64,000 nt of DNA from an uncultured bacterium (GTDB lineage: Bacteria; Hydrogenedentota; Hydrogenedentia; Hydrogenedentales; CAILVY01): the NCBI GenBank assembly GCA_937951485.1, contig CALEDJ010000029.1, positions 68,589-132,588 on the forward strand, read 5' to 3'. How positions within the stretch are numbered: the stretch's first letter is position 1; every line of letters begins with the position of its first letter. The translations under genes were made by a program, and so were the position numbers. Below are positions 1 through 64,000 of the stretch, one piece after another. The notes under the pieces are model-generated. The model ran no database searches and was not told the origin of the DNA. It worked only from the letters and a program-made list of their open reading frames with translations.

Positions 1-1
1 C

Positions 2-256
2 GCATTGGCAGCCCGCATTTACGAAAAGGTCGGCGCGATGGAGAAGGCCCTGGCCGCTTATCAGCAGGCCTTCGAAGATGCGCAACGACGCCAGGATGAA
101 AACCCCGACGCCGCCGACACCCTGCGCATGACCGGCCTGCGTCTCACCCGCCTGCTTCGCGCCATGGGCCGTATTGAAGAAGCGGAGTCCGTGGCGACAC
201 GCGCCCGGAAGGCATTGGAAAACCATGCGATAAAATCCGCCGATGCCCCCCTTTGA
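2..256 (+). CDS. TPR-type protein, C-terminal fragment
   Basis: The frame is open from the first bases of the window and ends in TGA at 254-256, so only the last 84 or so residues are present and the start lies outside. The visible part is helical and rich in Ala and Arg. It contains one clear tetratricopeptide-like helix pair (KVGAMEKALAAYQQAFEDA, spaced A/Y/A as in TPRs) and a second helix pair near GRIEEAESVATRARK. TPR arrays mediate protein-protein contacts. The full domain make-up, and any signal peptide or fused kinase or peptidase domain, cannot be judged. It runs convergently into the FG-GAP gene with no intergenic base. Confidence 0.6.
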   Translation, partial: ALAARIYEKVGAMEKALAAYQQAFEDAQRRQDENPDAADTLRMTGLRLTRLLRAMGRIEEAESVATRARKALENHAIKSADAPL

Positions 257-1762
257 TCAGCGGCTTTCCTCATGCAGTAATGCATCCAATGCCGCCAGGT
301 CCCGCGAACCACGGTCGTCACGCGGAGGAAAAGAAGAAATGTCCGGGGCCGCGGCCGCCAGAAGCATGTAGATGTGGTCTTCGCTTCGCAGGACGATACT
401 CGTGCGGCCGCGTCCGTCCAGGTCCACCCGCGCTTCCACTTTGGTGATGGGGACTTGGAATTCGTGGTGGAAATCCGGCGCTTCGGAAAACCCTTGATCG
501 GTATGCCGCCAGACAGAAAAAGAATATGGCGTAATGCCGCATCCGAAGTCCGCACGCCCGTCCCCGTCCATGTCGCGCATCACCACATGCTGCACGGGCG
601 CGTCGGGAACGCCCGGCGGAAACCATGAGAGCGGGGCCTCCAATGCGATGCTTCCGGAAGGATGCGGGGAGAAACGACCCTGGTCGGGCAGATAGAGATG
701 GGTGGTGATCCAGACCGGCCATCTTCCGCCCATGAGTGCCCGCGTCAATACGTCCAGCGTGAGCGCCGGGCTGGGCGTTTTCCACAAGACCATGTCCACG
801 TACCCGTCGCCGTTGAAATCCGGCAAGTCCTCTTCCTCGGTCAGGATGACTCCCCGATAACTGCGCGCCGGTCCCATGCGCAATTCGCGGTCGGGTCTGT
901 CCGGTCCGCCTGGGGCGGGGCGCTGAACGCGGAGGACGGTGGTGCGATGGTCGCCCCCGCCGAGGGCGTAAAGGGCGCGTTCCCGGTGCGATCCATCCTT
1001 GCGCAATGGGAACCATGGCCAAGCCTCAGCGCTGAGGGATATGGTTTCAGGCAACAGACGTTGCGCTACCCGGTGATACAGCGGGTCCATGATCTCCACC
1101 GGGATGGTATCTTCAGGAAAAGTGGGTTTGAAAGCCAATACCCGGCTGATATGCCACTCCAGGGCGTCTTCGGGACCGATCTGCGGGGGGCGCGCCGTCC
1201 AACTGCTGAAAGGCCGGCCATAGCCCACATGACGCGGGGCATCCGCCCCGATGGGAAAAGATTCCACCAGGTCGCCATCCGTGCTGCGCAATTCAAGCGT
1301 ATCCTCGCGCGGCAGAGCGAGCAGGGTCGAGCCATCCCGGCGAATCACCAGGGTGGTGATAAAAGGTTGAACCCGCGCATCCACTGAAAACCCGGATACT
1401 CCGCCATACAGCGTGTCCAATCTGAACAATTCCTGTGAAACACCGGAGGCGCCGGGCGCGGTCTTGTACGCGACAATGCGATCGCCATGAATGGCAACGG
1501 CTTCACATATGCCGTCGCCGTCTATATCTGCGATATCCACCGCACTGGTGCCCGGTTGCAGCGCGATCCGCTGTTCCGCGTCGGACTGCGCATCCTCGAA
1601 AATGCGCAGCAACAGTCCGTCAAGCACGACCAGGTCAGCCGTCTTGTCACCGCTTATGTCCGCAAAGAAACATACGGCGTTGCGGTTTTCCAGTGGAATC
1701 ATGTGCACCTCGAAAATCGCCGTCGAAGCGATGCAGACACAGGCGATCGTCGCGCTGATCAT
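257..1762 (-). CDS. FG-GAP/VCBS repeat protein (501 aa)
   Basis: The ATG at 1762 is preceded by GGAGGAAGC and overlaps the stop of the upstream gene as ATGA, so this start is preferred over an in-frame ATG 33 bases upstream. A short hydrophobic N-terminus (MISATIACVCIASTAIF) may be a signal peptide. The rest carries FG-GAP/VCBS-like calcium-binding loops: ADIDGDGICEA, PDFNGDGYVDM, RDMDGDGRADF and a weaker DLDGRGRTS. Such repeats build integrin-like beta-propellers in extracellular proteins. No catalytic domain is recognised. It is the last gene of a leftward unit with a second FG-GAP protein and an ABC-2 type exporter, so it may be secreted or act with that transporter; that link is inferred from context only. 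Confidence 0.8.
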   Translation of the reverse strand: MISATIACVCIASTAIFEVHMIPLENRNAVCFFADISGDKTADLVVLDGLLLRIFEDAQSDAEQRIALQPGTSAVDIADIDGDGICEAVAIHGDRIVAYKTAPGASGVSQELFRLDTLYGGVSGFSVDARVQPFITTLVIRRDGSTLLALPREDTLELRSTDGDLVESFPIGADAPRHVGYGRPFSSWTARPPQIGPEDALEWHISRVLAFKPTFPEDTIPVEIMDPLYHRVAQRLLPETISLSAEAWPWFPLRKDGSHRERALYALGGGDHRTTVLRVQRPAPGGPDRPDRELRMGPARSYRGVILTEEEDLPDFNGDGYVDMVLWKTPSPALTLDVLTRALMGGRWPVWITTHLYLPDQGRFSPHPSGSIALEAPLSWFPPGVPDAPVQHVVMRDMDGDGRADFGCGITPYSFSVWRHTDQGFSEAPDFHHEFQVPITKVEARVDLDGRGRTSIVLRSEDHIYMLLAAAAPDISSFPPRDDRGSRDLAALDALLHEESR

Positions 1763-3303
1763 GGTGCTTCCTCCATGGCGAAACAGACGCGACATCCTTC
1801 AAAACGCTTGCCTTCCCGATATTGCACCGTCTGAAGAACCACATCGCTGAGGCCGTCGCCGTTCACATCGGCGATAATGAAATGTTCCTCATCCCTGACG
1901 GGGATCACGGCGCTGGGTTTGACGGAATAAGCGAATCCCGCCGCCAGATGCACGGCGATGCGGTCGGGCCGGTCACGCACCGCCAAATCGCGCCAACCGT
2001 TTGCATTGAAATCACCGGTGATGCTGATCAATTCCCCCGCACGATAACGTTGATACATCAGATCGTTGAAGACCGGCGGGCGCGTCAGATGAATTCGCGT
2101 CCGAAATTGTAGTGTCGGCTCTTGGGCAAAGCCGCCTGCCGTCTGCCGATACACCGATAATCTGCTGTCCACCGATCGCCGACTGAGCACACGCACCGCC
2201 GTGTCCCACCACCCGCCTTCCGTCAATAGAAGCGATTCAACGACCATGTCCAGCAGGCCGTCGCCGTCAAAATCCACGAAAGAGGTATGCGGGCGAAAAC
2301 TTGGCATCGCAGGAGCGCGGCGCACATGGAAAGTTTTTCCGCCATCCAGAGTGGCCCAAGTCTCATAAATGGTCTTGGGATATGGACCGCCCCGGGAGAT
2401 TTCCCATCGCCCGCCGGCAAAATCCACCATCTTATCTTCAGAGATATCGGGGTGAACAAGCGATGCCGTCGTGTTTTTCAAATAACACGGGCGCATGTGC
2501 CCGGGAATGTTCTCCGAAACCTGTTCTTGGGGGGCCGCCGTCGTGGGCGCGCAGTTTTCGTCAAGAAATACGCGGTACGTGAATTGACGGTGGCGAGCAG
2601 CGGTCATGTCCGGCGCATCATCACGCTGCAGAATGCTGATGCGCGGTCCATCCATGAACAGGCGGCAGGCCATATGACGCGCCGGCAGGGCAATCCGCCG
2701 GGCGGCCTGCGGCCACACGCGCTGCGGGGGCATCTGCGCCATACGCAATGGCGGCAGGATGCTCAGATACCCGCAAAACACATAGGCCTCATCATTATGC
2801 TTGTAAACATGCACTCCTTCTTCATTCACCGCCACGATTTCCGGGAAACCGTCATCGTCAAAATCGTGCAGGAACCGCTGAAATACCCGCGTCGCCGGCA
2901 ACTCCTCTTCCAGACGCGCAGTCCAGCCCAACGGGTGCTCCACGACGGGCCAGGGCATGTCCTGTTTCAGCATCATTCTCCAATCGTCATCCCGCCACTG
3001 GAAAACCACAAGCCCTGTTGCGAGGTGATAGAAAATCATGTCGCCCCAGACATCCAGCGCGTGCCTGTCCGGATATCGGGGCAAGGGATGCCGCGCCTCC
3101 TCGGGAAAGCCGCCGTCGCGCTGAAAAACGACCTCATTGGGAAAAATCAGGTCTAGAGCGCCGTCGCCATCCAGGTCGGCCTGGCGGCAGTTGAGGACCG
3201 CCCGACCGATAGCGTCTTTGACAAACGTCGCCCGCAGCCCCGGCAGGTCCTGACACCAGAATGTCACAGCGCCCAGGGCGATGTGCAGCCACACGCCGGT
3301 CAT
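1759..3303 (-). CDS. FG-GAP/VCBS repeat protein (514 aa)
   Basis: The ATG at 3303 overlaps the stop of the permease gene (ATGA) and is the natural start. A longer upstream reading frame lies inside the permease gene and was discarded. The N-terminus (MTGVWLHIALGAVTFW) is hydrophobic and may be a signal sequence. Five FG-GAP-like calcium loops are visible: ADLDGDGALDL, HDFDDDGFPEI, VDFDGDGLLDM, GDFNANGWRDL and ADVNGDGLSDV. This points to a beta-propeller of the integrin alpha N-terminal type. It is a paralogue of the following gene. Two such proteins translationally coupled to an ABC permease is unusual. Their ligand is unknown. Confidence 0.8.
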   Translation of the reverse strand: MTGVWLHIALGAVTFWCQDLPGLRATFVKDAIGRAVLNCRQADLDGDGALDLIFPNEVVFQRDGGFPEEARHPLPRYPDRHALDVWGDMIFYHLATGLVVFQWRDDDWRMMLKQDMPWPVVEHPLGWTARLEEELPATRVFQRFLHDFDDDGFPEIVAVNEEGVHVYKHNDEAYVFCGYLSILPPLRMAQMPPQRVWPQAARRIALPARHMACRLFMDGPRISILQRDDAPDMTAARHRQFTYRVFLDENCAPTTAAPQEQVSENIPGHMRPCYLKNTTASLVHPDISEDKMVDFAGGRWEISRGGPYPKTIYETWATLDGGKTFHVRRAPAMPSFRPHTSFVDFDGDGLLDMVVESLLLTEGGWWDTAVRVLSRRSVDSRLSVYRQTAGGFAQEPTLQFRTRIHLTRPPVFNDLMYQRYRAGELISITGDFNANGWRDLAVRDRPDRIAVHLAAGFAYSVKPSAVIPVRDEEHFIIADVNGDGLSDVVLQTVQYREGKRFEGCRVCFAMEEAP

Positions 3304-4097
3304 GCGCTGAAATTCCGACGGTGCAGGACAAGCATGGCGATGGCGGCGAACGCAACGCTGTAGACCGCCGATATGCCCAGGCACTGCCACGCCGCCGGGA
3401 ACCAACCGACATTCATCCCGTCGCACCGGTTGATGAATACCTGCCAAGGACTTTCCAGATAACTCGAAAACACAAAACGATCAATGCCCAACGGGTGCTT
3501 CACAATATCCACCATCACCCATGCGCCCACCGCGAGGAACATCGCAACCACCGGTTTGCGGGTGAAAGTGGAAACCATCACGCCGTAGGACGCCGCCGCG
3601 AAGAGCGGCGCCAGCGCCAACAGGCTTCCCAAAAGATATGCGTTCAGCATCTGGTCGGATGAAAACAGGAGTTCCCCGCCGAAACTCACACCAATCAGAT
3701 CCCCCATCGCATAGGCCGCGCCCCAAGCGCCGGCAACCGTTATGACGACCAGCAGCAGGGCATAGGTGCAGCCCGCCATCAGTTTTGCGGCAAGGTACTC
3801 ATGGCGGCGCAATGGCCGCACCAGCACCGCACGAATGCTGCCGCCCCCCATTTCCTGTGAGACGAGTCCGGCGCAGTATATCAACAGCAGCATAACACCC
3901 AACAGCCCAAGCGCGAACGGAGTCACATAGGCGATATAGCCGTAGTCGCTGTTCCCGTCTCGTGTGATTCCCTGCACGAACGGAGCGACCACAAGCAGCG
4001 CCAACAGCAACGCCGGTCCCGTAAAGGTTTGCCGGCGTCGGATCGCTTTCCAGATTTCCACGGTATACGCCGTCCAGATGCGTCCCAGCATGTGCAT
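3300..4097 (-). CDS. ABC-2 type transporter permease
   Basis: The 265-residue protein has about six hydrophobic segments: residues ~25-45, 55-78, 105-130, 150-175, 180-200 and 235-258. The loop QEMGGGSIRAVLVRPLRRHEYLAAK is typical of ABC-2 permeases (the 'E..G..R..L..P..R.....K' signature between TM2 and TM3). It would form the inner-membrane channel of an exporter or lipid/drug transporter, pairing with the ATPase encoded 54 bp upstream. Two candidate ATGs (4097 and 4091) share one weak GGTGAG site, so the start is uncertain by two residues. Its last codons overlap the next gene, an FG-GAP protein. The substrate is unknown. Confidence 0.85.
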   Translation of the reverse strand: MHMLGRIWTAYTVEIWKAIRRRQTFTGPALLLALLVVAPFVQGITRDGNSDYGYIAYVTPFALGLLGVMLLLIYCAGLVSQEMGGGSIRAVLVRPLRRHEYLAAKLMAGCTYALLLVVITVAGAWGAAYAMGDLIGVSFGGELLFSSDQMLNAYLLGSLLALAPLFAAASYGVMVSTFTRKPVVAMFLAVGAWVMVDIVKHPLGIDRFVFSSYLESPWQVFINRCDGMNVGWFPAAWQCLGISAVYSVAFAAIAMLVLHRRNFSA

Positions 4098-4151
4098 TAT
4101 CTCACCCGTCCCTTGCGTATCGGCCCGGTACGCTTGACATCATTCATTGGG

Positions 4152-5096
4152 TTATCCGTCGCCCTCCGCCGCATCATCTTCCGTATCCGCTGGTGTGGGC
4201 TGGTTCAAAACCCGCATCAGATAGTCCTTGAGCGTGCGCCGACGCGGGACGATTCCCACGATTTGAAGCCCGGAACCCAGCAACAGCGCGGTCAACTGAT
4301 GCGCCGCGCCGTCTTCCAGCCAGACATCCAGATGGCCGCTTTTCAACTCCGCGCGCCGAAGCCAGGTCTGGCCGCCCAACCGTTTCAACGCCCGTTCGGG
4401 GTGGTCCACAATCACTTCAAGGCGGCTTGTGTCGTAAGACAACAGCGGTTTGGCAGGTTCCACTGCGGCCAGACGGCCTTCATTCATGATCGCCACGCGA
4501 TCGCACACATCCTGCACTTCATGCAGCAGATGACTGGTAAACAGCACGGTGATTCCGGCTTCGTCCACCAGACGGCGCAACAATTGGTGTATTTCCTGGG
4601 TGGACTCGATGTTCAGGCCGGCGGTCGGTTCGTCCAGCAGCAATAATTCCGGTTCCGTGAGTATCGCCTGGGCGAGGGCAAGGCGCTGCCGCATTTCTTG
4701 CGAAAGATTCCGGGCCAGTTCCCCTGCAAACTCCAGAATACCCGCCATCCCCAGGATGCGGTCCACATTCACCGTTCGGTGCGCCAGCCGCGCCTGAAGT
4801 TTCAGATTCCGCCGCACCGAAAGATGTTCATAAAACACCGGCCGTTCCAGCATCACCCCTGTTTTCTGTGCGATCTCAATGAAATGCCTGCGCACATCCT
4901 TGCCAAAGAGGCATATCTCGCCGCTTTGCGGACGCACCAGCCCGCATAGCATATTGAGGGTTGTGCTCTTCCCGGCGCCGTTCGGGCCAAGCAGACCGAC
5001 AATTTCGCCCGTTTGAATTTCCAGATCAAGATCAGACACCGCCGTTTTTGAGCCAAAACGCCGCGTCACACCGGCCATATGAATGCACGTTGCCAT
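4152..5096 (-). CDS. ABC transporter ATP-binding protein
   Basis: This 314-residue cytoplasmic ATPase has Walker A GPNGAGKST (residues ~37-45), Walker B LLLLDEPTAG (~151-160) and a signature region LSQEMRQRLALAQA (~131-144). The usual LSQGM/LSGGQ glycine is replaced by Glu. The switch His lies in FTSHLLHEV. The layout resembles the NatA/DrrA group that pairs with ABC-2 permeases, and the permease gene follows after 54 bp. The C-terminal ~90 residues after the nucleotide-binding domain match the accessory tail of this group. The ATG at 5096 gives a normal N-terminus; longer starts add a basic stretch with no homology feel. The ribosome-binding site is weak. Confidence 0.88.
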   Translation of the reverse strand: MATCIHMAGVTRRFGSKTAVSDLDLEIQTGEIVGLLGPNGAGKSTTLNMLCGLVRPQSGEICLFGKDVRRHFIEIAQKTGVMLERPVFYEHLSVRRNLKLQARLAHRTVNVDRILGMAGILEFAGELARNLSQEMRQRLALAQAILTEPELLLLDEPTAGLNIESTQEIHQLLRRLVDEAGITVLFTSHLLHEVQDVCDRVAIMNEGRLAAVEPAKPLLSYDTSRLEVIVDHPERALKRLGGQTWLRRAELKSGHLDVWLEDGAAHQLTALLLGSGLQIVGIVPRRRTLKDYLMRVLNQPTPADTEDDAAEGDG

Positions 5097-5158
5097 GCCG
5101 GCAATTCTAGTGGATTGATCCGCCCCGTTGCCAATCACCTCAGACTTTCGCCGAACAG

Positions 5159-5216
5159 CGCGTAAAACGAAACGCGCGGAACGCTTCCGCTCCAGCGGCT
5201 TGTGCGTTCCGCGCGT
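5159..5216 (-). terminator. Rho-independent terminator of the lipoprotein gene
   Basis: A perfect 12-bp inverted repeat (5172-5183 and 5205-5216, ACGCGCGGAACG/CGTTCCGCGCGT) encloses a smaller CCGCT/AGCGG stem. On the minus strand it is followed by TTCGTTTTA. It lies 13 bp past the lipoprotein stop and before the ABC ATPase start, so it probably separates those two transcription units. Confidence 0.65.
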
Positions 5217-5229
5217 CTGGAAAACCGGT

Positions 5230-5706
5230 TTACATACGTTTGCCGACCGTGCCATCCACCACGAGTTTCTCCCCGTCCCAGGTGCCGGTCTTGGTCTGGC
5301 CGATTGCGCTCACTTCCACAAGACCGTCTTTGTACGAGTAGTTTGCGGTCAGGCCGTTCGGCGCAAGCGCGTTCAGCGGGCCACCCTTCAAGACCACCTT
5401 TTCAGCGTCGAGGAATTGCACATGAACATCGCCCAGCATCCAGGCCGTGCCGATAAGTTTCTCATGCAACGGGTCCACGGCCTTCGGGGCCTCCTCGCCC
5501 GCTTCTTCCTCGCCGGTTTCCGCCGCGGGCGCAGTTGCTGTCTCTTCCGCAGGGGGCGAGGGGACGGGAGGAGGAGCAGGAGTCGGGGTGGCTGCGGGGG
5601 TGGGCGTTGGCGTCCGAGGTTTTGCCGCTTCTTCCGATTTTCCGCCACACGCAACCACGGTCGCACTCAAAACCACTACCAACATCAGGGTCAAACACTG
5701 TTTCAT
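5230..5706 (-). CDS. Lipoprotein with Pro/Thr/Ala/Glu-rich linker
   Basis: The start at 5706 follows AAAAGGAGAACGACC. The first 20 residues form a lipoprotein signal: MKQC, a run of Leu/Val, then the lipobox VVAC with the acylated Cys at position 20. Residues ~22-85 are a low-complexity linker (repeated TPTP, PAPPPVPSPP, then Glu/Ala-rich), probably spanning peptidoglycan or disordered. The C-terminal ~75 residues (from DPLHEKLIGTAWMLGDVHVQF) look like a small beta-rich domain, with GTAW, YSYKDGLVEV and GTWDGEKLVV strands resembling lipocalin-like 'how much is left' domains. Function unknown. It is probably monocistronic, ending at a strong terminator. Confidence 0.8.
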   Translation of the reverse strand: MKQCLTLMLVVVLSATVVACGGKSEEAAKPRTPTPTPAATPTPAPPPVPSPPAEETATAPAAETGEEEAGEEAPKAVDPLHEKLIGTAWMLGDVHVQFLDAEKVVLKGGPLNALAPNGLTANYSYKDGLVEVSAIGQTKTGTWDGEKLVVDGTVGKRM

Positions 5707-5873
5707 GGTCGTTCTCCTTTTCCTTTCAGGCAGGGCTGCTCCGCCTTCCACATTGATACCAACAGTCTGCATCCGCATCCTGTATGATACCATGCATCCA
5801 TGCGATGCTTCCATCGCCGACCAATGAAGGGAAGAGGCAGCGCGAAAGGATGAGCGCAAGAAGATGCGCCTGA

Positions 5874-6863
5874 CTACGTCGGGCGATTCTGTGTCATGGA
5901 CCTCTGAATGTCACGATGCCAGGCAGTCTTGTAGGTTTCATGAGCGCCGTCAACCGCATTTTGGGCGGTGCGTGCAAGGAGTTCGGCTTTTTCTTCGGCG
6001 CTCATGGGGGTGAAGGTTTTGGCAGTTCGCAGATTCTCGCGCAGGATTTCCATAGAGTCTATGCCGGAGCAGACGGTGGCGACCGGCAGGCTCATCGCGT
6101 AGCGCAGGCATTCAGACACGCTGGCGGCGCCCGTTCTGGGAATCGCGCCCGGACTGCCGCCGAGCGTTTTCATTGCAATGACGCCAATACCGCGTTCCGT
6201 CGCCAGGGGAAGCACCTCCTTCTCGAAACTTCGGAAGTGATGGTCAAATACATTCAACGGCATCTGGATGGCATCCCAGGGAAAACCACGGGTGATCATT
6301 TCCGCCTGGATGAACGGGTAGTGATGTCCGGTACACCCGATATAACGGATTTTACCTTCCTCCTTCGCTTTCAGGGCAACCTCAATCGCTCCGCTGGTAT
6401 AGATTTCCCCGGGCTCCTCCGGGCGGATGACTTCGTGAAACTGCCACAGATCAATCACATCCACGTCGAGGCGGCGAAGGCTATCCTCCAGATAGCGCCG
6501 CGCGTTCTCCGGGGTCCGGCCCTTGTGCTTGGTCATCAGAAAGACCTTGTCGCGGTACCCGTCCTTCAGCGCTTTGCCCATGCGCTCCTCGCTCACGCCG
6601 TCATAATACGCCCATGCGTTGTCAAAGAAGTTGACGCCCTCGTCCACCGCCGTGCGCATGATGGCGATGGCGTCCTTCTCGGAGACGCGCCGCTGGCCGA
6701 TGTGGGAACCTCCGATGCACAGCAGCGACACCATTTCGCCGGTGCGCCCCAGCGCCCGGTACGGCATCCCATTGCGCACTTCTTCCGCCGCGGGCTTGTT
6801 TATGGCCACGGCGACGGCTCCCGCAGCCGCACTTTTCAAGAATGTTCTGCGATCTATTTGCAT
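5874..6863 (-). CDS. Tat-exported aldo/keto reductase family oxidoreductase
   Basis: The chosen start (6863) lies 9 bases after AAGGAAG; an ATG six codons upstream has no such site. The N-terminus DRRTFLKSAAAGAVAVA is a twin-arginine signal, so the enzyme is predicted to be exported folded. The remainder is an aldo/keto reductase TIM barrel: GRTGEMVSLLCIGG at the first strand, FFDNAWAYYDGVSEERMGKAL with the catalytic Asp/Tyr, LMTKHKG with the catalytic Lys, and an IDLWQFHEV strand replacing the usual His motif region. The family reduces carbonyls with NAD(P)H. An exported form is typical of large-genome Planctomycetota/Hydrogenedentota. The substrate is unknown. Confidence 0.88.
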   Translation of the reverse strand: MQIDRRTFLKSAAAGAVAVAINKPAAEEVRNGMPYRALGRTGEMVSLLCIGGSHIGQRRVSEKDAIAIMRTAVDEGVNFFDNAWAYYDGVSEERMGKALKDGYRDKVFLMTKHKGRTPENARRYLEDSLRRLDVDVIDLWQFHEVIRPEEPGEIYTSGAIEVALKAKEEGKIRYIGCTGHHYPFIQAEMITRGFPWDAIQMPLNVFDHHFRSFEKEVLPLATERGIGVIAMKTLGGSPGAIPRTGAASVSECLRYAMSLPVATVCSGIDSMEILRENLRTAKTFTPMSAEEKAELLARTAQNAVDGAHETYKTAWHRDIQRSMTQNRPT

Positions 6864-6947
6864 CACTATTGCTTCCTTCATCTTGTTTTTGTTCCGGTCA
6901 CAAAAGAAACACCTGTATTTTCTGGACTATTCGCGTGACGCCGCCGA

Positions 6948-9650
6948 TCAGAGCGGCATTTCGGCGATGACCTCGCCGCCGACGGGTTTGTTCAGCGTAA
7001 AGCCCAGTTTTGCGCACATGCGGAGCATGGGCCGGTTGTCCGGCAAGATGGTTCCCACAAGCCGGCGCACGCCTTCGGTGCGGGCGACATGGATGAGCCG
7101 GCGCATGAGTTCGATACCGAGTCCCAATCCCTGGCAGTCATCGCGCACCACAATGGCGAAGTCGGCATCGCCGCCACCGGGCAGTTTGACCAGGCGCGCC
7201 ACGGCGAGAATGCGTCGCCCATCGGTCTGCGGGTCGCCTCCCACGGCGATGATCGCCATCGCACGGTCGTAGTCGCAGAAGCAGATTTCCGCGAGGCGAT
7301 CGTGCCTGATGCGCTCGTCAAGCGCGAGTTGCTGCAGATAGCGATGGTACACCGTATCGCCGGACAGGCTTTCGTGGAAGGTGACCATCATCGCCTCGTC
7401 CTCGGGGCGGATGGGGCGCAGAACGACCTCCTCGCCGTTCTTCAGCGTAGCATTCGTGACATATTCGCCGGGATAGGGGCGGATGGCGAGGCGCGGCAAC
7501 TGGTCTTCCTGAACTTCAGGGCCAAAAAGGGTGATGCGCGCATCGAGCGCCACCATCTGGTCCGCGCTGACCAGGAACGGATTGATGTCAATCTCCTTGA
7601 TCCAACGATGTTCCACAACCAGGTGGCTGAAGCGCACCAGGAGACGTTCCAAGGCCGCCGTGTCCACGGGTTCGAAGTCCTGCATGCCGCGCAACGCGGT
7701 GTAGATGCGGGTTTGCTCGAAGGTGCGGCGCGCCAGCGTGGTGTTGAGCGGAGGCAGCGCGAGGGCGCGGTCGCGGAAAACGTCGCCGAGCGGGCCGCCG
7801 GCGCCAAAGGTGATCACCGGGCCGAAATGCGGATCAATGCTGCTGGCAAAGACGACGCGGTAGCCGCCCGCCTTGAGCACCGCGCGGACCGCCACGCTGA
7901 CCGATGCATCCGGCGGCAAGCCTTCGACGCCCGCGCGCAACGCCTGATAGGCGCGGCGCACGTCTGACTCCTTGGCGAGGTTAAGATAAATGGCCTCGCC
8001 GCGTCGCCGCTTGAACGGTTTGTAATTGTAGGTCATGGCGACCGGATACCCGATGTCTTCGGCCATGCGCACCGCTTCGTCCTCGCTTTCCGCCACACGC
8101 GTGGCGACCACTGGAATGCCGCAGGCGGCGAGCACCTGCTTCGAGACGTATTCGCCCAGTTCCGTTCGACCGTCGGCGCGGGCCGCCGCGATAATGCGCG
8201 CCGCCGCCGCGTTGTCCATCGTCTCCTCGCCGGCGTCGGGCGCGGGGGTCTCATAAAGCCCGCGGATGTTGTAACTGTAGCGCCACATGGCGTTGAAAAT
8301 GCGGGCCGCCGCGTCCGGGTAGGGAAACGCGGGCACACGGTGCCGGTTGAGAATATCCGTACCTTCCGCCACGGCGTCGCCCCCCATCCAACCCGCGATG
8401 ATGGGCTTGTCCGCGGATTCCGCAATGTGCGCGACGCGTTGCGCGGTGCCCGTCGGGTCGGTCATCACCTGCGGCGTCAACACGACCAGCACGCCGTCCG
8501 TGCCCGGATCGCGCAACACGGCCTCCAAGACGCGCGCGTAGCGTTCCGGATCGGCGTCGGCGAGAATGTCCACAGGATTCGCACGATTCCAGTACGAAGG
8601 GAGAAACGCATCGAGCGCGGCGATGGTTTCCGGCGCCAACGCGGCCAGTGCTCCGCCATCTGCGATCAGCGCGTCGGTGGCGAGAATACCCGGCCCCGCC
8701 GCGTTGCTCACGATGGCCAGGCGCGGCCCGCGCGGGCGCGGCTGCTTGCCCAGCACGTCGGCCATGGCGAAGAGGCTTTCGATGTCGTCCACGCGCAGCA
8801 CGCCGCTCCGCCGGATGGCCGCCGAGAACACCTCGTCGTCGCACGCTTCCGACGGCGTGTAGTACGCCGTGGCTTTGGCGGCCTCCGCCGCCGGATCGGT
8901 GCGGCCCGGTTTCATCAGGATGATCGGCTTGGTCATCGCCACTTCGCGCACCGACGACAAAAACGACCGCGCATCGCCGATGGTCTGCACATAAAGCACG
9001 ATGCTCCTCGTATTGCGGTCGTTGCCAAGGTAATAGATCAATTCCGGCCAATCCACATCCACCATGGACCCGAACGAGACAAACACGCTGAATCCGACGT
9101 TGACATGGAGGCTCCAGTCGAGGATCGCTGCGCACACCGCGCCGCTCTGGCTGATAAAACCCACCGTGCCCCGGTTCGCGATGCGCGTCGCGAACGCCGC
9201 ATTCAAGCCGATCACCGGGTTCATCACCCCCAGGCTGTTCGGTCCGATGATACGGATGCGGCCCGGCCCGGACCGCTGCCGGATTTGGTCCTCAAGCGCC
9301 CGGCCCGACGCGCCCGTTTCCGCGAAACCCGCCGAAATGATAATCGCCGCCTTCACCCCCGCCGCCACGCATTCCTCGATCACCCCCGGCACCGTCGGCG
9401 CGGGCGTCAGCACCATCGCCAGGTCCACCGGTTCCGGAACCTCCCCGATATTCGTATAGGCCTTGATCCCCAGCACATTGCGCCGACGCGGATTGATCGC
9501 GTACACCGTCCCCCCGAACGGACTGCTGATCATATTCCACAGAATCGCCCGGCCCACGCTCCCCGCCTTGTCCGACGCACCGATCACCGCCACCGCGCGC
9601 GGGCGGAATATCGCGTCCAGCGGTTGCTCGAATGTGGAGATTGTCGTCAT
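6948..9650 (-). CDS. ADP-forming acyl-CoA synthetase fused to GNAT acetyltransferase (Pat-like)
   Basis: The protein is about 900 residues. The start at 9650 has GGAG 10 bases upstream. Residues ~10-140 are a CoA-binding Rossmann domain ([19 protein letters not shown]); ~150-300 and 310-460 are succinyl-CoA-ligase-like domains ([35 protein letters not shown]). An ATP-grasp domain follows at ~490-710, and a C-terminal GNAT domain ends in [18 protein letters not shown], the acetyl-CoA loop. This order is that of the protein lysine acetyltransferase Pat/YfiQ group, in which the synthetase part is often inactive and senses acetyl-CoA. It may therefore be an acetylating regulator rather than an acetate-CoA ligase. 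It lies 84 bp upstream of the aldo/keto reductase on the same strand. Confidence 0.9.
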
Positions 9651-9675
9651 GCGGTTGTGTCTCCGTAACATAACA

Positions 9676-9714
9676 CAGGCGGTCCGCCTGCATTCACCAC
9701 AGGCCGAAGCCTGT
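9676..9714. repeat. Two adjacent small palindromes
   Basis: CAGGCGG-T-CCGCCTG (9676-9690) is followed nine bases later by ACAGGC-CGAA-GCCTGT (9699-9714). Both are perfect hairpins sharing the CAGGC stem start. They lie between divergent genes, where terminators are not expected, so they are more like REP-type palindromes or a regulator binding site. Confidence 0.5.
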
Positions 9715-9764
9715 ACTTCAGAACCTGCACAAGCCTAACATGACGCTGGAGAAACATCAACGCA

Positions 9765-9793
9765 TTGACGGTCCCTTATAGGTGTGCTATACA
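9765..9793 (+). promoter_or_regulatory. Sigma-70-like promoter for the SGNH-like gene
   Basis: TTGACG (9765-9770) and TATACA (9788-9793) are separated by 17 bases. The -10 is preceded by TGC, giving an extended -10. Transcription would start near 9800, about 46 bases before the ATG at 9846. Confidence 0.45.
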
Positions 9794-9845
9794 TAGGGCG
9801 AGATTACAGATTGACCCCTCGGTGGCATATGCAGGAACCGGTAAC

Positions 9846-11012
9846 ATGACGGAAGGAGTGCGGAAACCAATCGGTCGTTTGGGATGGGGAAAGACCGTGG
9901 TGTTTTCGCTGATACCATTGGCGACGCTGCTGGCGGTGCTGGAGGGCGGGGGGCGCATCATCGAGTTGTGGATTCCGCCACGTATCGTGGACTTGGGGCA
10001 GGGATTCCTCCCCGGCAGCCGTCTCTTTGTGCCGGACCCCGACGACCCCGCCATGCTCATCACCAACCCGGATAAACTGGTCTCATTCCAGAAGCAGCGT
10101 TTTCCCCGCGCGAAAACGCCGGAAACCATGCGCCTGTTCATCCTGGGCGGTTCCTCGGTAAATTATCTCCAGTACGAACTGCCGCATATGGCGGAAAGGC
10201 TGCGACAGGCGCTCGCTCCCCGTTTTCAAAACGTGGAGATCATCAACTGTGGCGGTCTTTCTTACGGCACGCACCGGCTCGTGCTGATTGCCGCGGAAGT
10301 GCTGGACTATGGCCCGGACGCCCTGCTCATTTACTCCGGCCACAACGAATTCGAGGAATTGGAGCAATTGGATTTGGCGCATCTGCGGTTCCTGCCGCTG
10401 CAACGCTTCCTTTCCCATTTCGCCACGTACCGCTTCGTGCGCGACCGTATTGCGGCCATCCAAATCGCCCGGCTGGAAGAAGACCGGCGGCGGCGCGAAC
10501 TTGCCGACAGCGTGCCGGACACCTCGCGCACATGGAACCGCATCTTCAGTCCCGAGGAAATCCGGGAGCGGATGATTTCATATGAGCGCAATCTGTCAAC
10601 AATCATCGAACTGTGCACAGCGCGCCGTGTGCGGGTGGTCATCGGCACCGTTCCCTCCAACCTGATCAAACCGAACCTCCCCGGCGAGGCGGGCACGCGG
10701 TATCAGCAGGCGTTGGCCCTGATCCAGAAGGGACAGCGTGAAGAAGGTTTGCGTCTCGCCCGGCGGATTCTCCGCGACGCGCCGCGTCACCAGGCATCAG
10801 ATTCGGAAAATGAGATCATTCGGGCCCTCGCCGCCAGATACCGGATTCCCCTGGCCGACGTGGAGGCCGCTGTCATCGCCGCAGAACCCAACGGTATTCC
10901 CGGCGAAACACTCTTCAATGACCACTGCCATCTGACACCCGACGGCAACAGCCTCCTTCTCGCCGCTTACGAGCGCGAAATTCTTCGCCTGTTCGGCGCT
11001 GATGCGTTGTGA
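9846..11012 (+). CDS. Membrane-anchored SGNH/GDSL-like hydrolase
   Basis: This is a protein of about 388 residues with one N-terminal transmembrane segment (VVFSLIPLATLLAVLEGGG). It has the three usable SGNH blocks: FILGGSSVNY with the nucleophile Ser, YSGHNEFEE in place of GxND, and NDHCHLTPDGN, which supplies the Asp-x-x-His pair. Between them lie an Arg/Glu-rich helical region and a short TPR-like stretch (YQQALALIQKGQREEGLRLARRIL). SGNH enzymes hydrolyse or transfer acyl groups on sugars, lipids or glycans; here the active site would face the periplasm. The ATG at 9846 was chosen because the longer form places the predicted promoter inside the coding region. Substrate unknown. Confidence 0.75.
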   Translation: MTEGVRKPIGRLGWGKTVVFSLIPLATLLAVLEGGGRIIELWIPPRIVDLGQGFLPGSRLFVPDPDDPAMLITNPDKLVSFQKQRFPRAKTPETMRLFILGGSSVNYLQYELPHMAERLRQALAPRFQNVEIINCGGLSYGTHRLVLIAAEVLDYGPDALLIYSGHNEFEELEQLDLAHLRFLPLQRFLSHFATYRFVRDRIAAIQIARLEEDRRRRELADSVPDTSRTWNRIFSPEEIRERMISYERNLSTIIELCTARRVRVVIGTVPSNLIKPNLPGEAGTRYQQALALIQKGQREEGLRLARRILRDAPRHQASDSENEIIRALAARYRIPLADVEAAVIAAEPNGIPGETLFNDHCHLTPDGNSLLLAAYEREILRLFGADAL

Positions 11013-11025
11013 CAGGCCCGCTGCG

Positions 11026-11622
11026 CTATTTCCCTTTTTTCTCCCGGACGGCACGATGCCCGCTCGTCGCCAGATGCGCCTTGGACAGCGGAAAGACCCC
11101 GCCGCTCGCCGCACGCACGTCGTCCACCGTGACAAATGCGTTCGGCATACACTCCTTCAGCATCCGCGCCACATACGGCAGGTTCTTCCGCTTGATGACC
11201 ATGAAGATGATGTGCACCTTGCCTTCCGCGCCGCGCCCGTCCATGATGGTTACGCCGAAATGCGACCCCTTGAGGCGAGAAACCAGTTCGGCGGGGTCCT
11301 TGTTGGAAATGACCCTGAGCGCGATCAGGCCCATGGCGAGCCTGTGTTCAATGGCCATGCCGATGTAATTGCCCATGGCATAACCTGCGGCATAGGAAAG
11401 ATAGTTTATCCATGAGTCCAGGTTCTGCATGATCTGACTGATGGCCAAGAGCCAGACGAGTACTTCGAAGAAGCCGCAAAGCGGCGCGAGGTATCGGAGA
11501 CCGCGCGACAGGAAAATAATGCGGAGCGTGCCGATGCTCACGTCCACGACTCGCGCCGTGAAGATCAGCAGCGGCATAAGCCAGAAAACGTTCGCCTGAT
11601 AAAAAACGCCGATAGTTTCCAT
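11026..11622 (-). CDS. DUF2179/UPF0316 membrane protein
   Basis: The protein has 198 residues. Three hydrophobic segments occupy the first ~100 residues (FWLMPLLIFTARVVDVSIGT, FFEVLVWLLAISQI, YAAGYAMGNYIGMAIEH). They are followed by a cytoplasmic ~80-residue DUF2179-type domain (HFGVTIMDGRGAEGKVHIIFMV...YVARMLKECMPNAFVTVDDV). The motif TARVVDVSIGTLRIIFLSRG is characteristic of the UPF0316 family. DUF2179 domains often occur in PII-like or ligand-binding regulatory positions, but no function is established. It converges on the SGNH gene with a 13-bp gap. The ribosome-binding site is weak (GGA). Confidence 0.85.
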   Translation of the reverse strand: METIGVFYQANVFWLMPLLIFTARVVDVSIGTLRIIFLSRGLRYLAPLCGFFEVLVWLLAISQIMQNLDSWINYLSYAAGYAMGNYIGMAIEHRLAMGLIALRVISNKDPAELVSRLKGSHFGVTIMDGRGAEGKVHIIFMVIKRKNLPYVARMLKECMPNAFVTVDDVRAASGGVFPLSKAHLATSGHRAVREKKGK

Positions 11623-11804
11623 GACTGGTATCCGTGCAGCCCCAACGCGCCAATATCATCGGACAACCGCGTGTACATTCTAGACCCACAGGGTATCAGA
11701 GACAACCGAACGGCCCTTTCGCACCTCTCCGTTTGCGCTTCCCCGGGATGATCCTCTAAACTGAAGGCCGTGTGTGCTGTTATCTTTCCTCCTGGATGAC
11801 CGCG

Positions 11805-12758
11805 ATGAAAAGAGTGTTGATAACCGGTGCGGCGGGATTTATTGGATCGCATCTTGCCGATGCCCTGCTCGCGCGGGGCGACCGGGTATTCGGACTGGAT
11901 GAATTCAATGATTACTACGATCCGGCGGTGAAGCGTCGCAACCTCGCCGGGGCGCTGCGATCAGACCGCTTCACGCTGTATGAGGCGGACATTTGCGATG
12001 AGGCGCGGCTGCGGGAAATCTTCGAGAAAAGCCGCCCGGAGGTGGTGGTGCATCTGGCGGCGCGCGCCGGCGTGCGGCCGTCCATCCGGGAACCCAACCT
12101 CTACCATCGGGTGAATGTCATCGGTTCTCAGCATGTGCTCGACGCATGTCGCGATTTCACGCCGTCGCACCTGGTGTTTGCGTCCAGTTCGTCGGTGTAC
12201 GGCGGCAGCAGGGCGGTGCCGTTTTGCGAAAGCGATCCGGTAATGCGGCCGATCAGCCCCTACGCGGCGACGAAGCGCATGAACGAATTGCAGGCGCATG
12301 TGTACAGCCATCTCTACGGGGTGCGGGTGACAATGCTGCGTTTTTTTACGGTCTATGGACCGCGCCAGCGGCCGGACATGGCCATCCACAAATTCACCCG
12401 CGCGATCCTCCGGGGTGAACCGGTGCCGATGTTCGGCGACGGCTCCACCCGTCGCGATTACACCTATATTGACGACATCATAGACGGGGTGGTCCGCTGT
12501 GTGGACACGCCGTTTGATTATGAAATTTTCAACCTCGGTGAACAAAGGACCACCACCCTGCGCGATTTGATCGCGATCATCGAAAAGGCGGTCGGGAAAG
12601 CCGCCGTGATTGATTGCAAGCCGCTGCAGCCGGGGGATGTGGAGATCACCCACGCCGATATTTCCCATGCGCGGACACATCTCGGTTACAATCCGCGCTT
12701 TGACATGGAAGAGGGCGTGCGCCGGTTCGTGGAGTGGTTCCGCGTCCAGGAGCAATGA
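11805..12758 (+). CDS. NAD-dependent epimerase, UDP-glucuronate 4-epimerase type
   Basis: The 317-residue extended short-chain dehydrogenase starts with the NAD-binding motif GAAGFIGSHL. It carries the Ser of FASSSSVYGG, the catalytic YAATK (inside ISPYAATKRMNELQ), and the MLRFFTVYGPRQRPDMA and DGSTRRDYTYIDDI segments typical of UDP-glucuronate 4-epimerases and related UDP-sugar epimerases. It would interconvert UDP-hexuronates for capsule, lipopolysaccharide or exopolysaccharide. It is the first of three co-directional nucleotide-sugar genes, with 12 bp to gmd. An ATG nine bases upstream (11796) is an alternative start. Confidence 0.88.
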   Translation: MKRVLITGAAGFIGSHLADALLARGDRVFGLDEFNDYYDPAVKRRNLAGALRSDRFTLYEADICDEARLREIFEKSRPEVVVHLAARAGVRPSIREPNLYHRVNVIGSQHVLDACRDFTPSHLVFASSSSVYGGSRAVPFCESDPVMRPISPYAATKRMNELQAHVYSHLYGVRVTMLRFFTVYGPRQRPDMAIHKFTRAILRGEPVPMFGDGSTRRDYTYIDDIIDGVVRCVDTPFDYEIFNLGEQRTTTLRDLIAIIEKAVGKAAVIDCKPLQPGDVEITHADISHARTHLGYNPRFDMEEGVRRFVEWFRVQEQ

Positions 12759-14716
<1,958 letters not shown>

Positions 14717-14752
14717 ACCTTTCTTCAGTCTGCTTTTTGTGTATATAGTCCG

Positions 14753-14776
14753 CATTGCGCCGCTTCGCTCGCAATG
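14753..14776. repeat. CATTGCG...CGCAATG hairpin repeat
   Basis: CATTGCG (14753-14759) and CGCAATG (14770-14776) form a 7-bp stem around a loop CCGCTTCGCT. The same GCAATGACG/CGTCATTGCG core recurs near 40219, 48870-49027, 49150 and 49250, so this belongs to a dispersed family. It lies between the convergent rmd and ruvB genes; the 219-bp gap holds nothing else that I recognise. Confidence 0.5.
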
Positions 14777-14935
14777 ACGCATCCCTATATGCTTCTTTTG
14801 TCCGAATTTTCATGATGGGTCCCGCACACTTCAACCCTTTACATCGTTTTCTTGGCAACACCGTGAAGCAATCCGGCATACGCGATGCCGTTCGGTCCTG
14901 TCGTGATTGCTTTGCTCAACGGCGCAGGGCGCTTT

Positions 14936-15961
14936 TCAGAACAATTGCTGCCGGGGGGTGGGAGGCGGTTGGAGTCCGAAGTGCTTGTAAGCGAGCGAGG
15001 TGGCCATTCGGCCCTGGGGGGTGCGCTTCAGGAAGCCTATCTGGATGAGGTAGGGTTCATGGACTTCTTCGAGGGTCTGGCGTTCTTCGCCGACGGCGAC
15101 CGCCAGGGAGGAAAGTCCGACGGGGCCGCCGCTGAATTTTTCGATGACGGTGGAGATGATAAGGCGGTCCATATCGTCAAGCCCGAGATCGTCAATACGA
15201 AGGAGTTTCAACGCGGCGGCGGCCACTTCGCGGGTGATGACGCCGTCGCCTTTGACCTGGGCGAAGTCGCGCACGCGGCGCAGCAGCCGGTTGGCGACGC
15301 GGGCGGTGCCCCGCGATCGCGTGGCGATTTCGCCGGCGCCTTCGGTTTCAATGGGCACGTCGAGGATGCGCGCGGAACGCAGGAGGATACGCTCAAGTTC
15401 GGCGGGGGTATAGAACTCGAAGCGGCAGGTGTCGCCGAACCGGGCGCGGAGGGGCGGGGTGAGCAGGCCGGCGCGGGTGGTGGCACCGATCAGCGTGAAG
15501 GGTTTCAGGCCGATTTTCATCGAACGCGCAGTCGGGCCGCGCCCCAACATGATGTCCACCTCGAAATCCTCCATGGCGGCATAGAGCGTTTCCTCCACGG
15601 CGTGGTTGAGGCGGTGGATTTCGTCAATGAACAGGATGTCGAAATCTTCGAGGCTGGTGAGGATGGCGGAAAGGTCCGCCTGGCGCTCGATGACCGGCCC
15701 GGCGCTCTGCTTGATGTCCACGCCCATTTCGTTGGCGAGGATGCGGGCGAGAGTGGTCTTGCCGAGTCCCGGCGGACCACTGAGCAGCAGGTGATCGAGC
15801 GGCTCTTTGCGCTGCTTCGCGGCCTGGATGGCGATCGTCAGTTTCTCCTTGATGGGGTCCTGGCCGGGGAAATCCGCCAGCCGCTGCGGGCGAATCTGGT
15901 CGTCAAACGCGCGGTCATCGTCGAGCGGGGTCGGCGTGAGTATGTCGTCCCTGGGTGTCAC
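14936..15961 (-). CDS. ruvB: Holliday junction branch-migration ATPase RuvB
   Basis: A full-length RuvB of 341 residues. It has Walker [13 protein letters not shown] (~61-72), Walker [12 protein letters not shown], sensor I/arginine-finger region [20 protein letters not shown], and the C-terminal winged helix ([19 protein letters not shown], then [17 protein letters not shown]). RuvB hexamers drive branch migration of Holliday junctions with RuvA, delivering the junction to RuvC. The gene starts two bases after the ruvA stop, so the two are probably translated together. It is the last gene of yebC-ruvC-ruvA-ruvB. Confidence 0.97.
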
Positions 15962-15963
15962 AA

Positions 15964-16569
15964 CTAAATCCTCGCCATGGAGCGCAGGGCGGCGCGCACG
16001 AGGTCCTCATCGCGCGCGTCCGCGCCCAGTTGCCTGCGTGCGGCGGCGGCGGCCTTGCGCGCTTCTGCGGGGGTACAGCCCAGTGAAATCAACGCCTCGT
16101 ACACGTCGTCGCCTTCCGGGGGTGTTTCTGCTTCCTTCGTTTCACCGAGGATGGCGCTCAACTCCGGCGCCTGGCCCATGCGTGTCCTGGTTTCCAGCAC
16201 GATGCGCTGGGCCAGTTTCTTGCCGATGCCCGGCGTCTTCGCCAGCGCCGCCACGTCACTGGTCATGATTGCCTGGCCGAATTGCGCCACAGACATGCTG
16301 GAGAGGATCGCCAGCGCCGCCCGGGGGCCGACGCCGTTGATGTCGAGCAGCGCGATAAACAGCGTCCGCTCCTCTTCCTTCAGGAACCCGAAGATTTTGA
16401 AGTCGTCTTCACGGATGTGGCAGTAAGTATGCAGCAGGGCATCCTGGTTGACGACAAGTTTGCGATATGTGGATTCCGGCACATACACTGCAAATCCGAC
16501 CCCGCCCACATCCAAGGCAACATAATCCAGCGGCTTCGCCGCCACCGTTCCGCGCAGAAAGGCGAACAT
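15964..16569 (-). CDS. ruvA: Holliday junction DNA helicase subunit RuvA
   Basis: The protein has 201 residues; the start MFAFLRGTV at 16569 follows AAAAGGAC. The N-terminal OB fold is followed by two helix-hairpin-helix motifs ([20 protein letters not shown] and [18 protein letters not shown]) and a C-terminal domain III ([22 protein letters not shown]) that contacts RuvB. RuvA binds four-way junctions as a tetramer. A 328-bp spacer holding an inverted mirror element separates it from ruvC, so it may be transcribed less efficiently than ruvC or have its own promoter. Confidence 0.95.
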
Positions 16570-16660
16570 GTCCTTTTCCCCGCACGCCGCACGGGCGCGC
16601 ATTGCAGCACTACGGTTTCACGCCGGGAAAGGCCGCGGACGCTGTGCAAGGCGTCTTGAA

Positions 16661-16800
16661 TAAAAGGTCAGCAAGGACACCATAGACAGCAAGAACAACA
16701 ACCACATCAAGGACAGTTTCGGCAGATTCTGCCATTTCGTACGTGTTGTCTTTGTCCTTTTGTCCTTTATATCCTTTGTGTCTTTTCAGTCCTTTTCTTC
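16661..16800. repeat. Purine/pyrimidine mirror inverted element with GGAC-rich arms
   Basis: This fills most of the ruvC-ruvA spacer. The left arm (16661-16716) is a degenerate run of AAGGAC/CAAGAAC-like heptads. The centre (16721-16733) is the palindrome GGCAGATTCTGCC. The right arm (16745-16799) is a run of GTCCTTT heptads, so the two arms can pair over tens of bases. A shorter piece of the same heptad type occurs near 28885. No coding potential is visible. The rest of the 16570-16897 spacer shows nothing recognisable. Confidence 0.55.
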
Positions 16801-16897
16801 AAAGCGCCCTCGGACAACAAACCTTCCCGATATCCGCGACGCTCCCCGGGAACCATCGCACGGCTGAGATTGTACGGCAAAGGGACGGGGCGTTTCA

Positions 16898-17389
16898 TCA
16901 GCCGCGCAAGCGCGCCTGGGTGACGCCGGTCTGCGCATGGCAGATGGCAAGGCCGAGCGCGTCGGCGGCGTCATCGGGTTTGGGCAGGGCGTCGAGATTG
17001 AGCAGGCGCTTGATCATCTCCTGCATCTGGCGCTTATCGGCCTTGCCGTAGCCGGTGACGGCGGTTTTGGTTTCGGTGGGGCTGAATTCGCCGATGGGTT
17101 TGCCGGCCTGCGCGGCGGCCAGCGCCAAAACGCCGCGCGCCTGGGCCACGGTGATGCCCGTGGAGACGTTCTGCTTGAAATACAGGCGCTCGATGGCGAT
17201 GGCGTCGGGCTGATATGTTTCGAGCAGGCGCACCGCCTCGTCGAAGATGATTTTCAGGCGGTCGGCGAAAAAGGCGTCAGACGGCGTGGCGATGACTCCA
17301 TGGGCGATATGCCGCAGGCGTCCGCTCCGGATTTCCACCACCCCGTAGCCGGTGGTCGCGGTGCCCGGATCGAAACCGAGCACACGCAT
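16898..17389 (-). CDS. ruvC: Holliday junction resolvase RuvC
   Basis: The protein has 163 residues with the full catalytic set: Asp7 (LGFDPGTATTGYG), Glu67 (AIERLYFKQN), and the C-terminal Asp140/Asp143 (KPDDAADALGLAICH). It cuts Holliday junctions symmetrically as a dimer. The ATG follows the yebC stop directly (TGA-ATG), and its Shine-Dalgarno GGAGG lies in the last yebC codons, indicating translational coupling. Confidence 0.96.
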   Translation of the reverse strand: MRVLGFDPGTATTGYGVVEIRSGRLRHIAHGVIATPSDAFFADRLKIIFDEAVRLLETYQPDAIAIERLYFKQNVSTGITVAQARGVLALAAAQAGKPIGEFSPTETKTAVTGYGKADKRQMQEMIKRLLNLDALPKPDDAADALGLAICHAQTGVTQARLRG

Positions 17390-18142
17390 TCATTCCTCCA
17401 TGGCCGCGGCCATGGCCTCGTCGGTGATGTCGGCGTTCGAGAACACGTCCTGAACATCGTCGTTGTCTTCCAGTGCTTCGGTCAGTTTGATCAGCGAGGA
17501 GAGCGATTTTTCATCCAGCGAAACTGTGGTCTTGGGAACCATCGTCAATTTGACTTCCTCCGGAATCAGCCCCATCGCTTCGAGCGCTTCGGATACAGCG
17601 TGTAATTCGCTCGGAGCGGTCATCACTTCATAGCGGTCGCCGTCGGTATCCACATCCTCCGCCCCCGCTTCGATGGCCTTCTCGAATATCTCCTCTTCTG
17701 TGAGGCCCTCTTTGGGGAGCGTTATGACGCCGCGCTGATCAAAATTCCAGCGCACCGCCCCGGTTTCCGCCATGCTGCCGTTGAATTTCGTGATGATATG
17801 CCGAATCTCGGCGACTGTCCGGCGCTTGTTGTCCGTGAGCACGTCCACCAGCATGGCGACACCACCAGGGCCGTAGCACTCATAGCGGACTTCTTCATAA
17901 GCGACGCCCGGCAGTTCGCCCGTGCCTTTCTTGATCGCCCGTTCAATATTATCCTTGGGCATATTTGCAGCCTTGCAGGCAATCAGTACGGTGCGCAATT
18001 TGGCGTTGCTTGCGGGATCGCCACCGCCCGCGCGCGCCGCAACGGCCAATTCCTTGGCGAGTTTGGAAAAAATCTTCCCCTTCTTGGCGTCCAACGCGCC
18101 CTTTTTCCGTTTAATCGTGCTCCATTTGGAATGGCCGGACAT
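17390..18142 (-). CDS. yebC: YebC/PmpR family protein
   Basis: A full-length member at 250 residues. It begins MSGHSKWSTIKRKKGALDAKKGK, the family signature, and continues with domains 2 and 3 (GPGGVAMLVDVLTDNKRRT, AETGAVRWNFDQRGVI, KLTEALEDNDDVQDVFSNAD). YebC-type proteins were described as transcriptional regulators; more recent work links some members to translation of proline-rich stretches on the ribosome. A conserved link with ruvCAB is common in bacteria and is seen here. The start follows GGGAGA. Confidence 0.95.
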   Translation of the reverse strand: MSGHSKWSTIKRKKGALDAKKGKIFSKLAKELAVAARAGGGDPASNAKLRTVLIACKAANMPKDNIERAIKKGTGELPGVAYEEVRYECYGPGGVAMLVDVLTDNKRRTVAEIRHIITKFNGSMAETGAVRWNFDQRGVITLPKEGLTEEEIFEKAIEAGAEDVDTDGDRYEVMTAPSELHAVSEALEAMGLIPEEVKLTMVPKTTVSLDEKSLSSLIKLTEALEDNDDVQDVFSNADITDEAMAAAMEE

Positions 18143-18210
18143 ACAGGCTGATCTCCCTGAGTGAAAAGGTCAGTGAATTGAATAGACGACGCATGACTCG
18201 ACTGTGTGAC

Positions 18211-18240
18211 ATTATATCAAGAGGCGCTGGATGCGCGCAA
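18211..18240 (-). promoter_or_regulatory. Sigma-70-like promoter of yebC-ruvCAB
   Basis: On the minus strand TTGCGC (18240-18235) is followed after 18 bases by a perfect TATAAT (18216-18211). The start point would be about 60 bases before the yebC ATG. Confidence 0.5.
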
Positions 18241-18258
18241 TGACCCCCGAAATACATC

Positions 18259-18291
18259 GGGGCGGCTGGAACCCTTCGGTCCGGCCGCCCC
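18259..18291 (-). terminator. Probable terminator of the EG-linker protein gene
   Basis: GGGGCGGCTGGA (18259-18270) pairs with TCCGGCCGCCCC (18280-18291), a 12-bp stem with one G-T pair and a 9-base loop. It lies 31 bp past the stop at 18322. Only a weak T-rich tail (GATGTATTTC) follows on the minus strand. Confidence 0.5.
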
Positions 18292-18321
18292 GCCTTGCAC
18301 ATCATGGGGTGGGTCAGGTCG

Positions 18322-20844
18322 TCATCCAGGAAGTCCGACGCAGAAACCGTCCTCGGTGGGCGGCACCGCATCGGGACAGGCGTAATAGCCACCAGCGTTG
18401 TAGAACTGGATTACGCGAAGCAATTCGGAGAGACTTATCACCCAGTTCTGCGGATTGTAGTCCGATGCGTGCGGCGCGCAGCCATGTTGCGCGGGATTTG
18501 CGCCGGGCACATATCCATCCTCGGTGCCATCGGGCGGGTCGGCGCAGTGGTAGCCGCCGGAGTTGAAGAACTGGATCACGCGAAGTAGTTCGGACAGGTT
18601 GATCCGATTATCTCCGTTCTGGTCCGCGGAGTGAAATTCTCTCTCGCCCTCGCCTTCGCCTTCACCCTCGCCCTCGCCTTCACCCTCGCCTTCGCCTTCG
18701 CCTTCACCTTCGCCTTCGCCTTCGCCTTCGCCTTCACCCTCGCCCTCGCCCTCGCCTTCACCTTCGCCCTCGCCTTCACCCTCGCCTTCGCCTTCACCCT
18801 CGCCTTCGCCTTCACCCTCGCCCTCGCCTTCACCTTCGCCTTCACCCTCGGCGGCTTCACACACAACGCCGCGTATTTCGCCATCCGGATACTCTGTGCT
18901 GGTGATCAAGTAGTAATACTGCTGACCCTCGACAAATAGCGTCAGTTCTTCTTCAGTCATCCCGTATTCTATGGGACTGGTCGGATCACCCAAGTCAATC
19001 AAGAGCGGCCCGTTTTCACCTGGAGCGCCTTCGTAAATCCCAACAGAGATTGGATTAGCGACAGTATGCTCAATGTATATGGAGAGAACCAGGTCCCATT
19101 CGGGAAGAAACAGTCGGGGCGTGACGATCGCGTGGCCTGTTGCGTCAGTCACAACCGGCGGCACAACCTGGTCGCCGGAAAGCATGTCGTCACAGGCTGG
19201 GGCAAAGTCACAATACGGGGGGTAGATTGCGGGATTCAATGCCGCGGTCACAAAGCCAATCCCTGGATCCGCAACTTCTTCCTTCTCGCCCTCGCCTTCG
19301 CCCTCGCCTTCACCCTCGCCTTCACCCTCGCCTTCACCCTCGCCTTCACCCTCGCCTTCGCCTTCGCCCTCGCCCTCGCCCTCGCCTTCGCCTTCACCCT
19401 CGCCAGATTCAGGACAAAGGACAGGCGTGAAGTATGCGTATTCACAGATATTGGGTGCTCCATCGCCGTCCGCATCGCCATAGGGCAACAGATTGAAAAG
19501 CGATACGTAGTCATCAGGGTCCAGATTTGGGTTGGCGAAACCACCGGGCACCAACTCGCCCACCTGATCATTCAGGAGCGCGACCAAGGCGGCCACGAAA
19601 CCAAAAGAACCGGTGCCCGTCACGATGAACGGGGCATCAGGGTCTTCGGGCGTGGGTTGAGAAGAAACCTCAAAGCCGCCATCGCCAAGGGTCAGATATG
19701 CCGTCAGTATGGGAATCAATTCCGGTACAAGGACATTCAGCAGGGCTGCCGCCGTCTCGCCGAGGTCCGCTTCAAATTGCGTCATATTGCCTTCCCATGC
19801 TTCGCGCACGTCCCCATGGATAAAGACGCCGTTGTTGAATAGCGGATAGACCAGTATCGCCTGAAGCAGACCGAGTTCATTGGCCGCGTCCAGGACGCCG
19901 TTGCCTTGAACCTCGACGAGCAGGTTTTCCGGGTCTGAGGTGTCAATCAGGAACGATCCGTTGATGTCGGCGTTGTTCGGCTGGAGCATGCCGACGAGAA
20001 ACTGCCATTCTTCGCCAAGATCACCAAATACCGGATTGTCAACCAATCCCTGGAACAATTCGCAGAAATTGATGTCAAGCCCGGGTTCGGGGACCGTGGG
20101 GTTCAGGGCGGCGGCGACATAGGCCACAGGACCGTCTCCGGCATAATAGTTATATTCTTCGCGGTTCGAATACCCATCACCGTCCGCATCGGATTCCGCG
20201 CCGAACCATTCCCCCATGGTCACAAAATCCTCCGGGTCGGGGGGCGTTACACCGATATCGGCAAGCAACCCAATCAGTTCTGTAATGGCATCCATCGTGT
20301 TGTCATCGCCGAGGATCGCATATCCCGCGAGCGTGTACGACAGCGAATCAATCAGGAAAGGCGCCAGCAAGTTCACGAGCGCCAGATAGCCGACCGCGTT
20401 CAGCGCATCCACAACGGTCGTCTTGATGAGCGTAAAATTGGCATTGAAAGCCGCTAACACGTCATCATGAGTGAGCCCGTTCTGATCGAAGCCCGGTGTG
20501 TTCAATACATACGCGATAAGCCCCAACTCATACTCCGCATCCAGCATGCCGTTGGGCTGCACGTACGGTTCCTCTTCAATGACGGCCCCGTTGATGTCTG
20601 CCTGATCACAGGCGATAAGATTGGCAAAATCATTGATTTCCGGAACCAACGGCGCTACGGGGGCCAGTGAACAGAAAATGGTGTCCATGGCGCCGCAGAA
20701 GTTGAAATTGCCCACACTTGGGGGTAGCGGCGTAAAAGGAGTGTTGAATGGCGCAGGGCACGCAGGCACAGCGTGCGCCTCCCCGCTGAACACTCCTATC
20801 GCAGCGATTGCAGCGATACACAGGTATGTTACTTGCTTTTTCAT
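18322..20844 (-). CDS. Secreted repeat protein with CHRD domain, two (EG)n linkers and a C-terminal paired SELLR module
   Basis: An 840-residue protein with a Sec signal peptide ([25 protein letters not shown]). Two long repeats of about 190 residues follow. Each opens with ADING and contains NG(M/V)LDA..ELGL, a hydrophobic helix block and a calcium loop ([26 protein letters not shown]). A first (Glu-Gly)n linker leads to a CHRD-like domain ([20 protein letters not shown] ... [13 protein letters not shown]). A longer (Glu-Gly)n linker leads to a C-terminal module with two halves: [20 protein letters not shown]...GGYHC...TEDGY and [20 protein letters not shown]...GGYYAC...TEDGFC. That module resembles a dockerin-like duplicated calcium-binding tail and may anchor or sort the protein. 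The start follows AGGAGGAAAACCGATC. Confidence 0.85.
18643..18849. repeat. Hexanucleotide microsatellite encoding (Glu-Gly)n, block 2
   Basis: About 35 tandem copies of a 6-bp unit (GGCGAR on the coding strand) encode alternating Glu-Gly between the CHRD domain and the C-terminal SELLR module. Gly is always GGC; Glu alternates between GAA and GAG, giving a slight longer-period pattern. Confidence 0.9.
19285..19407. repeat. Hexanucleotide microsatellite encoding (Glu-Gly)n, block 1
   Basis: About 20 tandem GGCGAR units encode Glu-Gly between the N-terminal repeats and the CHRD domain. It has the same base composition and codon pattern as block 2, so slippage or unequal exchange between the blocks could delete the CHRD domain in frame. 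Confidence 0.9.
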
Positions 20845-21039
20845 GATCGGTTTTCCTCCTGACTTGTTTTCATACTACAGTTCTTTTCGAGGTCTTTCTG
20901 CAAAGATGAATCCTATTGGTCATGCAACGATGTGCTTGGATATCGAATACGTCCGGACAACAGACACATCATCCTTCTCGCTTCCCATTCCAAATGCCCT
21001 GCATAAACCATTACACACCCTCATGGCGCTCTCAGTAAA

Positions 21040-21068
21040 TTTATCTCATGCTGTCAGGAAAAAGTCAA
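21040..21068 (-). promoter_or_regulatory. Promoter-like element for the EG-linker protein
   Basis: TTGACT (21068-21063) and GATAAA (21045-21040) are 17 bases apart on the minus strand. The predicted leader before the ATG at 20844 is long, about 190 bases. It lies in the 435-bp divergent interval 20845-21279, which holds nothing else recognised apart from the opposite promoter. Confidence 0.4.
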
Positions 21069-21210
21069 GTTTTTCGCGTTTTCAAGACACATGTGAACGC
21101 ATTTGGGATATCCCTGACGGGGTAAGGCGGCACATTCCGAGCGATCATGCCGCCCACAGCGCCTCTCACCTTACTTGCGCGGAGTTGAAGCAAGAAGGTC
21201 ATCAATACCC

Positions 21211-21239
21211 TTGAATTTCTCGTTTCTGGAGAAGATACT
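21211..21239 (+). promoter_or_regulatory. Promoter-like element for the SmpA-repeat lipoprotein
   Basis: TTGAAT (21211-21216) and GATACT (21234-21239) are 17 bases apart. The predicted start would be about 35 bases before the ATG at 21280. Both boxes are imperfect. Confidence 0.3.
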
Positions 21240-21279
21240 ATTACCAGATTGACATAAGACGTGGATTGGAGCGTGGGGA

Positions 21280-22770
21280 ATGACCGATACAAGCGGTTCA
21301 GAGGCCGGGGCATACTGGCGCAGTGCCGCGTATTGGGTGGCGGTGTTGACGCTTTGTCTGGCGATGCCCGCAGGTTGTCTCTCGTCCTGTGGTGGTTGCC
21401 GGAGGACGGAGCGGATTGCCCCCGCCGTTGGCGTTCCCGGCGCGCAAACACCGCTCGCGCCGATGCTGGCCCCCGGCGCGCAGACGCCGCTCTCCCCGAT
21501 GCCGGCCCCCGGCGCGCAGACGCCGTTCACCCCGATGCCGGCCCCCGGCGCGCAGACGCCGTTCACCCCGATGCCGGCCCCCGGCGCGCAAACACCGCTC
21601 GCCCCGATGCCGGCGCCGATTGCCCAGAGTCCTGTGGCCCCGATGCCCGCGCCGAGGCCGGGCGGTGTATCTCCCAAGGCTTCGATAGAGGAGCCGCCCG
21701 CCCTTACGGCTGAACGCCTGGAACAACTTCAGGAAGGGATGAGTTTTGACGAGGTGATGCATCTGGTGGGACGCCCGGAAGTCCTGGTGGCGCAACGGGG
21801 GGATGATAGCCTGATTTATCGTTGGTCGCAGGATGGAACGAGCCTGCTGGGGCGTTTCGAAAAAGGCGTTCTCGTGCGAAAATCGGTACAGGCTGCGCCT
21901 GATGCGGCGCCCGCCGAGGGCGAACCCCGCCGCATTACGCATGAGCAATATGAGGAAGTCCAGGAGGGCATGACGCTGGACGAGGTGTTGGCCTTGTTGG
22001 ATGTTGAGGGCCGTCCGGTCAGCCAATCATCGGAAAGCGTCTTTATCTACAAATGGACGGACGACATGGGGTCCAGTTTCACGGCGCGCTTCGAGGACGG
22101 CGTACTGGTGCGCAAAACCGGCCTTCATATCGCGGCATTGCCCAAAGAAGATAAGAAGACGCCCGTGCCGACACCGACGGGCGCAGTGGAGACCGTTGCG
22201 GAGGAAACGGCGACTGCCGAGCCGATGTCCGAAGCGGTGGCCGAGGACATGCCGCCGCAGCCTGTACGGCGGCCACGCCGGGATGTGGACTGGGAGGCCT
22301 ATGTGCGGGAAGAAGCGCCGCCCGCCATGCCGCCTGAACCGGAAGCCGCATACGAAAAAATACCGCAGCAAACCGTGCCGCCGCGCGTGACGGTGGCGCG
22401 GGGCGACCGGCGCAGCAGGGAGAATTCCCAGTTGCCGCCGGAACTGCAGGGACGCTCCTATCGGCCCAAGGCCAGATTGCCCGATTACACCTATTCGTTA
22501 CGGCGCGGCGTGTATGAAGTGCGCGTACACAACGCCGGCGACTCCGCCGTGCAGGTGGGGCTGCGCGCGGAAAGACGCGGCCTCGATGCGCGCATCCCGC
22601 CGGGCGGAACGAGATCCTTCCATGTGGATCGGGGCAACTATGCCGTATATTATATCTATGACAGCGCGCCGTACACGTTGCGCCAGGGAAGTACGCTTGC
22701 AATTGACGGCATGTTCATGGCCGATCTGAGCCTCACGATCTTCGATACGCCCGGCGGCGAAGCGCCGTAA
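21280..22770 (+). CDS. Probable lipoprotein with Pro-rich repeats and two SmpA/OmlA-like domains
   Basis: The protein has 496 residues. A hydrophobic segment (AAYWVAVLTLCLAMPAG) ends in a Cys-rich stretch with a plausible lipobox LSSC. Residues ~53-124 are six 12-residue repeats of the type APGAQTPLxPMP. Two domains follow, each about 60 residues: LEQLQEGMSFDEVMHLVGRP...DSLIYRW...GRFEKGVLVRK, and YEEVQEGMTLDEVLALLDVEGRP...VFIYKW...ARFEDGVLVRK. They match the BamE/SmpA/OmlA fold, found in outer-membrane assembly and BLIP-like inhibitors. A Pro/Glu-rich linker then leads to a C-terminal beta domain (YEVRVHNAGDSAVQVGLRA...RSFHVDRGNYAVYYIYD). Role unknown; an envelope location is likely. Start: ATG after GGAGCGTGGGGA. 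Confidence 0.8.
   Translation: MTDTSGSEAGAYWRSAAYWVAVLTLCLAMPAGCLSSCGGCRRTERIAPAVGVPGAQTPLAPMLAPGAQTPLSPMPAPGAQTPFTPMPAPGAQTPFTPMPAPGAQTPLAPMPAPIAQSPVAPMPAPRPGGVSPKASIEEPPALTAERLEQLQEGMSFDEVMHLVGRPEVLVAQRGDDSLIYRWSQDGTSLLGRFEKGVLVRKSVQAAPDAAPAEGEPRRITHEQYEEVQEGMTLDEVLALLDVEGRPVSQSSESVFIYKWTDDMGSSFTARFEDGVLVRKTGLHIAALPKEDKKTPVPTPTGAVETVAEETATAEPMSEAVAEDMPPQPVRRPRRDVDWEAYVREEAPPAMPPEPEAAYEKIPQQTVPPRVTVARGDRRSRENSQLPPELQGRSYRPKARLPDYTYSLRRGVYEVRVHNAGDSAVQVGLRAERRGLDARIPPGGTRSFHVDRGNYAVYYIYDSAPYTLRQGSTLAIDGMFMADLSLTIFDTPGGEAP
21436..21651 (+). repeat. 36-bp tandem repeats inside the SmpA-repeat gene
   Basis: Six units of 36 bp begin at 21436, 21472, 21508, 21544, 21580 and 21616; five are nearly identical and the last has diverged. 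Each encodes 12 residues (PGAQTP.xPMPA), so copy-number change keeps the reading frame. Confidence 0.85.
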
Positions 22771-22839
22771 CCCCTGGACACGGTTTCTTCGCCCCAAGTA
22801 TCCTTGCCCCCGTAGGCCGTATATTGTTCACGAGGCCGC

Positions 22840-22922
22840 ATGTTGTTCACGCTTTAGCGTGCCGGGAGGGACTGCGACCTTGGGCATGCATCCCTCCTCT
22901 GCATGCTGAAGCATGAACAACA
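22840..22922. repeat. REPIN-like doublet: two inverted REP palindromes
   Basis: The left arm 22840-22870 (ATGTTGTTCACGCTTTAGCG and onward) and the right arm 22892-22922 are inverted copies differing at a few positions. Each arm holds its own small palindrome: CACGC-TTTA-GCGTG on the left, CATGC-TTCA-GCATG on the right, with matching compensatory changes. The unit GTTCAYGCTTYAGCRTGC followed by GGGAGGG fits a REP sequence, and the inverted pair fits a REPIN, elements usually mobilised by a RAYT (TnpA-REP) transposase encoded elsewhere. The remaining bases to the next gene at 23261 show no feature apart from a weak TACACT -10 near 23165. Confidence 0.7.
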
Positions 22923-23260
22923 TACGGTGTTCATTCGTCGGCATGCCAAGCCGTTTTCCGCACGTATAAGGGTTGGGATGTCATTTCTCAGGGAAATATG
23001 AAGACTTGGTCCCATTTTCTCCACTACCTTCAGGCTTGCCTTTGACTTATCGGGCCGGATCAGTCTGAGTCTTTGGAGTGGAATCGGCCGATGCTGCTTG
23101 GGGCGGCTTGCGAAATGCAGGCGCAGGGCTTTGCCGGTTTCTGCGCCGCCGCATCGGAATCTGCTACACTGGGGCCGGTGTGGTACAGTGCTGCGAATGA
23201 TTTGCCGCACTATGGCCTTGGGGCAGTGGACTTGGCTTTGTCCACATGGAGGAATTGCAG

Positions 23261-23854
23261 ATGCTGGTGTTGATTGCCGACGATGATGCGATTTCGCTGC
23301 AGATGCTGCAAGCGTTGTTGCCGAAATGGGGGTTTGCATCCATTTCGGCATGCGACGGCAATAAAGCATGGCGCGTTCTTTCCGAACCTGACGCACCGCG
23401 CATCGCAATTCTGGATTGGAATATGCCGGGCATTGACGGGGTGGAGGTGTGCCGGCGCGTCCGTAATGTGCTTCGCGACGACACCGTTTATCTGATGTTG
23501 CTCACGGCGCGCGAGGCCAAGGCGGACATCGTGACCGCCCTGGACGCCGGCGCGAACGACTACCTCACCAAACCGTTCAACAGCGATGAACTGTGCGCGC
23601 GTCTGCGGGTGGGACAGCGCATGGTCGAATTGCAGCAGATGCTGAAACTGCGCGTGGCGGATTTGCAGGCGGCGCTGGCGCAGATTCATCGCCTGGAGGG
23701 ACTGCTGCCGATGTGCGCGAAATGCCGGCGCATCCGCGACCAGGAAAGCACATGGATGCCGCTGGAGAGTTATCTGCATCGCTATTCGGATGCGCGGATC
23801 ACCCACGGGTTGTGTCCCGAGTGCCTGAAAGAGGAACTGGACCAAAACCTCTGA
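23261..23854 (+). CDS. Response regulator with C-terminal Cys module
   Basis: The protein has 197 residues; the start at 23261 lies 8 bases after GGAGG. Residues 1-120 form a receiver domain: acidic pocket Asp7-Asp9, phospho-acceptor Asp52 in AILDWNMPG, LLTAREAK with the switch Thr, and the conserved Lys in YLTKPF. A coiled-coil linker (~122-150) leads to a ~45-residue tail, LLPMCAKCRRIRDQESTWMPLESYL...THGLCPECLKEE. Its CxxC...CxxC arrangement suggests metal binding or sensing. There is no DNA-binding or enzymatic output domain. The same tail is common at the C-terminus of stand-alone receivers and some sensor kinases in environmental bacteria. No partner kinase is adjacent. A family A repeat begins two bases after the stop. 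Confidence 0.88.
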   Translation: MLVLIADDDAISLQMLQALLPKWGFASISACDGNKAWRVLSEPDAPRIAILDWNMPGIDGVEVCRRVRNVLRDDTVYLMLLTAREAKADIVTALDAGANDYLTKPFNSDELCARLRVGQRMVELQQMLKLRVADLQAALAQIHRLEGLLPMCAKCRRIRDQESTWMPLESYLHRYSDARITHGLCPECLKEELDQNL

Positions 23855-23855
23855 A

Positions 23856-24071
23856 CAGTGCTGTCCAGAATATTCTGAGTGCCGAGAAAAGCCTTTTGTC
23901 ATATTAACCGTTCCCCTCACCCCACCCCTCTCCCACCGGGAGAGGGAGCGACAGCATGCCTCAGGTTTCGCCATATTACTCCCTCTCCCTCCGGGAGAGG
24001 GGTGGGGTGAGGGGGAAGGTTAATATGATAAAAGCCTTTTCTCGGGACTCTGAATATTTTGGACAGCCCTG
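23856..24071. repeat. Miniature inverted-repeat element, family A copy 1
   Basis: The element is 216 bp. The ends are inverted repeats of about 90 bp: CAGTGCTGTCCAGAATATTC at 23856, and the reverse complement of the right end begins CAGGGCTGTCCAAAATATTC (up to 24071). Both continue through GAG-CCGAGAAAAG, a CATATTAACC stretch and CCCTCACCCCACCCCTCTCC. Palindromic GGGAGAGGG-type segments lie inside. It carries no gene. It lies between the response regulator and nikR; the 24072-24154 stretch before the nikR promoter shows nothing else. Confidence 0.7.
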
Positions 24072-24154
24072 ATGCGGCATCTACATTGACGAAAAGGCAG
24101 ACGCGGCATCCTGTCGCGTTCCTCAGGTGCGGATTCGGCGCTTGCGCGCAATCG

Positions 24155-24183
24155 TTGAAATGCGGGGAGGCGCGCACTACAAT
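24155..24183 (+). promoter_or_regulatory. Sigma-70-like promoter of nikR
   Basis: TTGAAA (24155-24160) and TACAAT (24178-24183) are separated by exactly 17 bases. The start point would be near 24190, giving a leader of about 29 bases that holds the ribosome site GAAGGGAGC. Confidence 0.55.
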
Positions 24184-24218
24184 CAATGGCGGCAATGCAA
24201 TGAAGGGAGCATGGAACA

Positions 24219-24635
24219 ATGCCCGGGGTGGAACGAGTCAGCATTTCCCTGGAGCGTCCCCTGCTGGAGCGCCTGGAGCGGCTGGTGCGCGAAGGACACT
24301 ACGCCAACCGCTCGGAATTCATCCGCGACATGATCCGCGACCGGCTGGTGGAGCGGGAATGGCGGCGTGGCGAGGAGGCTGTCGGCACGGTCACGCTGAT
24401 CTACAATCACCACACGCGCGGTCTGATCGAGAAACTGATGGGCGTGCAGCACGACTACCACCATGTGATTCTGGCGAGCACGCACGTGCACCTGGATCAC
24501 GACCTGTGCGCGGAAACGGTGGTGGTGAAAGGGCAGGCGCTTCAAATCAAACTCCTGGCCGACCTGCTGCGCCAGCAGAAGGGCGTGCTCCACGCCAGCC
24601 TCTCGATCAGTTCGACGGGCAAAAACCTCGTCTGA
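24219..24635 (+). CDS. nikR: Nickel-responsive transcriptional regulator NikR
   Basis: A full-length NikR of 138 residues. The N-terminal ribbon-helix-helix (RVSISLERPLLERLERLV...NRSEFIRDMIRDRLVE) binds DNA. The C-terminal ACT-like domain keeps the nickel ligands at NikR spacing: His78, His89, His91 and Cys97 (GVQHDYHHVILASTHVHLDHDLCAET). NikR represses nickel uptake genes when nickel is bound. No nickel transporter or nickel enzyme gene is visible nearby, so this is an orphan regulator whose targets lie outside the window. Confidence 0.95.
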   Translation: MPGVERVSISLERPLLERLERLVREGHYANRSEFIRDMIRDRLVEREWRRGEEAVGTVTLIYNHHTRGLIEKLMGVQHDYHHVILASTHVHLDHDLCAETVVVKGQALQIKLLADLLRQQKGVLHASLSISSTGKNLV

Positions 24636-24655
24636 CCCGCCGCCAAACGGGATGT

Positions 24656-25585
24656 TCATCCGGGGCGCATGAATTTCGGCAAGAGGCGTTTCCATCCGCG
24701 CCGGTGTTTTCCGGGAGCGGCGCTCTCGGTGCAATTGCGGCAGATTTCCGGAAGTTTGGATGCATCGCCTTGCTCGAATCCCTCGCGGATGCGCTTTACG
24801 ACAGGGCCGTTCCACACCTCGCGGATGGATTGCTTGCTGAGATCCCCCAGAATCACGGTGCGGAACCAGTCCACGCAGCACAGGACCACCTGCCCGTTGA
24901 ACAGGATGCACATCTCGCGGAAGGGACGGATGCAGTCGGTGCGCGGGCGCATGGCTTCGCCGGCGTTGAGTTCCTGCGCGTTGGCAATATTGCCCCCCCG
25001 GTTCTCGAGCACTGATGTGACCAAGCGCACCCCGTGTTTTTTCCAGAATCGGCGCGCGTGTTCCACCTCCTCCCGGTTATTGCCGTGCACGATCATCGAA
25101 ACGCGCAGGTCCAGCCGCGACCGCTTCTTGCGGATAAGCCGCGCACATTCCAATATGTTTTGCACCACCTTCTCAGCGCCGTAGCCCATGATGCGCCGGT
25201 TCGTTTCGTCATCCAGGGATTGCAGGCTCACTTTGATACGCTTCAGTCCGGCATCCATGAGCGCCTCGCTCATTTCCGGCGTCAGGGCGGTGCCGTTCGT
25301 CGTCACCAAGGTGGTGGTTTCCGGGATGCGCCCGGCCACATGCCGCACCCAGTCCGGCATGCGCTTGTCATTGAGCGGCTCATTCTGCAGGTACATCATG
25401 ATGCGTTCCGGGCGCGTCTGCGCCAATTCGTCAATGATTTTGTGGAAAAGGGTCTCGGTCATCCGGCCGTGTTCCAGTTGTGATCTGAGGACGGCCTCGT
25501 TTGGGCAGAACACGCAGCGGCCGTTGCAGCCCGCCTGGGTCTGAATCTGTACCCGCCTGGGGCCGGGTAATGTTCCAATCTCCAT
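24656..25585 (-). CDS. Radical SAM/SPASM protein
   Basis: The protein has 309 residues. The ATG at 25585 follows GAGG by five bases; a GTG two codons upstream is less likely. The radical-SAM cluster motif is Cys20-x3-Cys24-x2-Cys27 (AGCNGRCVFCPNE). The barrel is indicated by MYLQNEPLNDKRMPDW and LVTTNGTAL. The C-terminal SPASM-type region has CIRPFREMCILFNGQVVLCCVDW and PEICRNC, ligands for an auxiliary Fe-S cluster. Such enzymes modify peptides or small molecules through a 5'-deoxyadenosyl radical. No precursor peptide or maturation partner is visible next to it, so the substrate is unknown. Confidence 0.88.
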   Translation of the reverse strand: MEIGTLPGPRRVQIQTQAGCNGRCVFCPNEAVLRSQLEHGRMTETLFHKIIDELAQTRPERIMMYLQNEPLNDKRMPDWVRHVAGRIPETTTLVTTNGTALTPEMSEALMDAGLKRIKVSLQSLDDETNRRIMGYGAEKVVQNILECARLIRKKRSRLDLRVSMIVHGNNREEVEHARRFWKKHGVRLVTSVLENRGGNIANAQELNAGEAMRPRTDCIRPFREMCILFNGQVVLCCVDWFRTVILGDLSKQSIREVWNGPVVKRIREGFEQGDASKLPEICRNCTESAAPGKHRRGWKRLLPKFMRPG

Positions 25586-25684
25586 TTTCACCTCAATCGC
25601 TCGGAAAAGGGTCTCTGTTTATGAGTATCAAGCATACTATGCCAGACCTTGCTGATGGCTGCAAACCGACCTGGAACGGCATGA

Positions 25685-25780
25685 GGCATTTGCGAAATGG
25701 ACTGTTTGCGCGCATTAGAACACGAAATATCCCGGCTTTTGGCCGGGACTCAGGTTCCTGAGGCCTGTTTCGCAAATGCC
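25685..25780. repeat. Nested inverted repeats between radical SAM gene and glnA
   Basis: GGCATTTGCGAAA (25685-25697) is inverted at TTTCGCAAATGCC (25768-25780). Inside are CCCGGC-TTTTG-GCCGGG (25731-25747) and CTCAGG-TT-CCTGAG (25750-25763). It lies just upstream of the leftward radical SAM gene and downstream of the leftward glnA, so it could be a regulatory structure or a small repeat element. Confidence 0.5.
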
Positions 25781-25819
25781 CCAGTATGAACGCGGCGGGA
25801 TCGTTTCAACGAAGCGGAA

Positions 25820-25854
25820 TACCGGGCGATTCCCTGACAAGGGATCGCCCGGTA
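25820..25854 (-). terminator. Terminator hairpin after glnA
   Basis: TACCGGGCGATTCCCT (25820-25835) and AGGGATCGCCCGGTA (25840-25854) pair over 15 bp with one bulged T and a GACA loop, 11 bp past the glnA stop. The minus-strand tail TTCCGCTTCG is only weakly T-rich. Confidence 0.6.
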
Positions 25855-25865
25855 CTCAACAGGGA

Positions 25866-27290
25866 TCAAATGTCGAAGTAGAGGACGAATTCGTAGGGGT
25901 GGGGTCGGAGATTGACTGCTTCGACTTCCTTGACGCGCTTGTATTCTATCCAGGTTTTGAGGACGTCGGCGGTGAAGACATCGCCGCGCGTCAGGAAATC
26001 GTGGTCGGCCTTGAGGGCGTCCAGCGCCTCGCCGAGACTTCCGGGCACTTGCGGCACCTTGGCCTTTTCTTCCGGCGGCAGGTCGTAGAGGTCCTTGTCC
26101 ATCGGCTCGCCGGGATCGATTTTGTTCTGGATGCCGTCAACGCCCGCCATGAGCAGGGCCGCGAAGGCCATGTAGGGGTTGCACGAGGGATCGGGCACGC
26201 GGAATTCGACGCGCTTGGTCTTGGGGTTGGGGGAGTACATGGGGATGCGGCAGCAGGCGCTGCGGTTGCGCGCGGAGTATGCGATGTTGACCGGGGCCTC
26301 GTAGCCCGGCACCAGGCGCTTGTAACTGTTGGTGGTGGGGTTGGTCAGCGCCACCAGGGCCGGGGCGTGTTTGAGCAGGCCGCCGATGAACCACAGCGCC
26401 TCCTGGCTGAGGCCGGCGTACTTGTTGCCCGCGAAGATCGGCTTGCCTTCCTTCCACAACGAGATGTGGCAGTGCATGCCGGAGCCGTTGTCGCCGAACA
26501 GCGGTTTCGGCATGAAGGTCACCGTCTTGTTGTGGCGGTGCGCCACGTTCTTGATGATGTATTTGTACAGCGTCAACTGGTCCGCCATCGCGGTCAGCGG
26601 CGCGAAGCGCATATCAATTTCCGCCTGGCCCGCCGTGGCCACCTCGTGGTGGTGGCATTCCACGTTCAGCCCGCAGTCCAGCATCGTGGCGACCATCTCG
26701 CTGCGGATGTTGTGCGTGGCGTCCGCAGGCGGAATGGGGAAGTAGCCTTCCTTGTGGCGCAATTTGTAACCGAGATTGGGATTTTCCTCGCGGCCGGTGT
26801 TCCATGCCGCTTCGATACTGTCAATGTAATAATACCCGGAATGCGCCGTCTGATCGCAGCGGATGTCGTCGAAGATGAAAAACTCCGCTTCCGGGCCGAA
26901 ATAGGCCGTGTCCGCGATGCCGGTGGAAATGAGGTAATTCTCCGCCTTCTGTGCGATGTTGCGCGGATCGCGCGTGTAACGTTCCTTGGTAATCGGGTCA
27001 AGAATGTTGCAATAGAGGATCAGCGTCGGAATGGTGGAAAAAGGGTCCACCGTTGCGGTTCGCGGGTCCGGCATCACGAGCATATCGCTTTCGTGGATGC
27101 CCTGCCAGCCGCGAATGCTGGAACCGTCGAAGCCCAGCCCTTCTTCGAACAGTTCCTCGGAAAGTTCCGTCGCTGGAATGGTGAAGTGCTGCTGCAATCC
27201 CGGAAAGTCCATGAACCGGAAGTCAATGAATTTGATCTTCTCGTCTTTGGCGAGTTTGATCACATCTTTGGGTGTGAAATTCTTCTGCAT
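25866..27290 (-). CDS. glnA: Type I glutamine synthetase
   Basis: The protein has 474 residues, the usual GSI length. The start [10 protein letters not shown] at 27290 lies eight bases after AAGGG; upstream ATGs are poorly placed. Visible signatures are [18 protein letters not shown] (N-terminal beta-grasp, glutamate flap), [33 protein letters not shown] (ATP/metal site) and [17 protein letters not shown]. Tyr402 within [11 protein letters not shown] matches the adenylylation site of the GSI-beta group, so covalent control is likely. It makes glutamine from glutamate and ammonia. It follows glnB on the same strand after 155 bp. Confidence 0.97.
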
Positions 27291-27363
27291 TGTCATTTCC
27301 CTTGTCTTGGCGCTGTCGGGCGCGCCGCCGAAAACCACTGTAACAACTATGTCTGCTGATCAT

Positions 27364-27426
27364 GCCCCGCCGTCGGGGCGGCTTACTGTTTCTTGTGGCG
27401 CGTCGCATGGGACGGTAAGCGACGCG
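27364..27426 (-). promoter_or_regulatory. Two hairpins in the glnB-glnA spacer
   Basis: CGCGTCGC (27399-27406) pairs with GCGACGCG (27419-27426). Next to it, GCCCCGCC...GGGGCGGC (27364-27382) forms a second stem. No T-run follows on the minus strand. The structures could stabilise or process a shared glnB-glnA transcript or lower glnA expression relative to glnB; this is inferred. Confidence 0.4.
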
Positions 27427-27445
27427 TTTGTTTCATTTCCTCCCC

Positions 27446-28285
<840 letters not shown>

Positions 28286-28612
28286 TCATGACATCGGCGC
28301 GGCGCCTGATCCCGACGAAGAGGATGCCGCGGCAATGACGGCGGTATTCTCCGCAATGCGGAACACCACCACCACCAGTTCCAACCAGATACGGCAAAGC
28401 AGAACGTAAATCAGAAATGCGATGGGCGTAAGAACGATACAGACCAATGCCATCAACACCGAATCAGAGGACAGACCTCCCACCAGGATCATCAGGGCGA
28501 GCAATGCGCTCAGCGCCACACCCAGAACATACAGAACCTTGACGATTTTCGTTGTGACGAATGTCGAAAACGAAAAGTCGAACAACGCGCCCAAAAGTCC
28601 TTCGCTGTTCAT
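28286..28612 (-). CDS. DUF4282 membrane protein
   Basis: This small membrane protein of 108 residues starts four bases after AAAGGAG. The N-terminus GLLGALFDFSFSTFVTTKIVKVLYVLGV and the two hydrophobic helices (VLYVLGVALSALLALMILVGGL and VLMALVCIVLTPIAFLIYVLL), followed by RIWLELVVVVFRIAENTAVI, match the DUF4282 family. Its function is unknown. The tail is Ala/Ser-rich. It is probably transcribed alone; a family B repeat lies upstream. Confidence 0.85.
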   Translation of the reverse strand: MNSEGLLGALFDFSFSTFVTTKIVKVLYVLGVALSALLALMILVGGLSSDSVLMALVCIVLTPIAFLIYVLLCRIWLELVVVVFRIAENTAVIAAASSSSGSGAAPMS

Positions 28613-28683
28613 CGTTTCTCCTTTCTTCTTGCTTTTCCGGTCCGCATCCCGTGCGCGGAGCAGTCATTATTATAGCGTATTTT

Positions 28684-28830
28684 TGTTACATTTCAGCGGA
28701 GTGGCGTGCAGCGGGGAATGTTGCGTTCTTTCCATATCCTCCGGCGCTTCGCGCCATCCCCTTCAAAGGAGGATGTAAAAGGCCATATAGTGCGCCCCTT
28801 CGGTCTATGCCATTCCGCTAAAATGTTACA
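28684..28830. repeat. Miniature inverted-repeat element, family B copy 1
   Basis: The element is 147 bp. The left end (28684) reads TGTTACATTTCAGCGGAGTG; the reverse complement of the right end (28830) reads TGTAACATTTTAGCGGAATG. The interior contains GGCGTGCAGCGGGGAATGTTG, a GGCGCTTCGCGCC palindrome and AAAGGCCATATAGTGC. All of these recur in the copy at 48471-48718. No gene lies inside. It occupies the DUF4282 upstream region. Confidence 0.7.
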
Positions 28831-28859
28831 TATGTTTATTATTTTCACAGGGTGCATTT

Positions 28860-28915
28860 TGGCAGTGATTTTTGGCAAGGACGGCAAGAACGACAGGGAC
28901 GGCAAGGAGGAGATG
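28860..28915 (+). repeat. GGCAAGGAC-type degenerate heptad run
   Basis: Repeated GGCAAGGACGGCAAGAACGA-like units resemble the purine arm of the mirror element at 16661-16800, here without an opposite arm. With the family B element, this accounts for most of the 419-bp gap between 28613 and 29031. The remaining stretch to 29031 shows only a weak TATACT -10 near 28973. Confidence 0.4.
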
Positions 28916-29031
28916 TGGGGCCGAGACGGTGTAGTTTCGAGAAGGACAAGACAATTGCGACGTTTTTTCGGATATACTGAGGACAACGCAATGTGAGCGA
29001 GCGTGACCCGCAACAGAGAGAGGCTGAGCCG

Positions 29032-29856
29032 ATGGACTTTGAAGAAATTCGTTATGAAGTGGAGGAGGGAGTCGCCGTCATTACGCTGCACCGTCCGGAG
29101 AAGATGAATGCGTGGACGCTGAAGATGGACGCGGAATACCGCGCGGCGATGGAGGATGCGCGGGTGCGGGGGGACGTGCGGGCGATCATCGTGACGGGGG
29201 CGGGGCGGGCCTTCTGCGCGGGGGCGGACATGGGGCTGCTCGCCCAGGCGCAGCAGGGCGACATTGACGCGGCGCGGAAACAGATGGTGGAATCCGCCGG
29301 GCGGCGCGTGGACATCCGCGAGGACTTCGCGAAGCCCTGCACATTTCCCCCGGCAGTGGCAAAACCCATCATCGCGGCCATCAATGGCCATGCGATGGGG
29401 CTGGGACTGGTGCACGCGCTGTTCTGCGACATCCGGATCGCCGGTGACCAGGCGAAACTCAGCGTGCTGTTTCCCCGGCGGGGCCTGATCGCGGAGCACG
29501 GCATCGCGTGGATATTGCCCCGCCTGACAGGTCTGGAAAACGCGCTGGACCTTCTGCTCACCGGGCGCACCGTTGACGCGCAGGAGGCGCTGCGCATCGG
29601 ACTCGTCAGCCGGGTCGTGCCGCAGGAGCGCCTCATGGACGAGGCGCGCGCCTATGCGCGGTTGCTGGCGGATGAATCTTCGCCGCGCTCGACTGCCGTG
29701 ATCAAACGGCAGGTCTGGGAGGGTTTGTTGACCGGTCTTGCCGAGGCGGTGGATGTGGCGAACCGTGAAATGCTGGACAGTTTCACCTCGGCCGACTTCG
29801 CCGAAGGTCTGATGGCATTCCTGGAAAAGCGCCCGGCAAGGTTTTCGGGGAAATGA
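29032..29856 (+). CDS. Enoyl-CoA hydratase/isomerase (crotonase) family protein
   Basis: The ATG at 29032 follows AGAGAGG; a GTG at 28993 gives a longer form with a weak site. The protein has 274 residues. The crotonase fold is clear: VAVITLHRPEKMNAWT, the oxyanion-hole segment GRAFCAGADMGLL and the second oxyanion/helix segment INGHAMGLGLVHALFCDIRIA. The second catalytic glutamate is present in RRGLIAEHGIAW, but the first (usually in the GGGxE position) is replaced by a Val/His context. The reaction may therefore be isomerisation or hydrolysis rather than classical hydration. No neighbouring beta-oxidation genes are seen. Confidence 0.88.
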   Translation: MDFEEIRYEVEEGVAVITLHRPEKMNAWTLKMDAEYRAAMEDARVRGDVRAIIVTGAGRAFCAGADMGLLAQAQQGDIDAARKQMVESAGRRVDIREDFAKPCTFPPAVAKPIIAAINGHAMGLGLVHALFCDIRIAGDQAKLSVLFPRRGLIAEHGIAWILPRLTGLENALDLLLTGRTVDAQEALRIGLVSRVVPQERLMDEARAYARLLADESSPRSTAVIKRQVWEGLLTGLAEAVDVANREMLDSFTSADFAEGLMAFLEKRPARFSGK

Positions 29857-29981
29857 CAGGCATTTCCAAAATGAGCGATATGGCGCGTCCTTTCATCGAA
29901 ATTCCTTGATGTTTCTGCTGCGAACAGTCTTCACAAAAGCAAAAAACTACATTTCCCACCTGCCCGGGCGATGGAATATTA

Positions 29982-30010
29982 TTGAAATCCTGATGCATTC
30001 CGAACATAAT
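29982..30010 (+). promoter_or_regulatory. Sigma-70-like promoter of prepilin gene 1
   Basis: TTGAAA (29982-29987) and CATAAT (30005-30010) are 17 bases apart, each one mismatch from consensus. The leader of about 120 bases contains a CCGGCC-ATC-GGCCGG hairpin (30056-30070) and a run of seven T (about 30102-30108) before the ribosome site GGAGAGG. Confidence 0.5.
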
Positions 30011-30135
30011 GGTGTTATCGTTGCCGGCATTGTGCAACAGCGCGTGACGTGTTTGCCGGCCATCGGCCGGGGGCGGGCGCTGATTCAGTGATAAATTGTG
30101 TTTTTTTCAGAGGTACTAGCAGCAGGAGAGGAAAA

Positions 30136-31149
30136 ATGAGAAAAGGTTTTACACTGATCGAGTTGTTGGTTGTGATTGCAATCATCGGTATCCTTGCAGC
30201 GATTTTGCTGCCCGCGTTGGCGCGTGCGCGCGAAGCGGCGCGTCGTTCCTCGTGCCAGAACAATCTCAAACAGATGGGCGTCATTCTCAAGATGTACAGC
30301 AATGAAGCGAAAGGAGAGAGATTCCCTCCAATCCAGTTGATTGCGCCTTATTACACGGACGGATCGGGGGGCTTGCCCGGCACCTGCACCCGGCAGGATG
30401 AGCCGGAACTTGGCCCTTCGATTACGGCGCTTTATCCTGAATACCTGACTGATTGGCAGGTGCTGGTGTGCCCGTCCGCGCCTGATGCGGGCCCCTGGGA
30501 GGATGCTTTGGCCGTCATCGGGGACCGCCCGGGACAAGTCTGCACCAGTCCATACAAGGGTCTGGCCGATAACCATTCCGACCACTACCACTATTTCGGC
30601 TATGTAGTGGATCGGGCGACCAACCAGTATCCGACGACCGACCTTGCGCCGATTGGCGGCGCCATTGGGGTTCCGCTGCCCTCGGGCACCTATGGGTCAT
30701 CGCAACTCCTGGCGATGGCGCTGCCGTTCTTCTCGATTGGCGCATTTGAGCGTTCGCCCGTCTCCAACGGGACGCAAATCCGTCAGCGTTTGGACAGCGA
30801 CATCAATGTCACCGCCGATCCCATGTCCGTGATCATCAATGGCGTCGCAATCTCAGGCAATGCCGGCGGCACGACGATCTACCGCCTGCGGGAAGGTATC
30901 GAGCGTTTCCTGATCACGGATATCAACAATCCCGCGGCCAGCGCCATGGCCCAGTCCACGGTCCCCATCTACTGGGACAGCGTGAGCAGCACGCCGGGCG
31001 CGTCGGCGGCGTTCAACCACGTGCCGGGCGGCGCCAACACGCTGTACCTGGACGGCCACGTGACGTTTATCCGGTATGAAGAGAACGGCGAGTTTCCCGC
31101 CAACGCGCTCTGGGCGAATGTGTACGGTCTCATCGCGGCGCGCTTCTGA
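30136..31149 (+). CDS. Prepilin-type protein with DUF1559-like domain (1)
   Basis: The protein has 337 residues. The N-terminus [20 protein letters not shown] is a type III (prepilin peptidase) signal: cleavage after Gly4, Glu at +5. The basic patch [20 protein letters not shown] follows. The body ends with the [20 protein letters not shown] signature (H-x9-DG), known from the many pseudopilin-like proteins of Planctomycetota, Lentisphaerota and Hydrogenedentota. Cys pairs in the body (CTRQDE, VCPSAP, VCTSPY) could form disulfides. It is probably assembled into pseudopili or displayed on the surface. It is paralogous to the genes at 46312 and 47319, and stands alone with its own promoter. Confidence 0.9.
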
Positions 31150-31287
31150 TTTCATGCCCATTGTGGTCGGTCTTGTGGCCGGCCCATGGCCCTACTAAGA
31201 AGCCTATCACCATAGCCTTGATTTCATGCCCGTTGTGGTCGGTCTTGTGGCCGGCCACAACGGGACCATAAAGCGCCATCGGTCCCG
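31147..31287. repeat. Direct repeat with hairpins downstream of prepilin gene 1
   Basis: A 38-bp unit (TGATTTCATGCCC and onward to GGCC) occurs at 31147-31184 and 31219-31256 with one difference. The second copy forms CCCGTTGTGG/CCACAACGGG (31229-31238, 31255-31264), and CGGGACC/GGTCCCG (31261-31267, 31281-31287) follows. The first copy includes the prepilin stop codon. The structures could act as a terminator. A related GTTGTGGCCGGTCTCC repeat occurs near 41000. The rest of the 31150-31511 gap holds only the promoter-like element below. Confidence 0.5.
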
Positions 31288-31467
31288 ATAGGCGTGTTTT
31301 TTATTGGAGTGCAGGGGGGCGCGCAGCGACCGGCAACGTGAAAGGCCACATGGCATTGCCTGACCGTTTGCGTCATTCCGACGAAGCATGGCAAGGTTTT
31401 GTTATTGGACCGCACTGTTTTCCACATGTGCGGCTGCACCGGCGGGGGTGCAACCGACAGGGCAAGG

Positions 31468-31476
31468 TGTTATACT
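31468..31476 (+). promoter_or_regulatory. Extended -10 element TGTTATACT before the response regulator
   Basis: TGTTATACT with following GCG is identical to elements at 43017-43025 (minus) and 49380-49388. There is no good -35. The transcript would start about 30 bases before the ATG at 31512. Confidence 0.4.
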
Positions 31477-31511
31477 GCGTACCGGCGGCGTGACCGAAAC
31501 GGGTGCGGAAG

Positions 31512-31907
31512 ATGGCCACGGAAAAACTCGTGCTGTTCGTGGACGATGACGAGAACGTAAGGATGTTCGTCCGAGCGATCATGGAATCGGAGGGGTGGGG
31601 CGCATTGGAGGCGCGCCATGGTCAGGAGGCGGTGGATCTGGCGGAAGCGGAGATGCCGGACCTCATCATCATGGATGTCATGATGCCGGTGATGGACGGC
31701 TTTGAGGCGTTTCGTCGTCTTCGTGGATCCCCGTTCACGGACCGGATGCCCATTATTATATTGACCGGCTATGATGCCGGGAAAGGGACGAAGTACACGC
31801 GGGAAGACCTGGAGGCGGCGTTCGGGGTGTCTGCGCCGGAGGCCTTCGTGGACAAGCCGGTGGATGCGGCGCATCTGCTCCACTGCGTCCTGGGAGTGAT
31901 GGGGTGA
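31512..31907 (+). CDS. Single-domain response regulator
   Basis: A receiver domain of 131 residues with no output domain: acidic residues in FVDDDENV, phospho-acceptor Asp55 (LIIMDVMMPVMDGF), the switch Thr in ILTGYD, and Lys in FVDKPVDA. An insertion (DAGKGTKYTREDLEAAFGVSAPE) separates the switch Thr and the Lys, making this loop longer than usual. The stop codon overlaps the start of the FHA-GAF kinase (TGATG), so it is most likely the partner of that kinase. An in-frame GTG at 31503 is an alternative start. Confidence 0.88.
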   Translation: MATEKLVLFVDDDENVRMFVRAIMESEGWGALEARHGQEAVDLAEAEMPDLIIMDVMMPVMDGFEAFRRLRGSPFTDRMPIIILTGYDAGKGTKYTREDLEAAFGVSAPEAFVDKPVDAAHLLHCVLGVMG

Positions 31908-33514
31908 TGGCGGAATATGATCTCATACTGATTGTATCGGGGAAAACCGCGGAACGGTACCAGGTCAGTTCGGAAGGGCTGTTTATCGGGCGCGGTCCTA
32001 ATAATCAGGTTTGCATCCAGGACCAACTTATATCGCGGCGCCACGCGCGGGTGTGGCTGGAAAACGGGGAACCGCATATCGAGGATCTGGGTTCCCGCAA
32101 TGGCGTGCTGGTGAACGGCAAGTCCGTGCAGAGAACCCTGTTGCGCGCGGGCGACATCATCAATTTGGGGAATGCGACGCTGCACCTGCGATCCCATCCG
32201 GGTTCCACGATAGGCCACACCGTCATCGGTCCGGAAATGGCGGAGGATGTGCATGCCGCCATCCTGCGGGAGGCCGCCGGCGCGCGGCTGCCCGTGTTGT
32301 ACAAGGCGGCGCAATTGCTGGGGGCGGTTTTCGACGCCGATGTGCTGATGCGGGAAATTCTGGCGATTATTTTCGAGGCCTTGCCGGTGCGCCGGGGCTT
32401 TGTCCTGGTATGCGATCCGGAGAGCGGCGAACTGGAAATCCCCGCCGCGTTTTCCAAGGAGTCGGTTGAAGAAGGGCCGCCACTGAGCCGCACGCTGATC
32501 CAGCATGTGCTGGACAGCCGCGAGGCGATACTTACCGTGGATGCGCAGGCAGACAGCCGTTTCGACGCCGCCGACAGCATCGTGGGCCACGATATCCATT
32601 CCGCGATGTGCGCGCCGCTCATCGGACGCAACGCGGTGGTGGGGGCGATCTATGTGGATTCCGGCAGCAGTTCCGAGGCCTATACGGGGGATGACCTCGG
32701 CCTGCTTACCGCCATTGCGCGCGTGGTGGGGGTGGCGGTGGAGAACGCGCGGCTCTATGAAGAAAACGTGCGCCGGGCGCGCCTGGCCGCCATCGGCGAA
32801 GCCACGGCGGGGTTGGGCCATTGTGTGAAGAACATTCTCACAAATCTGCGCGGGGGGTGCGAATTCATCACCAAGGCGCTTGAGGACAGGGAACTGTTCT
32901 ATCTCGAGAAGGGGTGGCCCGTCTTGTCGCGCGCCATCGAACGTATTGACGCGCTCGTGATGAACATGCTTACCCTGTCGAAGGACCGCCCGCCGGACCG
33001 CCTTCCCACCGATATCAACGCCCTGGCCCGCGAGGTGCTGGATACGCTGCGTCCCCGCGCGGACCGTTACAAGGTCGCGCTTGAATTTCACCCCGCCGAT
33101 AACGGCGTTTTCAATGTTGATTCCCAGGAGATTTACCGCCTTATTCTCAATCTGACGACGAATGCCGTGGAGGCCTGCGCTATGCAGGGCGGAACGGTTA
33201 CGGTGGCGTGTTCCCAGAATTCCGACGGCTTCCGAATCCAGGTGGCCGACACCGGCTGCGGTATTCCCGCCGAATTCATGCCAAGACTTTTTCAGGTTTT
33301 TACCAGCAGCAAGGGGTCCACCGGCACGGGATTGGGGCTGGCGTGCTGCCGAAAGATTGCACAGGAACACGGCGGGGCGATTGAAGTGGAAAGCGGGGTG
33401 GGCAAAGGGTCTGTGTTCAGCGTATTTCTTCCGCATGCGCCGAATGGGGAAAAGCCGTCGCGCATGCCGTTGGGAAGGCCCGTTACCGCGATTGCCGTCA
33501 ATCCAAAGACGTGA
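31907..33514 (+). CDS. FHA-GAF sensor histidine kinase
   Basis: The protein has 535 residues. The N-terminal FHA domain (~15-95: LFIGRGPNNQVCI, ISRRHARVWL, DLGSRNGVLVNG) binds phosphothreonine peptides. A GAF domain (~130-285) lies between helices. The kinase core has an atypical H-box, GLGHCVKNILTNL, with the predicted phospho-His305. It also has N-box NLTTNAVEAC, G1 DTGCGIP, F-box LFQVFTSSK and G2 GTGLGLACC. The H-box lacks the usual HE(I/F)xxP motif but retains His and Asn. No membrane segment is seen, so the signal is cytoplasmic, probably linking Ser/Thr phosphorylation to two-component output. It is coupled to the receiver gene upstream. Confidence 0.9.
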   Translation: MAEYDLILIVSGKTAERYQVSSEGLFIGRGPNNQVCIQDQLISRRHARVWLENGEPHIEDLGSRNGVLVNGKSVQRTLLRAGDIINLGNATLHLRSHPGSTIGHTVIGPEMAEDVHAAILREAAGARLPVLYKAAQLLGAVFDADVLMREILAIIFEALPVRRGFVLVCDPESGELEIPAAFSKESVEEGPPLSRTLIQHVLDSREAILTVDAQADSRFDAADSIVGHDIHSAMCAPLIGRNAVVGAIYVDSGSSSEAYTGDDLGLLTAIARVVGVAVENARLYEENVRRARLAAIGEATAGLGHCVKNILTNLRGGCEFITKALEDRELFYLEKGWPVLSRAIERIDALVMNMLTLSKDRPPDRLPTDINALAREVLDTLRPRADRYKVALEFHPADNGVFNVDSQEIYRLILNLTTNAVEACAMQGGTVTVACSQNSDGFRIQVADTGCGIPAEFMPRLFQVFTSSKGSTGTGLGLACCRKIAQEHGGAIEVESGVGKGSVFSVFLPHAPNGEKPSRMPLGRPVTAIAVNPKT

Positions 33515-33524
33515 GGGTGAGGGG

Positions 33525-34847
33525 TTATTGGCGATTGTCTGCCGGCGGCCAGTGTCGCCGGACGAAGGCGCGGGCTTCCGCCGTGTTCTGAAGCGTCCCT
33601 TCCAACTGAGCGTCTTCCACCGCGGTTAACATCTCCCTGAAAAGTGGTCCCGGGGCGTAGCCCATCGCAATCAAATCGTCGCCGCTTAGCAGTGGTTTTG
33701 GGCGCACCGTCTCCGGGGGAAGTTGGGAAAGGTAGTTCTCTATCCAGTCAATGACGGAGATGTCGCGGTGGCTCGCCATCGCATCAATGCGGCACAACTG
33801 CACCAATTCCTGAAAGCCTGCTTCGCGCACAAATCGCTTCCTGCGGCTCTCGCGCATTTCCGGTATGTCGGCCAGTCGCATGTGGTTTTCCACCAGCCAC
33901 ACGATCCGATCGAACATGGCGTTGGGCATGTTCAACCTGCGGCAGATGGCTTCGCTCATGCGGGCACCGACCTTGTGGTGAAAATTGAAGCGGATGCGAT
34001 CATCGAGCGACTGTGTCGGCGGCTTGCCGACATCGTGCAGCAGCACCGCCCAGGCCAGCGTGGGCGATGGGGCTTCCAGGAGTTCCAGCATCAACAGCGT
34101 GTGCGTGAAAACGTCGCCTTCGGGGTGGTACTCGGGGGGCTGCTGCACGCCTTTCATGGCCGACACCTCCGGGAGGACATGTTGCAGCAGGCCGGTGCGG
34201 TCCAGCAGGGAGAAGGCGCGGGCCGCGCCCTTTTCCGTAAGCATCAGGGTCAATTCCTCCCGGATGCGTTCGGCGCTGGTGTGGAGGATGCGCGGCGCGA
34301 GTTCGCGCATGGCCGCTTCGGTGTCGGGTGTCAACGAGAAATCGAAGCGCGCCGCGAAGCGCGCGCCGCGAATCATTCGGAGGTAGTCCTCTTCAAAACG
34401 CCGGCGCGGATCGCCCACGGCGCGGACGATGCCCCGGCGCAGGTCTTCCCGTCCGCCGACGTAGTCCAGCACCGTCTCGCTTTCCGGGTCCAGGAACATG
34501 GCATTTATCGTGAAGTCGCGGCGGCGGGCGTCTTCGCGTTCATCCACAAATTCGACGGAGAGGGGATGCCGTCCGTCGAGGTAGGGGCCGTCGCGGCGGA
34601 ATGTGGCGATTTCGATGCGTCCTTCGGGGATCGGCAGCGTGATCACGCCGAACGCCGCCCCGATTGCCAACGCGCCGGGAAACAGCGTCAGGATGTGATC
34701 GACCCGTGCGCTGGTCGCCACGTCGAAGTCCTTGGGCGTGATGCCGAGCAACTTGTCCCGGACGCAGCCTCCCGCGAACAGTGCGCGATGCCCCGCCCTC
34801 CGCAACACGGCGCAGACATGCCGCGCGGTTTCCTCGCGTTTATCCAT
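33525..34847 (-). CDS. CCA tRNA nucleotidyltransferase / poly(A) polymerase family with HD domain
   Basis: The start MDKREETARHVC at 34847 overlaps the end of the upstream gene by 8 bp. The protein has 440 residues. The class II nucleotidyltransferase head is clear: LFAGGCVRDKLLGITPKDFDVATS (metal-binding DxD), then RRDFTINAMFLDP and a PRRRFEEDYLRMIRGARFAARF helix. An HD domain follows (HPEGDVFTHTLLM, LLHDVGKPP), and the C-terminus continues helical. It adds CCA to tRNA 3' ends or, in some relatives, poly(A). Which of the two cannot be decided here, but CCA addition is the likely housekeeping role if no other copy exists. Confidence 0.9.
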   Translation of the reverse strand: MDKREETARHVCAVLRRAGHRALFAGGCVRDKLLGITPKDFDVATSARVDHILTLFPGALAIGAAFGVITLPIPEGRIEIATFRRDGPYLDGRHPLSVEFVDEREDARRRDFTINAMFLDPESETVLDYVGGREDLRRGIVRAVGDPRRRFEEDYLRMIRGARFAARFDFSLTPDTEAAMRELAPRILHTSAERIREELTLMLTEKGAARAFSLLDRTGLLQHVLPEVSAMKGVQQPPEYHPEGDVFTHTLLMLELLEAPSPTLAWAVLLHDVGKPPTQSLDDRIRFNFHHKVGARMSEAICRRLNMPNAMFDRIVWLVENHMRLADIPEMRESRRKRFVREAGFQELVQLCRIDAMASHRDISVIDWIENYLSQLPPETVRPKPLLSGDDLIAMGYAPGPLFREMLTAVEDAQLEGTLQNTAEARAFVRRHWPPADNRQ

Positions 34848-37506
34848 CGCGGGCATCGGGTTCGTGGTCGCCGGACGCGGTCGTCTTGCCCGGCGTTTCG
34901 TCGCCCGGCGCGGCGGCCTGACCTTCGGGGGTCGCCTTGCGCCACATGCGCGAATAGGCCCAGGAAACAATGAGCAACACCACCGCCGCCGCCCCGAAGG
35001 TGAGCACCTGGTGGATCGGTTCCAGGTTGCGCAGCAGCATGAACGCGCGCGCGGTGATGATGGCGAAGAGCGCCAATGCGCCCCATCGGTACCGGCTTTC
35101 GCGGAACAGCGCCCCCAGCGTAATCAAGGCCACCGATACGGCGAGCAGGTAGAGCACAAAAAGATTTTTCGGCGACCACATGTAGAAACCGATAAAGGCG
35201 AGGACCACCAGCAACGTCACCATGCCTGTGCGGAGGACGTCGTTCGTTCTGGCCGCGTCAGGTTCGCGGTGGTTCAGGAAGACGACAATGCGCTCGGCGG
35301 CCGCGAAGGTTCCCAGAAAGATGAGGAAATATGGAAGAAAGCCGTCCTGCTTAAAGAGTGGCGCGGCGGGATTGTACAATTCCCAGTAGAATTGGACAAC
35401 GCCTGCGCCCATGGCGACCAGCCCGCTCGTTTTCACGCCGAAATAGCCCGTCAGCAAACCAATCAGCAACAAGGCCGCCGCGAGGCCGCCGTGGATCGCC
35501 GGCGCATGCACCGCATCCACCCGCTGATAAATCAGCGTAATCAACATCACGGTCGCCGCGAGATAGGGCGCCGCCGCCACTGCATGATGCTCCCATTCCT
35601 CGCCCTCCCGATGAAAGCGTTTCAGGTACCGCTCCCATGCGTGCGCGCCGCCGTAGGTGAAGGCCGCGAGCAGCAGGGTATAGACCACGAACCCCTCCTG
35701 TTGCGCGAATCCGCGAATCTCCGGCGGTGGAATCCACAGGAACACGTGGTAGCACATGTGCGCCGCCGCGAGGAGCAGCACGCTCGCCACTTCGATTTGG
35801 GGGGTGAACAGCGCCATCCCCATCGCGGCGAGAAGCAGTCCTTCGCCGGCCAGCAGGAACGGCAGCGCCGGGTCATCGGCGCGTTCGATTACCGTGATGG
35901 CCAGCAGCACCATCGCGCCCGCCGCCGCATGCAACACCGCCATGGACATGCCGTGCAGGTCCAGAAAAGTGTCCGCAAGAAATGACTGGCCGCCGGATGT
36001 CCGTTGCTCGCGTCGAACCGGCCTTATGAATTTCTCATAGAACCAGGCCACTATCTGGAAAACAAAAGCGACGCCCACTGCGGAAAACCAGTTTGAAGGC
36101 GCCGTCAGCGGCCCCATGGCGATGACGCTTTCCATGCGGATGGAGAAAAGGCATCCCAGGAAGACGATGATCATGAGGAGGAGACCCAAGACCTTGAACA
36201 CCACGATACCGCTGCGCTTGTAGGAGAAGGCGAGAGCGAGACACTCGATGGCCATGGCCACCAGCAGTTTTTCCCCGGAATCCGAGAGATAGGCCTGGAG
36301 GGCCAGCGTCAGCATGATGACCACTTTGGCGATGTAAATCTGGAAGAGGTAATTCCGCCGGGGTCCTGTCATTTCCACCAGCACGGCGAAAATCAGGAAC
36401 AGCCCTGCCGTGCCCAGCCGGAACATCCATTGCTCCAGCGGATACTCGGCGCGGATGGCCAGCCAGGTCAGCACCAGGAAGAAACCGGAGTTCACGCCGG
36501 ACATGGGAGCCACCGTCCGCCGGTATTCCCCGGTCTTCCACGCATCCGTGATGGAGGTCAACGAGAAGAGAATAAAGCAGACCGTGAGAAACCCATTGGA
36601 AATCCAGAAGTAAACGTTGGAGGGGATGTCCAGTCCGGCGGGCTGTTTGAAAAAAAAGAAGATGTAGGTCACATGCGTGGCGATCAGGGCCAGCCAGGTG
36701 AAGAGAATCCAACGGTGCGCCGCATGAAATATCAGCGTCGCCACGGCCACGCCGGCGCAGGTGATCAGCGCATAGACCATGTTCTCCAGACCGGGCGTCT
36801 GTTGCGTGCAACTCACCACCACCGTGTAGTAGGCGAGGAAGAAGGCGATGCCCGCCACGGTCTGGCTGCGCCTCAGATGCGCCACCGCGGCCATGAACGC
36901 CAGGCAGCCCGCCAGTACGGGGATGGCCCGGAGGGACGGGGGAAACACCTGCATCTGCTCGATAAAGAACGCCGCATATGTCGTGAAATACAGGCCGGCA
37001 AGCCCGCCGCCGAGGATAATCTGCCCGAACAGGTCCCGCCCCTTCCGCGAGAGACAGCCATAGCCGATGAAGGCCAGCGCCATGACGTAGCCGATCATGA
37101 TCTTTTCGGGCGGACCGATATTTTCCGACCAGAACGTCGTGCGCGCCGCCAGCGCCACCGCCGTCATGAACACCACAATCGCCAGACGGCTCAGCCAGAC
37201 CGACCCGATATGCACCTCGATGGTTTCGTTCGGGTTCACGCGCAGCGCGCGGTCCAGCCGGTGCCGCACGGTGCGGACCAGCGGCTTTTCCCCCGGCGCG
37301 GTATCCGGATGTGCGGCGCGGGGAAGGGGCGGAGATTGCGCCGCCGGCGCGGCGTGTTCTTGGTGCGCCGCCGGCGGCGGCGCTGGCGGTTGCGCAGGCG
37401 GCGCTTCTACTGATGCCCTTTTCTCCATCAGCAGGCGCTCCACCAACGTCGTCAGGTGGCGCACCTGCGATTCCAAATCTCTGAGCCTTTGTTCCGGGTC
37501 CATCAT
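34840..37506 (-). CDS. DUF2339 multi-pass membrane protein
   Basis: A very hydrophobic protein of 888 residues. After an N-terminal coiled coil (DPEQRLRDLESQVRHLTTLVERLLMEK) and a Pro/Ala-rich linker (~33-80), about 25 hydrophobic segments follow, starting SVWLSRLAIVVFMTAVALAA. The motif VNPNETIEVHIGSVWLSR and the GQIILGGGLAGLYFTTYAAF segment are hallmarks of DUF2339. Function is unknown; such proteins are large inner-membrane proteins of heterologous distribution. ATG 37506 follows GGGAACAAGACA; 37503 is an alternative. It faces the C45-type hydrolase gene divergently. Confidence 0.88.
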   Translation of the reverse strand: MMDPEQRLRDLESQVRHLTTLVERLLMEKRASVEAPPAQPPAPPPAAHQEHAAPAAQSPPLPRAAHPDTAPGEKPLVRTVRHRLDRALRVNPNETIEVHIGSVWLSRLAIVVFMTAVALAARTTFWSENIGPPEKIMIGYVMALAFIGYGCLSRKGRDLFGQIILGGGLAGLYFTTYAAFFIEQMQVFPPSLRAIPVLAGCLAFMAAVAHLRRSQTVAGIAFFLAYYTVVVSCTQQTPGLENMVYALITCAGVAVATLIFHAAHRWILFTWLALIATHVTYIFFFFKQPAGLDIPSNVYFWISNGFLTVCFILFSLTSITDAWKTGEYRRTVAPMSGVNSGFFLVLTWLAIRAEYPLEQWMFRLGTAGLFLIFAVLVEMTGPRRNYLFQIYIAKVVIMLTLALQAYLSDSGEKLLVAMAIECLALAFSYKRSGIVVFKVLGLLLMIIVFLGCLFSIRMESVIAMGPLTAPSNWFSAVGVAFVFQIVAWFYEKFIRPVRREQRTSGGQSFLADTFLDLHGMSMAVLHAAAGAMVLLAITVIERADDPALPFLLAGEGLLLAAMGMALFTPQIEVASVLLLAAAHMCYHVFLWIPPPEIRGFAQQEGFVVYTLLLAAFTYGGAHAWERYLKRFHREGEEWEHHAVAAAPYLAATVMLITLIYQRVDAVHAPAIHGGLAAALLLIGLLTGYFGVKTSGLVAMGAGVVQFYWELYNPAAPLFKQDGFLPYFLIFLGTFAAAERIVVFLNHREPDAARTNDVLRTGMVTLLVVLAFIGFYMWSPKNLFVLYLLAVSVALITLGALFRESRYRWGALALFAIITARAFMLLRNLEPIHQVLTFGAAAVVLLIVSWAYSRMWRKATPEGQAAAPGDETPGKTTASGDHEPDARDG

Positions 37507-37682
37507 TGTCTTGTTCCCGCTGCGTTGGCGCGACAGCCGCCATTCTATTCCAAGCGCGCACGCTTTCCAAGATTGACGCTCTGCGTCAACCTGAATATAC
37601 TGCTTACACGGCGAACCAAGGGCGTGAAGCGCGTCCGTTCGGAAGGACGGATCGTGTTGCATACCTGAGAGGAAGGAGAATG

Positions 37683-39170
37683 ATGCCGCGTCATTTTAAG
37701 GCGGATTCCAGGGAAACCGTGCGGCGTTGCGGTGCTGGACGCCTGGATATCTATCGGTCTGCGCAAGGCGAATTGCCGGTAGTTCACATATCAGGTGATG
37801 CCCGGGAATTGGGCCGCCAATACGGCGCGCTGGTCGGCGACTGTATTCGCCGCATTGCCGACCGCCTGGTCGGACTGTTCACGGGGCTGGGACTGCCCGA
37901 AGCGGTGGCGCTGTTGTTCATTGACAGCGCGTGGAATCGTCTTGCGCCGCACGTGCCCGCGCAATACCTGGAGGAAATGGCGGGCATCGCTTCGGGCGCG
38001 CAGGAAGCAGGGTTTCCGGTGGCCATGATTGACTTGCAGCGCATTCTCGCCGTGACCAATCTCGACATGTACAAACGCGAAGAGCGTTTTCTGGACGTTG
38101 TGGGCATGGAAGCGCTGGCGCAACTGGATGAGGAAACCCGAAACGCGCTGGCCGCCATGCTGCCAGGGGAGGCGATGTCCTGCACCATGTTCGCGGTGTG
38201 GGGTTCGCGCACGGTGGACGGCAAATGCTTCGCGATTCGCAATCTGGACTGGATATCCCAGAGCGGCATGCACGAGGAACGGCTGTTGACGGTCTGCCGA
38301 CCGGAGGGCCGCCATGCCTTTGTCAGCATGGGCTACGCAGGGGTTATCGGGTGTCTCGCGGGCATGAACGAAAAGGGGATTTCACTGTCCGAAGTCGGGG
38401 CGTTCAGCGTGCGCGAGGAACTCGACGGCGTTCCCTGGGTATTGATGGCGAGACAGGTGCTGGAAGCATCGGACTGCCTGGAGGATGCGGTGGCGATTGT
38501 CACGTCGGCCAAACATACGCTCGGCTACAACTATCTCGTGGCCGACGGCGACCCGGACCATTTCGGGACGCCGCAGTTCCGGCCGCGCGCCGCCGCCTTT
38601 GAAACCAATGCCGCCTGCTGCGAGGTGTTCTTTGAGGACGACCCCCAGGAACACGCCGCCGCCTGGACCAGTCCGGAAGGCGAAACCGTCCATTATGGCG
38701 TGCCGCTGCGCGAAGCCGTCATGCGCGCGGACATCGCCTTCGGCGCGACGGCGCGCGCCCTGCAGGCGACGGATGACGGCCCCGGCGATCCGGAAAACAC
38801 CGGCAACCCGCGCGGGCGCGACAATGCGGGCAGCACCTACACCACCTGCCACCTGCCGATGCACGACATGATCCGCGCCTATGAAACCGGCGCGGAGTAT
38901 GTGTTTCCTGTGCGCAATACGAAGGTTATCGAGAAGGGCGCGCCGCGTAAAATCGGCCCGGAAGAAACCCTGACCATTGCCGCCACTGTGGCGCACAATA
39001 CCGAAATGCTGCACGAGAACGACTGGAATGTCATGAGCGTGGCCTACGCGCCCACCGACCTCGATTTCTGGGTCGCCTATGAATCCCGCGATGCCCGTGG
39101 CGACTGGCGCAACGCGCCGGACTCCGGATACTGGCAGTTTAACCTGAAAAAACTTTTGGAAAGCGCCTGA
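37683..39170 (+). CDS. C45-type autoproteolytic acyltransferase/hydrolase
   Basis: The protein has 495 residues; the start at 37683 follows AAGGAGA by five bases. It belongs to the acyl-CoA:6-aminopenicillanate acyltransferase group of Ntn hydrolases. Visible are GDARELGRQYGALVGDCI at the N-terminus, the probable autocleavage site with nucleophile Cys167 in PGEAMSCTMFAVWG, CFAIRNLDW, and FVSMGYAGVIGCLAGMNEKGISLSEV. The remainder forms the beta subunit. Members hydrolyse or transfer acyl amides. No signal peptide is seen. The natural substrate is unknown; a role in penicillin synthesis is not implied. Confidence 0.85.
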   Translation: MPRHFKADSRETVRRCGAGRLDIYRSAQGELPVVHISGDARELGRQYGALVGDCIRRIADRLVGLFTGLGLPEAVALLFIDSAWNRLAPHVPAQYLEEMAGIASGAQEAGFPVAMIDLQRILAVTNLDMYKREERFLDVVGMEALAQLDEETRNALAAMLPGEAMSCTMFAVWGSRTVDGKCFAIRNLDWISQSGMHEERLLTVCRPEGRHAFVSMGYAGVIGCLAGMNEKGISLSEVGAFSVREELDGVPWVLMARQVLEASDCLEDAVAIVTSAKHTLGYNYLVADGDPDHFGTPQFRPRAAAFETNAACCEVFFEDDPQEHAAAWTSPEGETVHYGVPLREAVMRADIAFGATARALQATDDGPGDPENTGNPRGRDNAGSTYTTCHLPMHDMIRAYETGAEYVFPVRNTKVIEKGAPRKIGPEETLTIAATVAHNTEMLHENDWNVMSVAYAPTDLDFWVAYESRDARGDWRNAPDSGYWQFNLKKLLESA

Positions 39171-39232
39171 TGGAAGCAAAAGGACTTTCTTCAAGTCAAT
39201 CGAGGACAATCTGAAACGAGGGGAACGAAAGA

Positions 39233-39406
39233 ATGACTATCGTAGGTGTTATCCTCCTGATCGCGGGGGGCGTGATGAGCACGCTCCTGTTCACCGGCAA
39301 TGCGCCCGCCGCCGTCAGCAATCTTCCCGTGCCGTTCTGGGCATGGGTCGTCATGGCCGCCATCGGGGTAATCCTCATCTACTTCAATCGCCGCCCCGCT
39401 GACTGA
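39233..39406 (+). CDS. 57-residue membrane protein
   Basis: A short frame starts ATG at 39233, ten bases after GAGGGG, and ends TGA at 39404-39406. It encodes two hydrophobic helices: TIVGVILLIAGGVMSTLLF and PFWAWVVMAAIGVILIYF. A short loop (TGNAPAAVSNLPV) separates them, and the tail is basic (NRRPAD). The ribosome site and the clean two-helix pattern support a real gene. It lies 62 bp after the C45-type hydrolase on the same strand and may be co-transcribed. No family is recognised. Confidence 0.7.
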   Translation: MTIVGVILLIAGGVMSTLLFTGNAPAAVSNLPVPFWAWVVMAAIGVILIYFNRRPAD

Positions 39407-39567
39407 AATCACTGCGGGCGGTCGGACTGCGGTGTTTTTCCGGACCTGTAGATTGCTCCGGTGTTGCCCAAGCCGGATGCCGGAAGATTTTGGGAAAGTG
39501 GATGGGAGTGCCGGTGACATTCTGGCCTCTTTGATTGTATTTGCTGTGCGTTTCGCGCAGAAGTTCG

Positions 39568-40191
39568 ATGAAGGTTGTCGTCTCCGGATCGCGAATCAAT
39601 CTCGACCGCGTCAAGAAACGGAACCAGAACCGGTCCACCGTGACAGGCTGTCACGGCATGGTCTGCGCCAGCCAGCCGTTGGCCAGTCTCGCGGGACGGA
39701 ATATCCTGCAGGCGGGCGGCAACGCCGTTGAGGCGGCCATCGCCGCGAACGCTATGATGGCCCTTGTCGAACCGATGCACTGCGGTCCCGGCGGCGATCT
39801 TTTCGCCATCCTGTGGATGGAAAGGAAGGGGCGGCCCTTCGGGCTGAACGCCAGCGCGGGCGCGCGCCAAAGGACCGAACGCTGCTGTATTTCATGAACT
39901 GCTCGCCCGCGACGCTTTCCGGGCCTTTTACGAAGGTGACCCCGCGGTGCGTATCGTCAAATACTCCGAAGAGAACGGCGGGCGCTTCACCCTTGCCGAT
40001 TTTCTCGGGAACATCAGCCGGAGTGGGTGGACCCCGTGTCCGCGCAATACCGGGGCTACGGCGTCTGGGAGATTCCCCCCAACAGCCAGGGTATCGGCGC
40101 GCTGCAGATGCTGAACATGCTCGAAACCTTGGATATTGGCGCCATGGCGCCGGAAAAGACGGCTGCGCAATGGGATACCGAGGAATCCTGA
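39568..40191 (+). pseudogene. Decayed gamma-glutamyltransferase gene
   Basis: Three pieces of a GGT-like protein occur in three different reading frames. Frame 1 (39568-39897) gives HGMVCASQPLASLAGRNILQ, then NAVEAAIAANAMMALVEPMH and GGDLFAILW...FGLNAS, ending at a stop. Frame 2 (from 39896) gives ARDAFRAFYEGDPAVRIVKY and SEENGGRFTLADFLGN. Frame 3 (40009-40191) gives HQPEWVDPVSAQYRGYGVWE, then IPPNSQGIGALQMLNMLE, ending at TGA. About 130 residues between pieces 1 and 2 are missing, as is the whole small subunit with the catalytic Thr. The gene is clearly dead. Intact relatives process glutathione or transfer gamma-glutamyl groups. Confidence 0.85.
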
Positions 40192-40219
40192 CAAACACAA
40201 GAGGTGCATCAGCCGTCCG

Positions 40220-40966
40220 TCATTGCGAACGCAACGGCGCTTTGCAGCGGCCGACCGCGAAGACGGACAATCCGAAGGGCATGGGAAAAAAGCGCGCCGC
40301 CCGGCGTTCCGCGCAGAGGATGGCGTGCAGGCGCCGGTTGAGGACGCCGCCGGATGCCAGGCGAAGATCGGAGGTGCTCCGTTTCAGCGCGCGTTTGACC
40401 AAGCGCACCAGAACCGCCAGGGGAAACAACGCCGTGTTCCAGTAGTTCGCCTCCACGACCTCGAAACCCGCCGCGCTGATCAGTTCCCGGCATTGACGGC
40501 GGGTGTAGCGGCGGGCGGTTGAAACGGCGACGTCATGCGGCGATCGGAGCCACGCATAGGCGGGCAGATTGACCAGCACCACCCCGCCGGGACGCAATAC
40601 GCGCCGCACTTCACGAAGCGCCTCATGCGGGTCGGTCACGCCGCTGTCCGACAGCACATCCAGGAACAGCACGGCGTCAAAGGAGGCGTCGGCAAACGGG
40701 AGCGCCGTGGCGGAGCCGCGCGCGAGGCGCGTCAGATTGCGCATGCGGCAAAAGCGCAGGGCGTCCGCGGAAAACTCCATGCCGGCGGCGGGGCCGTGCG
40801 CCTGCAAGCGTTGCAACATCGCGCCCGTGCCGCAGCCGGCGTCCAGCACCGCGCCGCCCGGTGCGCCATGCCGGCGCAATCCGTCTTCGACCATCTCATG
40901 CAGCGTCCGGTACCACCAATGGGCGGTTTCCGCATGAAACATGATCTCGTATTCTTCGGGGCGCAT
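40220..40966 (-). CDS. Class I SAM-dependent methyltransferase
   Basis: The protein has 248 residues. The SAM-binding motif I is VLDAGCGTGAMLQRL; motif II/III regions are FADASFDAVLFLDVL and REVRRVLRPGGVVLVNLPAY. The N-terminus (HAETAHWWYRTLHEMVE) matches methyltransferases found in glycan and lipid biosynthesis clusters. The substrate is unknown. It stands next to a DegT aminotransferase and a GT2 gene on the same strand, separated by 188 bp of repeat-like sequence. The C-terminal codons (APLRSQ) are formed by a dispersed CATTGCG repeat, so the natural C-terminus may have been altered. Confidence 0.88.
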   Translation of the reverse strand: MRPEEYEIMFHAETAHWWYRTLHEMVEDGLRRHGAPGGAVLDAGCGTGAMLQRLQAHGPAAGMEFSADALRFCRMRNLTRLARGSATALPFADASFDAVLFLDVLSDSGVTDPHEALREVRRVLRPGGVVLVNLPAYAWLRSPHDVAVSTARRYTRRQCRELISAAGFEVVEANYWNTALFPLAVLVRLVKRALKRSTSDLRLASGGVLNRRLHAILCAERRAARFFPMPFGLSVFAVGRCKAPLRSQ

Positions 40967-40996
40967 GCGTCAATATGCTCCAGGCATCAAGGGTTG

Positions 40997-41085
40997 CCGT
41001 TGTGGCCGGTCTCCCATCCGCGCCACCCTCTTTGGCGTGCGCAAGCCACGCTTGCGCTTTTCCTGTTGTGGCCGGTCTCCGGATC
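40997..41085. repeat. Direct repeat plus hairpin between methyltransferase and DegT genes
   Basis: GTTGTGGCCGGTCTCC followed by a near-identical ATC.CGCGCCACC occurs twice, near 40998 and 41062. Between them, GCGCAAGC-CAC-GCTTGCGC (41039-41057) is a perfect 8-bp hairpin. The unit is related to the repeat downstream of prepilin gene 1. Confidence 0.5.
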
Positions 41086-41154
41086 GCGCCACCGACGCGA
41101 CCAAAGGTCTCCAATGTGTCGGGGGGGCAGTGCAGCGGAACCCACGGGGGTTGC

Positions 41155-42258
41155 CTAACGTTTATCGAAAAAAGCGATGACGGCATCGGCGATCTGGTCC
41201 ACGGTTTCCGGCGGGAGTTCCGGGTAGAGCGGCAGCGACAGGGTTTCATTGCAGATTTTTTCGGCGACCGGAAACGCGCCGCGCGTCCATCCGAGAGAAG
41301 CGTAGGCAGGCTGCAGGTGAATGGGGATCGGGTAGTGCATCAACGTGCCGATGCCCCTTTCCTTGAGCCAGGCCGCCAACGCGTCGCGATCCGGCGTGCG
41401 CACGGGGTAGAGGTGGAAATTGCTGCGCGCCCACGGCGCCTCCTCGGGCAGGGCCAGCGGCGTTACGCGGAGTCGCTCGCGGTATTGCGCGGCGCGCGCG
41501 CGGCGCGCATCGTTCCACGCATCCAGGTGGCGCAGTTTCACGCGCAGAATGGCCGCCTGCATTTCGTCCAAGCGGCTGTTGACGCCGTGCGTGACGTGAT
41601 AGTATCGGCGGTCTTCTCCGTAATTGCGCAGTTTTCGGACGCGGTCGGCAATTTCCGGATCATTCGTCGTCACCGCGCCGGCGTCGCCGAACGCGCCCAG
41701 GTTCTTGGTGGGATAGAAACTGAAGGCCGCCGCCGCGGACAGCACGCCGCAATGGCGACCCTTGTATTGCGCGCCATGCGCCTGCGCGCAGTCCTCCACT
41801 ACGTACAGACCGTGACGTGCTGCGACGGCATTGATTGCGTCCATGTCGCAGGGATGTCCATAGAGGTGCACGGGAAGCACGGCTTTGACGGGCGGTGTTA
41901 TCGTGCGTTCCATTGCGGCGGGGTCAAGGGTCAGCGTGGCGGGGTCCACATCCGCGAGGACGGGGGTCGCGCCCGCCGCGACCACGGCCGCCGCCGTGGG
42001 CACGCACGTGTTTGCGGGGATGATGACGCCATCGCCCGGCCCCACGCCTGCGGCGCGCAGCGCCAGGTGAATCGCATCGGTGCCGGAGCCGACGCCGACG
42101 GCCTGCGATGCGCCGACATAGGCCGCGAATTCTTTCTCGAACGCCTGGAGTTGTGCGCCCAGGATAAACCAGCCGCTTTCGAGCACCCCGTCCACGGCGG
42201 CGCGGATTTCCGCCTCGATGCTCCGGAACTGCGACTTCAGTTCTGAGAAGGGAATCAT
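41155..42258 (-). CDS. DegT/DnrJ/EryC1 aminotransferase
   Basis: The protein has 367 residues with the start one base after the GT2 stop, and GGAGG ten bases upstream inside the GT2 gene. Residue Lys185 in [17 protein letters not shown] is the PLP-binding lysine; [32 protein letters not shown] and [15 protein letters not shown] are classic family motifs. It transfers an amino group to a keto sugar nucleotide (3- or 4-amino sugars), feeding glycan or surface polysaccharide synthesis. It is part of the leftward DUF2804-acyltransferase-GT2-DegT run. Confidence 0.93.
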
Positions 42259-42259
42259 C

Positions 42260-42973
42260 TCACGCAGGCCTCCGCAGGAGCACCAGCCGCACCCACAGGC
42301 CCGAGAGTTGCCAAGCGACCAGCGCGATCCGGCGGAAATTGAAGAACTGAGATTTGCCGTGCGCGCGCTGGTAATGGTGCACGGGCGTCTCGACGATCCG
42401 GCATCCGGCCCGTTGCATCTTCGTCATCATCTCACAGCAGATGACGCCGCTGTCGCTGAGCAACGTGATGCTGTCGAAGAGGGAGCGCCGGATCAGGCGG
42501 AAATCGCAGTCCACGTCGCGGATTTTCAGCCCGAAGGCGACCTTGACCATCCAATGGTAGATGCGCCCGATGACGATGCGGTGCAGCGGATCATGGCGGG
42601 TGATTTTGTAGCCCTGCACCACATCCACCTCCGGGCCGGCATGCTGCACCAGTTGCTCCAGTTCGCGCACGTCGTATTGCGCGTCGCCGTCGGTGTAGAA
42701 AATCCACTCCCGCGTGGCTGCGGCGAAGCCGCTGCGCAATGCGCCGCCATAGCCCCGGTTTTTCTCGTGGCGCAGCACCTTTACCTGCGGGAAGCGCCGC
42801 TCGATTTCCTCCAGCAATTCAAGTGTATGGTCATTGCTGCCGTCGTCCACGATGGTGATGTCATAATCCAACCCCAGTCGTTCGGCGGTCCGTACGGTCA
42901 AGAGCACCATGCTGCCCATCGTTCCCCAATCCTGGTGGCAGGGAAAGAAAATGGATATCGAACTGCACGCCAT
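42260..42973 (-). CDS. Family 2 glycosyltransferase
   Basis: The protein has 237 residues with start [15 protein letters not shown] at 42973 after AAGGGG. The GT-A fold is indicated by [42 protein letters not shown] (DxD metal site) and the acceptor loop [12 protein letters not shown]. It resembles dolichyl-phosphate-mannose-synthase-like or undecaprenyl-phosphate glycosyltransferases without C-terminal membrane domains. It is coupled to the DegT aminotransferase. The longer upstream frame has no family features and lies across the promoter-like element. Confidence 0.9.
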
Positions 42974-43016
42974 GGCGGTTTCATCCCCTTGATATGCTTC
43001 GGACTGCGCTGCGCGC

Positions 43017-43025
43017 AGTATAACA
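43017..43025 (-). promoter_or_regulatory. Extended -10 element TGTTATACT before the GT2 gene
   Basis: The minus strand reads TGTTATACTGCG, identical to the elements at 31468 and 49380. It lies 44 bases upstream of the GT2 ATG. No -35 is evident. Confidence 0.4.
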
Positions 43026-43127
43026 GCATCCCCTGGAAGCCCACAAGAACAGCCGCCAGCCGAACCGGAAAAGCCGAACGCATCGGGGGAGATCAACTTC
43101 CCCAAGCCTCTGCCGGCGTATTTGCCG

Positions 43128-43730
43128 CTATTGCTGATATCTCCCCTTCTTCAGGCCGTATTTTGCGATCAATTCCTGCGCTTCCTTCAATTTGTGCGGC
43201 GGCACGCCTTCCGTGCGGTGTGCGATCTTCCTGGCGGGCGCGCCCGCCCAGATTTCGAGCGGACCGACCTGCGTGTCCTCGGTCAACACGCTGCCGACGC
43301 CAATGATGGCGCCGTCGCCGATCCTCACGCCGGGGTGAATGTAGGTGCGGCTGCCGACGAATACATTGTTGCCGATGATGATGGGTTTGGTGATGTGCGG
43401 GGTATAGACCCAGTGATGGTCCGTTCCGTAAACCATGTGATTGGTGTCACGAATCACACAGAATTCCGTAATCGCGGTGTCGTTGCCGATTTGAATCAGT
43501 TCCTCCGCCTCCAATATGCAGTAATAACTGCACCCGGAATGATTTCCGAAGATGATTTTCCCCTTGCCGCTCGTTCGCATGATCACATGGTCGCGAAACC
43601 GGCAGTTGCTCCCCACCTCCACATGTCCCTCGATGACCAACTCCCTTCCTTGAAAACGGTTGTGCCTGCCCTTCTTGGCGAACTTCAATCCATGCCGCCA
43701 CGACCGCAGCATGCGTACTACGTTTCTCAT
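43128..43730 (-). CDS. Hexapeptide-repeat (LbH) acyltransferase
   Basis: The protein has 200 residues from the ATG at 43730 (AGGA nine bases upstream; an ATG two codons earlier is possible). It has left-handed beta-helix hexapeptides (VIEGHVEVGSNCRFRDHVIM, IIIGNNVFVGSRTYIHPGV, RIGDGAIIGVGSVLTEDTQV), ending with the family-typical AGAPARKI. It would acetylate or otherwise acylate a sugar, consistent with the neighbouring GT2 and DegT genes. The acceptor is unknown. Confidence 0.9.
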   Translation of the reverse strand: MRNVVRMLRSWRHGLKFAKKGRHNRFQGRELVIEGHVEVGSNCRFRDHVIMRTSGKGKIIFGNHSGCSYYCILEAEELIQIGNDTAITEFCVIRDTNHMVYGTDHHWVYTPHITKPIIIGNNVFVGSRTYIHPGVRIGDGAIIGVGSVLTEDTQVGPLEIWAGAPARKIAHRTEGVPPHKLKEAQELIAKYGLKKGRYQQ

Positions 43731-43760
43731 CGTCATCTTTCCTTTGTTTCGACTTTTCTT

Positions 43761-44798
43761 TCAGAATCGCGCTTTCATTTCCTCCAGGGCGCCAAACTGC
43801 TCTTGGATGGCATACTCCGTTCCCTGCTCATCCACAACCACGCCGTCGTATGGGCCGAAATGCTGCGCATAGTCCATCGCGATGATTCCGTAATGGCGTT
43901 TCTCCGCTTTGGCATCCCGACCCCGGAAGCGCAGGCGGACGCGGCCTTCCTTGTCCTCAATGCGAAACGTGCGCGCTTCTGATTCGCGTATGAACGCTAC
44001 AGGCCCCATCAACATGATGCGGCCATCCACCCACAGAGCGTCCTCATCGGGCGCTCCTTGCTCCGTCATCTGATTGACAAAATTGACCATCACCTCGCGC
44101 CCTTGGGCGGAGAAACCCGAAAAACACCCCCACAGCCACTGGGTGCGATAGGGATAGAAAGTTTTCTGTTCGTCGAGATTCCCGCGATCCCGGGCGGAAT
44201 CGAAGCGATACTCTTCGCGGTCAATTCGGATAACCCCTTCAATACGCAAAGGCGATTTATGCGTGTACGTGTGATGTTTGGGCGGAATGGGCAGGCTGAC
44301 GACCAGGGGGTCCACATCGTTCAGATTCTGGTGGAAAACCAGGTCGGCATACATGGCCGGCGCGGTTCGGGTTTTCAACAAATCCGCTTTGACCCGGTGG
44401 CAGCCATCTTCCAGGTTGTGCTCGAAAATGATCCATCCGCCCCTGGAAACACACCGGGCGCTCCCGCGCCAGAGGGTTTCCGGCAAATGGACACGGAAAG
44501 GATTTGCGATCATGGTCTGTTCGCACATACGCGCACGTTCCTTGTCGTAAACATAAAACGTGCCGCTTGCGGCATACTTGGCATTCTGAATGAGCACTGA
44601 GCCATACATACGGGGATGATTGATGCCGAAGCCAATCCATTCCTTCAGCCGAAACCAGCGGAACGGTCTCCCCACAGGGCCTCCGGGATTTCGCGCGTCG
44701 AGCAGATTGGCGTATCGAAAGGGCGTCTTGAAAAAGCCGCAATGGATGTTTCCGTTCTCCACAAGCGCAGGCGGTGTTTCCACAATGGCGGCGGACAC
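43761..44798 (-). CDS. DUF2804 family protein
   Basis: The protein has 345 residues with a GTG start eight bases after AGGAGA. It has the DUF2804 pattern: GPVGRPFRWFRLKEWIGFGI, ASGTFYVYDKERARMCEQT, HLPETLWRGSA, EEYRFDSARDRGNLDEQ, YRTQWLWGCFSGFSAQGREV, ending with a lipocalin/carotenoid-like beta barrel pattern (GYIDxRG-like strands). Its function is unknown; the fold is probably a ligand-binding beta barrel. It is the first gene of the leftward glycan-type run, 30 bp before the acyltransferase. Confidence 0.82.
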   Translation of the reverse strand: MSAAIVETPPALVENGNIHCGFFKTPFRYANLLDARNPGGPVGRPFRWFRLKEWIGFGINHPRMYGSVLIQNAKYAASGTFYVYDKERARMCEQTMIANPFRVHLPETLWRGSARCVSRGGWIIFEHNLEDGCHRVKADLLKTRTAPAMYADLVFHQNLNDVDPLVVSLPIPPKHHTYTHKSPLRIEGVIRIDREEYRFDSARDRGNLDEQKTFYPYRTQWLWGCFSGFSAQGREVMVNFVNQMTEQGAPDEDALWVDGRIMLMGPVAFIRESEARTFRIEDKEGRVRLRFRGRDAKAEKRHYGIIAMDYAQHFGPYDGVVVDEQGTEYAIQEQFGALEEMKARF

Positions 44799-44984
44799 AG
44801 GGATTTTCTCCTGACAAACATTCGCGTCTGCGGGATTTTACCTGAAATTTACGGGCGCGTGCACATGTTCCGGGGGGGCATGCCGTTTTTCCCAGTCAGG
44901 CCATCATGTATCGGTGGGGAATAGCGCAATTGAAAAAGGTGTTTGCTTTGACACCGTCGGGCAACGGGTTCTACCGGAAAGAGC

Positions 44985-46307
44985 ATGACGCGATGGGGCA
45001 GGCAGAATATGTTGTTTCGCAGAGGTGCAATCGGTTGTTTCTTTGACGCGATCAGGGATCGTCTCACCCATTTCTTCACCAACTCCAGGAATACGCCCCA
45101 GTCCCGGGATGCAAACGGGGTTGCGTATGAGTCCTCAGTCCCTGCCGTCGAAGCGCGGATGAGCCGCAAAACGGGTGTGGACAGTGAAAGCCTTACCACA
45201 GCGATCGAGTGCGCGGGGGAAGCGGTGCTTATCACGGATGGGAACGGCGTAATTCTGTATGCAAACCCGGCGTTCACTGCGCAAACCGGCTATGCCCGAA
45301 AAGAGGTATTGGGCAAGACGCCGAAAATACTGAAAAGCGGACTTCAGGGCGCCGCGTTCTACGCCAATCTCTGGGACACCATTCGTTCGGGAAAAACGTG
45401 GCGCGGCGAACTGGTGAATCGGCGCAAGGACGGCGCGCTCTACGAGGTGGAACAGACCATTGCGCCGGTGAAAGATGGTTCGGGCGCAATCACCGGATAC
45501 GTTTCCATCAAGCGGGACGTGACGGAACGGCGGCGCGTGGAGCGCGAGGTGGCCGAGCACCAATCCCGCATGCAGGCTTCTGCGCGGATGGCTGCGTTGG
45601 GGCTTGTAGCGGGAAACATCGCACACGAAATCAAGAACCCGCTCACGGTCATCAGCGGCGACGCCGAACTGCTTGCGAGCATGTACAGCGCCGGCAAGTG
45701 GAATGAAAAAATCTGCCTGGAAGCAGCGGAGCGGCTTGTGCGCAATGCCGAGCGGCTGGAACGCATTGTGCGGGGGTTGATAAACCTTTCGCGGGAAGGC
45801 TCACGCGATCCCTTCCGTTGCGTCCCGATGCGAACGCTGATGGAAGAGGCCATTGAGTTGTGCCGTCCAAGATTTGCCTTGAAGGGCGTGCGACTGGAGT
45901 GCCCCACACCAGGCCCGGATATGCGTGTGGAATGCCGTCCCACCCAGATTTCCCAGGCATTGCTGAACCTGCTTACCAACGCGTTGGATGCCGTGTCGCG
46001 GCTTCAGGACCCTTGGGTCTGCATAGAATGCGCCGACGACGAGGATGCCGTCATCCTTGCTGTCAGCGACAGCGGCTGCGGCATTCCCGCGCCGGTCCGC
46101 GCAAACATTTTCAATGAGTTCTATACCACCAAGAACGACGGCGCATCCTGCGGTCTGGGATTGAGCATTTCCCGCGCCATCGTGGAACAGCATAACGGGG
46201 CGTTGTTCCTGGACGAAGACGCGCCGCACACCCGCTTCGTCATGCGCTTGCCGAAGACACAAGCCAGGCCACTGAAATCAAACTCCTCCGAGGCATGTGC
46301 GCCGTAA
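44985..46307 (+). CDS. PAS sensor histidine kinase
   Basis: The protein has 440 residues; GGAAAGAGC precedes the ATG. A PAS domain (~65-180: GEAVLITDGNGVILYANPAF, TGYARKEVLGKTPK, with the PAC segment GAITGYVSIKRDVTERR) is followed by a coiled-coil and a kinase core: H-box GNIAHEIKNPLTVISG with phospho-His214, N-box LLNLLTNALDAVS, G1 SDSGCGIP, F-box FNEFYTTKND, G2 CGLGLSISRAIVEQH. It has no membrane segment and no receiver domain; the partner regulator is not adjacent. The 186-bp upstream gap shows no other feature. It converges with a prepilin gene over 4 bp, where the hairpin AACGC-TTCA-GCGTT spans both stop regions. Confidence 0.92.
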   Translation: MTRWGRQNMLFRRGAIGCFFDAIRDRLTHFFTNSRNTPQSRDANGVAYESSVPAVEARMSRKTGVDSESLTTAIECAGEAVLITDGNGVILYANPAFTAQTGYARKEVLGKTPKILKSGLQGAAFYANLWDTIRSGKTWRGELVNRRKDGALYEVEQTIAPVKDGSGAITGYVSIKRDVTERRRVEREVAEHQSRMQASARMAALGLVAGNIAHEIKNPLTVISGDAELLASMYSAGKWNEKICLEAAERLVRNAERLERIVRGLINLSREGSRDPFRCVPMRTLMEEAIELCRPRFALKGVRLECPTPGPDMRVECRPTQISQALLNLLTNALDAVSRLQDPWVCIECADDEDAVILAVSDSGCGIPAPVRANIFNEFYTTKNDGASCGLGLSISRAIVEQHNGALFLDEDAPHTRFVMRLPKTQARPLKSNSSEACAP

Positions 46308-46311
46308 CGCT

Positions 46312-47262
46312 TCAGCGTTCAACGTCGAACATGTGCATCAGTTCGGCCATGGCGCGGTTGATGGGGGCCGGTCCGGGATAGCGCACAAATTCCACATGAC
46401 CGTCCATGAACAGCAGATTGCTGCCGCCCGGCACATGATTGAAATGGGACACGATACTGGCGACATTGTCCCACATGACGAAAATGCCGCTCTGGGCCTT
46501 GGCGCTCGCGGCGGGATTGTTGATATCGGTGATCAGGAAGCGCTCGATGCCTTCCCGCAGGCGATAGACCGTTGCGCTGGCGCCGCCGCCGTTGCCGTTG
46601 CCGGGTGAGACGCGCCGGTCGCTGTCCGTCACCGCCAGAAAGGCCGCGTAATCATTCGCGAGGAACGGGTCCCGATGCGATCGCATCATGTCTTCAATCA
46701 TTTCCACGAACTGCGCGGGACCTTCGGTGTATTCCGGGGCAGGTTCGTTCAGCCCCAGGATTTGCGCCAGCAAACGCAATGCGCCGATGTCTTTCTTGGG
46801 AAACTCATCCTGCACCCGGTCAAAAACATAGGACGCATAGGTATAACTGGCGTCAATCCCCTCCACGCCTTCCTGGCGGTTGCCGTCTATGCGCAGCGTC
46901 AGCGTGAGATTGCCGTCGGCGTCACGGAAATCATTGATGCTGTCCATCGGGTCGGAGGGACAGAACACGATGGCGGGGTCGGTCAGGTATTCGGGGTATA
47001 TTGCCGAGACCAGCGGCCCGAAGGCGATGCAGGGCCGTGGCCCGCAACCCAATTCCACCTGCGACGGCGGGAACCGTTCCCCAGGCGATTCCCCCGAATA
47101 CATTTTGAAGATCAGCCCCCATTGTTTCAGGTTGTTCGCGCAGGAAGCGCGCCGCGCCGCTTCGCGCGCGCGCGCCAGCGCGGGCAGCAGAATCGCGGCC
47201 AGAATCGCGATGATGGCAATCACGACCAGCAGTTCAATCAACGTGAAACCCTGCTTCTTCAT
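46312..47262 (-). CDS. Prepilin-type protein with DUF1559-like domain (2)
   Basis: The protein has 316 residues. The start [20 protein letters not shown] at 47262 follows GGAGG; a longer upstream form lacks a site. Prepilin peptidase cleavage is expected after the Gly of QG-FTLIE. The basic [20 protein letters not shown] patch and the C-terminal [20 protein letters not shown] (H-x9-DG) are present. The central region differs strongly from the paralogue 56 bp upstream, but [21 protein letters not shown] is nearly identical in all three copies of the window. Confidence 0.9.
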
Positions 47263-47318
47263 TTGATCTACCTCCTGTTGCGTTTTCGAACTATCAGTCC
47301 CGTCCGGTGTTTTCGTCG

Positions 47319-48290
47319 TCAATCTCCCGAAAAAACCCCGGTCATCTTGGCAAGTGTCCGTCCGGCGGGCGGCTTGCCCGGATAACGAAGAAACGCCACG
47401 TGGCCGTCCATGTACAGCACGTTGGCCCCGCCCGGCGCATGGTTGAAATCCCTGACGTTCGTCCGAATATGGTCCCAGACAATATAGATTTCGCTTTGGG
47501 CGCGCGCAGATGCGGCGGGATTGTTGATGTCGGTGATCAGGAACCGCTCGATGCCTTCGCGCAATCGGTACACGACTTCGCCGCCGGCGTTTCCGTTATA
47601 TCCCTGCGGTCCGGTGTAGTTCGGATCTTCGTAGTACGGCAGGCGGCGATCATCGTCTGCCGCCCGCTTGAAGGCATCCGGACCTTGAAAAGCGGCGCTG
47701 GTCAATGCCCGGATCATTTCTTCCATCACCTGCACATACTGCGCGGGACCCGGTTCTTCGGGATTCTCGATATGGTAACCCATGGCCGCAATGAGCAGCG
47801 CCAGGGCGCCGAGGTCCTTTTTGGGGAACTCATCCCCGCAGCGGTCGAAGACGAACTGGGCATACACATAACTGGCGTCAATGGCCTGTACATAGTCGCG
47901 TCGTCCCGGGCGGTCCTTGATCCCGAAGCGAATCATTCCATCCACATCCGGAAACATGTCCAATCGGTCCCCGGCGTCTGATGGACAGAACAGAATTGCG
48001 GGATCGGTCAGATATTCCGGATACACCGCGTTAAACTCAGGCATGAAGGCGATGCAGATGTAATCCGATCCGCAGCCCATTTCCAACTGCATGGGGGGAT
48101 ACTTCCCGCCGCCCGACTCGCCGCTGTACATTTTCAGCAACAACCCCCATTGCTTCAGGTTGTTTGCGCATGAGGCGCGCCGGGCCGCCTCGCGCGCCCG
48201 CGACAGCGCCGGCAGGAGAATGGCTGCCAGGATCGCGATAATGGCAATCACGACCAGCAACTCGATCAGCGTGAATCCGCGTCTTGCCAT
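47319..48290 (-). CDS. Prepilin-type protein with DUF1559-like domain (3)
   Basis: The protein has 323 residues, starting [20 protein letters not shown] after GGAGAG. It has the same signal, basic patch and [20 protein letters not shown] signature (H-x9-DG) as the other two. It is the promoter-proximal member of a tandem pair, separated by 56 bp from copy 2, so both are probably read from the strong promoter at 48341-48369. Confidence 0.9.
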
Positions 48291-48332
48291 GACCCGCTCT
48301 CCGTGACTATGCCCCGCCTTCGTTCATTGGTA

Positions 48333-48396
48333 CAACCAATATGATAACAGCAGATAATCATTTTGTCAATGTATCCTTAGCATAAGATATTGGTTG
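48333..48396. promoter_or_regulatory. Inverted repeat flanking the prepilin promoter (candidate operator)
   Basis: CAACCAATAT (48333-48342) and its exact inverse ATATTGGTTG (48387-48396) are 44 bases apart. The left arm overlaps the -10 box and the right arm lies just upstream of the -35 box. The geometry suits a regulator binding both half-sites with looping, or a large inverted structure in DNA. The surrounding 48300-48420 is AT-rich compared with the genes. Confidence 0.45.
48341..48369 (-). promoter_or_regulatory. Strong sigma-70-type promoter for prepilin genes 3 and 2
   Basis: On the minus strand a perfect TTGACA (48369-48364) is followed after exactly 17 bases by TATCAT (48346-48341). 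The start point would be near 48334, giving a leader of about 45 bases before the ATG at 48290. Confidence 0.65.
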
Positions 48397-48470
48397 AATC
48401 AATTTAGTTCTGTCGGGGTGATTGACAAAGATTCAGTGATTGTTTCAGTCGGCTGAAATGTTGCGAGATC

Positions 48471-48718
48471 TGTTACATTTACATTTAAGCCGAATGGCGT
48501 GCAGCGGGGAATGTTGTGTTTTTTTACATGCCCCGGCGCTCCGCGCCACCCCCTTCCAAGGGGGATTGGGAACACATGCCCCGGCGCTCCGCGCCACCCC
48601 CTTCCAAGGGGGATTGGGAACACATGCCCCGGCGCTCCGCGCCACCCCCTTCCAAGGGGGATGTAAAAGGCCATATAGTGCACCCCGACAGTCCATGCCA
48701 TTCCGCTGAAGTGTTACA
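48471..48718. repeat. Miniature inverted-repeat element, family B copy 2, with expanded core
   Basis: The left end has TGTTACATTT followed by AAGCCGAATGGCGTGCAGCG. The reverse complement of the right end reads TGTAACACTTCAGCGGAATG. The subterminal GCAGCGGGGAATGTTG and AAAGGCCATATAGTGC are shared with the copy at 28684-28830. The core here is expanded to three 48-bp units (next entry). No coding function. Confidence 0.7.
48526..48663. repeat. 48-bp tandem array inside family B copy 2
   Basis: Three near-identical 48-bp units begin at 48526, 48574 and 48622. Each holds two hairpins: GGCGC-TCC-GCGCC and CCCCCTT-CC-AAGGGGG. Family B copy 1 has a single, diverged unit at the same position, so the array arose by expansion. 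It is not a CRISPR: units are contiguous with no unique spacers. Confidence 0.8.
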
Positions 48719-48720
48719 GA

Positions 48721-48745
48721 GATTTCAAATTTCAGATTTGAAATC
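48721..48745. repeat. Perfect palindrome GATTTCAAAT...ATTTGAAATC
   Basis: Two 10-bp arms surround TTCAG, two bases after the family B element. The half-site AAATTTCAGATTTGAA recurs at 49324-49339, at the other side of the 21-bp array region, so the two may mark the borders of a composite repeat segment. Confidence 0.5.
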
Positions 48746-48859
48746 ACAGCCATCGCAAAGGCCTTGATTTTCCCTTGTATATTCTTTGTTTTCCTCGCCT
48801 GAATGATCGCTCAAGGACATCAGGTGTGCAGCGTTTTTTACAGCGCCTGTGCTGCCCGC

Positions 48860-49027
48860 AACCCAGTCCACGTCATTGCGAACCCAGTCCACGTCATTGC
48901 GAATCCAGTCCACGTCATTGCGAATCCAGTCCACGTCATTGCGAATCCAGTCCACGTTATTGCGAATCCAGTCCACGTCATTGCGAACCCAGTCCACGTC
49001 ATTGCGAACCCAGTCCACGTCATTGCG
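48860..49027. repeat. 21-bp tandem array (eight units)
   Basis: Eight contiguous 21-bp units of the type AACCCAGTCCACGTCATTGCG occupy 168 bp, with only C/T changes (AATCCAG in the middle units, CGTTATTGCG once). Both strands are open in several frames because the unit is a multiple of three. There is no upstream ribosome site or promoter to suggest a gene. The CGTCATTGCG core is that of the dispersed CATTGCG family. Confidence 0.85.
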
Positions 49028-49340
49028 TGTCAAACGAAGCAATCTGAAACAAGGGCGGCCTCATGATGTCCGAGATTGCTTGTATGTTCCTCTTGCGGCG
49101 TATTTGCGTAGCGAAAGTCGTCACAGCAGCAGTTTTCTTCGCTTCGCCCGCAATGACGAGGATTTGCGGTCGGCTGGTAAATTCAGGATTGTTGTGTTGC
49201 CAAGCAAGTGCGTTTTCTTTCTTTTTTGAATCGCCGCCGAAGGCGGTGGGGAACTCGCAATGACGACAAGGACGTGTTATGTGTGCTGATTCCAAAGGTT
49301 ACGCCAGTTGGCAGAATGTCAGGAAATTTCAGATTTGAAG
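49028..49340. other. Gene-free region with degenerate CATTGCG-type repeats
   Basis: Fragments such as TTCGCTTCGCCCGCAATGAC (near 49138) and GAACTCGCAATGACGAC (near 49252), plus a CGCCGCCGAAGGCGGTG hairpin near 49233, mark dispersed-repeat debris. No credible gene was found on either strand. Together with 48291-48860 this makes a 1.17-kb repeat-filled interval. Confidence 0.5.
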
Positions 49341-49379
49341 ACCGCGTGACTCGGGCAATGGTGATTGTCGTCGCCTGCA

Positions 49380-49388
49380 TGTTATACT
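49380..49388 (+). promoter_or_regulatory. Extended -10 element TGTTATACT before transketolase
   Basis: TGTTATACTGCG is repeated exactly at two other gene starts in the window. The start point would be near 49395, about 70 bases before the ATG at 49464. No clear -35 is seen. Confidence 0.4.
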
Positions 49389-49463
49389 GCGGCGATCAAG
49401 CGCCGTTGTTCCCGGCGCGGTGTGCATCTTTTCCACGCAACCCAAACCATGAGGGCGATCACC

Positions 49464-51362
49464 ATGAGTTTTCCAATTGATGTCGGCCAGTACAAGCCGG
49501 TGGCGATTGATCCGTTCAAAGGGGTCATTACGCCGGAACAGCGTCAACAGTTGCTCACGAACATCCAGGTGGTGCGGGACACGATCATTTTCTTTACGGC
49601 GGCGGCGGGGGTGAAGGGGCTGGGGGGCCATACGGGCGGCGCGTACAGCATCGTTCCGGAGGTGTTGATCGCCGACAGTTTCATGAGGGGCGCCGACAGG
49701 GTCTATCCGGTCTATTTCGATGAAGCGGGCCACCGCGTGGCGATTCAATACGCCATGGCGGCGTTCAACGGCGAGATGCCGTTTGAGAAACTGCTGCAAT
49801 ACCGCGCGGCCGATGAGGGATTGTATGGCCATCCGGAACTGGACCCGGCGCTTGGCATCAAGTTCGCCTCCGGTCGCCTCGGCCACCTCTGGCCGTTCGT
49901 CAACGGGGTGGCCCTCGCCAATCGCGACAAGGTGGTTTTCCTGTTCGGCTCCGACGGTTCGCAGCAGGAAGGGGACGACGCCGAGGCGGCGCGGCTCGCG
50001 GTGGCGCAGCGGATTAATGTTAAACTCTGCATTGACGACAACAATGTGACGATCTCCGGCCACCCCTCGGAATATCTGCCGGGCTTCAACGTGGCGAAAA
50101 CACTGGAGGGGCACGGCCTGCGCGTGGATGTCGGCCAGGGCGAGGATTTCGACAGTCTCTTCGCGCGCATGGTGAAAGCGGTGCAGACGCCCGGGCCGGT
50201 CGCGTTGGTGAACCGGCGCCCCATGGCGCCGGGCGTGCCGGGCATTGAAGGCAGCCACGCGGGCCATGATGTCATCGCCAAACAGCCCGCGATTGACTAC
50301 CTCACCCAACGCGGCCTGACGGAAGCGGTGGAATATATCAACAGCATCGGGAAACCGAAAGACGGCCGGGTTTACAAGGGTTCTTCCAAGGAAACCGCCA
50401 GCAACCGCACGGAATTCGGGGTGATTGTGAACGGCATTCTCGACGCCATGCCGGAATCCGAGCGCATGGCGCGCGTGCTGGTGGTGGACTCCGACCTCGA
50501 AGGGTCCACCGGCCTGAAGGGCATCCGTGTCGCGCATCCCGAAGTTTTCATCAACGGCGGCGTGCAGGAGCGCGGCAATTTTTCCGCCGCCGCCGGATTC
50601 GGTTTTGAGAAGGGCAGACAGGGCATCTTCAGCACCTTCTCCGCCTTCCTGGAGATGATCATCTCCGAAGCGACCATGGCGCGGCTCAACGGGGCCAATG
50701 TCATCTGCCATTTCTCGCATGCGGGGGTGGACGATATGGCCGACAACACCTGCCATTACGGCGTGAATATCTTTCTGGCGGACAGCGGCCTCCCGGAAGG
50801 CGACAGAACGCGGCTCTACTTTGCGGCCGATGCCCTGCAACTCAAGCGCCTGGTGCATGCCATCTGGGATGATCCCGGCATGCGGTTCGTTTTTACGACG
50901 CGAAGCAAGGTGCCGTTCATTTTGAACGAGGACGGGTCCCAACGCTACGGCGGTGATTATCAGTTTATTCCGGGGAAGGACGAAGTCATCCGGGAAGGAT
51001 CGGCGGGATATGTCATTTCCTATGGGGATATCCTCTATCGCGCGCTGGATGCCGTCGAGCGGGCCCGCGAAGAGGGACTGAACGTCGGCCTGATCAACAA
51101 GCCCACGCTCAATGTGGTGGATGAGGCCATGATGGCGAAGATCGGAAAAACGCCGTTTGTGCTCGTGGTTGAAGCGCAGAATCGCCTCACCGGCCTTGGA
51201 TCGCGCTTCGGGTCCTGGCTGCTGGAGCGCGGTCATGCCCCCCGATACGCCTGGCTCGCCGTCACCCGGCCCGGCCACGGCGGTCTTGGCGAACATGTAT
51301 TCCATCAGGGCATTGACCCCGACAGTATTCTGAGCAAAATCAAGAGCATGGCGCGCGACTAG
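49464..51362 (+). CDS. tkt: Transketolase
   Basis: A full-length single-chain transketolase of 632 residues. The ATG at 49464 follows GAGGGC. Features include GHTGGAYSIVPEVLIADSFM, the thiamine-diphosphate motif (VVFLFGSDGSQQEGDDAEAA ... LCIDDNNVTISG), the catalytic-Glu region in the Pyr domain (NGGVQERGNFSAAAGFGFE), and the C-terminal domain (VVEAQNRLTGLGSRFGSWLL). It transfers two-carbon units in the pentose phosphate pathway. The FSHAGVDDMADNTCHYGV segment is longer than in the E. coli enzyme, suggesting one of the more distant transketolase subfamilies. Its neighbours do not form a sugar operon. Confidence 0.9.
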   Translation: MSFPIDVGQYKPVAIDPFKGVITPEQRQQLLTNIQVVRDTIIFFTAAAGVKGLGGHTGGAYSIVPEVLIADSFMRGADRVYPVYFDEAGHRVAIQYAMAAFNGEMPFEKLLQYRAADEGLYGHPELDPALGIKFASGRLGHLWPFVNGVALANRDKVVFLFGSDGSQQEGDDAEAARLAVAQRINVKLCIDDNNVTISGHPSEYLPGFNVAKTLEGHGLRVDVGQGEDFDSLFARMVKAVQTPGPVALVNRRPMAPGVPGIEGSHAGHDVIAKQPAIDYLTQRGLTEAVEYINSIGKPKDGRVYKGSSKETASNRTEFGVIVNGILDAMPESERMARVLVVDSDLEGSTGLKGIRVAHPEVFINGGVQERGNFSAAAGFGFEKGRQGIFSTFSAFLEMIISEATMARLNGANVICHFSHAGVDDMADNTCHYGVNIFLADSGLPEGDRTRLYFAADALQLKRLVHAIWDDPGMRFVFTTRSKVPFILNEDGSQRYGGDYQFIPGKDEVIREGSAGYVISYGDILYRALDAVERAREEGLNVGLINKPTLNVVDEAMMAKIGKTPFVLVVEAQNRLTGLGSRFGSWLLERGHAPRYAWLAVTRPGHGGLGEHVFHQGIDPDSILSKIKSMARD

Positions 51363-51475
51363 GGCCGTCAACATGCTATTGTGATGGCGCCGGCAAAGCG
51401 CGCATGTTCTGTAAGGTGTTTTGTATCGTGTCCGGACAGGTCCATTGTTGCGGCATATACGATGGGAGGTTTGCC

Positions 51476-52927
51476 ATGATGCGGTCAGGGTTTTCTGCAT
51501 GGGCGCAGTCGGCATTCTGTTGCGCCGTGGTGCCTTTGGTGCTGGCTGCGGCGCCGGCCAAAGGGGATGCGCTTTCGCCCACGGACTGGTTTCGAGACGC
51601 AGGCTTCGGCGTGTTCGTGCATTACCTGGAATCCCTCCAGAACAATCCTGAGAAAGTGCACAGCCTGGGGAAATGCACTTCGTGGGATGAGTGCGTGCGG
51701 GATTTCGATACGGAACGTTTCGCCGATGCCATGGCCGAGGCAGGGGCGGGCTATGTGATTTTCACGGCCATGCAAATCACCCGCCATATGATTGCGCCGA
51801 ATGCAACCTTTGACAGAATTTCCGGATACGGGCCGGGAGAAGCCTGCGCCACGCGGGACCTTATTGAAGACCTCCATGCATCCCTCAGCAAACGAAAAAT
51901 CCCCTTGATGATTTACTGGACCGGCGACGGGCCGCGCGGGGATGACCGGGCCGGAAAGGCGTTCGGGTGCGGCAGCCCTGTCAGTCGTGCGTTCGTGCAG
52001 AAATGGGCCGATGTTTTCCGGGAATACGGGGAACGGTACGGCGAGAAAATCGCCGGCGTCTGGACGGACGGCTGCTATGAGGGCATCGGATATGACGAAG
52101 AGAAACTCGCCATCCTTGCGGCGGGGCTTCGCGCAGGAAACCCCAAGCGTATCATAGCGATGAATTCCGGCGTCGGAGACGAGGTCCGCCCCCACTTCTC
52201 AGGGGAGGACTATACCTGTGGTGAACAGAATCGTTTTTTTGAGGTTCCACCCCAGCGTTTCATCGAAGGCAAGCAGTGGCATATTCTGTCCTTCCTGAGC
52301 GGCACCGCATGGGCCGAACCGGGCACGGGTTACAGCAAGAACGAATTGGCGGATTATGTCTGGGCGGTGCATCAGCGCGGCGGGGTGGTTTCGATTGATG
52401 TGGCGCTGTTTCGGGACGGATCGCTGGACAGGTCGCAGATGGAGATGCTCAAAGCGGTGCGCCGCGCGCTTCGCGAAGATGCCGTGCGCCCGCCGGTGCC
52501 CCCGGGCAACCTCGCCTATCGGCGGCAGGCCAGATTGTTGAGCCTGGATGGCGGCCGTCCGTTGGAAGTCAACAGCGGCATCCACCATGCCCGGCTGGGT
52601 GTGGACGGGAACCCCGACACGTTTGCCCAAGCCGGCGGCGAGTGGCCGTGGACGTATGAGGTGGATCTTGTGGATACGGTGCGGATACGCCGGGTGAAAA
52701 TTGTGTTTGGTCCGGGCTATGCCACGCATTTTGCGTTGCGTGTTTCCGCCGACGGGACGTCGTGGGAAACCGTCGTAGAAGAAACCGGCCATAACGGCGC
52801 ACCGTGGGAAGCGATTCTTGATGGGGTGGTCGCGCGGCATGTGCGGGTGTGCGGCATAAAGCCGGATGGTCCGGGCCAGGTCGGCACCCAGATGTCCGTC
52901 GCCTCGCTGGAAGTCTATGCGGAGTAG
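51476..52927 (+). CDS. Secreted alpha-L-fucosidase-like (GH29-type) protein with C-terminal F5/8C-like domain
   Basis: The protein has about 483 residues; GGGAGG precedes ATG 51476. A signal peptide (SAFCCAVVPLVLAAAPAKGDA) leads into a TIM barrel: DWFRDAGFGVFVHYLES, CVRDFDTERFADAMAEAGAGYVIFTA, and a candidate nucleophile Asp in GVWTDGCYEGIGYD. The fucosidase WFD motif is replaced by WTD, and HGLK/HHE motifs are weak, so activity on fucose is doubtful. The last ~140 residues (NLAYRRQARLLS ... VDGNPDTFAQAGGEWPWTYEVDL) form a galactose-binding-like F5/8 type C domain. Extracellular glycan cleavage or binding is likely. Confidence 0.8.
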   Translation: MMRSGFSAWAQSAFCCAVVPLVLAAAPAKGDALSPTDWFRDAGFGVFVHYLESLQNNPEKVHSLGKCTSWDECVRDFDTERFADAMAEAGAGYVIFTAMQITRHMIAPNATFDRISGYGPGEACATRDLIEDLHASLSKRKIPLMIYWTGDGPRGDDRAGKAFGCGSPVSRAFVQKWADVFREYGERYGEKIAGVWTDGCYEGIGYDEEKLAILAAGLRAGNPKRIIAMNSGVGDEVRPHFSGEDYTCGEQNRFFEVPPQRFIEGKQWHILSFLSGTAWAEPGTGYSKNELADYVWAVHQRGGVVSIDVALFRDGSLDRSQMEMLKAVRRALREDAVRPPVPPGNLAYRRQARLLSLDGGRPLEVNSGIHHARLGVDGNPDTFAQAGGEWPWTYEVDLVDTVRIRRVKIVFGPGYATHFALRVSADGTSWETVVEETGHNGAPWEAILDGVVARHVRVCGIKPDGPGQVGTQMSVASLEVYAE

Positions 52928-53101
52928 CCGGTGAATTTCCGGCGTCATGGGTCAAAGGGACGGCGACATCGGTTGCGGTCCGGTTTGAAACGATTTTAGA
53001 ATAGGGTAATGTTTTTTTCCCGGGCGGCATGATTGAGGCCGGGCGCGGGCATAAACGCAGCGTTCCCGAGTGTTTATGAGGGCGCCGGTGAAGGGTGAGC
53101 G

Positions 53102-53992
53102 GTGAAACTGGCGGATTTGTACAAGGAACAGGGGCTGGTCGTTTCCTTTGAATTGTTTCCCCCGAAGAAATGGCGGGGAATGGCAAACCTCTTTGAGCAT
53201 TTCAATGAATTGGCCGCATGCCGTCCGTCTTTTGTCACGTGCACCTACGGGGCGGGCGGCAGCACCAGCACCCGTACGCTGGAAGTGCTGGAGTGGATAC
53301 GCGGCGACTATCCGAAAATCCCGGTGGCCCTGCATCTCACTTGCGGCGGCGCCACGGTCGAGGAGTTGAAGGGGTTCGTGCGGCAGGCGGTGGACCGGGG
53401 GGCGTGCGGCATTGTCGCGCTGCGTGGCGACGCTCCCGCTGGTGAAAACTTTGCACCGACCCCCGGCGGGCTGCGCCATGCCAACGAGTTGGTCGCACTG
53501 GTCCGCGCCACGTATCCGGATTTGACCATTCTGGTGGCGGGATATCCGGAGGTGCATCCCGAAGCGCCCAGCCCCGAAGCGGACCTGGAGAACCTGAAGC
53601 GCAAGGTGGACGCGGGCGCGGATGTGGTCCTCACGCAGTTGTTCTATGACAATGCGCTGTATTTCCGATTCCGCGATCGCTGTGAGAAAGCGGGCATACG
53701 GGCGCCCATCGTGCCGGGCATTCTGCCGGTGACCAATCTTGCCCAGGTCAAGCGGATCACGGGCCTGTGCGGAGCGACGCTGCCGCAACGGCTCACCCAA
53801 CGCCTGGAAACGTACAACAATGATGAAGAAGGGCAATTCGCGGTGGGGGTGTATTACGCCACGCGGCAGGTGGAGGAACTGGTGGAGCAGGGCGCGCCCG
53901 GCATCCATTTCTATGTGCTCAACAAATCGCGCGCCGCCGCGCTGATCTGCCGCGCGCTGACGCTTGACCGTTTCGCTCCGGTGCTGTCCTGA
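53102..53992 (+). CDS. metF: Methylenetetrahydrofolate reductase
   Basis: The protein has 296 residues with a GTG start after AAGGGTGAGCG. The TIM-barrel flavoenzyme shows the catalytic Glu17 in VVSFELFPPKK, TYGAGGSTSTRTLEVLEW, HLTCGGAT, GIVALRGDAP, GADVVLTQLFYDN, and GIHFYVLNKSRAA at the C-terminus. It reduces 5,10-methylene-THF to 5-methyl-THF for methionine synthesis. No metH or metE lies adjacent. It converges on the Mpo1-like gene with a 9-bp gap. The 52928-53101 interval shows no SAM or SAH riboswitch pattern that I could recognise. Confidence 0.95.
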   Translation: MKLADLYKEQGLVVSFELFPPKKWRGMANLFEHFNELAACRPSFVTCTYGAGGSTSTRTLEVLEWIRGDYPKIPVALHLTCGGATVEELKGFVRQAVDRGACGIVALRGDAPAGENFAPTPGGLRHANELVALVRATYPDLTILVAGYPEVHPEAPSPEADLENLKRKVDAGADVVLTQLFYDNALYFRFRDRCEKAGIRAPIVPGILPVTNLAQVKRITGLCGATLPQRLTQRLETYNNDEEGQFAVGVYYATRQVEELVEQGAPGIHFYVLNKSRAAALICRALTLDRFAPVLS

Positions 53993-54001
53993 TCGGCGCT
54001 T

Positions 54002-54535
54002 CTATTTGCCTGCCGGAACGCCCTCCGCGACGCCGCGCGACGCCGCTTCCAGCCGCTTTACTTCTGCATGCAGTTCCTGCTTGAATCCCAGCAGGAAATA
54101 GACTTCGGCCACCATGAAAATGGGGCCGATGAACATCTGGAACAGGTTGTCGGTAAGCGCCGGGCGGCGCTTTTCAAACATTCCGTGGCCGATCAACTGA
54201 AAAATCCAGCCCCCGACGAAAAAAATGAGGAACAGCGCCATGCCCGCGCCATAGGGCCACTGCGCCGCAAGATGTGCGGCATAGAGCACCGGGACAATGA
54301 ACAAGGTCATGCCGATCGCCAGCGCCGCATCCAGGGCGTAATAATACGCCAGCACTATCGCCACAAACACCATGGCGGCGGTGATGCCGTATCCGCCGAT
54401 TTCCACGGAGATCCATCCCATCGGGATCAGTATCGAGAAAATGATGGACGGAATGCCGATAAAGTGGGTGGCTTTGTTCCACGGGTTCTTGTGATAGGCC
54501 TCATAGAACGACATCTGATCGGCGATGCTTTTCAT
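54002..54535 (-). CDS. Mpo1/DUF962 family membrane protein
   Basis: The protein has 177 residues from the ATG at 54535 (GGAG nine bases upstream; an ATG two codons earlier is possible). The N-terminal SFYEAYHKNPWNKATHFIGIP with conserved His residues, followed by four hydrophobic helices and WIFQLIGHGMFEKRRPAL, is the DUF962/YGL010w pattern. The yeast member Mpo1 is an Fe2+-dependent dioxygenase acting in fatty-acid alpha-oxidation of phytosphingosine; the conserved His residues visible here would bind iron. The bacterial substrate is unknown. Confidence 0.85.
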   Translation of the reverse strand: MKSIADQMSFYEAYHKNPWNKATHFIGIPSIIFSILIPMGWISVEIGGYGITAAMVFVAIVLAYYYALDAALAIGMTLFIVPVLYAAHLAAQWPYGAGMALFLIFFVGGWIFQLIGHGMFEKRRPALTDNLFQMFIGPIFMVAEVYFLLGFKQELHAEVKRLEAASRGVAEGVPAGK

Positions 54536-54620
54536 GGTCATGATCTCCGCAAGTGTTTCCGGGTTCCGCAGTTTTCTTTGCTTGAAAGAACACTGGGCGC
54601 AACCGGGAACATTCCCGCGA

Positions 54621-54980
54621 TCAGTCCGCAGACTTTAGTCCTTCGAAACGGTCTTCTTCATCGCGAAAGAGGATGTTGAATGTTGTGAGGCTGCCGTAGG
54701 CGCGGGTGATGAGGGTCTGCATTTCCGCGCGATCCACATCGGAAAGTTTGGGATGGCTATTGATTTTTTGTTCGAGAACGCGCAGTTTCTCCCGCACTGA
54801 TGTGATTTTCCTGAAGAATGTCTCGATCGGCAGTTCTTTGCTTTTCAGGGTGGCGTCCCTCGGTTGGAGGATCAATTTGCCGCCTTCAAAACGGGGCGCC
54901 ATGGCGTAGCGCCCCATCGCCATTTCCTCTTGAATCACTTCCCGCAATATGGCCTTCACAGTCTGCCACGAGAGTTCCAT
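54621..54980 (-). CDS. Hypothetical protein, 119 aa
   Basis: A well-placed AGGAGACGG site precedes the ATG. The protein begins MELSWQTVKAILREVIQEEM and has a short beta segment (FEGGKLILQPRD) followed by two long helices: ETFFRKITSVREKLRVLEQK and DRAEMQTLITRAYGSLTTFN. No family is recognised. It lies between the Mpo1-like gene and cysH, all leftward, with gaps of ~85 and ~100 bp, so it may be co-transcribed. It is probably soluble and partly coiled-coil. Confidence 0.7.
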   Translation of the reverse strand: MELSWQTVKAILREVIQEEMAMGRYAMAPRFEGGKLILQPRDATLKSKELPIETFFRKITSVREKLRVLEQKINSHPKLSDVDRAEMQTLITRAYGSLTTFNILFRDEEDRFEGLKSAD

Positions 54981-55082
54981 CTTTCCGTCTCCTGTCGGGT
55001 TGAAACGCAGGGGAACGATAGCATGGATTTGCAGGCGCGGGCGACTGGCGGCTTGGCGGATGGAGGCGTATCGGCGGCAATA

Positions 55083-55817
55083 TCAGATGCCTGCGCCGTG
55101 GATGTGGATGCCGCATTCCTTTTTGTCGCCCTTGTGGAACTGGTTGAACCAGCGCCATCGTCCGGCGCGTTTGTCCTCTCCGGGCAGGGTGGGCGTGGTG
55201 CAGATGACGCAGCCGATGCTGGTATAGCCTTGATCGTAGAGCGCGTTCTTCGGCAGGCCGTGTTCGCGGATGTAGGCATCCACCATTTCCTGGGTCCAAT
55301 CCGCGAGCGGCGCGATTTTCAGCAGTTTTCGACCGCTCGGCTGCGCGATGCGGGACACTTTCGGGGTGGCCTTGCGGAATTCAGACTGGTCGCGCCGCAA
55401 CCCGGTGAACCAGACGTCCAGCGTGGCCAGCGCGCGCTGGTTTGGGTCCACTTTCCGGACGGTGCAGCAGTATTCCTGTTTTTCCTTGGAATCAAAGAAG
55501 AGATATTCGCCATGTTGCTTGATCATGCGCTGGAGATGTTCCGGGTCAGGCTGAAAGCGCTCGATCTGGATGCCGTAGCGCTTTTCAATGGCGTCCATCA
55601 GCGCATAGGTTTCGGCGTGAAGGCGCAGCGTGTCCACCGTGATCACCCGCAGGCCCGGAGCGACCCGTTGCGCCATGTCTATCATGACGCAGCCGGTGTC
55701 CTGGAAACTGGTGATGATTCCCGTGCGTTCGCCATAGTTCTCGTGCGCCCAACGGAATAATGCCTCGGCGTCCAGCGCTTCCAGCGTCTCCGGTGATACC
55801 TGTTCCACAGTCTGCAT
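55083..55817 (-). CDS. cysH: Assimilatory adenylylsulfate (APS) reductase, CysH family
   Basis: The protein has 244 residues; AAGGGAAC lies eight bases before ATG 55817. The four cysteines Cys117-Cys118 (KQEYCCTVRKV) and Cys203-x2-Cys206 (IGCVICTTP) ligate a [4Fe-4S] cluster, which marks the APS-specific rather than PAPS-specific branch. The catalytic Cys235 sits in KKECGIHIHG. The sequence SFQDTGCVMIDMA and RLHAETYALMDAI belong to the PP-loop fold. It reduces APS to sulfite with thioredoxin. It is divergent from hemC across 268 bp; that interval has only a weak promoter-like TATCAT box (55953). Confidence 0.93.
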   Translation of the reverse strand: MQTVEQVSPETLEALDAEALFRWAHENYGERTGIITSFQDTGCVMIDMAQRVAPGLRVITVDTLRLHAETYALMDAIEKRYGIQIERFQPDPEHLQRMIKQHGEYLFFDSKEKQEYCCTVRKVDPNQRALATLDVWFTGLRRDQSEFRKATPKVSRIAQPSGRKLLKIAPLADWTQEMVDAYIREHGLPKNALYDQGYTSIGCVICTTPTLPGEDKRAGRWRWFNQFHKGDKKECGIHIHGAGI

Positions 55818-56085
55818 GACATGTTCCCTTTCGCCTTGGGTGCGCATCGTAGCGAAGGAACAGGGGATCAATCTCCCTGATGCGCCCGCCCTGCAGTCCG
55901 ACATTTCTACAAGGAATCCCCCGTGATTTTCAACATGTGCGGATACAATCAGTATCATGTAAACGTAGAAAACGGGGATGATATTCCCGCATGCCAACGC
56001 ATTGCGGGTTGCAGGTCAGGGTGTGCGCCCGATATGGTATGGGACGCTGTCGCCCGCGCATATATTACCCATCCAAAGGAGAACG

Positions 56086-57042
56086 ATGCCACTGAGGATT
56101 CGGATAGGCAGCCGGGGCAGTCGCCTGGCCCTGGCGCAGACGGCGCGGGTGAAGGCATTGCTGGTCTCTCGGCTGCCGGAGGCGGCGTTGGAAACTGTCG
56201 TCATAGACACCGAAGGCGACCGCATGGGCGCGGCGGCGCCGGCGGCGCCACGGCCGCCGGGCGCATTCACTTGCGCCGTGGACCGGGCGCTGCTGGAGGG
56301 ACGCATTGACGCGGCGGTGCATAGCCTCAAAGACATGCCAATCCGCCTGGACCCGGCCCTGACCATTGCGGCGACGCCTGAACGTGAAGACCCCCGGGAC
56401 GTATTTCTTTCCAGGAATAACGCAGGGCTTGCGGAATGTCCTTCAGGATGGGTGGTCGGCACGAGCAGCCCGCGTCGGCGGGCCTTCCTGCGGGCCACGC
56501 GCCCCGACCTGCGCGTCCGTCCCATCCGGGGAAACGTAGACACGCGCATACGCAAGATGCGCGAAGCAGGGGAGGTGGACGCCCTGATTCTCGCGGCCGC
56601 TGGTATGCGCCGCCTGCGTGCGGATGCGCCGCAAGCGGCATATCTTGACCCTGTTGTGTGGCCGCCCGCGCCTGGTCAGGGCGCGCTGGCCGTGGTCGTC
56701 CGGGTCGGCGATACATCGTTGCTTCCGTTGGTCCGGGGTATCGAGGATGAGGCGGTCCGGTGCGCAATTACGGCGGAGCGCGCCGTACTGATGGGGTTGG
56801 GCGGCGTATGCGGTGCGCCGCTGGGGGCTTATGCGGTCCTGGACGGCGGGCGCGTCGTGCTCCATGCCGCGCTGGCGGACCCGTGGGAAGGAACGATGGT
56901 GCGGGGCATGCGCGAAGGCGGGGCAGCCGAAGCGGAAGTGCTCGGCAAGACGCTGGCCGCCGAGTTGCTCCAGGGTGGCGGACAGGCCATTATGGACCAT
57001 GTGCGGCAACATCATGGAAAACCGTGGGATGAAGAAGGCTGA
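56086..57042 (+). CDS. hemC: Hydroxymethylbilane synthase (porphobilinogen deaminase)
   Basis: The protein has 318 residues; the start at 56086 follows AAAGGAGAACG. It has IGSRGSRLALAQ at the N-terminus, the conserved VHSLKDMP, VGTSSPRRRA and NVDTRIRKM loops, APGQGALAVV, and the dipyrromethane-cofactor Cys242 in LGGVCGAPLGAYA. It joins four porphobilinogens into hydroxymethylbilane. It is the first gene of a rightward tetrapyrrole operon and overlaps the next gene by 14 bp. Earlier in-frame ATGs lack sites. Confidence 0.95.
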   Translation: MPLRIRIGSRGSRLALAQTARVKALLVSRLPEAALETVVIDTEGDRMGAAAPAAPRPPGAFTCAVDRALLEGRIDAAVHSLKDMPIRLDPALTIAATPEREDPRDVFLSRNNAGLAECPSGWVVGTSSPRRRAFLRATRPDLRVRPIRGNVDTRIRKMREAGEVDALILAAAGMRRLRADAPQAAYLDPVVWPPAPGQGALAVVVRVGDTSLLPLVRGIEDEAVRCAITAERAVLMGLGGVCGAPLGAYAVLDGGRVVLHAALADPWEGTMVRGMREGGAAEAEVLGKTLAAELLQGGGQAIMDHVRQHHGKPWDEEG

Positions 57043-58609
57043 AGAAACAAACGCCCCGGCGTGTGCCGGCGGAATGGTGTGGCTTGTGGGGGCCGGTCCC
57101 GGCGATCCCGGGCTGTGCACCCTGCGCGCCGCGCAGTGCATTGGGGAAGCCGATGTGATTTTGTATGACGCCCTGGTGCATCCCAGGCTGCTGGACCACG
57201 CCGCCCCGGGCTGCGAATGCATTGCCACAGGCAAGCGCGCGGGCGGCGATGCCATAGATCAGGACGCCCTCAACGCCATGATGGCCGATTTTGCGCGGGC
57301 CGGGAAACGCGTCTGCCGCCTGAAAGGCGGCGACCCGTTTGTGCTGGGGCGCGGCGGGGAAGAGGCCGCGTATCTGCGCGCGCAGGGCATCCTTTTCGAG
57401 ATTGTTCCGGGCGTTACGTCGGCACTGGCAGCCCCTGCCTGCGCGGGTATCCCGGTCACGCACCGGGGCGTTTCCGCCGCCGTGCGCATCGTGTCGGGCC
57501 ATGAAGCGCCCGACAAGGACGCCGGCCAGGTGCGGTGGGATGCCGTGCGAGCGGACGGCGGGACGCTGGTCGTATTGATGGGACTGCGCCGTCTGGAGGC
57601 CATCACGGGGATGCTGATCGCGAACGGCTGGTCGCCGGAGACGCCCGCGGCGGTTGTCGCCCACGGGACATTGCCGTCACAGCGCACCGTGTGCGCGCCG
57701 TTGGCGCAGATCGCGCGCAGTGCGGCGGACCACGGCCTTGATGCCCCGGCGGTGCTGGTGGTCGGGGAGGTGGTGGGGTTGCGTGAACAGTTGGCATGGC
57801 TGGAGCAACGCCCGCTTTTCGGTCGCTGCATCATGGTGGTGCGGCCGCGCGCGCAGGCCGTGGAAACAGCCCGGGCGCTGGCCGACCTTGGCGCGGAGGC
57901 GCTGATTGCCCCCGTCATTCGCATTGAATTCGTGGCCGACTCCCCGGCCATGGCCGCCGCCGTGGGGCAATTGCCGCAAACCGATTGGGTCGTGTTTACC
58001 AGTGTGCACGGCGTGGACGCCCTGATGGCGTGCATTGCCCGCGCAGGCGGCGATGCGCGCATGTTTGGCGGGGTCCGCATTGCGGCGGTCGGTCCGGCAA
58101 CGGCGGCCCGGCTGGCAGCGCGCGGCCTGGCGGCGGACCTCGTGCCGGACCGCTACCTGACCGAAGCGCTTCCCGAAGCCCTGGCGGGGCGGGGCACGCT
58201 GGCGGGGCGGCGTATCATGCTTCCGCGTTCCGAAATCGCGGCATCCGCTCTCGCGGATGCCCTCCGCGCCTGCGGCGCGGCGGTGACGGAAGTCGCGGCG
58301 TACCGCGTGTTGCCGGGTGAACCGCTTGACGAAGCACTGCTGGAACGTCTGGAGCAGGGCCGCGTGGACCTTGTGCTTTTTGCCAGCCCCTCGGAGGTGG
58401 ATGGCTTCATCGCGGCGGTGCCGTCGGAGCGCCGGGAAGGCACGCTGCCGCGCATCACGGCGGCGGCCATCGGCCCGGTGACGGAGCGCGCGCTGCGCGC
58501 AGCCGGATTCGCCGTGGCGCTGTCCGCGTCGGAACACAGCATGCCGGGATTTATCCGGGCCGTCTGTGATTATTTCGCCCGGGGTCCCCGGGGAGAAGGA
58601 CTTGTGTAA
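57029..58609 (+). CDS. Uroporphyrinogen-III C-methyltransferase / uroporphyrinogen-III synthase fusion
   Basis: A 526-residue fusion. Residues ~1-260 are CobA-type SAM methyltransferase: VWLVGAGPGDPGLCTLRAAQ, DVILYDALVHPRLLD, RLKGGDPFVLGRGGEEA, VPGVTSALAAPACAGIPVTH. Residues ~265-520 are HemD-type uroporphyrinogen-III synthase: WVVFTSVHGVDAL, RIAAVGPATAARLAARGL and LVLFASPSEVDGFI. It closes and rearranges hydroxymethylbilane to uroporphyrinogen III and methylates it to precorrin-2, the branch point to siroheme and cobalamin. The start at 57029 lies inside the end of hemC; 57014 is an alternative. Fusion of these activities is known in several bacterial groups. Confidence 0.93.
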   Translation: MKKAEETNAPACAGGMVWLVGAGPGDPGLCTLRAAQCIGEADVILYDALVHPRLLDHAAPGCECIATGKRAGGDAIDQDALNAMMADFARAGKRVCRLKGGDPFVLGRGGEEAAYLRAQGILFEIVPGVTSALAAPACAGIPVTHRGVSAAVRIVSGHEAPDKDAGQVRWDAVRADGGTLVVLMGLRRLEAITGMLIANGWSPETPAAVVAHGTLPSQRTVCAPLAQIARSAADHGLDAPAVLVVGEVVGLREQLAWLEQRPLFGRCIMVVRPRAQAVETARALADLGAEALIAPVIRIEFVADSPAMAAAVGQLPQTDWVVFTSVHGVDALMACIARAGGDARMFGGVRIAAVGPATAARLAARGLAADLVPDRYLTEALPEALAGRGTLAGRRIMLPRSEIAASALADALRACGAAVTEVAAYRVLPGEPLDEALLERLEQGRVDLVLFASPSEVDGFIAAVPSERREGTLPRITAAAIGPVTERALRAAGFAVALSASEHSMPGFIRAVCDYFARGPRGEGLV

Positions 58610-59601
58610 TGCCATATCCGGATACCCGTTTGAGGCGCTTGCGGCAACATCCCGCCGCACGGCGCATGCTGCAGGAATACCGCATCGCGCCGGATAATTT
58701 TGTGCTCCCGCTGTTCGTGCATGGCGGAAGCGGCGACCGGCGGGAAATTGACGCCATGCCCGGCGTATTCCACCATTCTCCGGACATGGCGGCGGAAGCG
58801 GCGGCGGAAACCTTTGATGCCGGGGTGCCTGCGGTGCTTCTTTTTGGCGTGCCGGACCGTAAAGATGCGGCCGGGTCCGCCGCATGGGCGGAAGACGGCC
58901 CTGTGTGCCGAAGCATTGAGTCTATCAAGCGGCGCAGTCCGGACATCCATGTTTTCACCGATGTCTGCCTCTGCGCCTACACCGAGCACGGCCATTGCGG
59001 GGTGCTTGCGCCGGATGCGGGTGAATCCTGTCGCGTTGACAACGACGCCACCCTGCCGTTGTTGGCGCGGATGGCCTGCGCGCATGCCCGCGCCGGGGCC
59101 GACGCCGTCGCCCCCTCCGACATGATGGATGGTCGCGTGCGCGCCATTCGTCGCGCCCTGGATGATGCGGGTTTCGCAGAGGTGGCCATCATGGCCTACA
59201 GCGCCAAGTACGCTTCGGCGTTTTATGGGCCGTTCCGCGAAGCGGCCGATTCCGCGCCGCGCGCGGGAGACCGATCGGGCTACCAGATGGACCCCGCCAA
59301 TGTGCGCGAAGCCATGCGCGAGATCGCGCTGGACATCGAGGAAGGCGCGGACATCGTCATGGTGAAGCCCGCCCTGCCCTGTCTCGATATTATCCGGCGC
59401 GCCGCCGAGCGCTTTGATGCGCCCATTGCCGCCTATCAGGTCTCCGGCGAATATGCCATGATCAAGGCCGCCGCCGCGCGCGGCTGGATGGACGAAAAAC
59501 GCGCCGTGCTCGAATCCCTCACCGCGATCCGGCGCGCCGGCGCGCAGATCATCATCACCTACTGGGCGGCGGATGCCGCGCGCTGGTGCGCGCGGCGGTA
59601 G
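58609..59601 (+). CDS. hemB: Delta-aminolevulinic acid dehydratase (porphobilinogen synthase)
   Basis: The protein has 330 residues with the start overlapping the upstream stop as TAATG. Active-site lysines Lys200 (AYSAKYASAFYGPF) and Lys253 (MVKPALPCLDI) are present, and the zinc site Cys120-x-Cys122-x7-Cys130 (DVCLCAYTEHGHCG) is intact, so it is a zinc-type enzyme. It condenses two aminolevulinates to porphobilinogen, upstream of HemC. It is the last gene of the hemC-cobA/hemD-hemB run; hemA and hemL are not in the window. It converges on the lyase-like gene with a 64-bp gap. Confidence 0.95.
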   Translation: MPYPDTRLRRLRQHPAARRMLQEYRIAPDNFVLPLFVHGGSGDRREIDAMPGVFHHSPDMAAEAAAETFDAGVPAVLLFGVPDRKDAAGSAAWAEDGPVCRSIESIKRRSPDIHVFTDVCLCAYTEHGHCGVLAPDAGESCRVDNDATLPLLARMACAHARAGADAVAPSDMMDGRVRAIRRALDDAGFAEVAIMAYSAKYASAFYGPFREAADSAPRAGDRSGYQMDPANVREAMREIALDIEEGADIVMVKPALPCLDIIRRAAERFDAPIAAYQVSGEYAMIKAAAARGWMDEKRAVLESLTAIRRAGAQIIITYWAADAARWCARR

Positions 59602-59665
59602 ATAAAAGAAGTATTTCTCCGCCATGCCCGCAAAATGCAATCATCCGGGCAAATATCGGGGGCGC

Positions 59666-62629
59666 TTATTTGCTCGTTTGGTTCATATAGACCAGACCCC
59701 AGTTCAGGGAATTCACCAGCCCCTTCGTGTCAATGTAAACAGGCGGGTCGTCCTCCCAGTGCGGGTCAATTGTTCCCGTGGCGTAGCACATGGCCGCTGC
59801 ATCCAGGAAGCGCGTTTCACCCGAATACTTGTAGGCATAGGCGAGCGAATCGGCCATGGTCAGCGCCCAGTTGTTGATTTCAAGATACACGTCCCAGTCC
59901 GGCGCAAAGAACCAGAAAGCGTTGCGGGCGGCGGCGCGGCCCGGACGGTACTCGGTCATAAAGTGATTCCGGGTGAAATCGCCGTAGGCCACCAATGCAT
60001 TGGCCACGCCCAAATCGTCGGTGAGGCCGTATTCGGCGCAGAAATCCAAATAACGACCCAGGGTCCACACGACCTGGGCATAGCCGAAATTGCTGAGCCA
60101 TTCTTCATCCCGGCGATAGTTGAGCGGGTCGGCCATCCAGGTTTTGGTGGAGAGGTCGGCGGTTTTGCCCACGATGTTGCGCAGCGCCGTGAGCCAGCGG
60201 GAATCGCCGGTTTGACGGTAGCCTTCGATGTATCCGAAGATGAGGTTGGCCCGCTCGCGGTGGAACACCGGGGTGTCGAAGTTGCTGAACTCCGACATGT
60301 TCAGCATGGATTCCAAGCCTTCCCTGGGCACTTCCAGGAACCGCCGTTCGCCGGTGAGATAATAGGCCAGCAGTAAATCCGGCACGCCGAAGAACAGGTC
60401 CACCGAGGGGGAATTGAAGTTGCGGTTGGGATTGATGTTTCCGGGCTCGTCGTGTTCGCTGTGACCGAAACAGGCGCCGTGGCACCAGTGCTGGACGCCC
60501 TCGTCGGGGATGTGCAGATAGTCAATGTCGGCGAGGTGCCACGCGCTGGGCCTGGCAAGGTCCAGCCAGCGCGGATCGCCGGAACGGCAGAACTGGATCA
60601 GCATGCCGTACAGATACCAGTATTTGAGGTTCATCTGTCCCGCGTGAGAGGGACCGAACGCCTCATAATCGAGCGGTACGTCGCCGTAGTCCTGCCAGCC
60701 GTAGAAGTTAGAGGTCTCCAGAATTTCGCGCAGGGTGCGGTTGCCAAAAGAGGGATCATCCACTTCCGGATCAAAATCGGGGTTCGGCTCGAAGGCCACG
60801 CGCACATGGCGTTCATATAACGACCACGCGGTAAAGTCTTCTGCGGGAATTTCTTCAATCGCGCCCGTGCCGGTATACCATGCGGGTGGCGCAATTCCCA
60901 TCAGCGGTTGGTTGAATGCGGCGGCCATTCGCGCCGATTCAGCCGCGCTGGGCGCACCAACCCCGAAGTGGTAGAGGATGCTGTGGGTTTTCTCCTCGCC
61001 GACGCGGAAGTTGTGGCGGAACTGCACACCGTTCGGGAAAAGTTCGACACGCAAGGTTCCGTCTTCCGCCACGGCGAGGGCTTTCGGGAAGTTCTGCCAG
61101 AAATCGCGCACGGCGGCGGTTACATGCGCCCCCGGCGCTCCGGTGCGCGACGCGCACATCCAGCCAAGCGCCTGCGATCCGGACGCGCCGCCGGGCAGGT
61201 CATCGCCGGTGATTTCGTAGCCCGGCAGCGTGCAATAGGATTGCAGCCGAGGATGTGCGGATGCCTCCATGTCGGGCCAGCCGACCAGCCCCACGTAATT
61301 GTCCCATGCCGCCGTTCCGCTGGAATCCTGGTAGAGGCGAAGAGGCGCAGAAAGCGTGGCGATATCCACGGCGTTTTCCGTCAATGCCCGCATTGGACCT
61401 TCATCCGCAAGCCGAAGATTCAGGCTGAGGCTGCCGATATACACGCTGTTCGGGCCGCCCTGTTCGTGCACGTTGGTGGGTTGCCCCCAGTCGCCCTCGA
61501 CCACCGGGTGGTTGTTTTCCACCGTGAAATCAACTCGAACGCTGGAAGACCCGGCGTAGAAATGCAGCCGTGCGCGGAAATCCAGCAAGGCGCGGGCGCT
61601 TGCGTCCAGAATACTGCCTTCCACTTTGATGAGAGCGCACAGGGGGCCGGCGCGTTCGACAGTCGTGCGGGTTGTTCGCGCTGTGAAATCCGGCGTGGCG
61701 CCGCCGACAATGCTGTCTGCGCCCGCGGGCGCATAGGCGATCGCCTGCGCAGCGGCGAGCGGATGCAGCAGCGAGTGGCCGCCGACAGTCACCTGGTCAA
61801 AGAGATTGAAACCCGCCGTGGTGTTAATCGCAAATAGGGCCGCGCCGCTGTCCACAGTGACCAAGCCCGGCGTTTCGTCGTCAATGGTGACAGGCGTCGC
61901 CGGCGCGGGGCCGGGTCCCAGTTGATCCAATTCCAAAGTCTGGGAAGCGGCCGCTGCCAAGGTTGCCTGATAAGCAACAAGGACCCATTTCGCCGGTGCG
62001 CTCGTGTCGCCCACGTGGCTTCCCCACCGCGCCAGCGTCTCGAACTGGGCCGGAACCGCTGATCCGCCGTGGATGCGCAGTCGCAACGTCGAGAGGTCGG
62101 TGACGTTCCATGAACGCGGCAGGGGCACACCGAAACTCACATATTCCCGGCTGCGGTTCACGCCAGCGCGCTCCTGTACGGTCAATAACACCGAATCACC
62201 CAGTTCGTTTTCCCCTTCCCCTTCTCCCTCGCCTTCCCCTTCCCCTTCTGCCTCACCGGGGATATTGGGACAAAACCCATCCTCCGTGCCTTCGCAAGCG
62301 TAGTAGCCGCCGGAATTGCAGAATTGTATCGCGCGAAGCAGTTCACTGAGGCTGATACGCCAATTTTGCGGATTGTAATCCGAATCATGCGCGTCGCAGG
62401 CTTGCGCGCCGACATCCTCTCCTGGCGCATAGCCGTCCTCGGTGCCCTCCTGACAATGCAGCCCGCCGCTGTCGTAGAACTGGATAAGGCGTAACAGTTC
62501 GCCGAGAGAAATCAAGCCGTTCCGGTTTGTGTCCGCGCCGTGATAGACCGCACCATGCGCATTGGCGGCCATGATGATCAGCGCCGCCGCAAGGCCGCCC
62601 AATGGTTGAATCCTGAAAGCGGCTCCCAT
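59666..62629 (-). CDS. Secreted PcRGLX/YetA-like polysaccharide lyase-type protein with N-terminal paired SELLR module
   Basis: The protein has 987 residues; the start at 62629 follows GGAGGGTACCGTC. A signal peptide (RIQPLGGLAAALIIMAANAHG) is followed by two SELLR half-modules (DTNRNGLISLGELLRLIQFY...GGLHC...TEDGY and [20 protein letters not shown]...GGYYAC...TEDGFC) and a short (Glu-Gly)n linker at ~133-146. The main part resembles exo-rhamnogalacturonan lyase family proteins: a RIFT-barrel-like domain (LTVQERAGVNRSREYVSFGV), a beta-sandwich (RARLHFYAGSSSVRVDFTVE) and a large alpha/alpha-toroid (YLYGMLIQFCRSGDPRWLDL, GYIEGYRQTGDSRWLTALRN). It probably attacks pectin-like rhamnogalacturonan. 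Catalytic residues were not assigned. Confidence 0.8.
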   Translation of the reverse strand: MGAAFRIQPLGGLAAALIIMAANAHGAVYHGADTNRNGLISLGELLRLIQFYDSGGLHCQEGTEDGYAPGEDVGAQACDAHDSDYNPQNWRISLSELLRAIQFCNSGGYYACEGTEDGFCPNIPGEAEGEGEGEGEGEGENELGDSVLLTVQERAGVNRSREYVSFGVPLPRSWNVTDLSTLRLRIHGGSAVPAQFETLARWGSHVGDTSAPAKWVLVAYQATLAAAASQTLELDQLGPGPAPATPVTIDDETPGLVTVDSGAALFAINTTAGFNLFDQVTVGGHSLLHPLAAAQAIAYAPAGADSIVGGATPDFTARTTRTTVERAGPLCALIKVEGSILDASARALLDFRARLHFYAGSSSVRVDFTVENNHPVVEGDWGQPTNVHEQGGPNSVYIGSLSLNLRLADEGPMRALTENAVDIATLSAPLRLYQDSSGTAAWDNYVGLVGWPDMEASAHPRLQSYCTLPGYEITGDDLPGGASGSQALGWMCASRTGAPGAHVTAAVRDFWQNFPKALAVAEDGTLRVELFPNGVQFRHNFRVGEEKTHSILYHFGVGAPSAAESARMAAAFNQPLMGIAPPAWYTGTGAIEEIPAEDFTAWSLYERHVRVAFEPNPDFDPEVDDPSFGNRTLREILETSNFYGWQDYGDVPLDYEAFGPSHAGQMNLKYWYLYGMLIQFCRSGDPRWLDLARPSAWHLADIDYLHIPDEGVQHWCHGACFGHSEHDEPGNINPNRNFNSPSVDLFFGVPDLLLAYYLTGERRFLEVPREGLESMLNMSEFSNFDTPVFHRERANLIFGYIEGYRQTGDSRWLTALRNIVGKTADLSTKTWMADPLNYRRDEEWLSNFGYAQVVWTLGRYLDFCAEYGLTDDLGVANALVAYGDFTRNHFMTEYRPGRAAARNAFWFFAPDWDVYLEINNWALTMADSLAYAYKYSGETRFLDAAAMCYATGTIDPHWEDDPPVYIDTKGLVNSLNWGLVYMNQTSK

Positions 62630-62693
62630 GACGGTACCCTCCATCTCTTCTGTTCGTGAACAGCGTACGCATGGACATAAAACTTCATAAATA

Positions 62694-62722
62694 ATAATAT
62701 ACCACTTTATAAAAAGAGTCAA
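62694..62722 (-). promoter_or_regulatory. Sigma-70-like promoter of the lyase-like gene
   Basis: On the minus strand TTGACT (62722-62717) is followed after 17 bases by TATTAT (62699-62694). The region is AT-rich. The leader would be about 60 bases. A family A element begins only eight bases upstream of the -35. Confidence 0.55.
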
Positions 62723-62729
62723 TGAGCAT

Positions 62730-63187
62730 CAGTGTTGTCCAAAATATTGTGAGTTCCGAGAAAAGCCTTTTTGGCATAGTAACCGTTGCCCTCACCCCAC
62801 CCCTCTCCCGGCGGGAGAGGGCGCCAAGCCGGTCTTTTTCTATGGCGTCTGCCAGCCGCGCTCCTCTGCCGGAGGGAATTGTGAGTTCCGAGAAAAGCCT
62901 TTTTGGCATAGTAACCGTTGCCCTCACCCCACCCCTCTCCCGGCGGGAGAGGGCGTATATGACCAACCCTGAGGCATGCTGTCGCTCCCTCTCCCTCCGG
63001 GAGAGGGGTGGGGTGAGGGGAAACAACACGGGACGCCCTGGTAAAGGGATCAATGATATCTCAGGAATCCCCAAGCAGAGGTTTACGCATAGGACAAGGC
63101 CGGCACATCATCTTGATTTTACAGGATTCTCAAAGGGTTCTGGCCATATTTTTTCATTCCCTTGACAACCTGTTTTGGACAACACTG
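62730..63187. repeat. Family A miniature element, composite copy 2
   Basis: The left end CAGTGTTGTCCAAAATATTG (62730) is exactly inverted at the right end (63173-63187, reverse complement CAGTGTTGTCCAAAA). Inside, the left arm is present twice: GAGTTCCGAGAAAAGCC at about 62751 and 62882, each followed by TTTTTGGCATAGTAACCG and CCCTCACCCCACCCCTCTCC. One right-hand GGGAGAGGGGTGGGGTGAGG occurs near 62998. The structure suggests insertion of one copy into another or a partial duplication. The 62630-63107 gap is thus explained by the lyase promoter and this element. Confidence 0.7.
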
Positions 63188-64000
63188 ACTGGCCATAAAA
63201 TATGATGATGCTCCTGTTTTGGCAAAGAAGCGTGACGCGGGGTTTTCGCCGTGGCTTTGGTTTTCTGCCGCGAAACCAGAGGGTGCTTTCCCATCCCGGA
63301 GGCATGTGCAACTGGAGGATCCAGACACGCTCCTGCCCTACGTTTTGATTCCAATTGGTGGCCCACACAATCTTTGAACCATCGTTGGATATGGTCGCTT
63401 GGGTTTCTTCCCAGTTAGAACCGGTTGTCCCATATATCTTGGCCAGATAAAAGACGCGGGGCGCTGCGGGGTCGAGGCGCACCAGTGTGATTTTACGATC
63501 CAGCCCGTTCTGTTCGGGGGCGCCGAGCGGGGTCTCGGTGGATACGACGGCGTAGCCGGGATGATTGCAGGAGATATGCACGCCGCTTTGAAATCGGATG
63601 GGAGAATGGTGATCGTAGTAGAGATATATGAGCGGGACGCGGTTTGTACCGTCATAGCCCCCGCCGGGTTCAAGAATGGGCCGCGTCGTCCAGTCTATCG
63701 GGATAGGGTCAATGTAATCAGTGCGATTGTTCTGCATCACGATCACCTCGTTGCCATGCGCGTCCAATCCGACGTGCGCGTGGGCGGTCGTGTAGTCCAA
63801 CCGATGAAACTGTGTCAGTTCCCGGTTCGCCATGGTCAGTCCGGTGAGGTTTCCGCCGTTGTCCCAATCGCCTCCGATGAGCACGTAATTTCCAAGTGGC
63901 GACATGCCCACCCAGTCAATAAGTGATTCGCTGCGGGATACCGTATGGAGGCCGAGAATCCGGTCGGCGTTCCGGTCCCAGCAAAAAATGCAGCGGAGCC
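63108..64000 (-). CDS. Beta-propeller-like protein, N-terminus outside window, 3' end inside a repeat
   Basis: The frame is open to the window edge at 64000, so the start is missing. The visible ~297 residues look like blades of a TolB/DPP6-type propeller: GNYVLIGGDWDNGGNL, TTAHAHVGLDAHGNEVIVMQ, SGVHISCNHPGYAVVSTET and EETQATISNDGSKIVWATNW. The last ~26 codons (SVLSKTGCQGNEKIWPEPFE and onward) are translated from the end of the family A element, so the natural C-terminus has probably been replaced by an insertion. Function unknown; likely extracellular. Confidence 0.65.
   Translation of the reverse strand, partial: LRCIFCWDRNADRILGLHTVSRSESLIDWVGMSPLGNYVLIGGDWDNGGNLTGLTMANRELTQFHRLDYTTAHAHVGLDAHGNEVIVMQNNRTDYIDPIPIDWTTRPILEPGGGYDGTNRVPLIYLYYDHHSPIRFQSGVHISCNHPGYAVVSTETPLGAPEQNGLDRKITLVRLDPAAPRVFYLAKIYGTTGSNWEETQATISNDGSKIVWATNWNQNVGQERVWILQLHMPPGWESTLWFRGRKPKPRRKPRVTLLCQNRSIIIFYGQSVLSKTGCQGNEKIWPEPFENPVKSR

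Follow-up and report, generated by a model that had tools for sequence, protein, structure and literature searches.

Dockerins attach proteins to cohesins in cellulosomes. In dockerins, twofold internal symmetry is what permits dual binding (PMC5934362), and atypical dockerins of Ruminococcus flavefaciens, which carry an insert in one calcium loop and have lost this symmetry, keep their dockerin function (PMC5934362). Outside cellulosomes, a 'Planctosome' model has been put forward for freshwater Planctomycetes, in which an anchored cohesin, a cohesin-dockerin adaptor and tagged peptidases are proposed to form a non-cellulosomal surface assembly (PMC6461901). Our literature search found no paper linking Hydrogenedentota with cohesin, although two papers mention Hydrogenedentes along with dockerin. 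Here we describe a large, previously undescribed family in Hydrogenedentota, a calcium-loop tag of ~100 residues that we call the SELLR module. From the combined analysis, we consider it likely to be a dockerin-like docking domain for cohesin receptors.

The window analyzed here is a stretch of 64,000 nucleotides (G000:C29:68589-132588) from a genome, G000, of 4.55 Mb in 77 contigs and 94% complete. A first-pass annotation had described the same two-part module on two unrelated secreted proteins, C-terminal in one and N-terminal in the other. Both minus-strand open reading frames and their modules were found where it had placed them, with the following features:

18322-20844, minus strand: gene 1, an open reading frame for a secreted 840-aa protein, with a Pfam CHRD match and sub-threshold EF-hand matches
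20770-20844, minus strand: signal-peptide-like N terminus of gene 1, read directly from the translation
19285-19404, minus strand: first (Glu-Gly)n linker of gene 1, a TRF tandem repeat, seen also in the translation
18865-19182, minus strand: CHRD domain of gene 1 (the passenger), residues 555-660, Pfam PF07452 at 40.7 bits, above cut-off
18644-18843, minus strand: second (Glu-Gly)n linker of gene 1, the joint between CHRD domain and module, a TRF tandem repeat, seen also in the translation
18325-18642, minus strand: module copy 1, 106 aa, a predicted dockerin-like docking domain (family search; AlphaFold2 model; Foldseek matches led by dockerins)
18589-18624, minus strand: calcium-type loop 1 of copy 1, D7-E18, with D7 and E18 as putative ligands
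18562-18597, minus strand: helix 1 of copy 1, residues 16-27, from DSSP of the AlphaFold2 model
18424-18462, minus strand: calcium-type loop 2 of copy 1, D61-E73, one residue longer, with D61 and E73 as putative ligands
18394-18432, minus strand: helix 2 of copy 1, residues 71-83, from DSSP of the AlphaFold2 model
59666-62629, minus strand: gene 2, an open reading frame for a secreted 987-aa protein, with a Pfam PF21345 match
62549-62629, minus strand: signal-peptide-like N terminus of gene 2, MGAAFRIQPLGGLAAALIIMAANAHGA, read directly from the translation
62255-62545, minus strand: module copy 2, N-terminal, right behind the signal peptide (E 2.6e-35; AlphaFold2 model; Foldseek matches led by dockerins)
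62207-62254, minus strand: (Glu-Gly)n linker of gene 2, ends approximate, read directly from the translation
61520-61873, minus strand: PcRGLX-like central beta-sandwich of gene 2 (the passenger), residues 253-370, Pfam PF21345 at 46.5 bits, above cut-off

From N to C terminus, the gene 1 protein consists of a signal peptide, two repeats of ~190 aa, an EG linker, the CHRD domain, a second EG linker and the module, which forms its very C terminus; the CHRD domain thus lies between two EG tracts. The gene 2 protein (987 aa when counted from the ATG, with a TTG further upstream at 62722 likewise open) runs from signal peptide to module, EG linker and PcRGLX-like domain. The two modules are 63% identical and their passengers are unrelated according to Pfam. 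Each module contains two half-modules with the motif D-x-N-x-D-x-x-I-x-L-x-E-L-L-R-x-I-Q-F followed by GGY-x-C and TEDG(Y/F), and SDYNPQNW opens the second half. The duplicated loop-plus-helix layout noted in the annotation is present, with a calcium-type loop in each half, but the second loop (D61-E73) has 13 residues, one over the canonical length of D7-E18.

The window also contains several repeats. Between gene 2 and its neighbor, a 78-bp perfect direct repeat (62746-62823 and 62878-62955) has a 21-bp palindrome (CCCTCTCCCGGCGGGAGAGGG) at its end, and another copy lies in inverted context at 62987-63007; the 78-bp repeat gives rise to spurious 'LSRRER' ORFs. Two neighboring near-perfect tandem arrays lie at 48526-48662 (48-bp unit, 2.9 copies, 100%) and 48860-49027 (21-bp unit, 8 copies, 97%), and a 36-bp tandem array at 21436-21614 encodes a repeated Pro-rich stretch within the ORF at 21280-22770.

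A protein search of the whole G000 genome revealed 37 matches to the module (best E 2e-74), a similarity far beyond chance. These were mostly C-terminal and often behind (EG)n, with a few truncated at contig ends or degenerate. Two copies look decayed (G000:C34:112333-112464 and G000:C16:90008-90499), one of them with an internal TGA. Twelve contigs (C4, C9, C16, C21, C24, C38, C43, C46, C51, C52, C55 and C63) end within a module or its EG repeat or right next to one, and the total of 37 may therefore contain split copies and leave others out. Passengers in G000 include lactonase, PhoPQ-related, Kelch, PKD, LRR, GLUG and P-domain proteins, together with M14, trypsin-like and C25 peptidases.

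We found the module in 41 of the 68 Hydrogenedentota genomes examined, which all belong to one order, at between one and at least 72-84 copies each; it was missing from nearly all genomes of family f5. A collection-wide search confirmed 432 loci, and the best 80 of these were all titled Hydrogenedentota, Hydrogenedentes, Hydrogenedens or 'uncultured bacterium'. The first-pass annotation's proposal of a lineage-specific module is borne out to this extent: among these 80 loci and the 68 phylum genomes, every placeable match came from Hydrogenedentota or unnamed MAGs. Among virus contigs, 13 pattern matches to the module included no relative, and plasmids contained no match. Five loci in f2, f4 and f5 genomes (L207-L211) hold divergent relatives (E about 1e-20); four of them have the module inside an ORF of 485-698 aa, with longer spacing after the helices. 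These may represent an older form of the family.

The annotation had called the module dockerin-like yet distinct, and structure prediction and family searches fit this description. AlphaFold2 models reached a pLDDT of 95.5 for copy 1 (90 alignment rows) and 88.6 for copy 2 (47 alignment rows), with each half consisting of a loop, a single helix and a two-strand hairpin in a duplicated, pseudo-symmetric arrangement. In Foldseek searches of the PDB, dockerins took the first 12 places for copy 1 and the first eight for copy 2, although these are weak matches (E >= 0.55), as are the VIA-align comparisons with dockerins (Z up to 4.0 for copy 1 and 4.2 for copy 2, over 53-73 residues). EF-hand chains other than dockerins are far more numerous in the PDB, so the ranking carries weight because these commoner chains do not lead it. 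A PDB sequence search gave no convincing homologue.

No curated Pfam or NCBIfam model reached its cut-off on the module, and it did not merge with any established family; hundreds of SELLR-type domains are therefore currently unannotated. The type I dockerin model PF00404 scored copy 1 at 13.3 bits against a cut-off of 22.9 and, even at E 1, matched only 7 of 32 G000 copies (best E 0.0027). When the module profile was compared with 19 local type I dockerins, the probability was 20.6 and only one loop-helix aligned, in register. EF-hand models likewise remained below cut-off on copy 1 (PF13202, 21.5 versus 25.9 bits; PF13405, 20.9 versus 25; PF13499, 18.1 versus 30). Measured against the defining traits of type I dockerins, the module has two repeats of calcium-type loop plus helix in pseudo-twofold arrangement (helices 16-27 and 71-83) and is fused to or co-occurs with cohesin (in f1, f3, f7 and f11 genomes and in G000), but it lacks paired 12-residue loops with Asp at position 12, having Glu instead (E18, E73) and a 13-residue loop 2. 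Because neither the PF00404 cut-off nor the position-12 Asp is reached, the module should not be filed with that family; it is not a Pfam type I dockerin, though it appears to work like one.

A cohesin-like receptor elsewhere in the genome had also been suggested as a possibility, and cohesin proteins with membrane tails are present; fusions of cohesin with the module, and gene clusters containing both, recur. The only above-cut-off cohesin in G000 sits in a module-bearing protein:

G000:C29:136974-139682: cohesin-module protein with signal peptide, module, EG linker, cohesin, PKD and a repetitive C-terminal region

A second, weaker cohesin (G000:C27:14663-16249) has a hydrophobic segment and arginines at its end. 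This TM-tailed cohesin-like protein is a candidate receptor for this genome, and full-length relatives were present in 23 of the 41 genomes with modules and in 0 of the 27 without (Fisher p 2.6e-7), a difference confounded by clade. As a sole receptor it was rejected, since all four f7 genomes lack a relative despite having 19-24 modules each. Raw cohesin presence was also rejected as evidence: cohesins are common in module-free genomes as well, and presence alone is therefore not specific.

Genomic linkage is more informative. Cohesin proteins ending in a module were found in f1 (G001, G002), f3 (G004, G012), f7 (four genomes) and f11 (G040), with the cohesin above the Pfam cut-off in each of these families, and in low-copy f10 and f11 genomes one of the few modules is placed behind a weak cohesin-like domain. 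Relatives contain a gene cluster with up to four adjacent small cohesin proteins, and cohesin-module adaptors mostly adjoin further cohesin genes; in G009, which has 18-19 modules, no fusion was found in the cohesin cluster. Across these loci, a C-terminal TM segment with a basic tail was present in 41 of 49 module-free cohesin proteins versus 1 of 99 module proteins. Five of the eight tail-less cohesin proteins were truncated by contig ends and one was a cohesin-dockerin adaptor. The sole module protein with such a tail (L122:5383-6969) has an internal module, followed by ~220 residues.

Type I dockerin can also take the place of the module. In G044, an f5 genome, the matching cluster protein (L237:3910-4641) combines a cohesin with Dockerin_1, both above the Pfam cut-off, and its cohesin is sister to those of f1 cohesin-module adaptors in the cohesin tree (support 96/70, with the 70% SH-aLRT just under the starred level). 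The tree as a whole needs about five label changes, which means either that cohesin proteins acquired or shed the module repeatedly or that the tree is not well resolved. A PhoPQ-related passenger ends in a module in G000 and in a type I dockerin (E 2.8e-15) in the dockerin-rich genome G019, at 52% identity; most of its other f5 relatives carry no recognizable tag. Eleven genomes have at least 10 modules and six have at least 10 Dockerin_1 matches, with no overlap, but since all six dockerin-rich genomes belong to f5, this mutual exclusion amounts to roughly one phylogenetic contrast rather than many.

Together, the cohesin fusions, clusters and dockerin exchange are the strongest functional evidence for docking. 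In the predicted fold, each of the two pseudo-symmetric halves comprises a calcium-type loop, a SELLR-x-IQF helix and a Cys-bearing hairpin (GGY-C/TEDGY), and the module is placed at the C terminus, or more rarely behind the signal peptide, of many unrelated secreted proteins, which according to this model it would tag. It would most likely bind cohesin domains in a calcium-dependent manner. The receptors would be the small secreted cohesin proteins whose C terminus consists of a membrane helix followed by a basic tail, and they would probably keep passengers at the cell surface, while cohesin-module fusion proteins would act as adaptors that lengthen the chain. We regard it as an even call whether the module is, further, a separate dockerin class, either of independent origin or too diverged to recognize, that took over from type I dockerin in several Hydrogenedentota lineages as a phylum-specific, non-cellulosomal form of surface display. 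Tens to more than eighty diverse secreted proteins per genome would then dock on few membrane-anchored cohesins via cohesin-module adaptors.

The small number of cohesins is the main weakness of docking for G000, where 37 modules stand against two recognizable cohesins, though one anchored receptor serving many clients could account for it. The same imbalance, together with the diversity of passengers and a helix core whose conservation would suffice for a single partner of any kind, would also suit a calcium-stabilized terminal attachment module for a non-cohesin target (surface polysaccharide, S-layer or another receptor), with cohesin merely one of its passengers. We consider this unlikely, given that cohesin fusions recur in several families, that the module clusters with anchored cohesins and that type I dockerin stands in for it in a matching adaptor gene.

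The position of the module bears on whether it could instead serve as a C-terminal signal for sorting or secretion, recognized by a secretion or sortase-like machine. Among the best 80 of the 432 loci, the module lies within 11 residues of the C terminus in 96 of 97 relatives, and 57 of 63 complete module ORFs begin like a signal peptide; the module is not limited to a few non-secreted proteins. One passenger type is a gingipain-family C25 peptidase, elsewhere a type IX substrate class. A sorting signal is nonetheless quite improbable and this part of the first-pass annotation is disfavored, since the module is N-terminal in some proteins and its carriers do not have the membrane tail typical of sorting. 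About five G000 copies lie directly behind a signal peptide (window gene 2, C29:136974, C36:13566, C45:16854 and one on C43), contrary to the strict C-terminal position of a type IX domain; the module is predicted with confidence to fold as a domain of ~100 aa; and the hydrophobic segment plus basic tail of sortase or exosortase substrates occurs in just the one of 99 module-bearing proteins. A search for the type IX component SprA_N was silent in all 68 genomes but likewise in every control genome, and so carries no weight either way.

Sequence conservation points to a module under long-standing constraint. Among 32 complete G000 copies (496 pairs), median pS was 0.70 and median pN 0.29, with pN below pS in all 496 pairs, which shows purifying selection, and synonymous codons occur at each of the 16 invariant columns. 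With synonymous sites near saturation, the copies are therefore old and constrained, and recent amplification was rejected as the cause of their similarity. The loop residues D7, E18, D61 and E73 are invariant across 90 alignment rows, and helix residues R21, Q24, R76 and Q79 vary little or not at all. Between the two halves, the 18-residue cores share 74-80% identity, as much as the same half does between copies, which is expected for a dual-binding dockerin. Four conserved cysteines (33, 55, 89 and 101) could form two disulfides, C33-C55 and C89-C101. The Glu-Gly linker adjoins both window modules as first described but does not accompany every module, being found within 60 aa upstream in 50 of 90 relatives (~44% lack it). 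A passive, partnerless calcium-dependent stability cap or spacer spread by domain shuffling with (GAGGGC)n linker DNA would fit the EG-coding simple repeats that flank many copies and could promote recombination, and the many contigs that break in or next to them, but it is the least probable alternative given the linker-free relatives and the conservation of R21, Q24, R76 and Q79 across copies whose synonymous sites are near saturation.

If docking on cohesins is correct, it would explain how much of the secreted protein inventory is attached to the cell in an uncultured phylum, and it would add a dockerin type missed by current family libraries. The matching adaptor and passenger proteins would amount to a natural experiment on the substitution of docking tags, and protein engineering would gain a new orthogonal cohesin-dockerin pair.

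Among known systems, the module most resembles type I dockerin (PF00404) and its cohesin partner (PF00963), sharing duplicated loop-helix halves, D-x-N-x-D-x-x-I loops, pseudo-twofold symmetry, a C-terminal location on many secreted proteins, fusion to cohesin in adaptors and replacement by type I dockerin itself in a sister family. It differs in length (~100 versus ~60-70 residues), in having Glu at loop position 12 where type I dockerins have Asp, in a second loop that is one residue longer, and in its SELLRxIQF helices, each followed by a Cys-bearing GGY-C/TEDGY hairpin. EF-hand families (PF13202, PF13405 and PF00036) are also similar, in that loop 1 resembles a canonical EF loop and most copies give sub-threshold matches, but the module model lacks the preceding E helix, scores fall below curated cut-offs, and structural matches are led by dockerins rather than calmodulin-like proteins. 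Like the atypical R. flavefaciens dockerins (PMC5934362), the module departs from the standard calcium loop; unlike them, it has matching hairpins in both halves and retains its symmetry. The 'Planctosome' shares the plan of anchored cohesin, adaptor and tagged proteins, but it belongs to another phylum and involves recognized dockerins and few components (PMC6461901), whereas the proposed Hydrogenedentota system has an unrecognized module in tens of copies and small TM-tailed cohesin proteins as its probable anchors.
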